Below, in pieces: positions 1 to 64,000 of a DNA stretch of 64,000 nt; position 1 is the stretch's first letter, and every line of letters begins with the position of its first letter. The DNA lies in contig NZ_JAFBEG010000009.1 in assembly GCF_016908635.1 (NCBI RefSeq), positions 1-64,000 on the forward strand, given 5' to 3'. Under the pieces are notes generated by a model. That model searched no databases and was not told the DNA's origin. It worked only from the letters and a program-made list of their open reading frames with translations. Both the position numbers and the translations under genes were made by a program. The DNA is from Sporohalobacter salinus (GTDB lineage: Bacteria > Bacillota > Halanaerobiia > Halobacteroidales > Acetohalobiaceae).

Positions 1-58
1 GAATTAAGTATAACAAAATTTAGGTTAAAAGTTAAGGTGGAGTACAAATTTTCAACTT

Positions 59-80
59 GTTGGTAAGATTTCTTACTAAC
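59..80 (+). promoter_or_regulatory. Small hairpin in the cysS leader
   Basis: Nine-base arms at 59-67 and 72-80 pair (one G-U) around a four-base loop. No T-run follows, so it is not an intrinsic terminator. Bases 1-108 hold no gene; a promoter further upstream would lie outside the window. A role in cysS regulation is only possible. Confidence 0.3.
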
Positions 81-108
81 AAAATATCACAACAGGGAGG
101 GATAAAAT

Positions 109-1557
109 ATGTCACTACAGATATATAATACTTTAACTCAACAGAAAGAAGAGTTTGTACCGATAAGTGAAGAGGAAGTTAAAATCTATTCATGTGGTCC
201 GACAGTTTATGATTTTTTTCATATTGGTAATGCTCGGGCTTTTATAGTACCCGATATCTTAAAGAGATACCTAAAATATAAAGGATATGATGTTCTACAT
301 GTTACTAACTTTACTGATGTTGATGATAAAATGATTAATCGGGCGGATGAGGAAGAAATTGAGATTGAAGAATTAGCTGATAGATTTATTACTGCTTACT
401 TTGAAGACACTGAAAGTTTAAATATTCAAAAGGCAGATGTTTATCCTAAGGCAACGGAACATGTTTCTGATATTATTAAGTTAGTTAAGAGATTAGAAGA
501 TAAGGGATATGCTTATGAAGTAGATGGTGATGTTTTCTTTGCTGTTAGAAAGTTTGCTGATTATGGAAAGCTATCTAATCAAAATTTAGAAGAATTGTCA
601 GCCGGATCTAGAGTTGATGTTAATGAAAAAAAGGAGGATCCATTGGATTTTGTCCTTTGGAAAAAGAGTAAAGAAGGTGAGCCTTCTTGGGAGAGTCCCT
701 GGGGTGCTGGGAGACCAGGCTGGCATATAGAATGCTCAGCTATGTCAATGTGTTATTTAGGTGAAAAGTTTGATTTTCATACTGGAGGGGTTGATTTAGT
801 ATTTCCTCATCATGAGAATGAAATTGCTCAGAATGAAGCAGCAGCAGATGGGCAAGTAGTTAACTATTGGCTTCATAATGGATATATTAATGTTGATGGA
901 GAGAAGATGTCTAAATCACTTGGTAATTTCTTTACTACTAGAGATATTTTGCAAGATTATAGTGCAGAAGTGTTAAGATTTTTCTTGATTTCTAAACATT
1001 ATCGGAGTCCGATAAATTTTAGTGATGCCGAACTTGATAATGCAAAAAAAGGTTTACAGAGGTTACAGAATACTGTCAGTAAGCTAAAAGATTTATTGTC
1101 AAAAGATCAAGCAGATTTAAATCCAGGAGATAAAGAAAAAACACAAAAATTAGAAGAGAAAATTAAAGCTAAAAGGCAGAAATTTGAAAAGGCTATGGAT
1201 GATGACTTAAATACTGCCTTAGCAATTGGAGCATTACATGAATTGGCTAAAGAAATAAATATTGTGATTAATGATGCTGATTTTGAATTAACCCAGACTA
1301 CAGCGGCAGTATTACAAAAAGCTTATGATACATTTGAAGAATTAAGTCAGCAAGTATTAGGAATAAATTTGGAAAGAGAAGATAATATCAGTGATGATAA
1401 CTTAACGGCTGATTTAATTGAGCTTTTATTAGAGGTTAGAAGTAAAGCTAGAAAAGATAAGAATTGGGAATTAGCCGATCAAATCCGAGATGAATTAGCT
1501 AAATTAGGAATTGTTCTTGAGGATACACCTCAAGGGACAGATTGGAAATTAGAGTAG
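109..1557 (+). CDS. cysS: Cysteine--tRNA ligase (CysRS)
   Basis: Cytoplasmic class I aminoacyl-tRNA synthetase that charges tRNA-Cys with cysteine. The 482-residue length is normal. Visible signatures are the HIGN form of the HIGH motif at residues 38-41, the KMSKS loop near residue 266, and zinc ligands (Cys29, a Cys in the ECS segment near 208, and the HHE near 233). The C-terminal third is the helical anticodon-binding region. A GGAGGG ribosome site lies 8 bases before the ATG. The stop overlaps the ribosome site of mrnC, so cysS opens a tight cysS-mrnC-thyX-rlmB group seen in many Firmicutes. Confidence 0.97.
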   Translation: MSLQIYNTLTQQKEEFVPISEEEVKIYSCGPTVYDFFHIGNARAFIVPDILKRYLKYKGYDVLHVTNFTDVDDKMINRADEEEIEIEELADRFITAYFEDTESLNIQKADVYPKATEHVSDIIKLVKRLEDKGYAYEVDGDVFFAVRKFADYGKLSNQNLEELSAGSRVDVNEKKEDPLDFVLWKKSKEGEPSWESPWGAGRPGWHIECSAMSMCYLGEKFDFHTGGVDLVFPHHENEIAQNEAAADGQVVNYWLHNGYINVDGEKMSKSLGNFFTTRDILQDYSAEVLRFFLISKHYRSPINFSDAELDNAKKGLQRLQNTVSKLKDLLSKDQADLNPGDKEKTQKLEEKIKAKRQKFEKAMDDDLNTALAIGALHELAKEINIVINDADFELTQTTAAVLQKAYDTFEELSQQVLGINLEREDNISDDNLTADLIELLLEVRSKARKDKNWELADQIRDELAKLGIVLEDTPQGTDWKLE

Positions 1558-1568
1558 GAGGTCGAGTG

Positions 1569-1976
1569 ATGTTTTATGATTTATTGGATTTACCCGAAAA
1601 ACCACATTTGCTTTCAGCAGAGACTATGGCCTATATAGGTGATAGCCTCTATGAAATCTTTATTCGTTCCTACTTGATAGAAAAGGGGATACGCAAAGGG
1701 AATAATCTTCATCAACAAGCTATCAAGTATGTTAATGCAGAAGCTCAGGCAGAATTATTACAGAGATTAAATAAACATCTTACTGAGGAAGAAAAAGTAA
1801 TTGTACGGAGAGGCCGAAATTCAAATTCAAGTAGTGTTCCTAAAAATGCAGATGTAGCTGATTATCGATATAGTACTGCCTTTGAAGCTTTGTTAGGATA
1901 TCTTTATTTAGTAAAAAAGGAAGATAGGTTAGAAGAACTATTGACAGAAATTAAGAGAATAATTGATGAAATATAA
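1569..1976 (+). CDS. mrnC: Mini-ribonuclease III
   Basis: Mini-III is a dimeric RNase III-type endonuclease that, in Bacillus, trims the double-stranded ends of precursor 23S rRNA. The 135-residue protein has only the RNase III catalytic fold: the acidic signature is in the YIGDSLYE segment near residues 22-29 and a second acidic patch is in FEALLGYLY. There is no double-stranded-RNA-binding domain, which defines the family. The ATG at 1569 is preferred over an in-frame ATG at 1542 inside cysS because TAGGAGG sits at the right distance. It lies 12 bases after cysS, its usual Firmicute neighbour. Confidence 0.93.
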   Translation: MFYDLLDLPEKPHLLSAETMAYIGDSLYEIFIRSYLIEKGIRKGNNLHQQAIKYVNAEAQAELLQRLNKHLTEEEKVIVRRGRNSNSSSVPKNADVADYRYSTAFEALLGYLYLVKKEDRLEELLTEIKRIIDEI

Positions 1977-1992
1977 TAGGAGGTTAATAACA

Positions 1993-2709
1993 ATGGAAGA
2001 TAAATTAAATGTTAAATTGATCAATCATACTCCAGAACCAGAACGAACTGCTGCTAGTGCAGCTAGGCTCTGCTATTCACCGGTAGGGGCTGATAAGTTA
2101 GTTGAAGATATGACAGATAAGGAAATAGAAGACTTATTAAGTATTATCTTAGAAAATGGACATTATTCTACTCTAGAACATATTACGTTTACTTTTGCTA
2201 TTGAAGGAATCAGTCGTGTAACAAGCCATCAATTGGTTAGACATAGGATTGCTAGTTATAGTCAGCAGTCACAGCGATATGTAAGAGAGAAGGAACAGTT
2301 TGAGTTTATTATTCCTGATAAGATTCAGGATAATGAGGAATTAACTGAATTATTTATTGAAAATATGGAGCAGCAACAGAAGTTATATGACCAGTTAACT
2401 GCTAAGTTAATGGAAGAGGATTATGAAGAAAAAGAAGCTATTGAGGCGGCTCGGTATGTACTGCCAAATGCTACAGAAACTAAGATTGTCGTGACAATGA
2501 ATGCCAGAAGTTTGCTTCACTTTTTTGAAGTAAGGTGTTGTAATCGGGCTCAAAAAGAGATTAGAGATATGGCAAATGAAATGTTAAATCAGCTAAAAGA
2601 TATAGCACCAATTATATTTAAAAAAGCTGGACCTACTTGTGTTACTAAAGGTCAGTGTACTGAAGGAGCTATGAGTTGTGGTAGAATTAATGGAATTGAA
2701 AAGGAGTAG
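1993..2709 (+). CDS. thyX: Flavin-dependent thymidylate synthase
   Basis: ThyX makes dTMP from dUMP using methylenetetrahydrofolate as carbon donor and reduced FAD as hydride source, so it works without ThyA and without producing dihydrofolate. The protein is 238 residues. The family signature RHRxxSx(4)SxR is visible as RHRIASYSQQSQR near residues 80-92, and the conserved C-terminal R-CCNRAQ-EIR segment follows. The ATG at 1993 is chosen over 1963 because TAGGAGG lies just upstream of it. It sits 16 bases after mrnC, in the position found in several clostridial genomes. Confidence 0.95.
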   Translation: MEDKLNVKLINHTPEPERTAASAARLCYSPVGADKLVEDMTDKEIEDLLSIILENGHYSTLEHITFTFAIEGISRVTSHQLVRHRIASYSQQSQRYVREKEQFEFIIPDKIQDNEELTELFIENMEQQQKLYDQLTAKLMEEDYEEKEAIEAARYVLPNATETKIVVTMNARSLLHFFEVRCCNRAQKEIRDMANEMLNQLKDIAPIIFKKAGPTCVTKGQCTEGAMSCGRINGIEKE

Positions 2710-2718
2710 ATAAAACTA

Positions 2719-3450
2719 ATGAAGAAAGTAGAAGGTCGTAATCCTGTTAAAGAAGCATTAGAAGCTGGAAGAAGAATAGATGAAATATTAATTTATCAGA
2801 ATGCTGAAGGTATCAACAAATTAGTAAAGAAAGCGAAATCAAAGGGAATTAAAATTAAACGAGTCTCTAAAGAAAAACTTGATAATTTAGCTGATTCTTA
2901 TTCTCACCAAGGGGTAATTGCTTTTGGCGAACCTATTAGGTATCTATCATTAGAGCAGTTGATTGATAAGGCATATAATGAGACTGATGCTCCATTATTT
3001 ATTTTTTTAGATGAAATTAAAGATCCGCATAATTTTGGTTCTGTTTTAAGAACAGCTGATGCTGTTGGGGCTCAGGGAGTAATTATTCCTAAGCGAAGAA
3101 GTGTTGGGTTAACACCAGCTGTTGCTAAAGCTTCTACAGGAGCTATTGAGTATATGCCAGTAGCTCAGGTAACTAATTTAGTAAGGGCAATGGAAAAATT
3201 AAAAGAGAAAAAATTCTGGATTGCAGGTGCTGATATGGAAGCAGAAAGGACTTGTTATCAACAAGATTTGACAGGCCCTTTCGGAATTGTTATTGGCAGT
3301 GAAGGTGAAGGGATGCGTCGATTAGTTAAGGAAAGATGTGACTTCTTAGTTAAGCTACCAATGAAAGGTAGAATAAATTCTTTAAATGCAGCAGTAGCAG
3401 GGTCTATTTTAATGTATGAATCACTACGACAAAGAAATTATACAGATTAG
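2719..3450 (+). CDS. rlmB: 23S rRNA 2'-O-methyltransferase RlmB (SpoU/TrmH family)
   Basis: A SAM-dependent SPOUT methyltransferase, probably 2'-O-methylating a guanosine of 23S rRNA. The 243-residue protein has an N-terminal substrate-binding domain (VEGRNPVKEAL start) and the three SPOUT knot motifs: DEIKDPHNFGSVLRTA near 100, GIVIGSEGEGMR near 190 and SLNAAVAGSILMYE near 220. It follows thyX by 9 bases and uses the GGAG at the thyX 3' end as ribosome site. The exact target nucleotide rests on family placement; TrmL or TrmH-type specificity is less likely given the cysS-mrnC context. Confidence 0.9.
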   Translation: MKKVEGRNPVKEALEAGRRIDEILIYQNAEGINKLVKKAKSKGIKIKRVSKEKLDNLADSYSHQGVIAFGEPIRYLSLEQLIDKAYNETDAPLFIFLDEIKDPHNFGSVLRTADAVGAQGVIIPKRRSVGLTPAVAKASTGAIEYMPVAQVTNLVRAMEKLKEKKFWIAGADMEAERTCYQQDLTGPFGIVIGSEGEGMRRLVKERCDFLVKLPMKGRINSLNAAVAGSILMYESLRQRNYTD

Positions 3451-3471
3451 TTAGTTTTAAGGAGTTAGAGA

Positions 3472-4797
3472 ATGAAGAATAATTTATTAGTAGTATTGGT
3501 TACTCTAGTATTATTATTTTCTATAGGTTTTGGAATATTTATTGGGGCTTATCTTTTTTTTGAGCAACATAAAGGCATAATATTTTCAGGGGTTATGATT
3601 GAAGGATATAATTTTGGTGGTCTAACTAAAAAGCAGGCTAGAAAAAGGTTAGATAAATTAGCTGAGCCTCTTTTAAAGACTCCACTTGTTTTAGAGGGAG
3701 ATAATGATAAATGGTTACTTAGACCGGAAGATATAGAAATCAGGTTAAAGAGTGAAGAAGTATTAAATAAAGCTTTTGGAGTTGGAAGAAGAGGAAATTT
3801 ATTGGAGAGAGCTATATCTGTTTGGCATAGTTCAAAATACGGCAGGAATTTAGAAGTTGAAGTGGATTATAATGAAAAGAAAGTAACCGAGATCTTAAGA
3901 CAGATTAGTAATACAATTAATATTAAGCCTAGTAATGCATATTTGGATTTAGAAACTGGAGTTGTTATTAATGCACAGATTGGAAAGAGATTAAATATAA
4001 AAGAGTCAAGAGATAGAATTATTAGTCGGTTTAATAATCTTGAAGATATTCCAGTTAAATTGGTAATAGAAGAGAAAGAACCAGAAGTAGATGATCAGAA
4101 GTTAAAGGAATTAAATTTAACTAATCAATTAAGTAGTTATGAGACTAGCTTTAGTACTAAAAAGGAGAATCGAGTTCATAATATTGAGCTGGCAGCTCAA
4201 AAGGTCAATGCTACCTTTTTAAAGTCTGGGGAAGTTTTTTCATTTAATCAAGTTGTAGGAAATAGGAATTTAGTAACTGGTTTTAAACGGGCAGTGGAGA
4301 TAGTAAATCAAGAATTTGTAACAGGGGTTGGCGGTGGTGTCTGTCAAGTTTCATCGACTCTTTATAATTCAGTTTTATTAGGGGATTTCAAAGTAATAGA
4401 AAGACATAATCACTCACGTCCAGTTGGTTATGTTTCTTTAGGACGCGGAGCTACTGTTTATAATAATTATCTAGATTTTAGGTTTGAAAATAGTAGTTCT
4501 TATCCAATTATGATTTTAGCAACGGTAATAGGAAATAGATTAAAGGTTGCTATTATGGGGCAGGGTAGAAATTATAAAGTGAAAATATCTACTTCTGAAT
4601 TGGAAATATTAAACTATGATCGAGTAAAGAAGAAAGCTGAGCTAGAAAAAAGAAAGCTAGTTAAGAAAGGCAAGAATGGGTATCGAGTTAAAATAATAAA
4701 AAAAGTATTTGCTGGTAATAAATTAATTAGAAAAGAATTGATTTCTCAAGATGTTTATCAGCCAATTGATGAAGTTATTAAAGTTCCCACCAAATAA
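3472..4797 (+). CDS. VanW-family membrane-anchored protein
   Basis: Function unknown. The 441-residue protein starts with an uncleaved-looking membrane helix (residues 5-30). A region resembling the peptidoglycan-binding-4 / YoaR domain follows (about 40-200), then a VanW domain (about 215-350) carrying GGGVCQVSSTLYN and ERHNHSRPVGYV. A lysine-rich tail comes last, perhaps G5-like. VanW-domain proteins are linked to the cell envelope and occur in some vancomycin-resistance clusters, but their activity is not established. It follows rlmB by 21 bases where many Firmicutes have rae1 (yacP). That swap is my inference from recalled gene order. Confidence 0.8.
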   Translation: MKNNLLVVLVTLVLLFSIGFGIFIGAYLFFEQHKGIIFSGVMIEGYNFGGLTKKQARKRLDKLAEPLLKTPLVLEGDNDKWLLRPEDIEIRLKSEEVLNKAFGVGRRGNLLERAISVWHSSKYGRNLEVEVDYNEKKVTEILRQISNTINIKPSNAYLDLETGVVINAQIGKRLNIKESRDRIISRFNNLEDIPVKLVIEEKEPEVDDQKLKELNLTNQLSSYETSFSTKKENRVHNIELAAQKVNATFLKSGEVFSFNQVVGNRNLVTGFKRAVEIVNQEFVTGVGGGVCQVSSTLYNSVLLGDFKVIERHNHSRPVGYVSLGRGATVYNNYLDFRFENSSSYPIMILATVIGNRLKVAIMGQGRNYKVKISTSELEILNYDRVKKKAELEKRKLVKKGKNGYRVKIIKKVFAGNKLIRKELISQDVYQPIDEVIKVPTK

Positions 4798-4828
4798 GAT
4801 ATAAGCAAAAAGTTACAGTATTAATTTC

Positions 4829-4858
4829 TTGACTTCATAAAATGACTTAGGTTATAAT
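4829..4858 (+). promoter_or_regulatory. Sigma-A-type promoter upstream of sigH
   Basis: TTGACT at 4829-4834 and TATAAT at 4853-4858, separated by 18 bases, about 70 bases before the sigH start. No terminator is visible after the preceding VanW gene, so readthrough may add to expression. Confidence 0.75.
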
Positions 4859-4927
4859 TAGGGATATAATACAGTATTTATCAAAGTAATTATTGAAGCC
4901 ATTTTTAAAATATTAGGAGGGGTTTGG

Positions 4928-5581
4928 TTGGGAATAGAATTAACCAAGGAAAAATATGAAGAATATAATGAATATGATGAACTTACAGATGATGAATTAG
5001 TTCAATTAGCTCAAAGTAGTAATCAATTGGCTATGGAATATCTGCTTAAAAAATACAAAAGCTTTGTTCGTAATCGAGCTAGATCTTATTTTTTGATTGG
5101 GGCTGATAGAGATGACTTAATTCAGGAAGGGATGATCGGTTTATATAAAGCTATCTGTGATTATGAAGTAGAGAAGTTGGCTTCTTTTCGATCTTTTGCT
5201 GAATTATGTATTACTCGACAATTAATTACTGCTATTAAGAAGGCCACTAGGCAGAAGCATCAGCCTTTAAATTCATATGTTTCTTTTAGCCAACCAATTT
5301 ATGATCAAGATTCTACTCGTACTCTACTAGATGTTTTAGAGGGAAGTGAATTAAATAATCCTGAAGAACAGTTTATTAGTTATGAAGCATATGAGTTATT
5401 GGAAGAGAATATTAAAGAGATGTTAAGTGAGTTAGAATTAAATGTTTTATTAGAATATTTAGAAGGAAAGACTTACGAAGAGATAGCTACAGCTTTAGAT
5501 AGACATGTTAAGTCGGTAGATAATGCATTACAGAGAATCAAGAAAAAAGTAGAAAATTTTTTAGAAGAAAATGATATTTAG
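4928..5581 (+). CDS. sigH: RNA polymerase sigma-H factor
   Basis: A sigma-70-family factor that in Bacillus and Clostridia drives transition-state and early sporulation genes. The 217-residue protein shows region 2 (DELVQLAQ through DRDDLIQEGMIGLYKAI, residues 20-80), a short linker, and region 4 with the helix-turn-helix EGKTYEEIATALDRHVKSVD near 180-200. There is no region 1.1 or 3 as in SigA. The start is TTG at 4928, 7 bases after GGAGG; no ATG with a ribosome site is available nearby. Position between the rlmB group and tuf/rpmG-secE-nusG is the classic Firmicute sigH locus. Confidence 0.92.
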   Translation: MGIELTKEKYEEYNEYDELTDDELVQLAQSSNQLAMEYLLKKYKSFVRNRARSYFLIGADRDDLIQEGMIGLYKAICDYEVEKLASFRSFAELCITRQLITAIKKATRQKHQPLNSYVSFSQPIYDQDSTRTLLDVLEGSELNNPEEQFISYEAYELLEENIKEMLSELELNVLLEYLEGKTYEEIATALDRHVKSVDNALQRIKKKVENFLEENDI

Positions 5582-5673
5582 AGAAATATTAATTAAAATT
5601 GAGAATAATTAATATAAAAGTAAGTGTTGAGTTATATTAAATGATAAAATAGATAAAAAGAATAATATTTTTC

Positions 5674-5702
5674 TTGATTTCTATTGCTAAAAAACATATA
5701 AT
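5674..5702 (+). promoter_or_regulatory. Promoter for tRNA-Thr and tuf
   Basis: TTGATT at 5674-5679 and a perfect TATAAT at 5697-5702 with 17-base spacing, ending 49 bases before the tRNA. No terminator separates the tRNA from tuf, so this promoter probably drives both. The rest of 5582-5751 is AT-rich with nothing else recognisable. Confidence 0.75.
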
Positions 5703-5751
5703 ATTTATTGTGGCTATTATTAAGATGCTATTGTTATCTTATGAATTGTGA

Positions 5752-5826
5752 GCCCACGTAGCTCAGTGGTAGAGCACATCCATGGTAAGGATGGAGTCAC
5801 CGGTTCAAGTCCGGTCGTGGGCTCCA
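5752..5826 (+). tRNA. tRNA-Thr (anticodon GGT)
   Basis: A full cloverleaf can be drawn. The acceptor stem GCCCACG pairs with CGTGGGC, the D arm is GCTC...GAGC, and the anticodon stem CATCC/GGATG encloses the loop ATGGTAA with anticodon GGT. The T arm is CCGG-TTCAAGT-CCGG, and CCA is encoded at 5824-5826. A tRNA-Thr directly before tuf is also found upstream of tufB in E. coli, suggesting joint transcription of tRNA and its carrier EF-Tu. Confidence 0.96.
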
Positions 5827-5892
5827 GTATTAAGATTATTTTTAGATATAAATTTTCTTTTTTTAATACATAAGCCCAAAGTTAAATATAAA

Positions 5893-7106
5893 GGAGGATG
5901 AGAAAGATGGCAAAAGAAAAGTTTGAACGAGATAAGCCGCATATGAATATTGGAACTATTGGACATGTTGACCATGGAAAGACAACAACAACTGCTGCAA
6001 TTACTAAGGTGTTAGCTAAAGGAGAAGAAGGTTCTGCAAATTTTGAGGATATTGACAATGCACCAGAAGAGAAGGAACGCGGAATCACAATTGCAACTTC
6101 TCATGTAGAGTATGAAACAGAGAATCGTCATTATGCTCACGTAGACTGTCCTGGGCACGCTGACTATGTTAAGAATATGATTACTGGTGCAGCACAGATG
6201 GATGGGGCATTAATGGTAGTGTCTGCTGCCGATGGACCTATGCCGCAGACAAGAGAGCATTTACTATTAGCTCGTCAGGTAGATGTACCGAATATTGTAG
6301 TATTCTTAAATAAGGCAGACATGGTTGAAGACGAAGAATTGATCGAATTAGTAGAAATGGAAGTAAGAGAGCTGTTAAATGAATATGACTTTAACGGAGA
6401 TGAAGCACCAATTATTGTTGGATCTGCTCTTAAAGCATTAGAATGTGCTTGTGGAGATAGAGATTGTGAATGGTGTGGACAGATTTTAGAATTAATGGAT
6501 GCTGTTGATGAGTATTTACCATCACCAGAACGTGATACAGACAAGCCGTTCTTATTACCTGTAGAAGACGTCTTTACAATCAAAGGACGTGGAACAGTTG
6601 CTACAGGAAGATTAGAGCGAGGAAAATTACATCCTGGAGACGAAGCAGAATTAGTAGGAGTTAAGGATACTCAAGATACAGTAGTAACAGGTGTAGAGAT
6701 GTTCCGTAAGATGTTAGATGAAGCAGTAGCAGGAGATAATATAGGAGCATTACTTAGAGGAATAGATAGAGAAGAAATAGAAAGAGGCCAAGTTTTAGCA
6801 GAGCCAGGAACAATCACACCACATACACAGTTTAAAGCAGAAGTTTATGTATTAGGGAAAGATGAAGGCGGAAGACATACGCCATTCTTTGATGGATATA
6901 GACCACAATTTTACTTCAGAACTACAGATGTAACAGGAGATATTAATTTACCAGAGGATGTAGAGATGGTAATGCCTGGAGATAATGTAGAGATGGAAGT
7001 AAAATTAATTACACCAATAGCTATGGAAGAAGGATTGCGTTTTGCGATTCGTGAAGGTGGTAAGACTGTAGGAGCCGGTGTAATTACAGAAATTATTGAA
7101 TAGATT
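5893..7106 (+). repeat. Direct repeat, tuf copy 1
   Basis: A 1,214-bp block that matches 20992-22205 without a difference in the stretches compared by eye; the encoded proteins are identical. Identity starts in the ribosome-binding site and stops three bases after the stop codon. This points to recent gene conversion. Confidence 0.93.
5907..7103 (+). CDS. tuf: Elongation factor Tu, copy 1
   Basis: GTPase that carries aminoacyl-tRNA to the ribosomal A site. The 398-residue protein has the G1 loop GHVDHGKT (19-26), G3 DCPGH (80-84), G4 NKAD (135-138), G5 near SAL (173-175), then the two beta-barrel domains. An insertion after the G5 region carries Cys180, Cys182, Cys187 and Cys190 (C-x-C-x4-C-x2-C), a candidate metal site. 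The ATG at 5907 is chosen because the in-frame ATG at 5898 overlaps the GGAGG ribosome site. It lies 80 bases after tRNA-Thr and ends at its own terminator. The identical second copy is at 21006. Confidence 0.97.
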
Positions 7107-7134
7107 GAATAAAATGGAACTGAATTCTATATTC

Positions 7135-7169
7135 TAAAAAAGCGGGTAGATTACTACCTGCTTTTTTTA
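7135..7169 (+). terminator. Intrinsic terminator after tuf copy 1
   Basis: Arms at 7141-7149 and 7154-7162 form a nine-pair stem with one G-U and a four-base loop, flanked by A-run and T-run. It separates the tRNA-Thr/tuf unit from rpmG. Confidence 0.9.
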
Positions 7170-7198
7170 GAATTAATAATGATTAATAGAGAAAAACT

Positions 7199-7227
7199 TT
7201 GACTTTTAGTTTAAAGTATGATACATT
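7199..7227 (+). promoter_or_regulatory. Promoter for rpmG-secE-nusG
   Basis: TTGACT at 7199-7204, then a 17-base spacer ending in TGa, and TACATT at 7222-7227. The TGn extended -10 compensates for a four-of-six hexamer. It lies just after the tuf terminator. Confidence 0.6.
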
Positions 7228-7280
7228 GAAAAAGTGTTAATTTGCAGCTATATGCTTTTTGGTTTGAGGAGGTGGCACCG

Positions 7281-7430
7281 GTGAGAGAGATTATTACTTT
7301 AGCCTGTACGAAATGTAATCAGCGTAATTATTCTACTACTAAAAATAAGTCCAATACGCGTGATCGTTTAGAAGTAAAGAAATTCTGTAAATTCTGTGGA
7401 GAACACACCATCCATAAGGAGACTAAATAA
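7281..7430 (+). CDS. rpmG: 50S ribosomal protein L33
   Basis: Small zinc-ribbon protein of the large subunit near the E site. It has 49 residues and both cysteine pairs (CTKC near residue 9 and CKFC near 35), so this is the zinc-binding form. The GTG start at 7281 is chosen over an in-frame ATG at 7242 because GAGGAGG lies 8 bases before it and the remaining length is exactly that of L33. It precedes secE by 26 bases, the standard rpmG-secE-nusG arrangement. Confidence 0.95.
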
Positions 7431-7456
7431 GCTTTAAATTATAAGGATGTGAAATA

Positions 7457-7660
7457 ATGGCTGAAGATAGTGCATTTGGCAAAGTTAAGAAATTTCTTCG
7501 TGAAGTTAGAGCTGAATTGAAAAAAGTAAATTGGCCTAATCAAAGTGTTTTGTTTTCGTATACGACGGTAGTTATTGTTACTGTTTTAATAGTAATGCTT
7601 TTTATTGGAGGGGTAGACTTAATTTTTTCTAGAATTATAACTCCTCTGATTCTAAATTAA
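7457..7660 (+). CDS. secE: Preprotein translocase subunit SecE
   Basis: Essential small subunit of the SecYEG translocon, embracing SecY in the membrane. The 67-residue, single-helix form is usual for Gram-positive bacteria. An amphipathic region ending in the conserved ELKKVNWPN segment (residues 20-28) precedes one transmembrane helix (about 34-58). AAGGATGTGA gives the ribosome site. It is cotranscribed with rpmG and nusG. Confidence 0.96.
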   Translation: MAEDSAFGKVKKFLREVRAELKKVNWPNQSVLFSYTTVVIVTVLIVMLFIGGVDLIFSRIITPLILN

Positions 7661-7696
7661 GGGAGGTGTAGGTCCTTCTAGAGGACTCCCCTTTTT
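7661..7696 (+). promoter_or_regulatory. Structured nusG translation-initiation region
   Basis: The only Shine-Dalgarno-like string, GGGAGG at 7661-7666, is 30 bases before the nusG ATG. Between them 7672-7676 pairs with 7682-7686. An alternative stem pairs 7661-7665 (the Shine-Dalgarno itself) with 7686-7690, followed by CTTTTT. The region could fold to bring the ribosome site close to the ATG, or act as a weak terminator that hides it. An in-frame stop at 7679-7681 rules out an earlier start. Confidence 0.5.
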
Positions 7697-8230
7697 ATGA
7701 GTGAGGAACCAGAGTGGTATGCTATTCATACTTATTCAGGGCGTGAAAATAAAGTTAAGTCTAACTTAGAGCAGCGAATTAAGACAACAGGAATGGATGA
7801 AAAGATAGTTAATATTTTAATTCCGTCTAAGGATAAAATTAAGGCAAAGGATGGAGAGAAGAAGGTTTCGAAAGAAAAGTTCTTTCCAGGCTATGTCTTA
7901 ATTAAGATGGTTATGAGTGATGATTCTTGGTATGTTGTCCGAAATACGCCAGGAGTAATTGGATTTGCTGGTGCTTCAGGTACTAAGCCAGTTCCAGTAT
8001 CTGATACAGAAGTTAGAGCAATTAAGAGTGAAATGGGTCTTAAACAATCTCAAATTGATATAGATTTAGAAGTTGGAGACGAAGTAAGAGTAATTGATGG
8101 TCCTTTTGAAGATTTTGTGGGAGAGATTCAGGAGATTGATTTAGATAAAAGCAAATTGACTGTATTAGTATCAATGTTTGGTCGGCAGACGCCGGTAGAA
8201 TTAGATTTTGATCAAGTTGAAGATATTTAA
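7697..8230 (+). CDS. nusG: Transcription termination/antitermination factor NusG
   Basis: Binds the RNA polymerase clamp helices to affect pausing and couples transcription to translation or Rho. The 177-residue protein has the NGN domain ([14 protein letters not shown] start, FFPGYVLI near 57, TPGVIGFAG near 80) and a C-terminal KOW domain ([18 protein letters not shown] near 122). The ATG at 7697 must be the start because of an in-frame stop 18 bases upstream, yet no ribosome site lies at normal distance. It precedes rplK by 14 bases. Confidence 0.96.
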
Positions 8231-8244
8231 GGAGGTGTTTAGTT

Positions 8245-8673
8245 ATGGCGAAGAAAGTTGTAGGTAAGATTAGCTTACAAATTCCAGCTGGTGAAGCGAA
8301 TCCAGCTCCTCCGGTAGGTCCAGCTTTAGGACAACATGGGGTTAATATTATGGAGTTTTGTAAGGCTTTTAATGCCAAAACAGCTGATCAGGCTGGGAAT
8401 ATTATTCCAGTGGAGATTACTGTTTATGCTGATCGATCCTTTGATTTTATTACGAAGTCGCCCCCTGCTTCTGATTTATTAAAGAAAGCAGCTGGAATTG
8501 ATAGTGGATCTGGAGAGCCAAATACAAACAAAGTAGGTACTGTAACTAAAAAAGATCTTGAAGATATTGCAAAGACTAAGATGGAAGATTTAAATGCTGC
8601 TAATTTAGAGGCAGCTATGAGAATGATTGCAGGTACTGCTCGTAGTGCTGGAATCGTAGTAGAAGATGAGTAA
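8245..8673 (+). CDS. rplK: 50S ribosomal protein L11
   Basis: Large-subunit protein of the GTPase-associated centre, binding 23S rRNA helices 43/44 and contacting EF-G, EF-Tu and the stringent factor RelA. The 142-residue length is normal. The N-terminal domain has the proline-rich [14 protein letters not shown] stretch (22-35) and the C-terminal RNA-binding domain ends with the [15 protein letters not shown] segment. AAGGAGG lies well placed before the ATG. It forms the rplK-rplA pair; a hairpin separates it from rplA. Confidence 0.97.
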
Positions 8674-8684
8674 TAATTCGAAAA

Positions 8685-8714
8685 TTGTGGGAGGATATTA
8701 TCCTATTACCACAA
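8685..8714 (+). promoter_or_regulatory. Two-part hairpin between rplK and rplA
   Basis: An outer stem (8685-8690 with 8709-8714) and an inner five-pair stem (8692-8696 with 8700-8704) flank an asymmetric internal loop. It ends at the rplA ribosome site. L1 autoregulates its own mRNA in several bacteria by binding a helix-loop-helix mimic of its 23S site; whether this hairpin does that is inference. Confidence 0.4.
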
Positions 8715-8728
8715 AGGAGGAGATATAA

Positions 8729-9421
8729 ATGTCAAAGAGATACGAAGATTCTTTAGCTAAGGTTGAGCGTGATAAAGTTTATCAGCCTGAAGAAGCACTA
8801 GATTTAGTTAAAGAAACAGCAACAGCTAGTTTCGATGAAACGATTGAAGTTGCATTTAAGTTAGGTATTGATCCCGGCAAAAATGATCAACAATTAAGAG
8901 ATACTCTTGTTTTACCTCAAGGAACTGGGCAAGAAGTTAAAGTTGTAGTTTTTGCTCAGGGAGAAAAGGTAAAGGAAGCTCAGGAAGCTGGCGCCGATGA
9001 AGTAGGCGGTGAAGATTTAGCTGAAAAGATTGAAGAAGGCTGGTTGGACTTTGATGTAGCCATTGCTACTCCTGATATGATGAGTGTAGTTGGTAAACTA
9101 GGACCAATTTTAGGACCAAAAGGTTTAATGCCTAACCCTAAGGTAGGGACTGTAACTTTTGAACTAGAAAGAGCTATAAAAGAGATCAAAGCCGGAAAGA
9201 TTGAATATCGAGCTGATGATGGTGGGAATGTTCATCTACCAATTGGTAAAGCTTCTTTTGAAGTTGATGATTTATTAGATAATTTTGAAACAGTCTGTGA
9301 TGAGATTGTTAGAGCAAGACCTAGCGGTGCTAAAGGTCGTTATATTATAAATATAACTGTATCATCTACAATGGGACCTGGGATTAAAGTTGATCCTCAA
9401 TTTGCCCGCAATATGGTTTAA
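8729..9421 (+). CDS. rplA: 50S ribosomal protein L1
   Basis: Forms the mobile L1 stalk that helps release deacylated tRNA from the E site; in many bacteria it also represses its own operon. The protein is 230 residues. Conserved domain II sequence includes [22 protein letters not shown] near 115-135, and the C-terminal segment [15 protein letters not shown] is present. AAAGGAGGAG precedes the ATG. It follows rplK by 55 bases, including the hairpin at 8685-8714. Confidence 0.97.
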
Positions 9422-9449
9422 AATAATTTTACTAAACCTAGAAAAATTA

Positions 9450-9478
9450 TTGACTTAATTATAAAGTTGTGTTATAAT
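9450..9478 (+). promoter_or_regulatory. Promoter for rplJ-rplL
   Basis: TTGACT at 9450-9455 and TATAAT at 9473-9478, 17 bases apart, with TGt immediately before the -10 (extended -10). Predicted transcription starts near 9485, just before the L10 leader. Confidence 0.85.
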
Positions 9479-9512
9479 GCCACCTGTAAGTTAAAAAGTT
9501 AATATTAAATTA

Positions 9513-9649
9513 TAGCTGTAGACAGTAGGTGCTGATAAAGGCTTAAATTTGCCTGCCGAGGCGGAGATAGATGGAACTATTTATTGGTTGATGATATTTT
9601 CATCTTGATTAGGTTATATAGTCTCCGATTGTCTGCGGAGGCTTTTTTT
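9513..9649 (+). promoter_or_regulatory. L10 (rplJ-rplL) leader with intrinsic attenuator
   Basis: The conserved L10-leader landmarks are recognisable: the GTAGACAG...AGGTGCT start, CCTGCCGAGGCGGAGA in the middle and a terminal hairpin. In the terminator, 9621-9627 pairs with 9636-9642 and seven Ts follow. The 5' segment CGGAGA at 9562-9567 can instead pair with TCTCCG at 9622-9627, giving an antiterminator. In this family, L10 (with L12) binding to the leader favours termination, so excess protein shuts off its own synthesis. Confidence 0.85.
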
Positions 9650-9672
9650 AGTTGTAAAAGGAGGTGGGAAGG

Positions 9673-10191
9673 ATGCCTACTCGTGAAAAAGAATTAATTG
9701 TTGAAGAATTAACTGATAAATTTAGTAATGCAAAATCAGCTGTTTTAACTGATTATTGTGGATTAGATGTAGAGACAATGACAGAACTTAGAGCTAATCT
9801 GCGTGAAGCTGGCGTTGATTACAAGGTGGTTAAGAATACTTTAGCACGTCTAGCGGCTAAAAATGCAGAATGCAACGAGGTCGATGAATACTTAACTGGT
9901 CCAACAGCAATTGCCTTTTCTGATGAAGATCCAGTTGCTCCAGCTAAAGTTTTAGCTAACTTTGCTGAAGATCATGAAGAATTAGAAATTAAAGCTGGAA
10001 TTTTAGAAGGTAGCTTAATTGGACAAGAAGAGATTGATTCTTTAGCTGATATTCCACCACGCGAAGAATTAATTGCTCAAGCATTAACTAAGATGAAAGC
10101 ACCAGTTAATGGTTTAGTGAATGCTTTAAATGATCCACTAAGAGGTTTAGCTCATGTTTTGAATGCTATTAAAGAAGATAAAGAAGAATAA
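9673..10191 (+). CDS. rplJ: 50S ribosomal protein L10
   Basis: Base of the L12 stalk: binds 23S rRNA and L11 through its N-terminal domain and L12 dimers through its C-terminal helix. The 172-residue protein shows [35 protein letters not shown]-type sequence in residues 25-60 and ends in the expected amphipathic helix. The ATG at 9673 is chosen over GTG 9664 because AGGAGG at 9659-9664 overlaps that GTG. It is controlled by the leader at 9513-9649 and followed by rplL. Confidence 0.96.
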
Positions 10192-10225
10192 ATGTAACTG
10201 TTTTAAGTTTAAGGAGGTGAAGATA

Positions 10226-10603
10226 ATGAATAAAGAAGAAATTATTGAAGCTATTGAGAATATGACTGTTCTTGAGTTAGCTGAATTAGTTGAGGAATTA
10301 GAAGATAAGTTTGATGTTTCTGCTGCTGCTCCAGTAGCAATGGCAGGAGCTCCTGCTGGTGGTAATGCTGGTGGTGAAGGAGAAGAAGAACAAACAGCTT
10401 TTGATGTAGAGATTACTTCTGGTGGAGATAAAAAGATTAAAGTAATTAAAGCTGTACGAGAAATAACTGATCTAGGCCTTAAAGATGCAAAAGCTTTAGT
10501 TGATGAAGCACCTAACACTGTTAAAGAGGGTGTGGAAAAAGAAGAGGCTGAAGATATTAAAGAACAGCTAGAAGAAGCTGGTGCTACAGTAGAAATTAAG
10601 TAA
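10226..10603 (+). CDS. rplL: 50S ribosomal protein L7/L12
   Basis: Stalk protein present in several copies that recruits and stimulates the translational GTPases. The 125-residue protein has the N-terminal dimerisation helices (residues 1-33), an Ala/Gly/Pro-rich hinge (about 35-55) and the globular C-terminal domain with [20 protein letters not shown] near 70-90. The ATG at 10226 follows AAGGAGG by 9 bases; the upstream in-frame extension lacks a ribosome site and homologous sequence. A strong terminator follows. Confidence 0.96.
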
Positions 10604-10653
10604 TTATTTAGAGTACTTAAATATAATTAGAAAAAGATGTGCATATAGATAAT

Positions 10654-10689
10654 AAAAGCACTCTGTTAATCATTAACAGAGTGCTTTTT
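10654..10689 (+). terminator. Intrinsic terminator after rplL
   Basis: Near-perfect long inverted repeat, arms 10654-10669 and 10673-10688, with a T-run on the distal arm. It ends the rplJ-rplL unit, so rpoBC has its own promoter. Confidence 0.93.
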
Positions 10690-10709
10690 AACTTATTGCA
10701 AAAAGCTTC

Positions 10710-10738
10710 TTGACATTATTTCAAAGTTATGTTAACAT
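10710..10738 (+). promoter_or_regulatory. Promoter for rpoB-rpoC
   Basis: Consensus TTGACA at 10710-10715, a 17-base spacer ending TGt, and TAACAT at 10733-10738. The extended -10 again offsets a weak hexamer. It gives a leader of roughly 210 bases before rpoB. Confidence 0.75.
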
Positions 10739-10953
10739 TATTAATTGTTATGAGAATGATAAAATGAGGTTAATATACCTTCTATTAACCGTTGAAATGG
10801 ATTTTTTGTTAGAAATTAATAAAAAATGTATATTTTAAATTCAATATAACCAAAATATTATTGTTAGTATGTCAATAATAATTTATTTATATATAAGGCT
10901 ATATTGTAATAGTGTTTGTAGGTTAAGAAAATCAGCGGGGGTGAATTTTATTT
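10739..10953 (+). promoter_or_regulatory. Long AT-rich rpoB leader with two hairpins
   Basis: No gene is seen here. Two perfect eight-base inverted repeats occur: 10768-10775 with 10783-10790, and 10856-10863 with 10873-10880. Neither has a T-run. The leader ends in GGGGGTGA before the rpoB ATG. A regulatory role is possible but unproven. Confidence 0.45.
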
Positions 10954-13900
10954 ATGGCCAAGCCGGAGAGTTCTCTTAGGCGAAAGAGAAGGAGCTTTGC
11001 TAAAGTAGGAGATGGAATGGAAATACCGTATTTACTTAAGACACAGCAAGATTCTTATCAGTGGTTTTTAGATAATGGGCTTTTAGAAATGTTTGATGAA
11101 ATTTCGCCGATTCAAGACTTTTCTGAGAACTTAGTGTTGGAATTTCTCGACTATTCGTTAGGAGAGCCTAAATATGATGAAGTAGAGAGTAAAAATCGAG
11201 ATGTAACTTATGCTGCACCTCTAGAAATTAAAGTTAGATTAATTAATCAAGAAACAGGAGAGGTAAAAGAGCAGGAAGTCTTTATGGGAGATCTGCCATT
11301 GATGACTGATAAAGGGACGTTTATCATTAATGGAGCAGAAAGAGTAATAGTTAATCAGTTAATTAGATCTTCAGGAGTTTATTTTGATGAAGAGCGAACA
11401 AAAGATGGACGACAATTAATTAATGGTAATATAATTCCTAATCGTGGTGCTTGGATTGAATTTGAATATGATAAAAAACGTATAATTGCTGTTAGGGTTG
11501 ACCGGGCTCGTAAGATGCCTTCTACTGTATTATTTAGAGCTTTAGGTTATAGTACAGATGCAGAATTAATAGATCTACTTGGTGATCATGAGATAGTTCA
11601 TGATACAATTGATCGTGATAATACTGAGAATAGAGAAGAAGCTTTAATAGAGCTTTATAAAAAATTACGACCTGGTGAGCCTCCGACAGTAGAAAGTGCG
11701 GAAAATTTGATAGAATCATTATTCTTTGATCCTAAACGATATGATTTAGCTGAAGTCGGAAGATATAAAATTAATAAAAAGTTAGGATTGGATGCTGATC
11801 TTGACCAGAGGATATTACAGAAGGAAGATATTGTAGAAACAGTAAAATATCTGATTAAATTAATTCATGATGATGATGATGCTTACATTGATGATATTGA
11901 TCATCTGGGGAATCGACGACTAAAAACAGTAGGTGAGTTACTACAGAATCAGTTTAGAATTGGGCTATCGCGAATGGAGAGAGTAATTAGAGAGAGAATG
12001 ACTATTCAAGATATTGATGTTATTACTCCTCAGGCTTTAATTAATACTCGACCAGTGGTAGCTGCAATTAAGGAATTTTTCGGCAGCAGTCAGTTATCTC
12101 AATTTATGGATCAGACAAACCCGTTATCTGAATTAACTCATAAGCGTCGAATGAGTGCGTTAGGTCCTGGGGGGTTAAGCCGAGAACGAGCTGGATTTGA
12201 TGTGCGAGATGTGCACCATACTCATTATGGAAGAATCTGTCCGATTGAAACTCCAGAAGGACCAAACATTGGTTTGATTGGGTCATTATGTCTTTATGGT
12301 AAAACAAATAAGTACGGATTCATTATGACACCATATCGTAAAGTAGAAGACGGACAAGTAACTGGAGAGATAGAGTATTTAACAGCTAATGATGAAGAAG
12401 GAAATGTTATTACTCAGGGAAATGTTCCTCTGGATGAAGACGGAAACATATTAGATGAACGCCCAAGAGCTAGGCATCGTGAAGATATTTTAGAGGTAAA
12501 ACGAGATAAAGTAGATTATATTGATGTATCACCAGGACAGATTGTTAGTGTTTCTGCGGCTTTAATTCCTTTTCTAGAGAATGATGATGCTAACCGAGCT
12601 TTGATGGGAGCTAATATGCAGCGGCAAGGAGTTCCATTACTTAAAACAGATGCTCCTTATGTAGGAACAGGGATTGAGTATAAAGCTGCTAAGGATTCTG
12701 GAGTTGCAGTAGTAGCTAAAAATAGCGGAGAAGTAATGAAAGTAACTGCTGAAAAAATATTAATTAAGACTGATGATGGTGATGTAGATAAATATAAATT
12801 AGATAAATTTGTTCGTTCTAATCAAGGAACTTGTTTTAATCAAAAACCTATTGTAAATAAAGGTGATAAGGTAATTGAAGGAGATGTAATTGCTGACGGT
12901 CCAGCAATGGATCAAGGAGAACTTGCTTTAGGTCGTAACTGTTTAGTAGCTTTTATGGCTTGGGAAGGATATAATTATGAGGATGCTATCTTAATTAGTG
13001 AAAAATTAGTTAAAGAAGATAGCTTAACTTCAATTCATATTGAAGAACATGAAGCCGAAGCTAGAGATACTAAACTTGGTCCAGAAGAAATTACTAGAGA
13101 TATTCCGAATGTTGGTGAAGATGCATTAAAAGATTTAGACGAGCGTGGTATTGTTCGTCCCGGAGCCGAAGTTGGACCAGGAGATATCTTAGTTGGAAAG
13201 GTAACTCCTAAAGGAGAAACAGAATTGTCAGCTGAAGAACGATTATTGAGAGCAATTTTTGGAGAGAAAGCTAGAGAAGTTAGGGATACATCTCTTAAAG
13301 TACCGCATGGTGAAAAAGGAATTGTGCTTGATGTTAAGGTCTTTACTCGTGATGATGGTGATGATTTAAAACCTGGAGTAAATAAGTTAGTTAGAGTTTA
13401 TATAGCTCGCAAAGGTAAAATTGAAGTTGGGGATAAGTTAGCTGGACGTCATGGAAACAAAGGTGTTATCTCCCGAGTTTTACCAGAAGAAGACATGCCA
13501 TATTTGCCGAATGGAGAGCCAGTAGAAGTTGTACTTAATCCATTAGGGGTACCATCACGAATGAATTTAGGACAGGTATTAGAGACGCATTTAGGTTGGG
13601 CAGCAGAACAGTTAGGAATTCATGTTGAAACTCCTGTTTTCAATGGAGCAACTGAGGAAGATGTCATGGATATGTTAGAAGAAGCTGGTATGCCTAGAGA
13701 TGGTAAAGTGCAGCTTTATGATGGCCGAACTGGAGAAAAGTTCAAAGAGAGAGTTACAGTAGGACAGATGTATATCTTAAAGCTCCATCATTTAGCTGAT
13801 GATAAGATTCATGCCCGTTCTACCGGACCTTATTCTCTAGTAACACAACAGCCTTTAGGCGGTAAAGCACAGTTTGGCGGTCAACGACTTGGTGAAATGG

Positions 13901-14211
13901 AGGTTTGGGCTCTAGAGGCATATGGTGCTGCTCATTCCTTACAAGAAATGTTGACTGTGAAGTCTGATGATGTAGTAGGTAGAGTAGAGGCTTATGAATC
14001 AATAGTTAAAGGAGAAAATATACCTCAGTCTGGTATTCCAGAATCATTTAAGGTGTTAATTAAAGAGATGCAGAGTATTGGACTTGATGCTAAGGTTTAT
14101 TCTGATGAAGATGAAGAATTAGAAATTGAAGAGAATGAAGAAGTTGTTAATGATACTACTAAAAAGTTGGGATTAGACTTAGATGAAGACGAAGACGAGG
14201 ATGATGAGTAA
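10954..14211 (+). CDS. rpoB: DNA-directed RNA polymerase subunit beta
   Basis: Catalytic-core subunit forming one jaw of the RNA polymerase and the rifampicin pocket. At 1,085 residues it is compact, without the large insertions of proteobacterial RpoB. The rifampicin-region sequence [20 protein letters not shown] is near residues 376-395, [11 protein letters not shown] near 432, and the [10 protein letters not shown] active-site segment near 827. The last dozen residues are almost all Asp/Glu ([10 protein letters not shown]), which suits a halophile. The GGGGGTGA ribosome site is rather distant. rpoC follows after 55 bases. Confidence 0.98.
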
Positions 14212-14266
14212 ATAAATCCTTGCTTTGATTTTAAGTTATTAAAATCTAAAGGAGGGAGCGAAGCCC

Positions 14267-17200
14267 TTGTTTAATTCAAATAATTTCGATTCTATGAAGA
14301 TTGGTTTAGCCTCCCCGGAACAGATTCGAAATTGGTCTAGTGGAGAGGTTAAGAAACCCGAAACGATTAATTATAGAACTTTAAAGCCGGAGAAAGAAGG
14401 ACTTTTTTGCGAAAAGATATTTGGGCCTACTAAAGACTGGGAATGTCATTGCGGAAAATATAAGCGTGTTAGATATAAAGGTGTTGTCTGTGATCGTTGT
14501 GGTGTAGAGGTTACACGTTCTAAAGTAAGGCGAGAGAGGATGGGGCATATTGAGTTGGCAGCTCCCGTCTCTCATATCTGGTATTTTAAAGGGATACCTA
14601 GTCGTTTAGGACTAATTATGGATATGTCGCCTAGATCTTTAGAAAAAGTTTTATACTTTGTTTCTTATATAGTTATTGAGCCTGGAGATACTCCATTAAG
14701 TGCAAAACAGTTATTGAGTGAAGAAGAGTATCGGGAAGCAAAGATAAAGTATGGTGATAGCTTTAAAGCAGGTATGGGAGCTGAAGCTGTAAAAGAAATT
14801 TTAAGGAATATGGATTTAGATAAAGAAGTAGAAGAACTAAGAGCCGAAATAAAAGATATTTCAGGTCAGAGGCGTAAACGAGCTGTTAGACGGCTTAAGG
14901 TAGTAGATGGATTACGCAACTCTGATAATCGACCTGAATGGATGGTTCTAGAGGTTATTCCAGTAATCCCACCTGAATTAAGACCGATGGTTCAATTGGA
15001 TGGTGGTCGATTTGCTACTTCTGATTTAAATGATCTATATCGTAGAGTGATTAATAGAAATAATAGATTGAAGCGATTATTAGATTTAGGTGCTCCTGAT
15101 ATCATTATTAGAAATGAAAAGAGAATGCTGCAGGAGGCAGTAGATGCTTTAATCGATAATGGCCGTCGGGGTCGAGCAGTAACAGGTGCTGGCAATAGAC
15201 CTCTTAAATCTTTAAGTGATATGCTAAAAGGGAAGCAGGGACGATTTAGACAGAATCTTCTAGGGAAACGAGTTGATTATTCTGGTCGTTCAGTAATTGT
15301 TGTTGGGCCTAACTTAAAGATGCATCAATGTGGCTTGCCGAAGAAGATGGCACTGGAGTTATTTAAGCCGTTTGTGATGAAGAAGTTAGTTGAAGAAGAC
15401 TTAGCTCATAATATTAAGAGTGCTAAAGGCAAAGTTGAGAAATTAGATGGTGAAGTCTGGGATATTTTAGAAGAGGTAATTGAAGAACACCCTGTTTTAT
15501 TAAACCGTGCTCCTACGTTGCATAGATTAGGGATTCAGGCCTTTGAACCGGTATTAGTAGAAGGAAAGGCAATAAAAATTCACCCTCTAGTCTGTCCAGC
15601 TTATAATGCTGACTTTGATGGTGATCAAATGGCAGTACACGTACCTCTATCAGCAGAAGCTCAAGCAGAATCCAGACTATTAATGTTATCTACTTATAAT
15701 TTATTATCGCCAGCTGACGGAGAAGCAATTGCAGTACCATCCCAGGATATGGTCTTAGGTGCTTATTATATGACTATAAAAGAAGAAGGCGTAAAGGGTG
15801 AAGGTAAATTCTTTGGTAGTTCTGATGAAGTGTTGATGGCCTATGAGAATGATGTTGTTGATATTCATGCTGAAATTAAATATAAGTTAGAAGATGAGTG
15901 GATCAATACAACAGTAGGAAGAGTTTTATTTAATGATATTTTGCCTGAAGAGTTAGGGTTTAAAGATGAAATATTTGATAAAGGACGTTTAGCTGATTTA
16001 GTAGGTAATTGTCATGACAAATTTGGTCCTAATAAAACCGCTGATATTCTGGATGACTTAGAAGAAATAACATTTGAGTATTCTACTAAATCTGGAATTA
16101 CTATAGGAGTTACAGATGTACGAGTTCCAGAAAAGAAAACAGAGATTTTACAGACATCTGAAGATAAAGTTCATCAAATTGAAGAACAGTATAGGCATGG
16201 TTTGATTACTGAGAATGAGAGATATCAGCGAGTAATTGATATTTGGGGTAAAGCTAAGGATGAAATAACAGAAGAGATGATAGATGGTCTACCAGAGACT
16301 AATTCTATCTATATGATGGCTACTTCTGGTGCTCGAGGTAATACTTCTCAAATTACTCAGTTAGGTGGAATGCGTGGTTTAATGGCTGATCCTTCTGGCC
16401 AAATTATTGATCTGCCAATTAAAGCTAACTTCCGAGAGGGCTTGACGGTATTAGAATATTTCATTTCTACACATGGTGCTCGAAAAGGTTTAGCTGATAC
16501 AGCTTTAAGAACGGCTGATTCTGGTTATTTAACTAGAAGATTGGTGGATGTTTCTCAAGATGTTATAGTTAGAGAGAAAGATTGTGGAACTGAAAATAGT
16601 ATTTTAATTGAATCTATTAAAGAAGAGGGAGAAGTAATTGAACCATTAGAAGAGAGAATAGTTGGCAGATTAGCTAGTGATGATGTTGAACATCCTGATA
16701 CTGGAGAGATTATTGTTAATAAGGATGAAATGATTACTGGAGAAGATGCCGCTAAGATTGCAGCATCAGGATTGAAGGAATTAGAAATTAGATCTGTCTT
16801 AACTTGTAGAACCCAAAAAGGTGTTTGTACTAAATGTTATGGACAGAATCTAGCTACTGGAAGATTAGTGGATGTTGGCGAGTCTGTAGGAATTATAGCT
16901 GCTCAATCTATTGGTGAACCAGGAACTCAGTTAACAATGCGTACTTTCCATACTGGGGGTGTTGCTGGTGGCGGTGATATTACTCAGGGTCTACCGCGTG
17001 TTGAAGAGTTGTTTGAAGCTAGAACACCAAAAGGACAGGCGATTGTAACTGAATTGAGTGGTAAAATGAAATTGGTAGAAACAGCTAATTCTTACAAAGC
17101 TGTAATTAAGACAGATGACGGTAAACAGAAGACTTATAAATTGCCTTATGGTTCAGAAATGAAGGTTGAAGATGGAGAATATGTAGAAACTGGACAGAGA

Positions 17201-17734
17201 TTAACTAAAGGGCCACTTGACCCAGAGGACATTTTGAATATTCGCGGAGTAAGAGCTGTACAAAAATATTTATTGCGTGAAGTTCAAGATGTATATAGAT
17301 CTCAAGGTGTAGAGATTGATGATAAACATGTAGAAGTTGTTCTTAGACAGATGTTAGATAAAGTAAAAATTAAAGAAGCTGGAGATACTAATCTACTGCC
17401 AGGTAAATTAGTTAGTATTTTTGAATTTGAAGAGGCTAATGAGGAAGCTATTGCTGAGGGTAAGGAACCGGCAACGGCTGAACCTGAGTTATTAGGAATT
17501 ACAAAAGCATCTTTAGCTACAGATAGTTTCTTATCTGCTGCTTCTTTCCAGGAAACTACTCGTGTTTTAACTGAGTCTTCGCTGGAAGGTAAGAATGATC
17601 CTTTAGTTGGATTGAAAGAGAACGTAATTATTGGACAATTAATTCCAGCTGGTACAGGAATGAATCGATATAAAGATGTTGATATTGAGATTACTGAAGA
17701 AGAGAATCAGGAAGTTGAAGCAGCTGAGGTATAA
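14267..17734 (+). CDS. rpoC: DNA-directed RNA polymerase subunit beta'
   Basis: Carries the active-site magnesium of RNA polymerase. The 1,155-residue protein has the N-terminal zinc ribbon ([20 protein letters not shown] near 61-80), the clamp, the catalytic NADFDGDQM motif near 449-457, the bridge helix/trigger-loop sequence [21 protein letters not shown] near 687-707, and a second zinc site ([13 protein letters not shown]). The start is TTG at 14267, 11 bases after GGAGGG; no better ATG matches the conserved N terminus. No terminator is evident before the next promoter. Confidence 0.98.
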
Positions 17735-17766
17735 AGAGATTAATTAATAAAAAATCGATATATTCC

Positions 17767-17795
17767 TTGACAGTTAAGGATTAAAGTGTTAAAAT
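17767..17795 (+). promoter_or_regulatory. Promoter for the str operon
   Basis: Consensus TTGACA at 17767-17772, a 17-base spacer ending TGt, and TAAAAT at 17790-17795 (extended -10). It lies just after rpoC and gives a leader of about 160 bases before rpsL. Confidence 0.85.
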
Positions 17796-17883
17796 ACGTA
17801 AGTGTGTTGTGGAACTGAGTTGATTTTATTATTTATGACTATAGATTCTGTTTATTGTTTAAGGTATTTGCTTGCTAGGTATT

Positions 17884-17916
17884 GAGAAGAGGTGGGGAGA
17901 ATTCCCACCTCTTCTT
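17884..17916 (+). promoter_or_regulatory. Strong hairpin in the rpsL leader
   Basis: Perfect 11-base arms at 17886-17896 and 17904-17914 around a seven-base loop, extendable by two pairs, followed by only TTTAAGG. It sits 43 bases before the rpsL start and could be an attenuator or a protein-binding leader. The L7Ae-like gene often found between rpoC and rpsL in Firmicutes is absent. Confidence 0.6.
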
Positions 17917-17959
17917 TAAGGAATTATACTTGTTTAAATCTGTGGAAGGGGGTGTAGTA

Positions 17960-18328
17960 ATGCCTACTATTAATCAGTTGGTTCGTAAAGGAAGAAAGAA
18001 GGTAAAGAAGAAAGAGACCGCTCCGGCTTTGGGAGGAGCACCACAGAAAAGAGGTGTTTGTACTCGTGTTTATACTGCAACACCTAAAAAGCCGAATTCT
18101 GCTTTAAGAAAGGTAGCTCGTGTTCGATTAACTAATGGAAAAGAAGTTACTGCTTATATTCCTGGCGAAGGACATAATTTACAGGAACACTCTGTAGTTT
18201 TAGTTAGAGGTGGAAGAGTTAAAGACTTGCCGGGAGTTAGATATACAATTGTTCGTGGTGCTTTAGATACTGCAGGTGTTGAAGATAGAAAACAGGCTCG
18301 TTCTAAATATGGAGTTAAAAAGCCATAA
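17960..18328 (+). CDS. rpsL: 30S ribosomal protein S12
   Basis: Decoding-centre protein and classic site of streptomycin resistance. The 122-residue protein has the conserved [19 protein letters not shown] segment and [12 protein letters not shown], the loop whose Asp is methylthiolated in some bacteria. The lysines associated with resistance are wild type by eye. The ATG at 17960 follows AAGGGGGTG. An in-frame upstream extension to 17882 runs through the leader hairpin and is not conserved sequence. It heads rpsL-rpsG-fusA-tuf. Confidence 0.97.
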
Positions 18329-18366
18329 ATTTAAATAAATTATATTTTACGAAGGGAGGAGAATCG

Positions 18367-18837
18367 ATGTCACCTAAGAATATGGTCAGCACAAAAAATG
18401 TTACACCTGATCCAGTTTTTAACAGCCATTTAGTTACTAAGGCTATTAATAAAGTTATGTATGATGGTAAAAAAAGTTTAGCTGAAAAAATATTTTATAA
18501 GTCTATGGCTGTAATTGAAAAAAATACTGGAGAAAATGCTTTGGAAGTGTTTAAGGAAGCTTTGAATAATGTTATGCCTATATTAGAAATCAAATCTCGC
18601 CGAGTTGGTGGTGCTAATTACCAAGTTCCGGTTGAGGTAGATGATGACCGTCGTTTAACGTTAGGACTGCGCTGGCTTATTAATGCAGCTCGTAGTCGTG
18701 GTGAAAGACGAATGGTGTCTAGACTTGCTAATGAAATTATTGATGCTTATAATGAAGAGGGTGGAGCTGTTCGTAAAAAAGAAGAAATTCATCAAATGGC
18801 AGAAGCTAATAAAGCATTTGCTCATTATAGATGGTAA
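18367..18837 (+). CDS. rpsG: 30S ribosomal protein S7
   Basis: Primary 16S rRNA-binding protein that nucleates assembly of the small-subunit head; in E. coli it represses the str operon. The 156-residue length is standard. It shows [19 protein letters not shown] near 77-95, [15 protein letters not shown] near 102-116 and the C-terminal [20 protein letters not shown] ribosome site precedes the ATG. It lies 38 bases after rpsL and 40 before fusA. Confidence 0.97.
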
Positions 18838-18877
18838 AACTAGTTAAGATTAGTGTACTATTAAGGAGGGTGAAATA

Positions 18878-20947
18878 GTGGCTAGACAATTCCCACTGAA
18901 GAAAACAAGAAATATTGGTATTATGGCACATATTGATGCTGGAAAAACTACTGCTACTGAGCGTATCTTGTTTTATACTGGTCGAGTTCACAAAATGGGA
19001 GAAACACATGATGGTGCTTCCCAGATGGACTGGATGGATCAGGAACAGGAGCGTGGAATTACAATTACTTCTGCGGCTACTACTTGTCAATGGCGAGATC
19101 ATAGGATTAACATCATAGACACGCCAGGGCACGTGGACTTTACTGTAGAAGTGGAAAGATCTTTAAGAGTGTTAGATGGAGCTATTGGAGTTTTCTGTTC
19201 AGTTGGCGGTGTTGAGCCTCAGTCTGAAACAGTTTGGAGGCAGGCAGATAGATATAATGTACCGCGAGTTGCTTTTGTTAATAAAATGGATAGAACAGGA
19301 GCTGACTTTTTTAATGTAGTAGATATGATGGATGACCGAATAGATGCTAATCCTGTTCCAATTCAATTGCCTATTGGCAAAGAAGATGACTTCATTGGTG
19401 TTGTTGATTTAGTGAAGATGAAGGCTATCGTTTATAGAGATGAATTAGGAATTGAATACGAAGAAGAAGAGATTCCTGAAGATATGCAGGAGCAGGCTCA
19501 ATTATATAGAGAAGAATTATTAGAAGCCGTTGCAGATGTTGATGAAGAATTAATGCTTAAGTATTTAGAGGATGAAGAAATTACTGCAGATGAGATTAGA
19601 GATGGTATTAGAAAAGGAGTTATCGATAATGAATTTACTCCTGTAATGTGTGGAACTGCACTTAAAAACAAAGGGATTCAGCCAATGTTAGATGCGGTTG
19701 TGGATTATTTACCATCTCCTGTTGATATTCCACCTATCGAAGGTGAAATTCCAGGAACAGAAGAAACTGATACTCGTCCGGCAGATGATGAAGAACCATT
19801 CTCTGCTTTAGCATTTAAGATTATGACTGATCCTTATGTAGGTAAATTAGCTTTCTTTAGAGCTTATTCTGGAATTTTAGAATCTGGATCTTATATTTAT
19901 AACTCTACTAAGGAAGAGAAAGAACGAGTTAGCCGTATCTTACAGATGCATGCTAATCACCGAGAAGAAAGAGACCAAGTTTATGCTGGTGATTTAGCAG
20001 CAGCAGTTGGACTTAAGAATACATCAACTGGAGATACACTTTGTGATGAAGATAATCCTATTATTCTTGAGTCTATGGAATTTCCTGATACTGTAATTGA
20101 TGTTGCAATTGAACCTAAGACTCAGGCCGACCAAGATAAGTTAGGTCAGGCGCTACAGGACTTAGCTGAAGAGGATCCTACATTCCAGGTTAAAACTGAT
20201 GAAGAAACAGGTCAGACAATTATTTCTGGAATGGGAGAATTGCACTTAGAAGTAATTGTTGATAGATTAACAAGAGAATTTAATGTAGAAGCTAATATAG
20301 GAGAACCACAAGTTGCTTATCGTGAAACTATTAAAGAGAAAGTAGAAGCTGAAGGTAAGTTTATTCGCCAGTCCGGTGGTCGTGGACAGTATGGTCATGC
20401 TATTATTGAGATTGAACCACTAGAAGCTGGGGAAGGATTTGAATTTGAAGATAATATCGTTGGGGGAGTCATTCCTAAAGATTATATTCCAGCTGTTGAA
20501 GATGGAGTCAAAGAAACCATGGAGGATGGTATTTTAGCTGGACATCCAATGGTTGATGTTAAAGTAAGCCTAAATGATGGTTCTCATCACGAAGTTGATT
20601 CTTCTGAGATGGCTTATAAAGTTGCTGGTTCTAAAGCTTTTAGGCAGGGAGTTAGAAGAGCTAATCCTGTTTTATTGGAACCTATCATGGAGGTTGAAGT
20701 TACTACTCCTGAAGAGTATATGGGAGATGTAATTGGTGACTTGAATGGACGTCGAGCTCGAGTAGAAGGAATGGAACAGCGAGGTAATGCTAAGATTATT
20801 AAAGCTTATGTACCTTTAGCTGAGATGTTCGGTTATGCTACTGACCTTCGTTCAAAGACTCAGGGACGAGCAAATTATGTAATGCAGTTTGATCACTATG
20901 GTGAAGTTCCTGATAGTATTGCTAAAGAACTAATTGATGAAGAGTAA
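18878..20947 (+). CDS. fusA: Elongation factor G
   Basis: Translational GTPase that moves tRNAs and mRNA through the ribosome after peptide transfer and helps recycle ribosomes. The 689-residue protein has G1 AHIDAGKTT (17-25), the switch segment GITITSAAT (about 60), G3 DTPGH and G4 NKMD, then domains II-V including the domain IV sequence [13 protein letters not shown]. The start is GTG at 18878 after AAGGAGGGTGA. Gene order rpsL-rpsG-fusA-tuf is the standard str operon. Confidence 0.97.
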
Positions 20948-20991
20948 TTTTTAGCGTAAAATTTAGGTGAAAGCATTATGAATTAGATTAG

Positions 20992-22205
20992 GGAGGATGA
21001 GAAAGATGGCAAAAGAAAAGTTTGAACGAGATAAGCCGCATATGAATATTGGAACTATTGGACATGTTGACCATGGAAAGACAACAACAACTGCTGCAAT
21101 TACTAAGGTGTTAGCTAAAGGAGAAGAAGGTTCTGCAAATTTTGAGGATATTGACAATGCACCAGAAGAGAAGGAACGCGGAATCACAATTGCAACTTCT
21201 CATGTAGAGTATGAAACAGAGAATCGTCATTATGCTCACGTAGACTGTCCTGGGCACGCTGACTATGTTAAGAATATGATTACTGGTGCAGCACAGATGG
21301 ATGGGGCATTAATGGTAGTGTCTGCTGCCGATGGACCTATGCCGCAGACAAGAGAGCATTTACTATTAGCTCGTCAGGTAGATGTACCGAATATTGTAGT
21401 ATTCTTAAATAAGGCAGACATGGTTGAAGACGAAGAATTGATCGAATTAGTAGAAATGGAAGTAAGAGAGCTGTTAAATGAATATGACTTTAACGGAGAT
21501 GAAGCACCAATTATTGTTGGATCTGCTCTTAAAGCATTAGAATGTGCTTGTGGAGATAGAGATTGTGAATGGTGTGGACAGATTTTAGAATTAATGGATG
21601 CTGTTGATGAGTATTTACCATCACCAGAACGTGATACAGACAAGCCGTTCTTATTACCTGTAGAAGACGTCTTTACAATCAAAGGACGTGGAACAGTTGC
21701 TACAGGAAGATTAGAGCGAGGAAAATTACATCCTGGAGACGAAGCAGAATTAGTAGGAGTTAAGGATACTCAAGATACAGTAGTAACAGGTGTAGAGATG
21801 TTCCGTAAGATGTTAGATGAAGCAGTAGCAGGAGATAATATAGGAGCATTACTTAGAGGAATAGATAGAGAAGAAATAGAAAGAGGCCAAGTTTTAGCAG
21901 AGCCAGGAACAATCACACCACATACACAGTTTAAAGCAGAAGTTTATGTATTAGGGAAAGATGAAGGCGGAAGACATACGCCATTCTTTGATGGATATAG
22001 ACCACAATTTTACTTCAGAACTACAGATGTAACAGGAGATATTAATTTACCAGAGGATGTAGAGATGGTAATGCCTGGAGATAATGTAGAGATGGAAGTA
22101 AAATTAATTACACCAATAGCTATGGAAGAAGGATTGCGTTTTGCGATTCGTGAAGGTGGTAAGACTGTAGGAGCCGGTGTAATTACAGAAATTATTGAAT
22201 AGATT
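20992..22205 (+). repeat. Direct repeat, tuf copy 2
   Basis: Second copy of the 1,214-bp tuf block, offset 15,099 bp from the first and in the same orientation. Sequence diverges immediately outside it on both sides (a/g upstream, g/a downstream). Recombination between copies could delete or invert nothing useful, since the intervening 14 kb includes rpoBC. Confidence 0.93.
21006..22202 (+). CDS. tuf: Elongation factor Tu, copy 2
   Basis: Same 398-residue protein as the copy at 5907, including the four-cysteine insertion (Cys180, Cys182, Cys187, Cys190) and all GTPase motifs. The ATG at 21006 follows GGGAGG, with an in-frame ATG at 20997 that overlaps the ribosome site and is rejected. This is the str-operon copy, 58 bases after fusA, whereas the other is linked to tRNA-Thr. 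Two promoters therefore feed one protein product. It ends at a terminator before rpsJ. Confidence 0.97.
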
Positions 22206-22221
22206 AAGCAGCGAAAAGAGA

Positions 22222-22256
22222 ATGAGGAGATATAATTTCTCTCCTCATCTTTTTTC
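22222..22256 (+). terminator. Intrinsic terminator or attenuator after tuf copy 2
   Basis: Nine-base arms at 22222-22230 and 22240-22248 with a nine-base loop, then CTTTTTT. Only about 30 bases separate it from rpsJ and no promoter is visible there, so the hairpin probably lets part of the transcription through into the S10 operon. Confidence 0.8.
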
Positions 22257-22287
22257 TGTGTAATATTTCTCCAATGGAGGTGTAAGT

Positions 22288-22605
22288 ATGGCAAACCAAG
22301 CTCAAGAAAAGATTAGAATCCGATTAAAAGCATATGAACATCAGGTTTTAGATAAATCGGCTACTAAGATCGTAGAAACTGCTAAACGAACCGGTGCTGA
22401 GGTTTCAGGCCCTGTACCATTACCGACTAAAAAAGAAGTATTTACTGTTTTACGTTCACCTCATGTTCATAAAAAAGCTCGGGAACAGTTTGAGATGAGG
22501 ACACATAAGAGATTGATTGATATTTTGGAACCAACTTCAAAAACAGTTGATTCTCTTATGCGATTAGACCTGCCAGCAGGTGTTGATATCGAGATTAAAT
22601 TATAA
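22288..22605 (+). CDS. rpsJ: 30S ribosomal protein S10
   Basis: Small-subunit head protein that also serves as NusE, partnering NusB and NusG in antitermination. The 105-residue protein has [16 protein letters not shown] near 11-26, the conserved GPVPLPTKK loop and the RTHKRLIDI segment. AATGGAGGTG precedes the ATG. It opens the S10-spc-alpha gene run. With no promoter seen in the 30 bases before it, transcription probably arrives from the str operon through the hairpin at 22222-22256. Confidence 0.97.
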
Positions 22606-22662
22606 TTTCTAACATTTATAATAAAGTAGAAACTGTTGGATTTATGAGGAGGTGCAGAAAAG

Positions 22663-23292
22663 ATGACAAGAGAAATTTTAGGAAAAAAAGTAGGTATGAC
22701 ACAGATCTTTGATGATGAAGGAGAGGTTATCCCAGTTACTGTAATTGAAGCGGGACCTTGTTCTATAATTCAAAAGAAGACTGAACAAAGAGATGGATAT
22801 AGTGCTATCCAATTAGGTTTTGGTGAAGCTAAGAAAAGTAAGATGAATAAGCCATTAAAAGGGCATTTTGATAAATATGATGTTGAACCTAAGGAATATA
22901 TTAGAGAAGTTAAAGTTAATGAAGAGGATGAATATGAAGTAGGCGATGAAATTAAAGCTGATATCTTTGAAGTAGGAGAAAGAGTTGATGTAACAGGAAC
23001 TTCTAAAGGAAAAGGATTTTCAGGAACAGTTAAGCGTTGGAATTTCAACTTAGGGCCTAAGACACACGGTTCTAGGAATTATAGATTACCAGGATCTATT
23101 GGTGCATCTGCTGATCCGGCTCGAGTCTTCAAAGGCAAAAAGATGCCAGGAAGAATGGGGCGTGAAAAGGTTACTATTCAAAACTTGGAAGTAGCTAAAG
23201 TAGATTCCGAAAAAAATATTATTGCTGTTAGAGGAGCAATACCAGGGCCTAAGAAAGGTTTAGTTCGAATAAAAGAATCTGTTAAAGGATAA
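22663..23292 (+). CDS. rplC: 50S ribosomal protein L3
   Basis: Early-assembling large-subunit protein whose long loop reaches the peptidyl-transferase centre. The protein is 209 residues. It begins MTREILGKKVGMTQIF, has the central GFSGTVKRWNF segment near 125 and the conserved GSIGASADPARVFKGKKMPG stretch near 145-165. GAGGAGGTG precedes the ATG. It lies 57 bases after rpsJ and 24 before rplD. Confidence 0.97.
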   Translation: MTREILGKKVGMTQIFDDEGEVIPVTVIEAGPCSIIQKKTEQRDGYSAIQLGFGEAKKSKMNKPLKGHFDKYDVEPKEYIREVKVNEEDEYEVGDEIKADIFEVGERVDVTGTSKGKGFSGTVKRWNFNLGPKTHGSRNYRLPGSIGASADPARVFKGKKMPGRMGREKVTIQNLEVAKVDSEKNIIAVRGAIPGPKKGLVRIKESVKG

Positions 23293-23316
23293 GTTGGTTA
23301 GAAAGGAGGAAAAAGA

Positions 23317-23946
23317 ATGCCTGAATTAACATTATTTGATACAGAAGGTAATCAGGTAGGCGAAGTTGGACTTAATCAAGATATATTTGATATTGAGATT
23401 AATGAACATGTTGTCCATGAGGCAGTAACAGCCCAGTTAGCTGCTAAACGAGCAGGAACTGCTTCTACTAAGACTAGAGGAGAAGTAAGAGGCGGTGGAC
23501 GAAAGCCTTGGCGACAGAAAGGTACTGGTCGAGCTCGTCATGGTAGTATTCGATCTCCAATCTGGGTTGGTGGAGGAACAACTTTTGGTCCTCAGCCAAG
23601 AGATTATTCTAAGGATATTCCTAAAAAAGTTAAAAAGTTAGCTGTAAAGTCAGCGTTAACTGCTAAAGTTCGCGATGGAGAGCTAACAGTTGTTGATGGA
23701 TTTGATTTTGATAAGCCTAAGACTAAGCAGATGGTTAAAGTTCTAGAAGTTTTAGATGCCAAAGATAAGAAAGTTTTGGTTATTACTGATGAAAAGGACG
23801 ATGATTTATATAAATCTGCTCGGAATATTCCAGATGTTAAAGTTCTATTAGGATCTGCAGTTAATGTTTATGATGTTTTAGACAATGAACAGATAATTAT
23901 TACTGAAGAGGCAATTAAAAAAGTAGAGGAGGTGCTGGATAAATAA
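23317..23946 (+). CDS. rplD: 50S ribosomal protein L4
   Basis: Large-subunit protein lining the exit tunnel; in E. coli it also controls the S10 operon by attenuation and repression. The 209-residue protein has the extended-loop sequence KTRGEVRGGGRKPWRQKGTG near 50-69 and GTTFGPQPRDYS near 88. AAAGGAGG precedes the ATG. Its stop codon overlaps the rplW start by one base (TAATG), implying translational coupling. Confidence 0.97.
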   Translation: MPELTLFDTEGNQVGEVGLNQDIFDIEINEHVVHEAVTAQLAAKRAGTASTKTRGEVRGGGRKPWRQKGTGRARHGSIRSPIWVGGGTTFGPQPRDYSKDIPKKVKKLAVKSALTAKVRDGELTVVDGFDFDKPKTKQMVKVLEVLDAKDKKVLVITDEKDDDLYKSARNIPDVKVLLGSAVNVYDVLDNEQIIITEEAIKKVEEVLDK

Positions 23947-24236
23947 TGCGTGATCCAGAAGATGTAGTTATCCAGCCACATATTTCGGAGAGAGCAATGC
24001 AGGATATTGAGGAAGAGAATTGGTATACTTTTAAAGTGATTTTGGATGCTAATAAGCCCGAAATCAAGCGTGCTGTACAAGAATTATTTGAAGTAAAAGT
24101 TGATAAAGTAACAACTTGTAGAATGCAAGGCAAAAAACGAAGAATGGGAGTTCATGAAGGTGAAAGACCTGAATGGAAGAAAGCAAGAGTTAAATTAGCT
24201 GAAGGAGATAGAATCGAAATTTTTGAAGGTATGTAA
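23946..24236 (+). CDS. rplW: 50S ribosomal protein L23
   Basis: Exit-tunnel-rim protein that forms the docking site for trigger factor, SRP and SecY. The 96-residue protein shows [26 protein letters not shown]-type sequence in the middle and the MQGKKRRMG segment near 60. The ribosome site GAGGAGG is inside the 3' end of rplD, and start and stop codons overlap. Length and order are standard. Confidence 0.96.
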
Positions 24237-24265
24237 GTTTTAGTGTAAAAGGAGGGAACTATAAG

Positions 24266-25102
24266 ATGGCAATTAAGACATTTAAGCCGACATCACCGTC
24301 TAGAAGATATATGACTGTGGATACTTTTGAGGATGTTACAACTGATAAGCCTGAAAAGTCTTTACTAGCTCCATTAAAGAAGAGTGGAGGACGAAATGTA
24401 AATGGTCGTATTACTTCTCGACGACGTGGTGGCGGACATAAACGTAAGTATAGAATTATTGATTTCAAACGTGATAAAGATGGAGTTTCAGCTAAAGTTG
24501 CTACGATTGAGTATGATCCTAATCGTTCTGCTTATATTGCATTATTAAATTATGCAGACGGAGAAAAAAGATATATTCTGGCTCCACGAGGTATTGAAGT
24601 TGGAGAAGAGATCATGTCTGGTTCAGAGGCAGAGATTAAACCGGGAAATGCTTTACAGTTAAAGGATATGCCGGTAGGTACTATTATTCATAATTTAGAG
24701 ATGCAGCCTGGCAAGGGTGGTCAGTTAGTTCGTTCTGCTGGAGCGCAGGCAAGGCTTATGGCCAAAGAAGATAAATATGTTCATGTTAGATTGCCTTCGG
24801 GAGAAGTTAGACTAATTCCTGCTGAGTGTAAAGCAACAGTTGGTCAGGTTGGAAATGTTGAATATGAAAATATTACGTTAGGTAAAGCAGGACGTAGCCG
24901 CTGGTTAGGTCGTCGTCCAAGTGTTCGCGGTGTAGTTATGAATCCACATGATCACCCACACGGTGGTGGAGAAGGTAAGAAACCTGCCGGAAGACATCCT
25001 GTTACTCCTTGGGGTCAGCGTACTATAGGAAAACAGACGCGTAAATCCAAGAAGTCTGATGAATTGATTATTCGTCGTCGAAATGAAGAGAAGAAAGAAT
25101 AA
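24266..25102 (+). CDS. rplB: 50S ribosomal protein L2
   Basis: Central large-subunit protein needed for subunit joining and peptidyl-transferase activity. The protein is 278 residues. It has the N-terminal RNA-binding region ([20 protein letters not shown] near 40-60), the middle [20 protein letters not shown] segment, and the C-terminal [13 protein letters not shown] motif near 230 containing the conserved histidine. AAAGGAGGG precedes the ATG. Confidence 0.97.
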
Positions 25103-25134
25103 ATTTAGCGAGCAAATAAAAGGAGGTAATTATT

Positions 25135-25419
25135 GTGGGTCGTTCAGTTAAGAAGGGACCATTCGTAGAGGAAAAATTATTAGCTAAGATTGAAGAACTG
25201 AATGAATCCGGGGAGAAAGAAGTAATTAAGACTTGGTCACGAGATTCTACAATCTTTCCCCAGATGGTCGGACATACCATTGCTGTTTATGATGGTCGCA
25301 AGCATATACCTATCTACATTACTGAAGAGATGGTAGGACATAAATTAGGTGAATTTGCACCGACTAGAACATTTAGAGAGCATAGTCGTCATACAGAGAG
25401 ATCGACATCATTGAAATAA
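25135..25419 (+). CDS. rpsS: 30S ribosomal protein S19
   Basis: Head protein forming a complex with S13 and contacting the large subunit and A-site tRNA. The protein is 94 residues. It begins [16 protein letters not shown] and contains [27 protein letters not shown] and the GEFAPTRTF tail. The start is GTG at 25135, 9 bases after AGGAGG. It sits in standard order between rplB and rplV. Confidence 0.97.
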
Positions 25420-25451
25420 AGTATCATTCAAGTTAAAAGGGAGGTTAGAAG

Positions 25452-25793
25452 ATGGAAGCTAAAGCAATTGCTAAAGAGGTTCGCATTTCTCCACGAAAAG
25501 CTAGACTAGTAATCGATCTAGTTCGAGATAAAGAGATTGCTAAAGCCTTTGGAATCTTGCGGAATACTCCTAAGAAAGCATCTGAAATTATTGAAAAAGT
25601 GCTTAATTCCGCTGTAGCTAATGCAGAAAATAATCATAATATGATTCCGGATGAATTATATATATCTGAAGCTTATGTTGATGAAGGACCAACGATGAAG
25701 CGATTTAAACCGAGAGCAATGGGGCAGGCAACTCCAGTTAATAAAAGAACTAGCCATATTACGATAAAAGTTAAGGAAAAAAAGGAGGGATAA
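25452..25793 (+). CDS. rplV: 50S ribosomal protein L22
   Basis: Its beta-hairpin lines the exit tunnel near the macrolide pocket. The 113-residue protein starts [25 protein letters not shown], and the hairpin region contains [25 protein letters not shown] near 83-107. The hairpin has no insertions of the kind that give macrolide resistance, as far as can be judged by eye. AAGGGAGG precedes the ATG and rpsC starts three bases after its stop. Confidence 0.97.
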
Positions 25794-25796
25794 TTA

Positions 25797-26447
25797 GTGG
25801 GACAAAAAATAAATCCCCACGGTCTAAGAGTTGGAGTTATTAAAGACTGGGATGCTAAATGGTATGCTGAGAAGGATGAATATGCTGATGTTTTACATGA
25901 AGATTTAGAAATTAGAGAGCATGTTAAAGATAAAATGTATAATGCAGGTATTGCTCGAATTGTAATTGAGCGTGCTGCTGATCGGGTTAAATTAGATGTT
26001 CATACTGCTCGTCCAGGAATGGTAATTGGAAAGGGCGGTTCTGAAGTAAATGAGTTACGTGAAGAGCTACAAGAAATAACAGGAAAACAGGTTCAGATTA
26101 ATGTAGTTGAGGTTAAGAATCCAGAAAAGAATGCCCAATTAATTGCTGAAGGTGTAGCTCAACAGCTTGAACAGCGAGTTTCTTTCAGAAGAGCTATGAG
26201 GCAGGCAATGAACCGTGGATTACGCCAAGAAGGTGTAGAAGGTTTTAGAATTGAATGTAGTGGACGATTAGGTGGAGCAGAAATGGCTCGACAAGAAGGC
26301 TATAATGAAGGAAATGTTTCTTTACAGACTCTAAGAGCGGATATTGATTATGGATTTACAGAAGCTTATACAACTTACGGTAAAATTGGTGTTAAGGTCT
26401 GGATTAATAAAGGAGAAATTCTACCTGATGTTAAGGATGAAGAATAA
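25797..26447 (+). CDS. rpsC: 30S ribosomal protein S3
   Basis: Forms part of the mRNA entry channel and helicase activity of the small subunit. The 216-residue protein begins [15 protein letters not shown], has a KH-domain GxxG-type loop ([11 protein letters not shown] near 74-84), and a C-terminal domain with FRRAMRQAM and [10 protein letters not shown]. The start is GTG at 25797; the ribosome site AAAGGAGGG overlaps the rplV 3' end, so the genes are probably coupled. Confidence 0.97.
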
Positions 26448-26475
26448 GGATTTGGTTTAGAAAGGAGGCAACAAC

Positions 26476-26910
26476 ATGTTATTACCGAAACGAGTTAAGC
26501 ATAGAAAACAGCAAAGAGGTCGAATGAAAGGTAAAGCTACTCGTGGTAATGAAGTTAATTTTGGTGAGTTTGGTTTACAGGCTCTAGAGCCTGCTTGGAT
26601 TTCGAATCGTCAAATTGAAGCAGCTAGAATTGCTATCACTCGCCATGCTAAGCGGGGAGGTAAAGTTTGGGTTAATATTTTCCCTGATAAGCCTGTAACA
26701 GCCACTCCTGCAGAAACTCGAATGGGTTCTGGAAAAGGCGATCCAGAATACTGGGCTGCAGTAGTAAAGCCAGGGCGAGTTATGTTTGAAATTGCTGGTA
26801 TAGAAGAAGAAGTAGCTAGGGAGGCAATGCGTTTAGCTTCTCATAAATTACCGATTCATACGAGGTTTGTAAAACGTGAAGGAATGGATGGTGATAGCGA
26901 TGAAAGCTAA
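26476..26910 (+). CDS. rplP: 50S ribosomal protein L16
   Basis: Large-subunit protein near the A site, related to eukaryotic L10e. The 144-residue protein starts [19 protein letters not shown] and has [25 protein letters not shown] and the [11 protein letters not shown] loop near 82-92. AAAGGAGG precedes the ATG. Its last four codons overlap the start of rpmC. Confidence 0.97.
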
Positions 26911-27100
26911 TGAATTACGAGAATTGACTTCGGAAGAATTAGAGCATAAATTATCGGACTTGAAGGAAGAATTATTTAATTTAAGATTTCAGAATGCGAC
27001 TGCTCAATTGGATAATCCAGCTCGTATTGGAGAGGTTAGAAAATCAATTGCTCGTGTTAAAACTATTTTGCATGAGAGAGAATTAGAAATTAGACATTAG
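26900..27100 (+). CDS. rpmC: 50S ribosomal protein L29
   Basis: Small helical protein at the tunnel exit beside L23. The 66-residue protein starts [21 protein letters not shown] and has the hallmark [19 protein letters not shown] segment. The ATG at 26900 lies inside the end of rplP (11-base overlap), with only a weak GGTGAT ribosome site, so translation is likely coupled to rplP. An in-frame ATG at 26876 would add eight residues not typical of L29. Confidence 0.95.
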
Positions 27101-27130
27101 TGAATAATGTCTGGCAAAGGAGGTTATCTA

Positions 27131-27388
27131 ATGTCAGAGGAAAATAATAAAAAGACTAGAACTGGTATTGTTGTTAGCGATAAGATGGATAAGACTGTTG
27201 TTGTTGCTGTTGAACGTAAAACACAGCACGATTTATATAAAAGAGTAATTAACAGAACAACACGTTTTAAAGCTCATGATGAAGAGAATGAATGCAATGA
27301 AGGCGATAAAGTAAAAATCATAGAAACACGACCGATTAGTAAGGAAAAGAATTGGAAAGTTGATGAGATTTTGCGTAAAGCTAAATAG
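27131..27388 (+). CDS. rpsQ: 30S ribosomal protein S17
   Basis: OB-fold primary 16S rRNA-binding protein. The 85-residue protein has [31 protein letters not shown]-type sequence and the C-terminal [20 protein letters not shown] segment. The ATG at 27131 follows AAAGGAGG; an in-frame ATG at 27107 lies upstream of that ribosome site and is rejected. It sits 30 bases after rpmC. Confidence 0.96.
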
Positions 27389-27430
27389 ATGATTAATCGG
27401 TGATGATTGTAGAAAGGAGGGCGCTGTCAA

Positions 27431-27799
27431 GTGATTCAAGTAGAATCAAAATTGAATGTAGCTGATAATTCTGGAGCACGAGAATTATTATGTGTGAAAA
27501 TATTGGGCGGTTCTAGAAAACAGTATGCTACAATTGGAGATACAATTATTGCTACTGTTAAAGAAGCAATTCCTGACGGTATGGTTAGCAAAGGAGAAGT
27601 TGTAAAAGCGGTTGTTGTCAGAACTCAAAGAGAGTATCGCCGTCTAGATGGTTCATATATTAGTTTTGATGAAAATGCAGCGGTGATTATTGATAATAAT
27701 GATAACCCTACAGGTACGAGAATTTTTGGTCCGGTAGCTAGAGAGTTAAGAGATAAGAAGTTTACTCGAATTATTTCTTTAGCACCAGAAGTATTATAA
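27431..27799 (+). CDS. rplN: 50S ribosomal protein L14
   Basis: Conserved large-subunit protein at the subunit interface; binding target of the silencing factor RsfS. The 122-residue length is universal. It begins [27 protein letters not shown] and ends in [24 protein letters not shown]. The start is GTG at 27431 with AAAGGAGGGC upstream. It follows rpsQ by 42 bases. Confidence 0.97.
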
Positions 27800-27837
27800 A
27801 TAAGTTCAGTCTTAAGTCTTGAAAGGAGGTAGTTGAG

Positions 27838-28164
27838 TTGGCCCTTCCTAAGTTACATGTTAAAAAAGATGATGAAGTTATAGTTATTGCTGGTAACGAT
27901 AAAGGAAAACGGGGAAAAGTATTAAAAGCTTTTCCATCAGAAAGTAGAGTAGTTGTGGAAGGTATTAATATTATGCATAAGCATGAACAGCCTAGTCAAG
28001 ATATGCCTCAAGGTGGTATTGTAGAAAGAGAAGCTCCTATCCACAGCTCTAATGTAATGTTAATTTGCAAGCATTGTGATCAACCAGCGAAAACCGGTAC
28101 TGAAGTTTTAGATTCCGGTGAAAAGGTTCGCGTTTGTAAAGAATGTGGAGAGATTGTGGACTAG
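27838..28164 (+). CDS. rplX: 50S ribosomal protein L24
   Basis: KOW-domain assembly-initiator protein of the large subunit. The 108-residue protein shows the KOW motif (KDDEVIVIAGNDKGKRGKVLKAFP-type, residues 9-32). The C-terminal half carries two CxxC pairs (CKHC near 80 and CKEC near 100), a zinc-finger-like extension also seen in other Firmicute L24 proteins. The start is TTG at 27838 after AAAGGAGG. Confidence 0.95.
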   Translation: MALPKLHVKKDDEVIVIAGNDKGKRGKVLKAFPSESRVVVEGINIMHKHEQPSQDMPQGGIVEREAPIHSSNVMLICKHCDQPAKTGTEVLDSGEKVRVCKECGEIVD

Positions 28165-28204
28165 TAAATAATTTATGTCTGTAGTTGGAAGGAGGGTAAA
28201 ATTA

Positions 28205-28744
28205 ATGGTAGTATTAAAAGAACAATATAAGGATGAGATTGTAGATACATTAATTGATAAATTTGAGTATGATAATGTCATGCAAGTACCTGGAGTAGAG
28301 AAGATTATAGTTAATATGGGAATTGGTGAAGCTCCTGAGAATGTCAATCTTTTGGATGAGTCTGTAGAACAGTTAAAGTCAATTACAGGACAGAATCCAG
28401 TGGTTACTAGAGCTAAAAAATCTATTGCCAACTTTAAGATAAGAAAAGGAATGCCAGTTGGTTGTAAAGTAACATTACGTGGAGAATTAATGTACGAGTT
28501 TTTATATAAATTAATTAATGTTGCCCTACCGCGGGTTCGAGATTTTAGAGGATTATCTACTAAGTCTTTTGATGGTCGGGGTAATTATTCATTAGGTCTT
28601 GATAATCAGACAGTATTTCCTGAAATTGATGTTGATGAGGTAAATAAAATTCAGGGTATGGATATTACAATTGTAACGAGTGCTGAGACGGATGAAGAAG
28701 CAAAAGAATTATTATCACTTATGAATATGCCCTTTAAACAGTAA
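28205..28744 (+). CDS. rplE: 50S ribosomal protein L5
   Basis: 5S rRNA-binding protein of the central protuberance that contacts P-site tRNA. The 179-residue protein has [18 protein letters not shown] near 24-41, the [22 protein letters not shown] stretch near 62-83, and [16 protein letters not shown]. The ATG at 28205 follows GGAGGG; an upstream in-frame ATG at 28175 would precede that ribosome site. rpsN follows by 26 bases. Confidence 0.97.
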
Positions 28745-28770
28745 AATAATAATCTAAAGGAGGGAAGATA

Positions 28771-28956
28771 GTGGCGCGTAAAGCAAAAGTAGAAAAATCT
28801 AAGAAAGATCAAAAATATTCCACTCGAGGTGTAATTCGTTGTCGTCGTTGCGGTCGTGCTAATGGCGTTTTACGGAAGTTTGAACTCTGTAGAATATGTT
28901 TTAGAGAATTAGCTCATAAAGGTGTTTTGCCAGGCGTTAAAAAATCAAGTTGGTAA
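28771..28956 (+). CDS. rpsN: 30S ribosomal protein S14, zinc-binding type
   Basis: Late-assembling head protein. The short 61-residue form has two zinc-ligand pairs, CRRC near residues 24-27 and CRIC near 40-43, and the C-terminal [11 protein letters not shown]. This is the C+ type, as opposed to the longer zinc-free S14. The start is GTG at 28771 after AAGGAGGG. It lies in the normal rplE-rpsN-rpsH order. Other proteins here (L33, L36, S4) also keep zinc motifs. Confidence 0.97.
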
Positions 28957-28984
28957 TTGTTTAATATAGAAAGGAGGTACTTTT

Positions 28985-29383
28985 ATGTCTATGACAGATC
29001 CAGTTGCGGATATGTTAACCCGAACTAGAAATGCCAATGCAATGGTAAAAGAGAAAATCGATATTCCTGCCTCTAACTTAAAAGAAGATATGGCTCGGGT
29101 TTTAAAAGAGGAAGGATTTATTAAAGATTATAAAAGAGTTGATAGTGATGCCCAAGGGAAATTAAGACTTTATTTAAAGTACGGGCATAATAATGAAAAA
29201 GTAATTACTGGTTTGAAGCGAATTAGTAAGCCAGGACTTCGAGTTTATGTTGATAAAAATGAAATCCCTCAGGTGTTAGGCGGACTTGGAATTGCTATTC
29301 TGTCTACATCACAGGGAGTCATGACTGACAAAGAAGCACGAAACCAAGGTATTGGTGGAGAAGTACTTTGTTACGTATGGTAA
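28985..29383 (+). CDS. rpsH: 30S ribosomal protein S8
   Basis: 16S rRNA-binding protein of the platform; in E. coli it represses the spc operon. The 132-residue protein starts with [15 protein letters not shown] and ends with the family signature [26 protein letters not shown]-type sequence. The ATG at 28985 lies 6 bases after AGGAGG; an ATG two codons later is also possible. It lies between rpsN and rplF. Confidence 0.97.
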
Positions 29384-29410
29384 GTTAAATTAGAGTAGGA
29401 GGTGAAATAA

Positions 29411-29947
29411 ATGTCACGGATTGGACATTTACCGATTGAAATTCCAGAAAAGGTAGATATAACAGTTGAAAATAATATAGTTACTGTTAAAGGACCAAAA
29501 GGTGAATTAAGTAATAAGATTGATGAGCAGTTAGATATTACTCTTGAAGATGATGCCATTACCATTAATAGGGCTGAAGATTCTAAAGAAGCTAGATCAA
29601 TCCATGGTTTAAATAGAAGCCTACTTGTCAATATGGTTGAAGGAGTAACTGAAGGCTTCAAAAAAGAGTTAGAATTAAATGGTGTTGGATATAGAGTACA
29701 GAAGAAAGGTCAAGGTTTAGAACTACAAGTTGGATATTCTCATCCGGTAGTAATTGAATCAAAAGAGGGTATTAACTTGGAAGTAGAAGGTAATGATAAG
29801 ATTATAGTTAGCGGTGCTGATAAGCAGAAAGTTGGAGAGGTAGCTTCTAATATTAGATCAGTTCGTGAGCCTGAACCTTATGGCGGAAAAGGAATTAAGT
29901 ATGTTGATGAGCATATTAGACGAAAAGAAGGTAAGACTGCTGGTTAA
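29411..29947 (+). CDS. rplF: 50S ribosomal protein L6
   Basis: Protein near the sarcin-ricin loop and factor-binding site. The 178-residue protein starts [17 protein letters not shown] and ends with the conserved [28 protein letters not shown]-type tail. AGGAGGTGA precedes the ATG. It lies in standard spc order, 27 bases after rpsH and 31 before rplR. Confidence 0.97.
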
Positions 29948-29978
29948 TAGTTTTTATAGTTAAGGAAGGAGGATTTAT

Positions 29979-30329
29979 ATGAGCACAAGTAGAAAGAAAC
30001 GCCATCAGAGAATCCGAAATAAAATTAGTGGAACTCCTTTTAAACCTCGATTGAGTGTTTATCGCAGTTTGAAACATATTTATGCTCAATTAATTGATGA
30101 TTTATCAGGAGAGACACTAGCTTCAGCTTCTACTCAAGAACCTGAGATTAGGGATGATATTGATAATGGTAGTAATGTAGAAGCTGCTCGAATGGTAGGA
30201 GAATTAATAGCTGAACGTGCTTTAAAAGAGGACATTAAAGAAGTTGTCTTTGATCGCGGGGGCAATAAATATCATGGTCGAGTAAAAGCTTTAGCTGAAG
30301 CAGCTAGAGAGAATGGCCTAGAATTTTAA
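29979..30329 (+). CDS. rplR: 50S ribosomal protein L18
   Basis: 5S rRNA-binding protein of the central protuberance. The 116-residue protein has [15 protein letters not shown] near the N terminus, [19 protein letters not shown] and the C-terminal [28 protein letters not shown]-type segment. AAGGAGGA precedes the ATG. rpsE follows after 17 bases. Confidence 0.97.
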
Positions 30330-30346
30330 TAGAAGGAGGGAAGAAA

Positions 30347-30859
30347 GTGGCTATTAAGAAAAATATGATTGATCCCGATGAATTAGAATTAGATGAAAGA
30401 GTTGTTAATATTAATCGTGTATCGAAAGTAGTTAAAGGTGGTCGTCGATTCAGTTTTAGTTCCTTAGTAATTGTTGGTGATGGTAATGGGCATGTTGGAG
30501 CTGGAATTGGTAAAGCTAATGAGGTTCCAGGAGCTATTCAAAAAGGAATTGCTGCCGCCAAAAAGGAATTAGTTAAAGTTCCTTTAAAAGATACTACTAT
30601 TCCTCATGAAGTTACAGGTATCTTTGGAGCTGGGGAAGTATTACTTAAACCTGCTTCTGAAGGTACTGGAGTAATTGCCGGAGGACCTATTAGAGCAGTA
30701 GTTGAATTAGCTGGAATTGAAGATATTTTAACTAAGTCTTTAGGTAGTGATAATCCATTGAATATGGTTAATGCTGCTATTCAAGGACTAAAAGATATTA
30801 AAGATGTTGAAGAAGTTGCTAAATTAAGAGGAAAAAGCGTAGAAGAATTACTAGGATAA
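30347..30859 (+). CDS. rpsE: 30S ribosomal protein S5
   Basis: Helps line the mRNA entry channel and maintain decoding fidelity. The 170-residue protein has [35 protein letters not shown]-type double-stranded-RNA-binding sequence and the second-domain [12 protein letters not shown] and [12 protein letters not shown] segments. The start is GTG at 30347 after AAGGAGGG. Unusually, the next gene is rplO: rpmD (L30), which normally sits here, is missing. Confidence 0.97.
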
Positions 30860-30898
30860 CTGTTAATATAAAAATTAGTTTTTTGGGAGGTGAAGTCA

Positions 30899-31339
30899 GT
30901 GAAATTACATGATTTACAGCCTGCTAAAGGAGCTAAAAAGAAGCGCAAGCGCAAAGGACGTGGAATGAGTTCTGGCAGCGGGAAAACAGCCGGACGTGGG
31001 ACTAAAGGACAGAATGCTCGTAGCGGCGGTGGAGTAAGACCTGGATTTGAAGGTGGTCAGACTCCTTACTTTAAGCGATTTCCTAAGTATGGATTTACAA
31101 ATAAGTTTAGAACTGAATATGCTGAAGTAAATGTTAAAGATTTAAATAGATTTGATGAAGGAACAGAAGTTACGCCTGAAGTATTAGTAGAAGCCGGAGT
31201 AGTATCCAAAGTTAAAGATGGAATTAAGATCTTGGGTGACGGTGAGTTAGATATTGAATTGAAAGTTAAAGCACACGGTTTTACTAAATCAGCAGCAGAG
31301 AAGATTGAAGCAGCTGGCGGTGAAGCTGAAGTGATTTAA
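30899..31339 (+). CDS. rplO: 50S ribosomal protein L15
   Basis: Late-assembling large-subunit protein. The 146-residue protein starts [20 protein letters not shown] and has the glycine-rich [19 protein letters not shown] loop and [17 protein letters not shown] near 60. The GTG at 30899 is preferred over the in-frame GTG at 30890 because that one overlaps the GGGAGG ribosome site. It lies 39 bases after rpsE with no room for rpmD, and 20 before secY. Confidence 0.96.
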
Positions 31340-31359
31340 AGCAGAGGTGATTTTAAATA

Positions 31360-32619
31360 ATGTTATCCGCTTTAACTAATTCTTTAAAAGTTAAAGGGTT
31401 GCGGGAAAAAATATTCTTTATTTTAGCTATGATTGCTGTTTATAGAATTGGAGCGCATATTCCGGTTCCTGGTGTTGATCCAGCCAGATTGAGTGAGTTA
31501 TTTCAACAAGGCGGTTTATTAGGATTTTTGGATATGTTTTCTGGGGGAGCTTTACGAAGATTTACAATCTTTGCTATGAGTATTAACCCTTACATTACTG
31601 CTTCGATTATTATGCAATTATTGACAGTTGTAATTCCTAAATTAGAGGAATTATCTAAACAGGGACAGGAAGGTAAAAAAGCTATAGCCCAATATACTAG
31701 ATATGCAACAGTAGTTTTGGCCTTAATTCAAGGTTTTGGAATTACACTTTGGATTAAAAATTTAGGTGCTATTGCTAATCCAAGTTACTTTAATCTATTT
31801 ACGATTATAATGACTTTAACTGCTGGGACTGCTTTTTTAATGTGGCTTGGTGAGCAGATTACTGATAAAGGAATCGGGAATGGAATTTCAATTATTATTT
31901 TTGCTTCAGTTATTTCCCGCGCTCCTTCAGCAGTTATAGGAATATTCCGTAAATTACAAGTAGGGACTATTAATATCTTTAATGTAATCTTCTTCTTGTT
32001 GATTGCAGTTGTGGTTGTAGCAGCGATTATTTATATTCAACAGGGAGAGCGTAAAATTCCAGTTCAGTATTCTAAGCGGGTTGTTGGACGTAAAGTATAC
32101 GGAGGACAGAGCACTCATATTCCGCTAAAGATTAATCAGGCGGGAGTAATTCCGGTTATTTTTGCTTCATCAGTATTATTATTTCCGGCAACTATTGCTA
32201 AGATCTTACCGTATGATTGGGCTCAATCTATAGCCAATATGTTAAGCCCAGGGTCTGTGCTGTATACTGTAATTTATGCGTTGTTAATTGTCTTTTTCAC
32301 TTATTTCTATACAGCTATTCAATTCAACCCGCGTGAAGTAGCTGATAATATTAAGCAGAATGGTGGTTTTGTGCCGGGGCGTCGTCCAGGAAGACCAACT
32401 GCTGAATATTTAGACCGGATTTTGACTAGAATTACTTTAGCGGGAGCAATCTTTTTAGCAGGTGTAGCAGTGTTACCGAATATTGTAATGCCGCTTACTG
32501 GAATACAAGTTAGATTTGGTGGAACAGCACTGCTTATTGTAATTGGTGTTGCGTTACAGACTATGAAAGAAATTGAGACTCACTTACTGCAGCGCCATTA
32601 TCAAGGATTTATGGAATAA
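31360..32619 (+). CDS. secY: Preprotein translocase subunit SecY
   Basis: Ten-helix channel protein of the Sec translocon. The 419-residue length is typical of Firmicutes. Conserved points are the IPVPGVD segment before the plug, the [15 protein letters not shown] second helix, and the cytoplasmic C5 loop [21 protein letters not shown] near 326-346 that engages SecA and ribosomes. AGAGGTGA precedes the ATG. It sits at the classic rplO-secY-adk-map junction. Confidence 0.97.
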
Positions 32620-32653
32620 GAGTTTAGAGATTACATCTAGAGGAGTGATTGAG

Positions 32654-33295
32654 GTGCATATAATTTTAGTGGGACCTCCGGGGGCTGGAAAAGGTACTCA
32701 AGCAGCTAATCTGGTTGATGAGTTTGGAGTACCACATATTGCTACTGGAGATATATTTAGGTCTGCTATTAAGAATAAAACTCAATTGGGCAAGAAAGCA
32801 AAAGAGTATATTGATCAGGGGCAATTAGTTCCTGATGAAGTTACTATTGGAATTGTCGAAGAGAGGTTATCTGAGGATGACTGTCAGGAAGGATTTATTT
32901 TGGATGGTTTTCCTAGAACAGTAACTCAAGCTGATGCCTTAAATGATATCTTAGCTGATTTAAATATTAAATTAGATACTGTTTTAAATATTGAAGTCAG
33001 TGAAGAAGAAGTTGTTAGAAGATTATCAGGTAGAAGAATTTGTAGTGAATGTGGTGCTAGTTATCATCTTGAATTTAATCCACCTCAAGATAAGAATATC
33101 TGTGATAAATGTAGTGGTGAGCTTTATCAGCGAGAAGATGATGAGCCAGAAACTATTAAAGAACGACTTGAGGTTTATAAGGAGCAGACAGAACCGCTAA
33201 TTAATTATTATAAAGAAAAAGGAATTTTAAAGTCAATTAATGGAGAAGCAGTTCCTCAGGAAGTCTTTACTAGAATAAAACAGGAGTTATCATAA
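32654..33295 (+). CDS. adk: Adenylate kinase
   Basis: Interconverts ATP + AMP and 2 ADP. The 213-residue protein starts with the P-loop [11 protein letters not shown] (residues 7-17), has the AMP-binding TGDIFR and the DGFPRT motif. Its long lid contains CSEC and CDKC, the four-cysteine zinc-binding lid of Gram-positive adenylate kinases. The GTG at 32654 is used: the in-frame extension back to 32573 overlaps secY and lacks homology. The stop overlaps the map ATG by one base. Confidence 0.96.
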
Positions 33296-34041
33296 TGATT
33301 ATTCGTAAATCTAATCGAGAGCTGGATTTAATGCGGACTCCTAATAAGATTGTAGCCGAGACGCATGAGTTTTTGGCGGAAAAGATTGCGCCTGGTATTA
33401 CAACTAAGGAGCTAGATAGATTAGCCGAAGAATTTATCCGTGATTATGATGCAGAACCTGCATTTAAAGGTTATCAAGGATTTCCTGCTACAGTCTGTGT
33501 AGCAGTTAATGAACAGGTTGTACATGGAATTCCTGGACAGCGATGTCTTGAATCAGGTGATATTATTGGACTGGATTTAGGTGCAGTTAAGCATGGCTAT
33601 TATGGGGATGCAGCTCGAACGTTAGCTGTAGGAGATATCTCCAAGCAGGCTCAAGAATTAATGCAAGTAACTAAAGATGCTTTAGAGTTAGGAATTGAGC
33701 AAGCAGTAGAAGGAAATAAGTTATCGGATATTTCTCATGCGGTGCAGACTCATGCAGAAGCTGCTGATTTTTCTGTAGTTAGAAGATTTGTTGGACATGG
33801 AATTGGTACTGAGATGCATGAAAGTCCACAGATACCTAACTATGGTCCTCCAGGTCGAGGCCCAACTTTAAAAGCGGGTATGACTTTGGCTATAGAGCCG
33901 ATGGTCAATGTTGGTGGCTATAAGGTAGAGACACTGGATGATGGGTGGACGGTTGTTACTAAAGACCGGGAATTATCATCCCATTTTGAACACACGATTG
34001 CTATTACTGAAAGTGGTCCAGAGATCTTGACTTTGATTTAG
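33295..34041 (+). CDS. map: Methionine aminopeptidase, type I
   Basis: Removes the initiator methionine from nascent proteins using a dinuclear metal site. The 248-residue protein has the substrate His in VVHGIP near 80, metal Asp residues in DLGAVKHGYYGDAAR near 96-110, His in VGHGIGTEMHE near 170, and Glu in IEPM and at SHFEHTIAI. It starts at the overlapping TAATG of adk, so the two are translationally coupled. An infA promoter follows. Confidence 0.96.
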   Translation: MIIRKSNRELDLMRTPNKIVAETHEFLAEKIAPGITTKELDRLAEEFIRDYDAEPAFKGYQGFPATVCVAVNEQVVHGIPGQRCLESGDIIGLDLGAVKHGYYGDAARTLAVGDISKQAQELMQVTKDALELGIEQAVEGNKLSDISHAVQTHAEAADFSVVRRFVGHGIGTEMHESPQIPNYGPPGRGPTLKAGMTLAIEPMVNVGGYKVETLDDGWTVVTKDRELSSHFEHTIAITESGPEILTLI

Positions 34042-34042
34042 A

Positions 34043-34072
34043 TTGCATATCCGTAAGAATTTGTGGTATAAT
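34043..34072 (+). promoter_or_regulatory. Internal promoter before infA
   Basis: TTGCAT at 34043-34048, an 18-base spacer ending TGg, and TATAAT at 34067-34072 (extended -10), 37 bases before the infA ATG. It would give infA and the alpha-operon genes an extra start inside the long ribosomal run. Confidence 0.7.
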
Positions 34073-34109
34073 ATAGCATTGAGATTAATAAGGAGGTTGA
34101 ATCGGTTTA

Positions 34110-34331
34110 ATGTCAAAAGAAGACCCAATTGAAGTGGAAGGTACGGTTGTTGAACCTTTGCCTAACGCTAAATTTCGAGTAGAATTAGATAATGGTCATA
34201 AAGTTTTAGCCCACGTATCAGGTAAAATGCGAATGAATTTTATTAGAATTCTTCCGGGAGATAAAGTAACAGTCGAGTTATCTCCATATGATTTAGATCG
34301 TGGTCGAATCACTTATCGCCATAAATCCTAA
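34110..34331 (+). CDS. infA: Translation initiation factor IF-1
   Basis: OB-fold factor that occupies the 30S A site during initiation. The 73-residue protein has [34 protein letters not shown]-type sequence and the [13 protein letters not shown] segment, all standard. AAGGAGG lies 13 bases before the ATG. It follows map and precedes rpmJ, as in Bacillus. Confidence 0.97.
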
Positions 34332-34377
34332 TCTTTGGTTATTTGGTTGAATTAAGTTGTAAAGAGGAGGGTAAACT

Positions 34378-34491
34378 ATGAAAGTTCGACCATCAGTTAA
34401 GCCTATTTGTGATAAATGTAAAGTTGTTCGTAGAAAAGGTAGAGTCTATGTGATTTGTGAGAATCCTAAGCATAAACAACGTCAAGGTTAA
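34378..34491 (+). CDS. rpmJ: 50S ribosomal protein L36
   Basis: Smallest ribosomal protein, needed for late 50S structure. The 37-residue protein starts [14 protein letters not shown] and ends KHKQRQG. It keeps Cys11, Cys14, Cys27 and His32, the zinc ligands of the C+ form. GAGGAGGG lies 8 bases before the ATG. It is short and easily missed, but length, motif and the infA-rpmJ-rpsM order leave little doubt. Confidence 0.96.
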
Positions 34492-34526
34492 TTAAATTAT
34501 AAAATTACGATTTGGAGGTGTAAAAT

Positions 34527-34898
34527 ATGGCCCGTATTGAAGGTGTTGATCTACCTCGAGATAAAAGAGTTGAAATTGGGTTAACTTATATTTATGGAAT
34601 TGGACGTTCTACTGCACAGGATATTATAGAAGAAACAGGATTGGATTCTGATACAAGAGTTAGAGATTTGACAGAAGAAGAGGTTGCTAAATTAAGAAAA
34701 GTAATTGATGAAGAATATATTGTTGAAGGTGAATTAAGACGAGAAATTCGAAGTGATATTAAACGATTAAAGGATATCGGTTGTTATCGAGGGATTAGAC
34801 ATAAGAAAGGATTGCCGGTTCGAGGACAGAGAACTCAAACTAATGCTAGAACTCGTAAAGGACCAAAGCAGACAGTAGGAGTTAAACAAGGTACGTAA
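34527..34898 (+). CDS. rpsM: 30S ribosomal protein S13
   Basis: Head protein contacting P-site tRNA and forming bridges to the large subunit. The 123-residue protein has [26 protein letters not shown]-type N terminus and the C-terminal [19 protein letters not shown] segment. GGAGGTG precedes the ATG. It follows rpmJ by 35 bases and precedes rpsK by 24. Confidence 0.97.
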
Positions 34899-34922
34899 TT
34901 ATTTGAATAAGGAGGGAAATCA

Positions 34923-35303
34923 ATGGCACGTCGAAAGAATGAAAGAAAAGCTAAACATGTAACAAAAGGTCAAGCTCATATTTGTTCTACTTTCAACAAT
35001 ACAATTGTAAGTTTGACTGATGATCAAGGCAATGTTATTTCTTGGTCTAGTGCCGGGAATTTAGGTTTTAAGGGAACTAAAAAAAGCACTCCATATGCAG
35101 CGCAGATGGCTGCTGAAGACGCAGCTAAAGAAGCTATGGAGCATGGTTTAAAAAAAGTGAAAGTTTATGTTAAAGGACCAGGTGCTGGTAGAGAAGCTGC
35201 AGTAAGAGCTTTGCAGTCTACTGGGCTAGAAATTGATTTAATTAAGGATGTAACGCCTATTCCACATAATGGTTGTCGGCCACCAAAGCGTCGTCGCGTT
35301 TAA
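34923..35303 (+). CDS. rpsK: 30S ribosomal protein S11
   Basis: Platform protein near the E site. The 126-residue protein has [18 protein letters not shown] near 18-35, [14 protein letters not shown] and the C-terminal [25 protein letters not shown] precedes the ATG. rpsD follows after 35 bases. Confidence 0.97.
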
Positions 35304-35338
35304 ATAAATTATTAAGTAATTGGAGGTGTAAAGGAAAA

Positions 35339-35965
35339 ATGGCAAGAGATACTAAAGCTGTTTGTAGAAAATGTCGTCGTGAAGGAGAAAAGTTATTTTT
35401 AAAAGGAGAAAGATGTTTTTCTGATAAATGTGCTATTGAAAGACGCCCATATGCACCAGGGGAACAGGGTAATAAAAGACAGAAACTATCTGAATTTGGT
35501 GTGCAATTAAGAGAAAAGCAGAAAGTAAGGAAAATTTATGGAGTTTCTGAGAATCAATTTAGAAAGTATTTTGAAATGGCAGATACTAAGCCAGGTATTA
35601 CTGGGGAAAACTTCTTAAAGATCTTAGAATCTAGATTTGATAATGTAGTTTATAGATTAGGATTTGCTGCTTCAAGAAATGAAGCAAGACAACTTGTTCG
35701 CCATGGACACTTTTTAGTTAATGGAGAGCAGGTAGATATTCCTTCTTATTTATTAGAAGAGGGGGATGAAGTTGAAGTTAAAGATTCTAGTAAGGATATG
35801 AAACGTATGCAGGAAATTGTTGAATTTACTGGTCAGCAAAATATTGCGGCTTGGTTAGAAGTTAATCTAGAGGATAAAACAGGTAAGATTTTAAAAGAAC
35901 CTGAAAGAGAAGATATTGATATTCCAGTGCGAGAGCAATTAATTGTAGAGTTTTACTCTAGATAA
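35339..35965 (+). CDS. rpsD: 30S ribosomal protein S4
   Basis: Primary assembly protein of the 5' domain and general RNA-binding regulator. The 208-residue protein keeps the N-terminal zinc cysteines (CRKC near 9-12, then two more near 26-31) and an S4 domain with SRNEARQLVRHGHFLVNG near 107-124. The ATG at 35339 follows GGAGGTG; the in-frame extension back to 35273 overlaps rpsK and is spurious. S4 represses the alpha operon in other bacteria. Confidence 0.96.
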   Translation: MARDTKAVCRKCRREGEKLFLKGERCFSDKCAIERRPYAPGEQGNKRQKLSEFGVQLREKQKVRKIYGVSENQFRKYFEMADTKPGITGENFLKILESRFDNVVYRLGFAASRNEARQLVRHGHFLVNGEQVDIPSYLLEEGDEVEVKDSSKDMKRMQEIVEFTGQQNIAAWLEVNLEDKTGKILKEPEREDIDIPVREQLIVEFYSR

Positions 35966-35991
35966 TTTTAATGAACTTCGTAGTCTTTTAT

Positions 35992-36022
35992 GTTACCTTT
36001 TTTTGTAATTTATTAAGGTAAC
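35992..36022 (+). promoter_or_regulatory. Hairpin between rpsD and rpoA
   Basis: Perfect eight-base arms 35992-35999 and 36015-36022 with a T-rich 15-base loop; no T-run follows. It lies in the 123-base rpsD-rpoA gap, which holds no gene. It may be an mRNA-processing or protein-binding site, but nothing proves it. Confidence 0.35.
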
Positions 36023-36088
36023 TGTAATTTAGGCCCTCAATATTTGTTAGTAAATTTCTGGACTTTTAAGGGAGGGGTTTAATAAATA

Positions 36089-37033
36089 ATGATAGAATTT
36101 GAGAAGCCTACGATTGAAAGAATAGAATCAAATGATACCTATGGTAAATTTGTAATTACTCCATTAGAACGTGGTTATGGTATTACTTTGGGAAATTCTT
36201 TGCGTAGAATTATGTTATCTTCATTACCAGGGACAGCTCCTACATCAGTAAAGATTGAAGGGGTAGAGCATGAATTTACAACTATACCTGGAGTAGTAGA
36301 AGATGTAGCCGATATTGTTTTGAATTTAAAGGAACTGATTCTTAAAATGGAATCAGAAGAACCAGAGGTTTTACGTTTAAGTGCTTCAGGAGAAGGAAAG
36401 GTAACTGCTGATGAGTTTAGTGTTAGTGGGAATATAGAAATTTTTAATCCTGATCAGCATATAGCTACTTTAAGTGATGATGGAAAGTTGGATATGGAAG
36501 TAACAGTTGAAAAAGGTAGAGGTTATGTTTCTGCTGAAGAGAATAAAGATGATGAAGAACATATTATTGGAGTAATTCCTATGGACTCATCTTTTTCTCC
36601 AATTAAGAGAGTTAACTTTGATGTAGATGATGTTCGAGTAGGTAAAAGAACTGATTTAGATAAATTGACTTTAGAAGTTAACACTGACGGGAGTTTGACT
36701 CCGGAAGAAGCAGTTAGTTTAGCTGCTAAAGTACTTGATGAACATTTAGACCTCTTAATTAATCTCAATGAAGAAATTACTGATGTAGATTTAATGGTTG
36801 AAAAGGAAGAAGAGGAAAAAGATAAGGTTCTAGAAACAACTATTGAAGAATTAGACTTATCAGTACGTTCCTCTAATTGTCTAAAAAGAGCTGGAATTGA
36901 TAATGTAGAAGAATTAACAGAACAGACTGAAGATGACTTAATGAAGGTTAGAAATCTAGGAAAGAAATCCTTACAGGAGATCAAAGATAAATTAGCGGAA
37001 CTTGATCTTTCCTTAAAAAGACCTGAGATATAA
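36089..37033 (+). CDS. rpoA: DNA-directed RNA polymerase subunit alpha
   Basis: Dimerises to scaffold RNA polymerase; its C-terminal domain binds UP elements and activators. The 314-residue protein has the N-terminal domain ([19 protein letters not shown] near 30-48; [12 protein letters not shown] near 175) and a C-terminal domain with [16 protein letters not shown] near 250 and LGKKSLQEI near 291. GGGAGGGG precedes the ATG. It is followed by rplQ in the standard alpha-operon order. Confidence 0.98.
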
Positions 37034-37053
37034 AGTAGTAAAGGAGGGATATA

Positions 37054-37395
37054 ATGGCACCGAAGAAGTTAAGTCGAAAAGGATCACAACGTAAAGCTTT
37101 ATTAAGGAGTTTGATGGTTTCATTATTTAAAAATGATCGCATTGAAACAACTGAACCTAAAGCTAAAGAAACTCAGCGAACAGCAGAGAAATTAATTACA
37201 ACTGCTAAGGATGATACTCGTAATGCTCGTAAGAAAGCTATGAGTATATTAAATGATAAAGAGGCAGTAACTAGATTGTTTGAGGAAGTTGCACCGAGAT
37301 TTATGGAACGACCTGGAGGATATACAAGAGTATTAAAGTTAGGGTCACGCCGCGGTGATGGCGCTAAAATGGCCATTTTGGAGTTAGTAGAATAG
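37054..37395 (+). CDS. rplQ: 50S ribosomal protein L17
   Basis: Exit-tunnel-region large-subunit protein. The 113-residue protein has SQRKALLRSLMVSLFKNDRIETT near 11-33, the AKETQRTAEKLIT segment and the C-terminal YTRVLKLGSRRGDGAKMAILEL. AAGGAGGG precedes the ATG. It is the last gene of the ribosomal run before the structured gap at 37396-37543. Confidence 0.97.
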   Translation: MAPKKLSRKGSQRKALLRSLMVSLFKNDRIETTEPKAKETQRTAEKLITTAKDDTRNARKKAMSILNDKEAVTRLFEEVAPRFMERPGGYTRVLKLGSRRGDGAKMAILELVE

Positions 37396-37421
37396 ATAAC
37401 TTCATAATTTTAAATCCTAGA

Positions 37422-37520
37422 CAGCCATGATATAATAGGTTACTTTGTCTGAGATAATAACTGCGGCCGAAGCTGTGAATTTCGGCCGTAAAGTTATTGT
37501 TTTATAAATGGCTGTTTTTT
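37422..37520 (+). terminator. Compound terminator after rplQ, containing an inner GC-rich hairpin
   Basis: Outer arms CAGCCAT (37422-37428) and ATGGCTG (37508-37514), extended by TATAA/TTATA, are followed by six Ts. Inside is a second GC-rich hairpin with CGGCCGAA pairing with TTCGGCCG, plus AATAACT pairing with AGTTATT. The arrangement would end transcription of the ribosomal run before the ecf genes. Confidence 0.7.
37428..37436 (+). promoter_or_regulatory. Possible extended -10 promoter for ecfA1
   Basis: TGa directly before TATAAT (37431-37436), but the -35 position (37408-37413) reads TTTTAA, a poor match. The -10 lies in the 5' arm of the rplQ terminator. A transcript starting near 37443 would lack that arm and so could escape the outer terminator. 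Confidence 0.45.
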
Positions 37521-37543
37521 GTATGGAGTAAGGGTGAAAATTA

Positions 37544-38380
37544 ATGGAACCGTTAATTGAATTAAAGAATCTTTGTTATAAATATGAGGGACAGTCAAAA
37601 GAAGATTGGGCTGTAAATAATATTAATTTGGAAATAAACTCTGGCGAGTTTATAGCTATTGTTGGTCATAATGGATCCGGAAAGTCTACTTTAGCAAAAT
37701 TATTAAATGGATTGCTCCTTCCTACTAAAGGGGAAGTTAGAGTAGGTGGTAAGTCGACTGCTAATGAAGATGAATTATGGCAGATTAGACAGCAGCTAGG
37801 AATGGTCTTTCAGAATCCTGATAACCAATTAGTAGCTAATATTGTAGAAGAGGATGTAGCTTTTGGTCCAGAGAACTTAGGGGTACCTTCTAGTGAAATC
37901 AAGAAACGAGTTAAGGAAGCTTTAGAATTAGTAAGAATGGATAATTTTACTCGCCATGCTCCACATAAGCTGTCAGGTGGACAAAAACAGAGAGTAGCTA
38001 TTGCCGGGGTTATTGCCATGAGGCCTGATTGTCTTGTTTTGGATGAACCAACAGCTATGTTAGATCCTGTTGGGAGATCAGAAGTAATCGAGACAGTAGA
38101 GAAGCTTAATCGTGAAGAAGGATTGACAACTATCTATATTACTCATTTTATGGATGAAATTATTAATGCAGACCGCATTTTAGTCTTTGAAGCAGGAGAA
38201 GTAGCACTATCGGGAACACCAGCTGAAATCTTTTCCCAGGTTGATAAGATTAAAGAACTGGCTTTAGAAGTACCTCAGATAACTGAGCTAGCTTATGAAC
38301 TTAAGAAATCGGGTATAGATATTGCTGAGGACATCTTTAGTATTGATAGGTTGGTGGAAGAGATATGTTCATTGAAGTAA
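37544..38380 (+). CDS. ecfA1: ECF transporter ATPase EcfA1
   Basis: ATPase subunit of an energy-coupling-factor transporter, which powers uptake of vitamins or metals through interchangeable S-components. The 278-residue protein has Walker [10 protein letters not shown] near 42-50, the Q loop FQNPDNQ, signature LSGGQKQR near 145 and Walker [22 protein letters not shown] gives a modest ribosome site. It overlaps the second ATPase gene by 16 bases. No S-component gene is in the window, so the substrate is unknown. Confidence 0.95.
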
Positions 38381-39207
38381 AAGATGTAAATCATTCTTAT
38401 GAAGATTCTGATGGAAGAGCTTTAAAGAATATTAATTTTTCCATTCCAAAAGGTGAATTTATTGGTTTAATTGGCCATACTGGATCAGGTAAATCGACTT
38501 TAGTCCAGTTGTTAAATAGATTAATAATGCCAACTGATGGAAAAGTAATTATTAATGGAGAGGATATAACTGCTGAGGATGCAGATTTAAAGTCAATTAG
38601 ACGTCAAGTAGGATTAGTTTTTCAGTATCCTGAACATCAACTTTTTGAAGAAACAGTTTATAAAGATGTTGCTTTTGGTCCTAATAATCTGAATTTAGCT
38701 GATGATGAGATTGATAAACGAGTTAAAGAAGCGTTGAATTCGGTAAATCTTGATTATGATAACTTCAAAGATCGCTCGCCTTTTAAGTTAAGCGGAGGAC
38801 AACAGCGTCGGGTGGCTATTGCTGGTGTATTAGCTATGCAGCCGGAGGTTTTAATTTTGGATGAGCCTACAGCTGGTTTAGATCCTAAAACCAGATCTGA
38901 ATTAATGGATGAGATAATTAAGCTTAAAGAAGAATTTGGGTTGACTATTATTTTAGTTTCTCATCGTATGGAAGAAGTATTCCAACTAGCTAATAGAATT
39001 TTAGTTTTACATCAGGGAGAATTAGCCTTTGATGAAGCACCAGGAGAATTAGCCAATAAATATCAGCAATTAGAACAGATAGGTTTAGGACTTCCCAAAG
39101 TAACAAAGGTTCTATTTGCTTTGCAGGAACGTAATTATGATCTCAAATCAAATCTGTTTAATGTTCAGGCTGCTAAAGAAGAAATTATTAAGGCAGTAAG
39201 GGGTTAA
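38365..39207 (+). CDS. ecfA2: ECF transporter ATPase EcfA2
   Basis: Partner ATPase of the same ECF module. The 280-residue protein has Walker [10 protein letters not shown] near 37-45, the Q loop [13 protein letters not shown] (the EcfA2-type motif), signature LSGGQQRR and Walker [14 protein letters not shown]. It begins inside the end of ecfA1, so the two are coupled and made in equal amounts, as needed for the A1-A2 heterodimer. ecfT starts 4 bases later. Confidence 0.95.
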
Positions 39208-39211
39208 AGAT

Positions 39212-40006
39212 ATGTTAAAAGATATTATGTTAGGACAGTATTTAGAGAGAAATTCTATAGTTCATAAATTGGACCCCCGAGTCAAGATTTTATTAGTTAT
39301 ATTTTATGTTATTATTCTCTTTATTAGTAAAACTTTTCTTGGTTATTTAGCAATGGGAGTCTTTATAGTCATTAGTACTTTGATATCTAAGATTGAATTC
39401 AAATACATTTTAAAAAGTTTAAAGCCGTTATTATTTATTATAGGTTTAACCTTAATTATACATCTCTTTTTAACTAAAGGGGGAGAGGTTCTCTGGGAAT
39501 GGAAGTTTTTGACGATAGAAGAGAAGGGATTGGAATTAGGTCTCTTTATGGCAGCTCGTTTAATCTTTTTAATTACATTTACTTCACTGTTGACTCTGAC
39601 TACTTCACCGATAGAGTTAACTGATGGACTAGAGCGGCTGTTAGAACCTTTTAAACGATTTGGGGTTCCTGCTCATGAATTGGCAATGATGATGACGATT
39701 GCATTAAGATTCATTCCTACTTTGTTAGAAGAAGCAGAAAAGATATTAAAGGCTCAAAAAGCTAGAGGAGCAGATTTTGAGAGTGGTAATTTAATTCAAA
39801 AAGCGAAAAATTTAATTCCTTTATTAGTCCCTCTTTTTGTTAGTGCTTTCAGACGAGCTGATGAATTAGCCTTGGCTATGGAAGCGCGCTGTTATCGAGG
39901 GGGCGAAGGGAGAACTCGAATGAATCAATTAAAGTTATCAACTACAGATTATTCAGTAGGAATTTTAGTTTCTAGTTTTTTAATTATTGTTGCTATCTGG
40001 GCCTAA
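39212..40006 (+). CDS. ecfT: ECF transporter transmembrane protein EcfT
   Basis: Membrane scaffold linking the two ATPases to S-components. The 264-residue protein starts with GQYLERNSIVHKLDPRVKI, has about five to six hydrophobic helices (25-80, 105-130, 240-262) and the coupling-helix motifs KAQKARGADF near 188 and EARCYRGG near 228, whose ARG-type triplets dock onto the ATPases. It completes the ecfA1-ecfA2-ecfT group and precedes truA. Confidence 0.95.
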   Translation: MLKDIMLGQYLERNSIVHKLDPRVKILLVIFYVIILFISKTFLGYLAMGVFIVISTLISKIEFKYILKSLKPLLFIIGLTLIIHLFLTKGGEVLWEWKFLTIEEKGLELGLFMAARLIFLITFTSLLTLTTSPIELTDGLERLLEPFKRFGVPAHELAMMMTIALRFIPTLLEEAEKILKAQKARGADFESGNLIQKAKNLIPLLVPLFVSAFRRADELALAMEARCYRGGEGRTRMNQLKLSTTDYSVGILVSSFLIIVAIWA

Positions 40007-40040
40007 TAAGAGAAGAATTATGTATTTTTGGAGTGGTTAA

Positions 40041-40775
40041 ATGCGTTATTTAAAGGCAGTTATATCTTATGATGGGACTAATTATTATGGTTTTCAATCC
40101 CAGCCGAATGTACCAACAATTCAGAAAGAGTTGGAGGATAGCCTGCATATACTTACTAAGGAAAAAAATAAAATAATTGTAGCTGGTCGAACTGATCGAG
40201 GAGTTCACGCCCAAAATCAGGTTATTAATTTCAAGACTGAATCTCCAATACCATTGAATAATATTCGATTTGCTTGGAATAACTGCCTTTCAGATGATAT
40301 TGTAATTAAAGAAGTAGAAAGAGTCAGTGCTGATTTTCATTCTCGCTATGATGCTCAAGGGAAGGTTTATGAATATCATATTTTAAACCAACCTCTACCT
40401 TCGGTTTTTGAACGCAATTATACTTATCATCTTAGAGAAGAATTAGACTTTATGGCAATGGCAGAAGCAGCAGAGTACTTAATAGGGACTTATGATTTTG
40501 CTTCTTTTCAAGCTTCAGGTAGTAATGTGAAGACTACTGTTAGAACTATTGATCAGGCTAGATTTACAGAAGAAGATAATTTGATTATCTTTAGAATAGA
40601 AGGTAATGGGTTTTTGTATAATATGGTTAGGATTATTGTTGGTACTTTAGTTAAAGTAGGTGTTGGAGAATGGAAGGCTGAAAAGATTCCTAAGATAATA
40701 AAAGCAAAAGATAGATTAGCTGCTGGACCAACATCTCCACCCCAAGGATTAAGATTGATTAAGGTTAAATATTGA
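40041..40775 (+). CDS. truA: tRNA pseudouridine synthase A
   Basis: Converts uridines 38-40 of the tRNA anticodon stem to pseudouridine. The 244-residue protein starts YLKAVISYDGTNYYGFQSQP and has the catalytic Asp in AGRTDRGVHA near 49-58, with GFLYNMVRIIVGTLV near 192-206. It stands in the conserved ecfT-truA-rplM-rpsI order. It has a weak ribosome site (GGAGTGG). Confidence 0.95.
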   Translation: MRYLKAVISYDGTNYYGFQSQPNVPTIQKELEDSLHILTKEKNKIIVAGRTDRGVHAQNQVINFKTESPIPLNNIRFAWNNCLSDDIVIKEVERVSADFHSRYDAQGKVYEYHILNQPLPSVFERNYTYHLREELDFMAMAEAAEYLIGTYDFASFQASGSNVKTTVRTIDQARFTEEDNLIIFRIEGNGFLYNMVRIIVGTLVKVGVGEWKAEKIPKIIKAKDRLAAGPTSPPQGLRLIKVKY

Positions 40776-40781
40776 TATAAC

Positions 40782-40810
40782 TTGACAGTCTATTGTTCTT
40801 ATAATAAAAT
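40782..40810 (+). promoter_or_regulatory. Promoter for rplM-rpsI
   Basis: Consensus TTGACA at 40782-40787 and TAAAAT at 40805-40810 with a 17-base spacer. A TATAAT five bases earlier is only 12 bases from the -35 and is less likely. It gives a leader of about 80 bases. Confidence 0.75.
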
Positions 40811-40819
40811 TAACTTATG

Positions 40820-40885
40820 AAGTTTTATTTTAGACTTGTTAATTAGCCCCGAACTAATATTAATATAGATACTACTTTGTTATAA
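40820..40885 (+). promoter_or_regulatory. Candidate L13 leader upstream of rplM
   Basis: The leader contains a short hairpin in which 40842-40846 pairs with 40854-40858 around the loop CCCCGAA. L13 leaders that regulate rplM-rpsI are known in Firmicutes. I cannot confirm a match to that family by eye. Confidence 0.35.
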
Positions 40886-40899
40886 GGAGGGAAAGAAAG

Positions 40900-41328
40900 A
40901 TGACTACTTATATGGCTAAACCTGAAGAGGTTGAACGAAATTGGTTTGTAGTTGATGCTGAAGGCAAGAAATTAGGTAGATTAGCAAGTGAGATTGCTAA
41001 TGTTCTACGAGGCAAGCATAAACCGACTTATACTCCTCATGTTGATACAGGAGATTATGTTATTGTTGTAAATGCTGGTGAAGTTGAGTTAACAGGTAAT
41101 AAGTTAGACCAGAAGATGCACCATAGACATTCTGAATATCCTGGTGGTCTAAAGTCTGTTAGTTATGGTGAATTATTAGAGGACAAACCAGAAAAAGTAA
41201 TTGAGTTAGCTGTGAAAGGTATGGTGCCTAAGAATAAATTAGGCCGCAAAATGATGAAGAAATTAAAAATTTATGCTGATTCTGAGCATCCACATCAAGC
41301 TCAGCAGCCAGAAGAATTGGAAATATAA
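40900..41328 (+). CDS. rplM: 50S ribosomal protein L13
   Basis: Early-assembly large-subunit protein. The 142-residue protein has [40 protein letters not shown]-type sequence in residues 11-50 and [19 protein letters not shown] near 107-125. AAGGAGGG precedes the ATG. It is transcribed with rpsI from the promoter at 40782. Confidence 0.97.
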
Positions 41329-41359
41329 ACGAGAATATATTTAAAGGAGGAGGGTTATT

Positions 41360-41752
41360 ATGGCAGAAGTAGAATATTTAGGAACTGGACGCCGTAAAAC
41401 AGCATCGGCTAGAGTTAGATTACGGCCTGGTAATGGTGAGATTACAGTTAATGATAAGCCTTTAAGTGAATATTTTAGTCGAAAAGTTTCTGAAGAAGAA
41501 GTTAAACAACCTTTACGAGCAACTAATACTTTAGGTGAATTTGATATATTAGTTAATGTTCATGGAGGCGGTTTATCCGGGCAAGCAGGAGCAGTTCGTC
41601 ATGCTGTTGCTCGTGCTTTACTAGAAGTGGATAAAGATTATCGTTCCACTCTTAAGGAACGTGGATTCTTAACTCGAGATCCAAGAATGAAAGAACGTAA
41701 GAAATATGGACGCAAGAAAGCTAGAAAGTCACCTCAATTCTCTAAAAGATAA
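41360..41752 (+). CDS. rpsI: 30S ribosomal protein S9
   Basis: Head protein whose C-terminal tail touches P-site tRNA. The 130-residue protein has [16 protein letters not shown] near 5-20, [19 protein letters not shown] near 64-82 and ends in KSPQFSKR, the conserved S-KR tail. AAGGAGGAGG precedes the ATG. A terminator follows. Confidence 0.97.
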
Positions 41753-41764
41753 TCAATTTAGACC

Positions 41765-41794
41765 AAAAGGAAGGGTATTTACTCTTCCTTTTTA
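41765..41794 (+). terminator. Intrinsic terminator after rpsI
   Basis: Twelve-base arms 41765-41776 and 41781-41792 with a short loop and a T-rich end. It closes the rplM-rpsI unit. The remaining ~100 bases before the arginase gene show no clear promoter. Confidence 0.9.
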
Positions 41795-41892
41795 TTTTAC
41801 TTAATTTTCATATATTAAAGTAATGCTGGGAATAATATTAATAAAATAAAAGCAAATAATATAAAGAGCAGATTATCCAGGGAGGATTAGGT

Positions 41893-42783
41893 TTGAAGAT
41901 AGGAATTATTGGTGTCCCTATAGATTTAGGGGCTAATCGTCGTGGAGTGGATATGGGTCCTAGTGCTATTAGATATGCTCATTTAGTTACTAAAATTGAG
42001 CAGTTAGGATTAAAAGTAACTGATTTTGGTGATATTAACGTTCCTATCATTAGAAGTGAGATTGAAAATATAAATAAAAGTGATCTTATTCCTAAGATTC
42101 GAGATGTCTGTGTTTCTTTAAGTGATAAAGTACAAGAAAGCATAAAAGAAGGCTTTATACCTTTAGTTATTGGTGGAGACCACAGTATTGCTATTGGAAG
42201 TTTTGGTGGTTTAGTTAATTCAGGTAAAAATATAGGGCTAATTTGGTTTGATGCTCATGGAGATTTTAACACTTTAGCTACTAGTCAAACAAATAATCTT
42301 CATGGAATGCCTTTGGCAGTTATTAATGGCAAAGGTCCAGATGGTTTAGTGTCTATAGCTAGGGATTCTAATTTATGTGAAGATAATATAGTCTTAGTTG
42401 GAATCAGGGATTTAGATTATAGAGAAAAAGAGAGATTAAAAAAAACGAATATAAATGTATATACAATTAGTGATATAGATAAGCAGGGCATAAATGAGGT
42501 AATGAAGCAAGCAATTCAGTTTGCTAGCTGTGATACTGAAGGAGTTCATATTAGCTTTGATGTAGATGTTTTGGATCCGCTAGTTGCACCAGGAGTAGGT
42601 ACAGCAGTACCTAGAGGTCTTGATTATCGTGAGGCTCATTTAGCTTTAGAGATGATTTCTGAAGCTGAAGTTCTAACTTCATTGGAGTTAGTAGAGGTTA
42701 ATCCTATTTTAGATGAACGGAACCGTACGGCAGAATTAGCCGTAGAATTGATTTTATCTTGTTTAGGGAAAGATATTTTATAA
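41893..42783 (+). CDS. rocF: Arginase (ureohydrolase family)
   Basis: Predicted to hydrolyse arginine to ornithine and urea at a dimanganese centre. The 296-residue protein has the metal ligands in GGDHS (His97), DAHGD (Asp120, His122, Asp124) and SFDVDVLDP near 220. It also has NNLHGMPLA and the arginase-like PGVGTAVPRGLDYREAHLA stretch, which favour arginase over agmatinase or formimidoylglutamase. The start is TTG at 41893 after GGGAGGATTAG. It runs into the AmmeMemoRadiSam genes with 18 bases between, so the three look like one operon. Confidence 0.88.
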   Translation: MKIGIIGVPIDLGANRRGVDMGPSAIRYAHLVTKIEQLGLKVTDFGDINVPIIRSEIENINKSDLIPKIRDVCVSLSDKVQESIKEGFIPLVIGGDHSIAIGSFGGLVNSGKNIGLIWFDAHGDFNTLATSQTNNLHGMPLAVINGKGPDGLVSIARDSNLCEDNIVLVGIRDLDYREKERLKKTNINVYTISDIDKQGINEVMKQAIQFASCDTEGVHISFDVDVLDPLVAPGVGTAVPRGLDYREAHLALEMISEAEVLTSLELVEVNPILDERNRTAELAVELILSCLGKDIL

Positions 42784-42801
42784 GGAAAGGGGATGACTAA
42801 A

Positions 42802-44229
42802 ATGAGCGGAGTTGTATTTGCTGGTTTAAGTCCTCATCCACCTGTTGCAGTGCCGGAGATTGGACGTAATAGATTGAATGAGATTGAGGATACAAGAAAA
42901 GCAATGAAAGAACTGGCTGAAAAAACAAAAGAAGTAGAGCCTGATTTAGTAATTACTATCAGTCCACATGGTCCAGTCTTTTCAGATGCAATTAGTATTC
43001 TTAATCTTGAGGAGTTAAAGGGAGATTTTGGGCAGTTTGGATTGCCTGAAATAGAACTTAGTTATGACTTGCAGGAGGATGTTATTGAAGAATTAGTTAG
43101 AGTTACAAAGTTAAAAGATTCAACTGGTAGTAAAATTGAGGTAGCTAGAATTGATGAAAAGACAGCTCGAAAGTTTGAAATTGATCCTAGACTTGATCAC
43201 GGTGCTTTAGTGCCGCTTTATTATTTAGCAGAAGCTGGATTAGAGGATATACCTTTAGTACCTATTACCATGGGAATGTTACCTTATGAGGATCTTTATG
43301 AGTTTGGTAAGATAATTCAGTTAATAGCAGAGAAATTAGATTATAAAATAGCAGTAATTGCAAGTGGAGATTTATCACATAGATTGACCCCTAATGCCCC
43401 GGCTGGTTTTAATCCACAGGCTAAAGAGTTTGACCAACAGTTAATTGAGGCTTTAAAAGAAGATAGAGTAGAGGATGTATTTGAATTAGATCAGGATTTA
43501 ATTGAAAAAGCTGGTGAATGTGGGTTACGACCAATTATTATTATGTTAGGAGCTTTGGATGGCTTAGCTGTTGAGCCGGAGTTGTTATCTTATGAAGGTC
43601 CTTTTGGAGTGGGGTATGGAGTAGTAAGTTATAAAATAACTGGTAAAGATGAAAGTAGAAAGTGGTTAGATAATTTATTAGATAAACGTCAGGCTAGATT
43701 AGAAGAGCAGAAAGCAAAAGAAAGTGAGTTAGTGAAATTAGCTCGAAGAGCAATAGAGGAGTATGCATTTAATAAAGAAATTATAGATCCACCGGCAGAG
43801 TTGACACCAGAAATGGAAGTTGAAAGAGGAGTTTTTGTTTCTATTAAAAAGCATGGACAGCTTAGAGGCTGTATTGGTACTACGGAACCAACTGAGGATA
43901 ATGTAGCTGAAGAAGTAATTAGAAATGCTCTTCATGCTGGATTTAAAGATCCTCGTTTTGAAGAAATTGATATTAATGAGCTTGAAGATTTAACTTATTC
44001 GGTAGATGTATTAGAAGAACCGGAACCAGTGGAAACTTTAGATGAATTAGATCCTAAAGAATATGGTATTATAGTTCAGAAGGGACAGCAGACTGGATTA
44101 TTATTGCCTAAACTAGAAGGTATTGAAACTGTAGAAAAGCAGTTAGAAATTGCTAAACGTAAAGCTGGCTTGTCACCGACAGAGGATGATGTGAAACTTA
44201 AACGATTTAAAGTAACTCGCTATAAATAG
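42802..44229 (+). CDS. AmmeMemoRadiSam fusion: LigB/Memo-like domain + AMMECR1 domain
   Basis: Two domains in 475 residues. Residues 1-270 match the class III extradiol-dioxygenase (LigB) / Memo-like fold, with histidines in LSPHPPVA and ISPHGPVF and an ASGDLSHRL segment. Residues 310-475 are an AMMECR1 domain with the diagnostic [15 protein letters not shown] motif. Such proteins recur beside the radical SAM gene that follows here, and the set is named AmmeMemoRadiSam; its reaction is not known to me. ATG 42802 is chosen over 42793 because AAAGGGG sits directly against the latter. Confidence 0.88.
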
Positions 44230-44241
44230 AGGTGACCGATA

Positions 44242-45231
44242 ATGAAGGAAGCTCATTGGTATGAAAGAATAAATGATAAAGAGGTGCGCTGTAATCTATG
44301 TCCTCACAATTGTTTATTGGCTGTGAATCAGACAGGTGTCTGTCAGGCAAGAGAGAATCAAGAAGGAAAATTAGTTAGTAAAATTTATGGGCAGGTTAGT
44401 GCATTAGCAGTTGATCCAATTGAGAAAAAACCTCTATTTCATTTTTATCCTGGTAGTGAAGTTTTATCTTTAGGGACAGTAGGTTGTAATTTAAGCTGTC
44501 AATTTTGTCAGAATTATCATATAGCTCATGATCATAATACTCAGACAAGAAAGTTAGAACCAAAAGAAGTAGTTGAGTTAACTAAAGAGCATAATTCTAT
44601 TGGTATAGCTTATACTTATTCGGAACCATTAATTTGGTATGAATATATTCTTAACACGGCTCAGTTAATACATCAGGCTGGGTTGAAGAATGTGTTAGTA
44701 ACTAATGGTCTAATCAATCCTCGACCTTTAGCTGAGTTATTGCCATATATTGATGGATTAAATATAGACTTAAAAGCTTTTAGTGAAGATTTTTATAATG
44801 ATATCTGTCAGGGCTATTTAGAACCGGTTAAGGAAAGCATTAGCTTGGCAGATCAGGAATCTTTAGTTGAAGTGACTACTTTACTGATACCAGGTTTAAA
44901 TGATTCTAGAGAAGAGATTGAACGGTTAGTAACCTGGCTAGCTGGTATTAATCCTGATATTCCTCTTCATTTTACTCGTTATTTTCCTAAATATAAATTA
45001 GATGCTGAGCAGACTCCAGTAGAAACTTTACTTCAGGCTAAAGAGATAGCTGAAGAAAAATTGAACTTTGTCTATCTTGGCAATGTAAGACAGCCAGAAT
45101 ACAGCAATACTTATTGTTATGAATGTGGTCAACTGCTTATAAAGCGGGATTTGTCTCCACCAAAAGTTTACTTGCAAGAGAATGTATGTCCAGAATGTGG
45201 AACTGAGATTAACATTTTGATGGCAGATTAA
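44242..45231 (+). CDS. amrS: AmmeMemoRadiSam system radical SAM enzyme
   Basis: Radical SAM enzyme of unknown substrate. In its 329 residues the 4Fe-4S motif is C-x3-C-x2-C at Cys82, Cys86, Cys89, within GTVGCNLSCQFCQNY. The N terminus has CNLCPHNC (17-24) and a further Cys at 34, and the C terminus has CYECG and CPECG pairs, likely a metal or rubredoxin-like knuckle. It resembles pyruvate-formate-lyase-activating-enzyme relatives. It starts 12 bases after the fusion gene, with GAGGTGA as ribosome site. Confidence 0.9.
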   Translation: MKEAHWYERINDKEVRCNLCPHNCLLAVNQTGVCQARENQEGKLVSKIYGQVSALAVDPIEKKPLFHFYPGSEVLSLGTVGCNLSCQFCQNYHIAHDHNTQTRKLEPKEVVELTKEHNSIGIAYTYSEPLIWYEYILNTAQLIHQAGLKNVLVTNGLINPRPLAELLPYIDGLNIDLKAFSEDFYNDICQGYLEPVKESISLADQESLVEVTTLLIPGLNDSREEIERLVTWLAGINPDIPLHFTRYFPKYKLDAEQTPVETLLQAKEIAEEKLNFVYLGNVRQPEYSNTYCYECGQLLIKRDLSPPKVYLQENVCPECGTEINILMAD

Positions 45232-45436
45232 TATATTATCTCGGTTGAGAGTTGATATATTTCAAACGCTGTCAAAATCAGCTCTTATCAATAACGCGAA
45301 ACTGTTTGACTGGATAGTGCACTATAATAACTTGTAGCATTATGTTTAAGCTCACATCTGTGAATCAGCTAATAAAAGAATCAAATTTGGATATACTAGG
45401 CAGTAGATAAAATTAATCAAAAAAGGAGTGTCTGGT

Positions 45437-45868
45437 ATGAGACCGACTGTTTGGAATCCATTTAAAGAGATAAAGACTCTTCGTGATCAGATGAATAATT
45501 TTTTAGATGAAACCTTTCATTCTCCAGAAGGGATTGAACTACAACCTTCAGTGGATATATACGAAAAAGGAGAAGAAATAGTAGTTAAAGTAAATATTCC
45601 TGGAATTAATCCAGAAGAAGTAGAGATTATGGTTAGTGAGGATACTTTAATTATTCAGGGTGAACTGACAGATGAAAAAGAAATAGAGGAAGAAGGATAT
45701 CATAAAGTTGAGCGCCAAACTGGTAAATTTAAACGAACGATTTCATTGCCATTTAGAGTGAAGCGTAAAGAGGCTAAGGCTTCTTCTGAACATGGCGTTT
45801 TAGAGATTAGAATGCCTAAAACTGAAGAAGAGATTGAAAAAATAACTCGACTTGAAATAGAAAATTAA
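45437..45868 (+). CDS. Small heat-shock protein, Hsp20/alpha-crystallin family
   Basis: ATP-independent chaperone that holds unfolding proteins. The 143-residue protein starts RPTVWNPFKEIKTLRDQMNNF, has an alpha-crystallin domain (about 38-135) with VKVNIPGINPEEVEI and the GVLEIRMPK strand, and a short C-terminal tail. ATG 45437 is chosen over GTG 45428 because AAAGGAG abuts the GTG. The 205 bases upstream lack a CIRCE element. TATAAT at 45323-45328 has TTGACT only 11 bases before it, so the promoter is unclear. Confidence 0.93.
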   Translation: MRPTVWNPFKEIKTLRDQMNNFLDETFHSPEGIELQPSVDIYEKGEEIVVKVNIPGINPEEVEIMVSEDTLIIQGELTDEKEIEEEGYHKVERQTGKFKRTISLPFRVKRKEAKASSEHGVLEIRMPKTEEEIEKITRLEIEN

Positions 45869-45881
45869 TTTAATGATGATC

Positions 45882-45910
45882 TTGACAATTATTTAGAAGT
45901 AATGTATAAT
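45882..45910 (+). promoter_or_regulatory. Promoter for the T-box-controlled aminotransferase
   Basis: Consensus TTGACA at 45882-45887 and TATAAT at 45905-45910 with a 17-base spacer. Both hexamers are perfect, as expected for a gene limited downstream by a terminator. Confidence 0.9.
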
Positions 45911-45934
45911 ATCTTTCAAATAATCTATTAAACA

Positions 45935-46204
45935 TGAAGAAAGGGTCAAGAATTAATATGACTAATAGAGAGGAATTTCCAGAGGCTGAAAGGAATTCCA
46001 GTTATTATTAATTCATTTTGCCGCCCTGGAGTGGTGAGGCTGAACTGTAGTAGGTCTTGATCGTAGTAACTGCGTTAAAGTTTTAAGAGATGTTAAGGAG
46101 AGCCTTCTGCTATTAGGTGGAAGTTTTTCTTTAATAATTAGGGTGGTACCGCGAGATAACAACTCTCGTCTCTAAAGTTTACTTTAGAGGCGGGGGTTTT
46201 TTTA
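45935..46204 (+). promoter_or_regulatory. T-box riboswitch upstream of the aminotransferase
   Basis: The T-box sequence AGGGTGGTACCGCG is at 46140-46153. Stem I begins GGTCAAGA (45944-45951) and closes with TCTTGATC just after AGTAGG (46049-46054). The terminator at 46162-46204 has CTCTAAAGT/ACTTTAGAG arms and a T-run. Uncharged tRNA should stabilise the antiterminator and turn the gene on. The triplet directly before AGTAGG is TGT, a Cys codon. However, the TGGT bulge predicts a tRNA with discriminator A, which does not suit tRNA-Cys; the specificity is unresolved. Confidence 0.93.
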
Positions 46205-46248
46205 GTTTTTAAAGAATTTATCAAAAAATGAGAAGGGAGTAGATTAGT

Positions 46249-47478
46249 ATGCTTAAGCAACGTTTTTCTGATAATGCTAAGCAGATGCGTAATTCAGAAA
46301 TTAGAGAATTTTTTAAGTTAACTGAGAAGCCAGAAATTATTTCTTTTGCTGGAGGCTTTCCTAGTAAAGAATGTCTTCCAAGTGAGGAGATACGAGAAGT
46401 GAGTAGTAGATTATTGATGGAAGCTGAGGAAGAGATGTTACAGTATAGTGCTACTGAAGGGCAGAAGGACTTACGAGAATACATTGTTGATTTTATGGCT
46501 CAAAAAAAGATAGATGTAGGGATAGAAAATATTATGATTACTAGTGGGGCTCAACAGGGATTAGATTTGGTTAGTAAGATTTTTATTAATCCAGGAGATA
46601 AAGTAATAACTGAAGCTCCAAGTTATGTAGGAGGATTAGGTGCTATTAGAAATTATCAGGGCGATATAATTAGTATCAAAGTAGATGAAAATGGGTTAAG
46701 ATTAGACCTTTTAGAAGAAAAATTAAAAGAATTAACTAAAAGAGGACAGAGTGTAAAATTCATTTATCTTGTTGCTGATTTTAATAATCCAACGGGTTTA
46801 AGTTTAGCTATTGAACGGCGTAAAGAATTATTGAAATTGGCTAAAAAATATGAATTTTTAATTTTAGAAGATGATCCATACAGTGATTTGAGATATAAAG
46901 GAATAGAAAAACCAAATATTAAAAGTCTTGATAAAGAAGACCATGTAATATATCTTGGATCTTTCTCTAAAATATTTATTCCCGGCATTAGAGTTGGATG
47001 GGTAATAGCAGCTGAGGAGATAATTCAAAAATTAATTTTAGCTAAGCAGTCAACTGATCTTTGTTCTAATTCTATGGGACAAAAGCTAGTTACTACTTGT
47101 GGAAGAGAAGGGATAATTGATGATCAGATTAAGAAGTTGCGTCAATTATATTGTAGTCGTAGAGATATGATGATGAAATCTTTAAAAGAGTACTTTCCTT
47201 CAGAAGTAAGATGGACTGAACCAGAAGGTGGATTTTATACTTGGGTACAGCTGCCAACATTTTTAAATAGCAAAGATTTATTATTTAAAGCTATAGAAGA
47301 GAATGTTGCTTATGTTAGTGGAACTGCTTTTAGTAATAATCAAGGTCAGAATGCTTTTCGCCTTTCTTTTAGTCAACCTACTTTGGATGAGATTGAGGAG
47401 GGGATTTATAGGTTAGGGAAGATTATTAAAAAAGAACTAAATTCCTCTAGGGTTAGAAACCAAAGATGTATAAAATAG
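46249..47478 (+). CDS. PLP-dependent aminotransferase, fold type I (2-aminoadipate/aromatic-type)
   Basis: Transfers amino groups between amino acids and 2-oxo acids with pyridoxal phosphate. The 409-residue protein has the family features ISFAGGFPS near 29, ITSGAQQGLDL near 103, DFNNPTG near 181, EDDPY near 206 and the PLP lysine in LGSFSKIF near 241. It resembles the LysN/Aro8-like group, whose members act on aminoadipate, aromatic or branched-chain acids. No ilvE is in the window, so it might complete Val/Leu/Ile synthesis, but that is a guess. T-box control shows a role in amino acid metabolism. Its 3' end overlaps the convergent gene by 26 bases. Confidence 0.88.
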   Translation: MLKQRFSDNAKQMRNSEIREFFKLTEKPEIISFAGGFPSKECLPSEEIREVSSRLLMEAEEEMLQYSATEGQKDLREYIVDFMAQKKIDVGIENIMITSGAQQGLDLVSKIFINPGDKVITEAPSYVGGLGAIRNYQGDIISIKVDENGLRLDLLEEKLKELTKRGQSVKFIYLVADFNNPTGLSLAIERRKELLKLAKKYEFLILEDDPYSDLRYKGIEKPNIKSLDKEDHVIYLGSFSKIFIPGIRVGWVIAAEEIIQKLILAKQSTDLCSNSMGQKLVTTCGREGIIDDQIKKLRQLYCSRRDMMMKSLKEYFPSEVRWTEPEGGFYTWVQLPTFLNSKDLLFKAIEENVAYVSGTAFSNNQGQNAFRLSFSQPTLDEIEEGIYRLGKIIKKELNSSRVRNQRCIK

Positions 47479-48193
47479 TTGTGGTTTGATAAAAACTTTG
47501 CCAGATAATAGATGGAAATATATTGTTAGTCCGTTCATATAGATAAATAGAGATTCCTCCAATTAGAAAATTACTTAGGATAAGACCAAAATTGAATTGG
47601 AGAGAAGCTAAAGAGTAATAGCAACTGCTGATTAAAGCACCAAAGATGATACCTAATCTTTCTTTAAAAAAGTTATAAATAATTACTCGGTAGAATAATT
47701 CTTTGGCTAAAGCCGGGACTATAACTATTAAGATTAAGATTATAAAGTAAAAGAAACTTGTGATCAATTTATCAAAGGAAGTAATCTTAACTAATGGTTG
47801 AAATAGATGATTAAAATTTAAATGTTGATGTTGCAGATTAATTAAAATAATAGCTAAAATAGGCAATGGTAAACTTACTTTAAATCCTAAGGCCAGGTCA
47901 GTAAAGTAATTATTAGAAGTTAAGCCTATCTGATTTAAAGTGAGACTTTTTTTAAAGAGTAAAATATAGATTAAGTAGGCAATTACTAATAATTTAATAG
48001 GAATTCCAAAAAGATAATGAAAGAATGAGTTTATTTGGGAAACTTTGGGAAAATCATATTTTTGAGTTAACGAAAATAGAAATAAACTCAGATACCAGAA
48101 TAGTTGATACTGAATTAATTCATGATTTTCCCAGAGATATTCTTTGTTTTGATTACTTACTAATTCTTTTAAGTTGTCTGTTAATTCCTTCAT
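47453..48193 (-). CDS. CPBP-family-like membrane protein with degenerate active site
   Basis: A 246-residue protein with about six to seven hydrophobic helices. The C-terminal half resembles the CPBP (CAAX protease/bacteriocin-processing) family, especially the LYERTNNIFPSIIWQ stretch. Catalytic positions are altered: the EExxxR motif reads K164-E165...R169, the FxxxH histidine is Ser197, and the HxxxN motif reads Q232...Q236. It is therefore probably not an active protease. The start is supported by AGGTGGG upstream on the minus strand. It is the only minus-strand gene here, divergent from ilvD and overlapping the aminotransferase end. Confidence 0.75.
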   Translation of the reverse strand: MKELTDNLKELVSNQNKEYLWENHELIQYQLFWYLSLFLFSLTQKYDFPKVSQINSFFHYLFGIPIKLLVIAYLIYILLFKKSLTLNQIGLTSNNYFTDLALGFKVSLPLPILAIILINLQHQHLNFNHLFQPLVKITSFDKLITSFFYFIILILIVIVPALAKELFYRVIIYNFFKERLGIIFGALISSCYYSLASLQFNFGLILSNFLIGGISIYLYERTNNIFPSIIWQSFYQTTTILYIFGF

Positions 48194-48226
48194 GTAATTC
48201 CCACCTTTAGTTGTCTATTATTATTT

Positions 48227-48241
48227 AATTCTCAGAAAAAG
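48227..48241. promoter_or_regulatory. Possible CodY-like box between the CPBP gene and ilvD
   Basis: AATTCTCAGAAAAAG matches the CodY consensus AATTTTCWGAAAATT at 12 of 15 positions. CodY represses branched-chain amino acid genes in other Firmicutes. Whether this organism has CodY cannot be told from the window. Confidence 0.3.
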
Positions 48242-48290
48242 AATTATTTCCTCCAAATAATTGGAAATAAATTGAAGAACCAGATATAAC

Positions 48291-48306
48291 CTAGTTGTAT
48301 AACTAG
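48291..48306. promoter_or_regulatory. Palindromic operator candidate over the ilvD -35
   Basis: Perfect inverted repeat CTAGTT-GTAT-AACTAG covering the -35 hexamer of the ilvD promoter. A repressor bound here would block RNA polymerase. No regulator gene is adjacent, so the protein is unknown. Confidence 0.4.
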
Positions 48307-48323
48307 AGGTCCTGTGTTATAAT
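48295..48323 (+). promoter_or_regulatory. Promoter for ilvD
   Basis: TTGTAT at 48295-48300, a 17-base spacer ending TGt, and TATAAT at 48318-48323 (extended -10). The leader of about 110 bases holds no T-box. Confidence 0.65.
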
Positions 48324-48441
48324 TATTTAAAATTGAAAAATCATGAGTAGCTAGTAGCGTGGGATAGAGAATAGCAAAGAAGTAAAGAATCCTATGGAGA
48401 TTTTAGCTAAAAATCTTATTATTGATTAGAGGAGGAGAATT

Positions 48442-50100
48442 ATGAGAAGTGAGAAAGTAACTAAAGGAATTAACAAAGCACCACATCGTTCATTATTTAA
48501 AGCTATGGGTTATACTGACAAAGAGATTGAGAAACCATTAATAGGAATTGCTAATGCTCAAAATGAAGTGATCCCTGGACATGATCACCTAGATCAGATT
48601 GCTGAAGCAGTTAAAGCTGGAGTTAGAATGGAAGGAGGAACTCCGATTGAGTTTGGTGGAATTGGAGTCTGTGACGGAATTGCTATGGGGCATCAGGGAA
48701 TGCATTATTCTTTGGCTAGTAGGGAAATAATTGCTGATTCAATTGAGATTATGGCGCAGGCCCATGCTCTTGACGCCTTAGTGTTGGTTCCAAACTGTGA
48801 TAAAATTGTACCTGGAATGTTAATGGCAGCAGCCAGAATTAATATTCCTACAGTAGTAGTTAGTGGTGGGCCGATGTTGGCAGGTAGACATCAAGGAGAT
48901 AATATAGATTTAAAAACAGTATTTGAGAGCGTGGCTGCTGTTCAGACAGGGAATTTATCTGAGGAAGAATTAATAGAGGTTGAAAATAATGCCTGTCCCG
49001 GTTGTGGTTCTTGTTCGGGAATGTTTACGGCCAATTCTATGAACTGTCTTACGGAAGTGTTAGGCCTTGGACTACCTGGTAATGGTACAATTCCAGCTGT
49101 TTATGCCAAACGGAGAAGATTAGCTAAAAGGGCTGGGATGCAGGTAATGGAGATGTTGGATAAAGATATTAAACCGTTAGATATTTTAACTGAAGAATCT
49201 TTTGAGAATGCTTTAGCTGTTGATATGGCGTTAGGTTGTTCAACTAATACAGCTTTACATTTGCCTGCTATTGCTTATGAAGCAGGAATAGATCTTGATT
49301 TGGAATTAATTAATGAAGTTAGTGCTGAAGTTCCTCATCTTTGTAGCTTAAGTCCAGCAGGGAAGTACCACATTGCAGATCTAAATGAAGCTGGAGGAAT
49401 ACCAGCAGTAATGAAGGTACTAAGTAGTAAGGGATTATTAAATGAAGAGTTGATAACAGTAACAGGACAATCAATTGCAGATAATTTAATTGATGTAGAA
49501 GTTTTAAATGAAGATGTGATTCGTGATTTCAAAACTGCTTATCATCAGACTGGTGGGCTGGCTGTATTAAAAGGGAATCTTGCTCCTGATGGTGCAGTTG
49601 TCAAACAAGCAGCAGTAGCTGAAGAAATGCTAGTTCATAAAGGGCCCGCTCGAGTATTTAATTCGGAAGAGGAGACGGTAGAGGCTATTCATAGTGGAGA
49701 AATTAAATCGGGAGATGTAGTAATTATTAAGTATGAAGGGCCTAAAGGAGGTCCAGGTATGCGTGAGATGTTGACGCCTACTTCGGCTGTAGCAGGAGCT
49801 GGACTTGATAAAGAGGTTGCCTTAATTACAGATGGACGATTTTCTGGGGCTACACGAGGTGCATCTATTGGTCATGCTTCTCCGGAAGGTATGGAAGGTG
49901 GGCCGATTGCTGTTGTTGAGGAAGGAGATATAATTGAGATTGATATTCCTAATCGGCAATTGAATGTTGAATTAAGTGATGAGGAGATTAAAGCAAGATT
50001 GAAAGGATGGTCTCCACCAGAACCGAAGATAAAGGCGGGGTATTTATCTCGTTATGCTAAGCTAGTTAGTTCTGCTAGTACTGGAGCAGTGTTTAAGTAA
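48442..50100 (+). CDS. ilvD: Dihydroxy-acid dehydratase
   Basis: Fe-S enzyme converting 2,3-dihydroxy-isovalerate and -3-methylvalerate to the 2-oxo acids of valine/leucine and isoleucine. The 552-residue protein has the cluster ligands in [12 protein letters not shown] near 113-124 and [21 protein letters not shown] near 180-200, and [14 protein letters not shown] near 430. GAGGAGGAG precedes the ATG. It stands apart from ilvB by an 811-base regulatory region and has its own promoter with a palindromic operator candidate. Confidence 0.97.
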
Positions 50101-50125
50101 AGCTATATAAAATTTTATAAAGTTC

Positions 50126-50154
50126 TTGACAAAATATTTAAAGTGACATATACT
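50126..50154 (+). promoter_or_regulatory. Upstream promoter P1 in the ilvD-ilvB region
   Basis: TTGACA at 50126-50131 and TATACT at 50149-50154 with a 17-base spacer. Hexamers and spacing match P2 at 50310-50338 exactly, which suggests duplication of the promoter. Confidence 0.8.
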
Positions 50155-50184
50155 GTTTAATAACATAATTTTATAAGTTAAAGG

Positions 50185-50300
50185 TTATGATGGAGACTGA
50201 AATAGTTAACTTGGACTACAGAGAATCGGGGTAGCTGAGAACCGACGTCTAATTAATTATTTTTCTCACTCCTGAACTATAGACTGAAAGGAATTATTCT
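50185..50300 (+). promoter_or_regulatory. Truncated T-box-like stem I element
   Basis: The stretch has the look of a T-box stem I: GATGGAGACTG start, AGAGAATCGGG...ACCGACG hairpin and CACTCCTGAAC distal element near 50265-50276. No T-box sequence (GGTGGTACCGCG) and no terminator follow before the next promoter at 50310. It may be the remnant of a duplicated leader, or a non-switching tRNA-binding stem. Identification is by eye only. Confidence 0.5.
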
Positions 50301-50309
50301 AAAAAGCTC

Positions 50310-50338
50310 TTGACAAACTTTGAAATATTGGTTATACT
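50310..50338 (+). promoter_or_regulatory. Promoter P2 for ilvB operon
   Basis: TTGACA at 50310-50315 and TATACT at 50333-50338 with a 17-base spacer, the same pattern as P1. It directly precedes the complete T-box. Confidence 0.85.
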
Positions 50339-50404
50339 TAAAGGTAAATAATTTTATAATAGTAAGTAGATTTTAGAGTAGCCAATAAAATTTAGTAGAA
50401 TAAA

Positions 50405-50711
50405 AGTGTTGAGAGGGGCAAGTAGGTTATTTAATTCTATCGACAGCGAGCTGGGTTTGGTGAAAGCCAGCGATAGAAAGAATAATTGAAATCCTCCTGG
50501 AGCTGCAGATTGAACGGTAATTCTAAGTAGGTTGTGCCGGTTAGTAACCGTTATCTAGTACTGGGGTATGGAACATATCTGTATTTTAGATATGTAAGTA
50601 CTTACTAAGGCTATTACCGTAAGGTAGTAGTGAAATTTGGGTGGTACCGCGTGAGCTTAAACCTCTCGTCCCGATTAATGGAACACATTAGTCAGGATGA
50701 GAGGTTTTTTT
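50405..50711 (+). promoter_or_regulatory. T-box riboswitch upstream of ilvB (probably leucine)
   Basis: Stem I carries CAGCGAGCTGGG...GCCAGCG, CTCCTGGAGCTGCAGA and TGAAC. The triplet immediately before AGTAGG (50526-50531) is CTA, a leucine codon. The T-box GGGTGGTACCGCG is at 50639-50651, with a TGGT bulge that fits discriminator A of tRNA-Leu. The terminator (arms ACCTCTC/GAGAGGT with T-run) ends near 50711. Uncharged tRNA-Leu should allow readthrough into ilvB-cimA. Confidence 0.93.
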
Positions 50712-50775
50712 GATTTTTAGATAATTTAAGTAGTAGAGTAAAAGTATGAGTAGTTAGTAGTCAAGGAGTATATAA

Positions 50776-50839
50776 TTAATAAATATCAATTACCTTGGAA
50801 TAAGTATACCTTATTTTATCTATAATTGATATTTATTAA
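50776..50839 (+). repeat. 17-bp perfect inverted repeat with 30-base loop
   Basis: Arms 50776-50792 and 50823-50839 are exact reverse complements. The loop itself holds a small AATAAG/CTTATT pair. It lies between the T-box terminator and a second terminator. Possible readings are a tiny insertion element, a binding site, or part of an RNA switch. Confidence 0.8.
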
Positions 50840-50878
50840 AAAACTCTGGGGCTAACTAGTCAGTTCCAGAGTTTTTTT
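50839..50878 (+). terminator. Second intrinsic terminator, directly before ilvB
   Basis: Arms AAAAACTCTGG and CCAGAGTTTTT enclose a smaller AACT/AGTT stem, ending in seven Ts only 34 bases before the ilvB ATG. Any transcript that passes the T-box meets this hairpin, so a second control point is implied. No leader peptide is apparent upstream. Confidence 0.85.
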
Positions 50879-50911
50879 ATTGGATTTTAAAAAGAGGGGT
50901 GAGAATGTAGT

Positions 50912-52648
50912 ATGGAATTTACTGGTGCAGAAATTTTTGTCAAATCATTGTTAGAAGAAGGGATTGAAAAAATCTTTGGTCATCCAGGTGGTGCTGTCAT
51001 ACCTATTTATGATGTATTATATGAGACTGATATTGAACATGTTTTGGCTAGACATGAGCAGGGAGCAGCACATGTAGCTGATGGTTATGCCCGGAGTACT
51101 GGTAGACCTGGCGTCTGTCTTGCTACTTCTGGACCAGGAGCAACTAATTTAGTAACAGGATTGGCTACTGCTTATATGGATTCGGTTCCATTGGTAGCAT
51201 TTACTGGGCAGGTGCCAACAGGAATGCTGGGAACAGATGCTTTTCAGGAGGCAGATATAACTGGAGCTACTTTACCGATGACTAAACATAATTACTTAGT
51301 TCAGCATGTAGAAGATCTATCCAGGATAATTAAAGAGGCTTTTCATATTGCTACTACAGGAAGGCCGGGACCTGTCTTAATTGATATTCCTAAAGATGTT
51401 CAGATGGCAAAGACTACTTTTGAGTATCCAGCTAAAGTGGAGTTGCCTGGCTATGGACCTACTTACAGCGGACATAAGTTGCAGATAAAGAAGGCAGCAA
51501 AGGCGATTAAGCAGGCTGAAAAGCCGGTAATCTATGCAGGAGGTGGAGTAGTAGCTAGTGGTGCCGCAGAGGAATTACGAAAATTGGCCAGAAAGGCTGA
51601 AATTCCTGTAACTACAACTTTAATGGGACTGGGAAGTTTTTCTGAAACTGATGACTTGGCCTTAGAAATGTTAGGGATGCATGGTACTGAATATGCTAAT
51701 TATGCTGTGTCAGAAACTGACTTATTAATTGCTGTCGGAGCAAGATTTGATGATCGGGTAACTGGAGATTTAGAAACCTTTGCTAAAAGAGCTAAGATTG
51801 TTCATATAGATATTGATCCAGCAGAAGTTTCAAAACGAGTTGCAGTAGATATTCCTATAGTAGGCGATGTTAAGAATGTACTACAGGACTTAAATCAACA
51901 GGTCCAAGAGCAGAAACATAGTAAATGGCGTCAAAAGATTCAGGATTGGAAACAGAAATCAGTTATATCCAAAGATAAAACTACCAAAGTACTGACTCCG
52001 AAGTTTATAATTGAAAAAATTGATGAAATAACAGATGATAATACATTAATTACAACAGAGGTTGGACAGAATCAGATGTGGGCTGCACAATATTATAAAT
52101 ATAATAAGCCACGCAGTTTCATTTCTTCTGGTGGGCTAGGGACTATGGGTTATGGTTTTCCAGCCAGTTTGGGGGTGCAAAGTGGAAATCCGGAGGCTAC
52201 AGTTTTTTGTATAGCTGGTGATGGAAGTTTACAAATGAATTCTCAGGAATTAGCTACTGCTGTACAGCATGAATTACCGATTAATGTGGCAATACTTAAT
52301 AATAGTTATTTGGGAATGGTTAGACAGTGGCAGGAGATATTTAATGAGAAACGATATGCATCTACTTGTTTGAAACGGCGAAAAAGTTGTCCGCCTAATT
52401 GTTCTGGCCCAGACTCTGATAGGAATTGTCCTGAAATGACTCCTGATTTTGTTAAATTAGCGGAGGCATATGGTGCAGTGGGGATTAGGGTTACTAAAAC
52501 TTCGGAAGTAAAATCCGCATTAGAAAAAGCAGTTGCTAGTTCAAAACCGGTAATAATAGATTTTGTAATTGAACGAGAAGAGAATGTTTTTCCAATGGTA
52601 CCATCAGGAGGTAGCCTTGATAATATGTTAGTAGGAGGGAATGATTAA
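50912..52648 (+). CDS. ilvB: Acetolactate synthase large subunit
   Basis: Thiamine-diphosphate enzyme making 2-acetolactate or 2-aceto-2-hydroxybutyrate, the first common step of Val/Leu/Ile synthesis. The 578-residue protein has the catalytic Glu in ARHEQGA near 48 and the TPP motif GDGSLQMNSQEL near 435. After the RQWQEIFNEKRYAST segment comes an insertion of about 25 residues with Cys486, Cys493, Cys497 and Cys506, followed by TPDFVKLAEAYG. The AGAGGGGTGAG ribosome site follows the second terminator. The stop overlaps ilvN by one base. Confidence 0.96.
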   Translation: MEFTGAEIFVKSLLEEGIEKIFGHPGGAVIPIYDVLYETDIEHVLARHEQGAAHVADGYARSTGRPGVCLATSGPGATNLVTGLATAYMDSVPLVAFTGQVPTGMLGTDAFQEADITGATLPMTKHNYLVQHVEDLSRIIKEAFHIATTGRPGPVLIDIPKDVQMAKTTFEYPAKVELPGYGPTYSGHKLQIKKAAKAIKQAEKPVIYAGGGVVASGAAEELRKLARKAEIPVTTTLMGLGSFSETDDLALEMLGMHGTEYANYAVSETDLLIAVGARFDDRVTGDLETFAKRAKIVHIDIDPAEVSKRVAVDIPIVGDVKNVLQDLNQQVQEQKHSKWRQKIQDWKQKSVISKDKTTKVLTPKFIIEKIDEITDDNTLITTEVGQNQMWAAQYYKYNKPRSFISSGGLGTMGYGFPASLGVQSGNPEATVFCIAGDGSLQMNSQELATAVQHELPINVAILNNSYLGMVRQWQEIFNEKRYASTCLKRRKSCPPNCSGPDSDRNCPEMTPDFVKLAEAYGAVGIRVTKTSEVKSALEKAVASSKPVIIDFVIEREENVFPMVPSGGSLDNMLVGGND

Positions 52649-53124
52649 TGAAGCATACAGTTGCTGTATTAGTAGCTAATAAATCTGGAGTTTTAACTAG
52701 AATTGCAAGTTTATTCAGTAGAAGGGGATTTAATATAGACAGTTTATCAGTGGGAACTACAGAAGATCCTAAGGTTTCGCGGATTACTATTGTAGTAGAA
52801 GGTGGAGACCATGTTTTAGAGCAGGTTACTAAACAGTTAAATAAGTTGATAGATGTTTATAAGGTCAGTGATATTACTAATGATTCTTCAATAGACAGAG
52901 ATCTAGCGTTAATTAAGGTAAAGGCAAATTCTGAAGATAGATCAGAGATTATGCAAGTGGTAGATATTTTTAGGGGAAAAATAGTGGATGTTTCTTCAGA
53001 TTCATTAGTAATTGAGATTACTGGTGATGAAGAAAAGGTAAATGCTTTAGAAGAATTATTGAGATCTTTTGGTATTATAGAATTGGTTCGTACAGGAAAA
53101 ATTTCTATGGTACGTGGAGGTTAG
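52648..53124 (+). CDS. ilvN: Acetolactate synthase small (regulatory) subunit
   Basis: Binds valine through ACT domains and activates IlvB. The 158-residue protein has an ACT domain (KHTVAVLVANKSGVLTRIASLFSRRGFNIDSLSVG-type, residues 2-36) and a C-terminal small-subunit domain (DLALIKVKA near 90, SFGIIELVRTGKISMVRG at the end). Also called ilvH. It starts at the TAATG overlap with ilvB, so subunits are coupled. Confidence 0.96.
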   Translation: MKHTVAVLVANKSGVLTRIASLFSRRGFNIDSLSVGTTEDPKVSRITIVVEGGDHVLEQVTKQLNKLIDVYKVSDITNDSSIDRDLALIKVKANSEDRSEIMQVVDIFRGKIVDVSSDSLVIEITGDEEKVNALEELLRSFGIIELVRTGKISMVRGG

Positions 53125-53181
53125 GAGTAAAATAAAGGAAGTATAACTTTAAATATAAATCTTAAAAAGGAGCTGATTGTA

Positions 53182-54171
53182 ATGAAAATGTATTATGATG
53201 AAGATGCTAATTTGGAATATTTAGAAGAAAGAACAGTTGCAGTTATAGGTTATGGTAGTCAAGGGCATGCTCAATCTCAAAATTTAAGAGATTCTGGGGT
53301 AGATGTTATTGTAGCTGAACTAGAAGGAACAGAGAATTATAATCAGGCAGTTGAAGATGGTTTTGAGCCTTTAAGTGCCAAAGAGGCTGCTAAAAAAGCT
53401 GATGTAATCCAAATTTTATTACCTGATGAAGTACAAAAGGAGGTCTATTATAATTCTGTTGAACCTAATTTAGAGGCTGAAAATGCACTTGTTTTTTCAC
53501 ATGGGTTTAATATTCACTATAAACAGATTGTGCCCCCGGAGAATGTAGATGTTTATATGGTAGCTCCTAAAGGTCCAGGACATTTAGTGAGAAGAGTATA
53601 TACTGAAGGGGAAGGAGTTCCAAGTTTAATTGCTGTTTATCAAGATGCAACAGGTAAAGCTAAAGATTTTGCTTTAGCCCATGCTAAAGGTATTGGTGGT
53701 ACACGGGGAGGAGTAATTGAAACTACCTTTAAGGAAGAAACTGAGACTGATCTTTTCGGTGAGCAGGCAGTACTTTGTGGGGGAGCTACTGAACTAGTCA
53801 AGGCTGGTTTTGAAACATTAACTGAGGCAGGCTATCAGCCGGAAATTGCTTATTTTGAATGCTTGCATGAATTGAAATTAATTGTTGATTTAATGTATGA
53901 AGGTGGGCTTGCTAAGATGAGAAATTCTATTTCTGATACTGCTGAGTATGGAGACTTAATTGCTGGTGATAAAGTAATTAATGATAAATCTAGAGAAGCA
54001 ATGCGGGAACTTTTGGATAAGGTTAGGAATGGAGAGTTTGCTAAACGATGGTTACTTGAAAATAAGGTGGGGCGTCCATCTTATTTGAAGCGAAAAGAGA
54101 TTGATGCCAATCATGAGATTGAGAAGGTAGGAAAGAAATTGAGAGATATGATGGATTGGATTGAAGATTAA
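53182..54171 (+). CDS. ilvC: Ketol-acid reductoisomerase
   Basis: Isomerises and reduces acetohydroxy acids to dihydroxy acids with NAD(P)H and magnesium. The 329-residue, class I protein has the Rossmann [17 protein letters not shown] near 23-39, the [13 protein letters not shown] segment near 127 and metal residues in [12 protein letters not shown] (near 191) and [19 protein letters not shown] (near 223). Cofactor preference cannot be settled by eye. The AAAGGAGCTG ribosome site precedes it. It lies 57 bases after ilvN. Confidence 0.96.
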
Positions 54172-54215
54172 GTAGAGGATATTTATAGATTTGGATGTTA
54201 TGGAGGGATTAATAA

Positions 54216-55760
54216 ATGAGTGAGGGAGAAGTTAAGATATTTGATACTACTTTAAGAGATGGTGAGCAGTCGCCAGGAGTTAGTTTGAATATTGAGGAAA
54301 AATTGGAGATTGCCCATCAATTAGCTAGGTTAGATGTAGATGTAATTGAAGCTGGATTTCCAATTGCCTCTGAAGGAGATTTTGAGGCAGTTAAACAGAT
54401 TGCTAAAGAAGTAGAAGGGCCAGTGATTGCTGGTTTGGCCCGGTCTACTAAAGGAGATATTGATCGTGCCTGGGAAGCTTTGCAATATTCTAATAAGCCA
54501 CGTATTCATACGTTTATAGCTACTTCTCCGGTTCATATGGAGTATAAGTTACAGAAGTCTCCGCAAGAAGTATTAGAAAGTGTTACTGAAGCTGTTGAAT
54601 ATGCTAAGGGTTATACAGATGATGTAGAATTTTCAGCTGAAGATGCCTTTCGCAGCGATAAAGATTTTCTCTGTCAGGTGGTAGAAAGAGCAGTCGAAGC
54701 TGGAGCGACTACTGTTAATATTCCTGATACTGTTGGTTATGCTACTCCGGCAGAATTTGGAGGTTTAATTAAATATATCTGTGAAAATGTTTCTAATATT
54801 GACGAGACAATTATTAGTGTGCATTGTCATAATGATCTTGGCCTAGCAGTAGCTAATTCCCTAGCAGCTGTAGAAAATGGGGCCCAACAAATAGAATGTG
54901 CTGTTAATGGAATTGGTGAACGGGCAGGTAATACTGCTTTAGAAGAAGTAGTAATGGCTTTAAATACACGGAATGATTATTTTGATCAAACACCAGAAAT
55001 TGTTTTAGATCAAATCTATAAGACTAGTAAATTAGTTAGTTCATTGACAGGAATGTCAGTTCAGGCTAATAAAGCTATTGTAGGAAAGAATGCTTTTGCT
55101 CATGAATCAGGGATTCATCAAGATGGTGTAATCAAAGAAAGAACTACTTATGAAATTATGGATGCCAAGACTATTGGGTTAAGTGAAAATCGAATTGTTC
55201 TTGGAAAACATTCGGGCCGTCATGCATTTAAAGAAAGATTGGGTGAACTGGGTTATGAGTTGGAAGAAGATAATCTAGAGAAGACTTTCAAGCGTTTTAA
55301 GGAGTTAGCTGATCGAAAGCAGTCAATTACTGATAGAGATTTGGAAGCATTAGTAGAAGATGAATTAAAAGTGATACCACAGGCTTATGAATTGATGGCT
55401 ATTCAAGTTACTAGCGGTGATGAAGTATTGCCAACAGCTACTTTGAAATTAAAAGTTAACGAGGAAGTAATTATTGATTCAGCTTGTTGTGAAGGCGGGC
55501 CTATTGATGCTGTTTACGAAACTGTTAATCGAATTACTGGTTTGGACTGTAAGCTAGAAAGTTATGCAATCGATGCTATTACTAGTGGTAAGGATGCCTT
55601 GGGAGAAGTAACAGTTAAACTACATTACAATGAAGAATTATTCATTGGACGTGGAGTTAGTATTGATGTAATTGAAGCTAGTGCAAAGGCTTACTTGAAT
55701 GCAGTTAATAAAGTATTGTATGAAAATGAAGATTTGATTGGAGAGAAGGAGGACAATTAA
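54216..55760 (+). CDS. leuA: 2-isopropylmalate synthase
   Basis: Condenses acetyl-CoA with 2-oxoisovalerate, the committing step of leucine synthesis. The 514-residue protein has the TIM-barrel catalytic motifs [13 protein letters not shown] near 9-21 and [16 protein letters not shown] near 204-219, and a C-terminal regulatory LeuA-dimer domain (about 380-510) that usually senses leucine. GGAGGGAT precedes the ATG. It overlaps the ribosome site of leuC at its end. Confidence 0.95.
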
Positions 55761-55761
55761 G

Positions 55762-57024
55762 ATGGGGATGACAATGGTAGAAAAGATTTTAGCTGATCAT
55801 GCTAATAGGGAAGAAGTTCAAGCTGGAGAGTTGATTAATGCTAAGTTAGATATTGTTCTTGGTAATGATGTTACTACTCCTGTAGCTATTAATGAATTTA
55901 ATAAGATAGGTGTAGATGAAGTATTTGATAAAGAGCGAGTAGTAATTGTTCCGGATCATTTTGTTCCTAATAAAGATATTAACTCAGCTGAACAGTGTAA
56001 ATTTACTAGAGAATTTGCAGCTGAGAAAGAATTAGTTAATTATTTTGAAATTGGTGAAATGGGAATAGAACATTGTCTTCTTCCAGAACAAGGATTAGTC
56101 TTACCTGGAGATACAGTTATTGGAGCTGATTCTCATACTTGCACTTATGGAGCCTTAGGAGCTTTTGCTACTGGTGTTGGAAGTACAGATATGGCTGCCG
56201 GTATGGCTACTGGTGAAGCTTGGTTTAAGGTGCCGGAGACGATTAAGTTTGTCTATCAGGGTGAATTGAATGATTGGGTTGGTGGTAAAGATTTGATTTT
56301 ATATACTATCGGTGATATTGGAGTTGATGGAGCATTATATAAAGCAATGGAATTCAGTGGTGAAGTAATTGAGAATCTACCAATGGATCACCGTTTTACT
56401 ATGTCCAATATGGCCATTGAAGCTGGTGGTAAGTGTGGATTAATTAAACCAGATCAGACTACTATAGATTATGTGGAAGATAGAGCGCAGCGTGATTATA
56501 AATTATATCAAAGCGATGAGGATGCAGAATATGAGCAGGTAATTGAATATGATGTAAGTAAGATTGAACCACAAGTAGCGTTTCCTCATTTACCTGAGAA
56601 TACTAGAGGAATTAGTGAAGTGGGCAATGTTGGAATTGATCAGGCAGTAATCGGTTCTTGTACTAATGGACGTCTTGACGATCTACGTTTAGCTGCCGAA
56701 GTATTAGAAGGAAAGAAAGCAGATGATAGTGTTAGATTAATTATTTTCCCTGGAACACAGGAAATTTATAAGCAGGCTATGAAAGAAGGCTTGATCGAGA
56801 TCTTTATTGATGCTGGCGCTGCTGTCAGTACTCCAACTTGTGGACCTTGCTTAGGCGGTCATATGGGGGTTTTAGCTGCAGGTGAACGAGCAATTGCTAC
56901 TACTAATCGTAATTTTGTTGGTCGAATGGGGCATCCAGAGAGCGAAGTTTATCTGTCCAATCCAGCAGTTGCTGCAGCTTCGGCTATCAAAGGAAAAATT
57001 GTCAGTCCGAAGGAGGTAATATAG
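55762..57024 (+). CDS. leuC: 3-isopropylmalate dehydratase large subunit
   Basis: Aconitase-type 4Fe-4S enzyme that isomerises 2- to 3-isopropylmalate and, in citramalate-using bacteria, also citramalate. The 420-residue size is the short bacterial/archaeal type. Cluster ligands are in [13 protein letters not shown] near 300 and [13 protein letters not shown] near 360. ATG 55762 follows AAGGAGG by 9 bases; an in-frame TTG at 55738 inside leuA is rejected. leuD starts on the next base after its stop. Confidence 0.96.
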
Positions 57025-57519
57025 ATGGAATTAAGAGGTCGAGCTTGGAAATATGGTGATGATATAGACACAGATGTAATTATCCCAGCCCGCTATTTAA
57101 ATACTTCTGAGCCTGAGGAATTGGCAAAGTATTGCCTTAAAGATTTAGATGAGGATTTTGTAAATAAGATGAATGAAGGAGATATGATAGTTGCTGCCAA
57201 GAACTTCGGCTGCGGTAGTTCACGAGAACATGCCCCTTTAGCAATTAAGGCTGCAGGTGTTTCTTGTGTTATTGCTAAATCTTTTGCTCGGATTTTTTAT
57301 CGGAATGCCATCAATATCGGTTTGCCTATTTTGGAATCTATAGAAGCAGTAGATGGTATTGATACAGAAGATGAAGTAGAAGTTGATGTTGAATCAGGAG
57401 AGATTAGAAATTTGACTAAAGGTGAAGTCTATCAGGCAGAGCCATTTCCTGAATTTATGCAGGATATAATTCAGGTAGGCGGCTTAATTAATTATGTAGC
57501 AGGAAAGGTGGATAAATAA
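57025..57519 (+). CDS. leuD: 3-isopropylmalate dehydratase small subunit
   Basis: Swivelling domain partner of LeuC that determines substrate specificity. The 164-residue protein has [21 protein letters not shown] near 5-25 and the conserved [21 protein letters not shown] near 58-78. AAGGAGG precedes the ATG within the leuC 3' end. The stop codon overlaps the leuB ATG, so leuC-leuD-leuB are translated as a chain. Confidence 0.96.
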
Positions 57520-58565
57520 TGAATAAAATAGCAGTAATTCCTGGTGATGGAATAGGACCAGAAGTAACCGCTGAAGGTGTTAAAGTATTAGAAGCGTTAG
57601 CGGCCGATTCGAAATTGGATTTTGAGTTTGAGTACTTCAATTTAGGTGCTGATCATTATTTAGAGACGGGGGAATTGCTAACTGATGAAGTTAAAGAAGA
57701 ATTAGCTCAATTTGACGCTATTTATTTAGGAGCAGTTGGTGATCCTCGAGTTAAACCTGGAATTTTAGAGAAAGGGATTCTACTAGATTTGCGGTTTACC
57801 TTTGATCAATATATCAATTTACGTCCTATTAAATTATTGAGTGAAGAGTTTACTCCTCTTAAAAATAAGACTGGAGAGGATATAGATTTTACAGTTGTAC
57901 GTGAAAATACCGAGGGATTATATTCTGGATTTGGAGGAGTATTAAAGAAGGATACTTCTGATGAGGTAGCTACTCAGGAGATGATTAATACTCGTAAGGG
58001 AGTAGAAAGAGTAATTAGATATGCATTTGACTATGTTCAGGATAGAGATGAAGTCGATAAAGTAACAGTCTGTGATAAGAGAAATGTCTTGACTTATGCC
58101 CATGGTCTTTGGCAGCGTGTTTTTGATGATGTTGTAAAGGATTATCCTGAAGTGGAAAGTGATCATATGTTGGTAGATGCTATGACAATGAAGATGGTAC
58201 GCGCTCCAGAAGATTTTGATGTAGTAGTTACCTGTAATATGTTTGGGGATATTATTACTGATCTAGGAGCTGAATTGCAGGGAGGTATGGGGTTAGCTGT
58301 ATCTGGTAATATTAATCCAGAAGGTGTATCTATGTTTGAACCAGTTCATGGTTCAGCTCCTGATATTGCTGGAGAGAATATAGCTAATCCGACGGCTGCT
58401 ATTTTAGCAGCGGCAATGATGGTTGAAGTTTTAGGTCATAAGGAGGAATCTAAAAGAATTGAAACAGCAATTCAACAGGCATTGATTAATAATGAAACAA
58501 CGCCTGATATGGGTGGGGATTTATCGACTATGGAAGCTGGAGATCATATCAGTAGTTTATTATAA
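57519..58565 (+). CDS. leuB: 3-isopropylmalate dehydrogenase (isocitrate/isopropylmalate dehydrogenase family)
   Basis: NAD-dependent oxidative decarboxylase giving 2-oxoisocaproate, and likely 2-oxobutyrate from the citramalate branch. The 348-residue protein has IPGDGIGPEV near 7, the LRFTFDQYINLRPIKL segment near 91, FTVVRENTEGLYSG near 122, DKRNVLTYAHGLWQRV near 186 and NMFGDIITDLGAELQGG near 233. The sequence lies toward the tartrate/isocitrate side of the family, but the leu operon fixes the role. It starts within the leuD stop codon. Confidence 0.92.
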   Translation: MNKIAVIPGDGIGPEVTAEGVKVLEALAADSKLDFEFEYFNLGADHYLETGELLTDEVKEELAQFDAIYLGAVGDPRVKPGILEKGILLDLRFTFDQYINLRPIKLLSEEFTPLKNKTGEDIDFTVVRENTEGLYSGFGGVLKKDTSDEVATQEMINTRKGVERVIRYAFDYVQDRDEVDKVTVCDKRNVLTYAHGLWQRVFDDVVKDYPEVESDHMLVDAMTMKMVRAPEDFDVVVTCNMFGDIITDLGAELQGGMGLAVSGNINPEGVSMFEPVHGSAPDIAGENIANPTAAILAAAMMVEVLGHKEESKRIETAIQQALINNETTPDMGGDLSTMEAGDHISSLL

Positions 58566-58602
58566 GTAGTTAGTAGAGAGTAGAAGTGAGGTGTATTCGA
58601 GA

Positions 58603-60165
58603 ATGGTTGAATTATATGATACAACTTTGCGTGATGGTACTCAGCGAGAAGGGATTTCTTATTCAACTGAGGATAAATTGAGAATAACTGAAAAATTAGA
58701 TGAATTGGGAATTGATTATATAGAAGGGGGGTGGCCTGGTTCAAATCCTAAAGATATTGAGTATTTTCAGCAGGTAAAACAGCTGTCCTTGACCAAGGCC
58801 AAAATAGCTGCTTTTGGGAGTACCCGCCGCCCAGATATAGGAGTAGAAGAAGATAGTAATTTAGAGGCAATCATGTCATCTGGAGTAGAAATAGCTACTA
58901 TATTCGGTAAGAGCTGGGATTTTCATGTAACTGAAGCATTACAGACTAATTTAGATGAAAATTTGGCTATGATTGAGGATACTATTAGTTATCTTAAAAG
59001 CAATGGTTTGACAGTCTTTTATGATGCAGAGCATTTCTTTGATGCTTATAAATCTAATCCTGATTATGCCCTAGAGACAATTCAAGCTGCTGATAAAGGA
59101 GGAGCAGACACAATTATCCTTTGTGATACTAATGGTGGAACATTACCTATAGAGCTTAAAAAGATAATTGAGAAAGTAAAAGATAAGGTTGAAGCTCCGC
59201 TAGGAATTCATGCTCATAATGATTCTGATGTAGCAGTGGCTAATTCTCTTTTAGCAGTTCAGGCAGGAATAACTCAGGTGCAGGGAACTATTAATGGTTA
59301 TGGAGAGCGGTGTGGAAATGCTAATTTGAGTTCTATAATTCCTAATTTAAAGTTAAAGCAGGGAATTGATTGTATCAGAGAAGAACAATTAAAAAAGTTG
59401 ACCGAAGTATCTAGATTTATTAGCGAAGTAGCTAATTTACTGCCGCCGACACATAAACCGTATATAGGAGATAGTGCTTTTGCTCATAAGGGTGGAATAC
59501 ATGTTAGTGCTTTGATGAAGAATCCTGAGACTTATGAGCATTTAGATCCAGAAGTAATAGGAAATCATCGGAAAGTATTAGTATCTGAATTGTCTGGTAA
59601 GAGTAACTTGATGTATAAGGCAGAAGAATATGGAATTGAATTTGATAAGGAGAATGAAGACTTAAAACAGGCTTTAGAGGAGATTAAAGTTCTAGAACAT
59701 CAAGGCTATCAGTTTGAAGGGGCTGAGGCTTCCTTTGAAATTTTAATGAAGAAGGCCATTAATAGTTATGAAAAGTTATTTAAATTAGAAGGATGTCGGA
59801 TTATTACTGAAAAAGATTCTGAATTAACTCTGGTTTCTGAAGCTACAATTAAAGTAAGAGTTAATGAACAAGTAATGCATACAGCAGCTGAAGGAAAAGG
59901 GCCGGTTAATGCTTTGGATAATGCTTTGCGAAAAGCATTATTTGAATTTTATCCTGCTTTAGAAGAAATTTATCTAATAGATTATAAGGTTCGAGTTTTA
60001 GATGGTAATGATGGAACAGAAGCTAAAGTTAGAGTTTTAATCGAATCTAGTAATGGCAGTGATACTTGGGGAACTGTAGGTGTTTCAACAAATATAATTG
60101 AAGCCAGTTGGCAGGCGTTAGTAGACAGTATAGAATATGGCATAAAGTTGAAACAAAATAAATAG
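58603..60165 (+). CDS. cimA: (R)-citramalate synthase
   Basis: LeuA-family enzyme that condenses pyruvate with acetyl-CoA to citramalate, an entry to isoleucine that bypasses threonine deaminase. The 520-residue protein has [17 protein letters not shown] near 4-20, [16 protein letters not shown] near 200 and a C-terminal regulatory domain (about 390-510). ATG 58603 is chosen over GTG 58591 because the GAGG abuts the GTG. The last codons differ from a duplicated copy of the 3' end found downstream: this gene ends ...GIKLKQNK, whereas the copy reads ...GIKLEWDKK. Confidence 0.93.
60124..60150 (+). repeat. 27-bp direct repeat, copy inside the cimA 3' end
   Basis: Encodes residues 508-516 of CimA. 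It recurs without mismatch at 60234-60260, 110 bp downstream. Flanking similarity continues weakly on both sides, as expected for an older duplication. Confidence 0.95.
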
Positions 60166-60233
60166 TAGTTGATTTTAATGTTGACGGGTAGTTTACACTT
60201 TCGTCAGCCTGCTAGTTCGTGCAGGCTGTAAGG
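60166..60233. other. Hairpin-rich spacer between the cimA repeat copies
   Basis: Two adjacent inverted repeats: TGACG...CGTCA near 60182-60206 and CAGCCTGC...GCAGGCTG near 60205-60229. The segment has no coding signal. It could be a small mobile hairpin element that split or duplicated the cimA end. No known family was recognised. Confidence 0.5.
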
Positions 60234-60278
60234 GACAGTATAGAATATGGCATAAAGTTGGAATGGGATAAGAAGTAA
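60234..60278 (+). pseudogene. Remnant of a cimA-type 3' end
   Basis: The 27-bp repeat copy continues in frame for EWDKK and a stop at 60276-60278, giving [14 protein letters not shown]. Upstream the frame reads VQAVR, like the QALV of CimA, before hitting a stop. It looks like the original cimA tail left behind, or a second partial copy. Confidence 0.6.
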
Positions 60279-60329
60279 TTAACTTTAATTTAAGTAATCA
60301 ATTGTAATTTGTAATATATCTAATTGACG

Positions 60330-60357
60330 GAAGCAGAGCTAAGCTCTGCTTCTTTTT
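60330..60357 (+). terminator. Intrinsic terminator ending the ilv-leu operon
   Basis: Eleven-base arms GAAGCAGAGCT (60330-60340) and AGCTCTGCTTC (60342-60352) followed by TTTTT. In practice the centre opens as a small loop. It follows the cimA remnant. Confidence 0.92.
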
Positions 60358-60400
60358 GCTTTTGTAGAGCATATTTGCTAGATTTTCTGTTATTTTAACT

Positions 60401-60428
60401 TTAACTCTAGATGAAAGTATAGTAAAAT
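60401..60428 (+). promoter_or_regulatory. Weak promoter candidate for the FAH-family gene
   Basis: TTAACT at 60401-60406 and TAAAAT at 60423-60428, 16 bases apart. Both hexamers are imperfect. No other promoter is evident between the terminator and the gene. Confidence 0.4.
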
Positions 60429-60478
60429 TATAACGGATAAGTTAATATTGAATATTGTAAAGAAAGTGAGGTGAGCGG

Positions 60479-61231
60479 ATGAAGTATGTTAGATTCAAGG
60501 CTGATTCAGAGATTAAGTATGGCATTTTAGAAGGTGAAGTTATTAAGCTAATTGATGGAAATATAATGGGAGATTATAGAATAATGGATGAATATTACTC
60601 ACTGTCGGAAGTGAATTTATTAGCACCTTGTCAGCCTGGTAAAATAGTCTGTATTGGATTGAATTATTTAGATCATGCAAAAGAATTAGATATGGATTTA
60701 CCAGAAGAGCCGACGATTTTTATGAAGCCGGCTACTGCGGTAATAGGACCAGGGGATGTAATTGAATATCCAGAGATGAGTAATCATCTTGATTATGAGG
60801 CTGAGATAGCGGCAGTGATTAAAGAAGAGGCTAAAAATGTAACAGTAGAAGAAGTAAAGGACTATATTCTTGGTTATACATGTTTGAATGATATTACGGC
60901 TCGTGATCTGCAGGAGGAAGATGGACAGTGGACTCGGGCTAAATCCTTTGATACTTTTGCGCCGTTAGGTCCAGTAATAGCTACGGAAGTAGATCCTAAT
61001 GATTTAAAGATTCAATTATTTAAAAATGGGTCACTTAAACAGGATTCAACTACTGCTCAGATGATTTGTGATATGGAAGAGGTTGTTAGCTTTATTTCTC
61101 AAATCATGACTTTAGAGCCTGGTGATGTAATTACTACCGGTACTCCTCCAGGAACAAGTTCAACGGAGAAGGGAGACAAGTTAGAAGTTAAAATTGAAGG
61201 TATTGGTAGTTTAATAAATAGTGTTGGATAG
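60479..61231 (+). CDS. Fumarylacetoacetate hydrolase (FAH) family protein
   Basis: Family members hydrolyse or decarboxylate 2,4-dioxo or 2-oxo acids (fumarylpyruvate, acylpyruvate, oxaloacetate, homoprotocatechuate intermediates). The 250-residue protein has VCIGLNYLDHAKEL near 57-70, metal ligands in LDYEAEIAAVI near 98-108, the DITARDLQ helix and the GDVITTGTPPGT segment near 220. The substrate cannot be fixed from sequence and no catabolic neighbours help. GAGGTGAGCGG precedes the ATG. It sits alone between the ilv-leu terminator and glmM. Confidence 0.88.
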   Translation: MKYVRFKADSEIKYGILEGEVIKLIDGNIMGDYRIMDEYYSLSEVNLLAPCQPGKIVCIGLNYLDHAKELDMDLPEEPTIFMKPATAVIGPGDVIEYPEMSNHLDYEAEIAAVIKEEAKNVTVEEVKDYILGYTCLNDITARDLQEEDGQWTRAKSFDTFAPLGPVIATEVDPNDLKIQLFKNGSLKQDSTTAQMICDMEEVVSFISQIMTLEPGDVITTGTPPGTSSTEKGDKLEVKIEGIGSLINSVG

Positions 61232-61338
61232 AATTTGATTTTAATCTATTTTTTGTTATAAACACTTTTGTATAGATGAGCATATAATGAGAATGTAAGT
61301 TTAGTAAATAGACTTAATCTTAAAGTGGAGGTGAAAGA

Positions 61339-62679
61339 GTGGGAGCATTATTTGGAACTGATGGCATTAGGGGTGTAGCTAATCGGGAATTAACGGCTGA
61401 TTTAGTTTATAGATTAGCTAGATCTGCTGGATATCGATTGACTCAAGATGTTGAATATCCTACAGTTTTAATTGGTAAAGATACTAGAATCTCAGGAGAT
61501 ATGTTAGAATCAGCTTTAATTGCTGGGCTTAATTCTATTGGAGTTGATGTATTGAAGGCTGGAATTATTCCTACACCAGTAGTAGCTTATTTAACTAAAG
61601 AGTTAGAGGTTGATGGTGGCATTATGATTTCGGCTTCCCACAATCCGGTAGCTGATAATGGAATTAAGTTCTTTAGATCTAATGGATTGAAACTTAGTGA
61701 TGAACTTGAATCTGAAATTGAAGAGATATTCTTTACAGATCCAGCTGAACTACCACAGCCGACAGGATTAGATGTAGGCATGGTAGAGGAGTTGATTGAA
61801 CCGTTAGTACCATATTTGGATCATATGGAAGATGTAATTAATACTGATTTTGCTGATCTGAAGGTAGTCGTTGATGCAGCCAATGGAGCAGCTTTTAAGC
61901 TAGCACCAGAAATTTTACGAGAATTTAAAGCTGAAGTGATAGCTTTAAATGATGTGCCTGATGGTACTAATATCAACCAAGAGTGTGGTTCTACTCATCC
62001 AGAAGAATTACAGGAGGCTGTTTTGGAACATGAAGCTGATATAGGTATTGCCCTAGATGGTGATGGTGATAGAGTACTTGCTGTAGATGAAAGAGGAGAG
62101 GTAGTAGATGGTGATGCAATTATGGCTATTTGTGGCCGCCATTTAATTGAAAAAGATGAGTTGTCGGAAAAGACAGTAGTGGCCACGAGATATAGTAATT
62201 TAGGGTTACAAGATTCTTTAGCTGAATTAAGTGGTGAGGTAGTAACTACTAAGAATGGTGACCGCTATGTATTAGCTGAAATGTTAGAACATGGCTATAA
62301 GTTAGGTGGAGAGAAGTCTGGTCATATAATCTTTTTAGATTATAATACTACAGGTGATGGAGTTTTAACTGCTTTGCAGTTGCTTAAAGTAATGGAAGAA
62401 ACAGGGGATTCTTTATCTGAATTAGCTGCAGTTATGGAACCTTACCCACAATTGTTAGTTAATGTGGAAGTAGAGGATAAGGAATCATGGCAAAGTAATA
62501 GTGAAATTCAAACAGCTATTGAGGAAGTAGAAGAAGCTTTAGGTGCAGAGGGACGTGTTTTTGTTCGGGCTTCAGGAACTGAACCAATAATTAGAATTAT
62601 GGTTGAAGGAAAAGAAGAAGAAAACTTAGAGGAATTAGCTAACCAGATAAAGGAAAAAGTAGAAGTAGAGTTAAATTAA
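61339..62679 (+). CDS. glmM: Phosphoglucosamine mutase
   Basis: Interconverts glucosamine-6-phosphate and glucosamine-1-phosphate for peptidoglycan precursors. The 446-residue protein has FGTDGIRGVAN near 5-15, the phosphoserine loop ISASHNPVADNGIKFF near 97-112, the metal loop DGDGDRV near 238-244 and the sugar-binding GEKSGH near 324. The start is GTG at 61339 after GGAGGTGA. It is followed by the glmS ribozyme and glmS. The cdaA-cdaR genes that often precede glmM in Firmicutes are not here. Confidence 0.96.
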   Translation: MGALFGTDGIRGVANRELTADLVYRLARSAGYRLTQDVEYPTVLIGKDTRISGDMLESALIAGLNSIGVDVLKAGIIPTPVVAYLTKELEVDGGIMISASHNPVADNGIKFFRSNGLKLSDELESEIEEIFFTDPAELPQPTGLDVGMVEELIEPLVPYLDHMEDVINTDFADLKVVVDAANGAAFKLAPEILREFKAEVIALNDVPDGTNINQECGSTHPEELQEAVLEHEADIGIALDGDGDRVLAVDERGEVVDGDAIMAICGRHLIEKDELSEKTVVATRYSNLGLQDSLAELSGEVVTTKNGDRYVLAEMLEHGYKLGGEKSGHIIFLDYNTTGDGVLTALQLLKVMEETGDSLSELAAVMEPYPQLLVNVEVEDKESWQSNSEIQTAIEEVEEALGAEGRVFVRASGTEPIIRIMVEGKEEENLEELANQIKEKVEVELN

Positions 62680-62714
62680 ATTATCCAATTCGAATTAAGA
62701 TATTAATAATTATA

Positions 62715-62855
62715 GCGCCCGGACTTGGTTTTGAGTCCAAGTTGACGAGGAAGAGGTTCATCGAAACAAATCGGCGGATGCCTCTAGGTAGAGTTAGCTA
62801 CCTAAATTAACTTCTTAAAACTTATAGGCAACTATAGGGACAAAAAGAAGTTAAA
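62715..62855 (+). ncRNA. glmS self-cleaving riboswitch-ribozyme
   Basis: Core features are readable: the cleavage site between A62714 and the GCGCC that begins at 62715; a P2-type stem with ACTTGG...CCAAGT (62723-62742); the catalytic core TTGACGAGGAAGAGGTTCATCGAA and TCGGCGGATGCCTCT; P3 (62787-62791 with 62798-62802); and P4 (62809-62816 with 62845-62852). Glucosamine-6-phosphate acts as cofactor for cleavage, which leads to loss of the glmS mRNA. It sits 35 bases before glmS. Confidence 0.96.
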
Positions 62856-62889
62856 CTAATAATGTAAACTTAATGGAGGTTAACTAATC

Positions 62890-64000
62890 ATGTGTGGAAT
62901 CGTCGGTTATATTGGAGATAAAAAAGCAAGTTCCATTTTGATAGATGGCTTAAATAAATTGGAATATCGTGGTTATGATTCGGCTGGTATTGCTCTTTGT
63001 CATCAAGACCAGGTTGAAGTTTGTAAGCAAGTAGGAAAGTTGAATAATTTAGAAGAGCTAGTTGATGAGAAGAAGCCGCAGGGAAGAATGGGCATTGGTC
63101 ATACCCGTTGGGCAACTCATGGAAAACCTTCAACTCCTAATTCCCATCCCCATACTGGATGTGAGGATGAATTTGTGGTAGTTCATAACGGGATTATTGA
63201 AAATTACCTTTCTCTTAAGGAAGAGTTATTGAGTCAGGGGCATAATTTCAGTTCGGAAACTGATACTGAGGCGTTAGCCCATCTGTTAGAAGAAAATTAT
63301 GAAGGTGATTTAGAAAAAACAGTACGGAGAGTAACTGCTAAGTTAGAAGGATCTTATGCTTTTGTAGTTATGACTGTTAATGAGCCTGATAAATTAATTG
63401 CAGTACGTAAAGATAGTCCTTTAATTATAGGAATTGGCGATGGAGAATATTTTGTTGCTTCGGATATTCCGGCTATTTTAAGTCATACGGATGAGGTATA
63501 TATCTTGGATGATGGAGAGATGGGAGTTGTTACAAAAGATGGAGTTGATCTTTCTACCATTGACGGCGAGCCTATAAATAAAGATATTTTTACTGTTGAT
63601 TGGGATCCAGGAATGGCTGAAAAGGCTGGTTATGATCATTTTATGATAAAAGAGATTCATGAACAACCTGAATCTTTACGTAGGGCAATTAGCGGGAGAT
63701 TAAGTATTGATAATCAGCAGGTGATTTTAGAAGAGTTAGATTTATCACCAGAGGAACTTAAGGGTTATGAAAGAATTTATATTGTAGCCTGTGGTACAGC
63801 TTACCACTCTGGTTTAGTAGCTAAATATTTAATTGAAGATTTAGTTAAAATTTCTGTTGAAGTAGATATTGCTTCTGAATTTAGATATAGAGATCCGTTA
63901 GTTAGTGAAGATACTTTAGTAATTGTAGTAAGTCAGTCAGGGGAAACAGCTGATACTTTAGCTGCTGTGCGTGAAGCTCAAGATAAAGGGGCTAGAGTTT
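62890..64000 (+). CDS. glmS: Glutamine--fructose-6-phosphate aminotransferase, 5' part
   Basis: Makes glucosamine-6-phosphate from fructose-6-phosphate and glutamine. The gene runs off the window; about 370 of some 600 residues are present. The N-terminal Ntn-hydrolase domain starts with the catalytic Cys2 (MCGIVGYIG), with LEYRGYDSAG, HTRWATHG and HNGIIENY. The first SIS domain begins near residue 285, with VACGTAYHSG and SQSGETADTL. TGGAGG precedes the ATG. Regulated by the upstream ribozyme. Confidence 0.97.
   Translation, partial: MCGIVGYIGDKKASSILIDGLNKLEYRGYDSAGIALCHQDQVEVCKQVGKLNNLEELVDEKKPQGRMGIGHTRWATHGKPSTPNSHPHTGCEDEFVVVHNGIIENYLSLKEELLSQGHNFSSETDTEALAHLLEENYEGDLEKTVRRVTAKLEGSYAFVVMTVNEPDKLIAVRKDSPLIIGIGDGEYFVASDIPAILSHTDEVYILDDGEMGVVTKDGVDLSTIDGEPINKDIFTVDWDPGMAEKAGYDHFMIKEIHEQPESLRRAISGRLSIDNQQVILEELDLSPEELKGYERIYIVACGTAYHSGLVAKYLIEDLVKISVEVDIASEFRYRDPLVSEDTLVIVVSQSGETADTLAAVREAQDKGARV

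Follow-up and report, generated by a model that had tools for sequence, protein, structure and literature searches.

A putative composite transcription-attenuation leader upstream of ilvB in Sporohalobacter salinus

The ilv-leu operon of Bacillus subtilis is controlled by a single Leu T-box, which reads tRNA-Leu, together with CodY and DNA-binding proteins (PMC12452182). More elaborate leaders have been described elsewhere: tandems of T box(Leu) and ppGpp riboswitch are predicted to act as AND gates (PMC9481103), and partially tandem T-boxes are known, although their mode of action is stated to be unknown (PMC7583486). The ilvB leader described here resembles that of the B. subtilis operon in that T-box antitermination precedes ilvB and the operon would answer to more than one branched-chain amino acid; it differs in having two tRNA readers, a Leu stem I and an Ile T-box, and a second attenuator within the leader RNA. 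Of the arrangements described so far, the T box(Leu)/ppGpp tandem comes closest: there, too, a T-box is coupled serially to another terminator-based switch ahead of genes for branched-chain amino acids. The second switch at the present locus, however, matches no Rfam family, the ppGpp riboswitch included (E<=5, chance-level matches aside). Like T-boxes described as tandem or partially tandem (PMC7583486, PMC12452182), the ilvB leader has more than one T-box domain ahead of one gene; unlike in those, stem I is the sole repeated part, the domains read Leu and Ile, respectively, and they are separated by a second promoter. Two weak riboswitch candidates, the 'ilvB motif' of Leptospira and the 'ilvD motif' of Veillonella, are likewise structured RNA candidates ahead of ilv genes; each has been reported from its own genus exclusively (PMC8632094).

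The window analysed is a stretch of 64,000 nucleotides of Sporohalobacter salinus DNA, and its genome is referred to as G000. An intergenic gap of 811 bases between the end of ilvD (50100) and the start of ilvB (50912) was read and scanned; all features described in it lie on the plus strand. The ilvB gene (50912-52648, plus strand) is the first of a downstream ilvB-ilvN-ilvC-leu gene cluster. IlvB orthologues in relatives have the same leader, and most parts of its anatomy are kept across the order Halanaerobiales. All results on the leader come from sequence comparison and folding, with a sample of 13 genomes for the order and 12 genomes for the statistics on the second switch. On this basis, the ilvB leader is probably a composite transcription-attenuation leader that places several checks in series. 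No single part of it is indispensable, because the upstream promoter is absent in one genome of the order (G003) and the second switch was not found in two others (G002 and G012).

A hexamer scan of the gap revealed two promoters of the form TTGACA-17-TATACT, P1 at 50126-50154 and P2 at 50310-50338. Each matches the consensus at 11 of 12 positions, which bears out an earlier note on this DNA that had reported twin promoters with identical hexamers and 17-nt spacers at 50126 and 50310. Their placement is conserved: P1 lies 88-95 nt upstream of the first stem I (stem I-A) in nine of ten order genomes, G003 being the exception, and P2 lies 82-99 nt downstream of the AGAGA motif of stem I-A in all ten.

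Downstream of P2 there is, as the earlier note had stated, a complete T-box leader; it occupies positions 50400-50676. The match to RF00230 covers the full length of the model (1-219) and scores 104.6 bits, above the gathering threshold of 93. The T-box sequence GGGTGGTACCGCG (equal to GGGUGGUACCGCG) was read at 50639-50651; it provides the UGGN antiterminator bulge, here UGGU. The competing terminator, a hairpin followed by a T run, was found by an inverted-repeat scan at 50659-50713 and has 22-nt arms that are 86% complementary. The specifier, which the earlier note had read as a Leu CTA triplet, has to be corrected: Rfam alignment places AUC (Ile) at 50491-50493 in the stem I of this T-box (stem I-B), and AUC is found in all nine order genomes that keep stem I-B, whereas the Leu codon, CUC, sits in stem I-A. 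An Ile specifier fits the regulated pathway; in this genome it is followed by C and not by the usual purine. On transcripts from P2, uncharged tRNA-Ile would stabilise the T-box antiterminator and allow the polymerase to pass the first terminator, the decision falling at 50713.

Stem I-A, at 50178-50290, is an orphan T-box stem I, supported by its RF00230 match and its conservation, that ends where stem III starts. RF00230 aligned to 50178-50334 with 38 bits (E=2.7e-7), and only the stem I portion is well matched. The Rfam alignment assigns to it a CUC (Leu) specifier at 50265-50267, followed by the usual A; this specifier occurs in all order genomes that have stem I-A (10 of the 13). By its stem I and specifier, the element is a genuine T-box stem I. 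An antiterminator and terminator of its own are absent, the score stays below the gathering threshold of 93, and P2 follows within stem III; apart from the T-box, Rfam gave only chance-level matches for stem I-A at E<=5. The helices of stem I-A have been maintained through compensatory changes: they contain 15 double-change cells compared with 7.5 in shuffles, and none of 500 shuffles reaches 15, counts that carry the usual caveat that the genomes are related. The 'truncated T-box' that the earlier note had placed after P1 is upheld as a stem-I-like element, and it is not random debris: its Leu specifier is constant, and mean pairwise identity between genomes is 76% for stem I-A and 74% for stem I-B.

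Where stem I-A came from is suggested by relatives that have a single T-box before ilvB. Most of these have a GUA (Val) specifier, in a stem I similar to stem I-A; average identity to the relatives' Val stems I is 69% for stem I-A and about 53-54% for stem I-B. It is likely that an ancestral Val T-box switched its specifier and lost all that followed the beginning of stem III, a place now taken by P2 and the Ile T-box. The same orthology to the single Val-type stem I of other families, together with the missing antiterminator and the abrupt end inside stem III at the start of P2, would also be expected if stem I-A were a decaying remnant of the ancestral T-box without present function. We regard such decay as rather unlikely: stem I-A is conserved as well as the working stem I-B and has kept its compensatory pairs, and its specifier, having changed from the GUA of the relatives to CUC, was thereafter retained in ten of ten genomes.

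Transcripts from P1 would carry, in addition, this Leu-specific stem I without an expression platform of its own. Its likeliest use, we infer, is that tRNA-Leu bound to stem I-A can offer its CCA end to the one UGGU bulge further downstream, such that one antiterminator would serve two tRNAs. The distance of about 370 nt between stem I-A and this sole T-box bulge counts against the sharing mechanism, which is a guess. In one genome of the order (G002), stem I-B is deleted and P2 runs directly into stem III; on P1 transcripts of this genome, stem I-A would consequently be the sole reader for the antiterminator.

RNA that extends past the T-box would meet a second bistable attenuator. Its terminator (50838-50878) was identified by a terminator scan, inverted repeats and folding, and is the only one listed by a simple terminator scan of the gap; the intrinsic terminator that the earlier note had proposed just before ilvB was thereby recovered (50838-50877), as was the preceding 17-bp inverted repeat after the T-box terminator. 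This repeat (50776-50839) is perfect, its arms being 50776-50792 and 50823-50839, and forms the helix inside the antiterminator domain; its sequence is species-specific. The 5' strand of the second antiterminator, GAGTAGTTAGTAGTCAAGGAGT (50748-50769), makes 16 pairs to the 5' arm and loop of the terminator in the fold of the truncated RNA; the terminator loop CTAACTA (50852-50858) and 5' arm ACTCT (50843-50847) thus double as the antiterminator 3' strand. The region 50710-50885 folds better than 200 of 200 shuffles (z=-4.1). For RNA that stops short of the terminator's 3' arm, the fold of lowest predicted energy contains the antiterminator in 11 of the 12 genomes, the exception being the class relative G016; in the full-length RNA, the terminator is favoured in all 12, by 1 to 12 kcal/mol. 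According to these folds, the layout is that of a co-transcriptional switch. The GAGUAGUUAGnAG strand would be made first and act as an antiterminator by base-pairing to the last terminator, at its 5' arm and loop; the terminator would form only once this pairing is broken, and the antiterminator 50748-50769/50843-50858 would have to persist for the polymerase to pass 50878.

The comparison of the leader in related Halanaerobiales, for which the earlier note had called, showed the second terminator with its antiterminator strand in 10 of the 13 order genomes (G000, G001 and G003-G010), and the switch is also found in two relatives from the class, G016 and G028, which have no T-box at this place. 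The terminator hairpin shows compensatory change between genomes. The upstream GAGUAGUUAG strand, which begins with GAGTAG, is complementary to the terminator loop and 5' arm, and both co-vary between species: the pairing of each strand with its own terminator has a mean of -15.8 kcal/mol, compared with -12.3 (sd 0.75) kcal/mol for species-swapped partners, and none of 20,000 permutations was as good. In most genomes, the duplex formed by the upstream strand ranks first or close to first among those within 260 nt. Over the 12 genomes, the best duplex is better than in dinucleotide-shuffled upstream DNA (Fisher p=4e-7), with seven of the 12 significant on their own and five not, these p-values overstating independence as the genomes are few and related. 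Since GAGTAG-like sequence is common in the intergenic DNA of the clade, the GAGTAG strand means little by itself, and what carries the argument is that it co-varies with the terminator. The two pairings are mutually exclusive, conserved and co-varying, as in terminator/antiterminator systems. A covariance model of the second switch, built from seven leaders with G003 and G028 held out, was searched against 398 genomes of the phylum; at E<=0.02 it found only five sites, all directly upstream of ilvB and including the two held-out leaders. Further copies in the window and the class were not accepted: the weak R1 matches (E 0.005-1) included coding regions and unrelated terminators.

The second terminator could simply be a fail-safe backup for leakage through the T-box, sensing nothing; its hairpin is strong and intrinsic, and, as noted above, full-length RNA favours it in every genome. 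A simple backup, however, has no need of an antiterminator, whereas here the 5' arm and the loop of the terminator have a co-varying partner strand upstream, and the switch is present in two relatives that have no T-box to back up. A plain backup is therefore unlikely, and from the comparison of leaders the second terminator looks conditional. The earlier note's proposal that readthrough has to beat a second terminator under another signal gains support from the co-varying antiterminator and its distribution, the conditionality being a comparative inference.

Several candidates for what the switch might sense were weighed. Rfam searches of 50690-50930 gave no match to the ppGpp (ykkC subtype) riboswitch at E<=5, and on the second switch only chance-level matches to other families. 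The GAG/UAG-rich antiterminator strand overlapping a terminator is reminiscent of the Bacillus-type trp leader (PMC3913778, PMC4027176) regulated by TRAP (MtrB), the Trp-sensing attenuation protein, which might bind the (G/U)AG-rich strand and force termination. TRAP is encoded in every order genome (PF02081 E=1.4e-37 in G000) and in 47 of 59 genomes of the class, the antiterminator strands consist of GAG/UAG triplets, and the trpE leaders of the clade are similar in layout and have a conserved motif in common with the ilvB leader. In contrast to the trp leader, the ilvB leader of this genome contains no regular array of spaced triplets. Counting chains of regular (G/U)AG triplets with 2-8 nt gaps, for which a TRAP site would have about 9-11 triplets with short spacers, the longest chain in the ilvB leader of G000 has 3 triplets, within the window background of 1-5, as compared with 8-11 in the trpE leaders of the clade; the triplets here mostly abut, in this genome they are no more frequent than in dinucleotide shuffles, and chains of 6-9 occur in the ilvB leaders of G003, G007 and G008 only. 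A role of TRAP as regulator of the second switch is thus not supported by the sequences and appears highly improbable.

Control of the switch by a leader peptide with Leu/Ile codons, on which a ribosome would stall, was rejected and is very improbable. Short possible frames with such codons exist at the right place in G028 (MLIFLCNR) and G001 (MLIIRGSIPYITYN), but only there: none is conserved, the window has no start codon at the corresponding place and, by inspection, the conserved motif described below varies at first and not at third codon positions.

This motif, TTGGAATAAGTATACCTTATTT at 50795-50816 (consensus TAGGGATAAGTATAYCTAATTT; RNA form UAGGGAUAAGUAUAYCUAAUUU), lies within the second switch and is conserved in several genera; it was followed by pattern, weight-matrix and model searches. 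An order-wide pattern search allowing up to three mismatches yielded about twenty matches versus four for the reversed pattern, and all eight matches with at most two mismatches fall in leaders of regulated genes (ilvB, trpE, cobalamin-riboswitch leaders, a glp gene and infC). The weight-matrix scan placed the motif ahead of the terminators of further trpE leaders, and a class-wide model search lengthened the list with decreasing certainty, chance matches included. A hairpin can be drawn for the motif; double compensatory change was not found, and it is accordingly called a sequence motif and not a proven hairpin. One possible sensor would be an element centred on UAGGGAUAAGUAUACCUAAUUU, between the two strands of the antiterminator, that acts as a new metabolite aptamer or binds a protein: the motif is kept in the ilvB leaders of several genera inside a helix that varies in sequence yet still pairs. 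This remains doubtful, as the same motif precedes terminators in the trpE, cobalamin-riboswitch, glp and infC leaders and thus lacks specificity for a branched-chain signal, double compensatory change is absent from its hairpin, and the motif is missing in G028 and G016. Its occurrence in unrelated leaders suggests that it is probably a generic attenuator element of the clade rather than a sensor of branched-chain amino acids; it may serve generally as a pause site or bind a factor.

Across the order, in leaders of the ilvB, trpE, cobalamin-riboswitch, glp and infC kinds, the motif either immediately precedes an intrinsic terminator or lies within its loop (L227, L231, L235, L236, L239, L240, L245, L247-L249, L253, L254, L264, L265). 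Variants occur in two further terminator-bearing leaders, L297, before an ABC-F-like ATPase gene, and L298. The trpE leaders adjoining mtrB (L265 in G005, L253 in G008, and L247, L248, L249, L254 and L264) combine the motif with long regular (G/U)AG arrays, that is, TRAP sites; the G005 trpE leader has the motif twice in tandem. Two other readings of the motif, as a palindrome in the DNA or as a promoter on the reverse strand, were considered by eye and dropped, as was a likeness of one motif variant to helix 69 of 23S rRNA.

Other regulatory elements were seen elsewhere in the window. Upstream of ilvD, the palindrome CTAGTTGTATAACTAG (48270-48325) overlaps the -35 region of the likely promoter (TATAAT at about 48318-48323) and looks like a repressor operator. 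GAGTAGCTAGTAG is also found before ilvD (48345-48441), as one of only two exact GAGTAGYTAGNAG matches in this genome; as a copy of the second switch it was discarded (E=0.87 in the window, no clear terminator). A further T-box of 81.5 bits, below gathering, precedes an aminotransferase gene (45928-46176), and its specifier looks like GCC (Ala) by inspection. An ordinary glmS ribozyme (62703-62863) and an ordinary ribosomal protein L10 leader (9498-9659) score above the Rfam gathering thresholds.

With all parts of the ilvB leader acting, expression would require a shortage of amino acids read by tRNA and, in addition, a second permissive condition, an AND-type logic. A tentative reading of the whole is a T-box for two amino acids, in which the Leu stem I shares the antiterminator of the Ile T-box, followed by an undescribed attenuator for a third branched-chain or a global signal, the 22-nt motif being an undescribed generic attenuator element of Halanaerobiales such as a pause or factor-binding site. 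The order offers a natural series of leaders whose only repeated part is stem I, the two copies differing in amino-acid specificity, along with a natural deletion in G002 that keeps only the orphan stem I, and the idea of a shared antiterminator is thereby directly testable. The second attenuator appears to be a conserved switch, and the motif common to unrelated leaders hints at a shared attenuation step in this clade.
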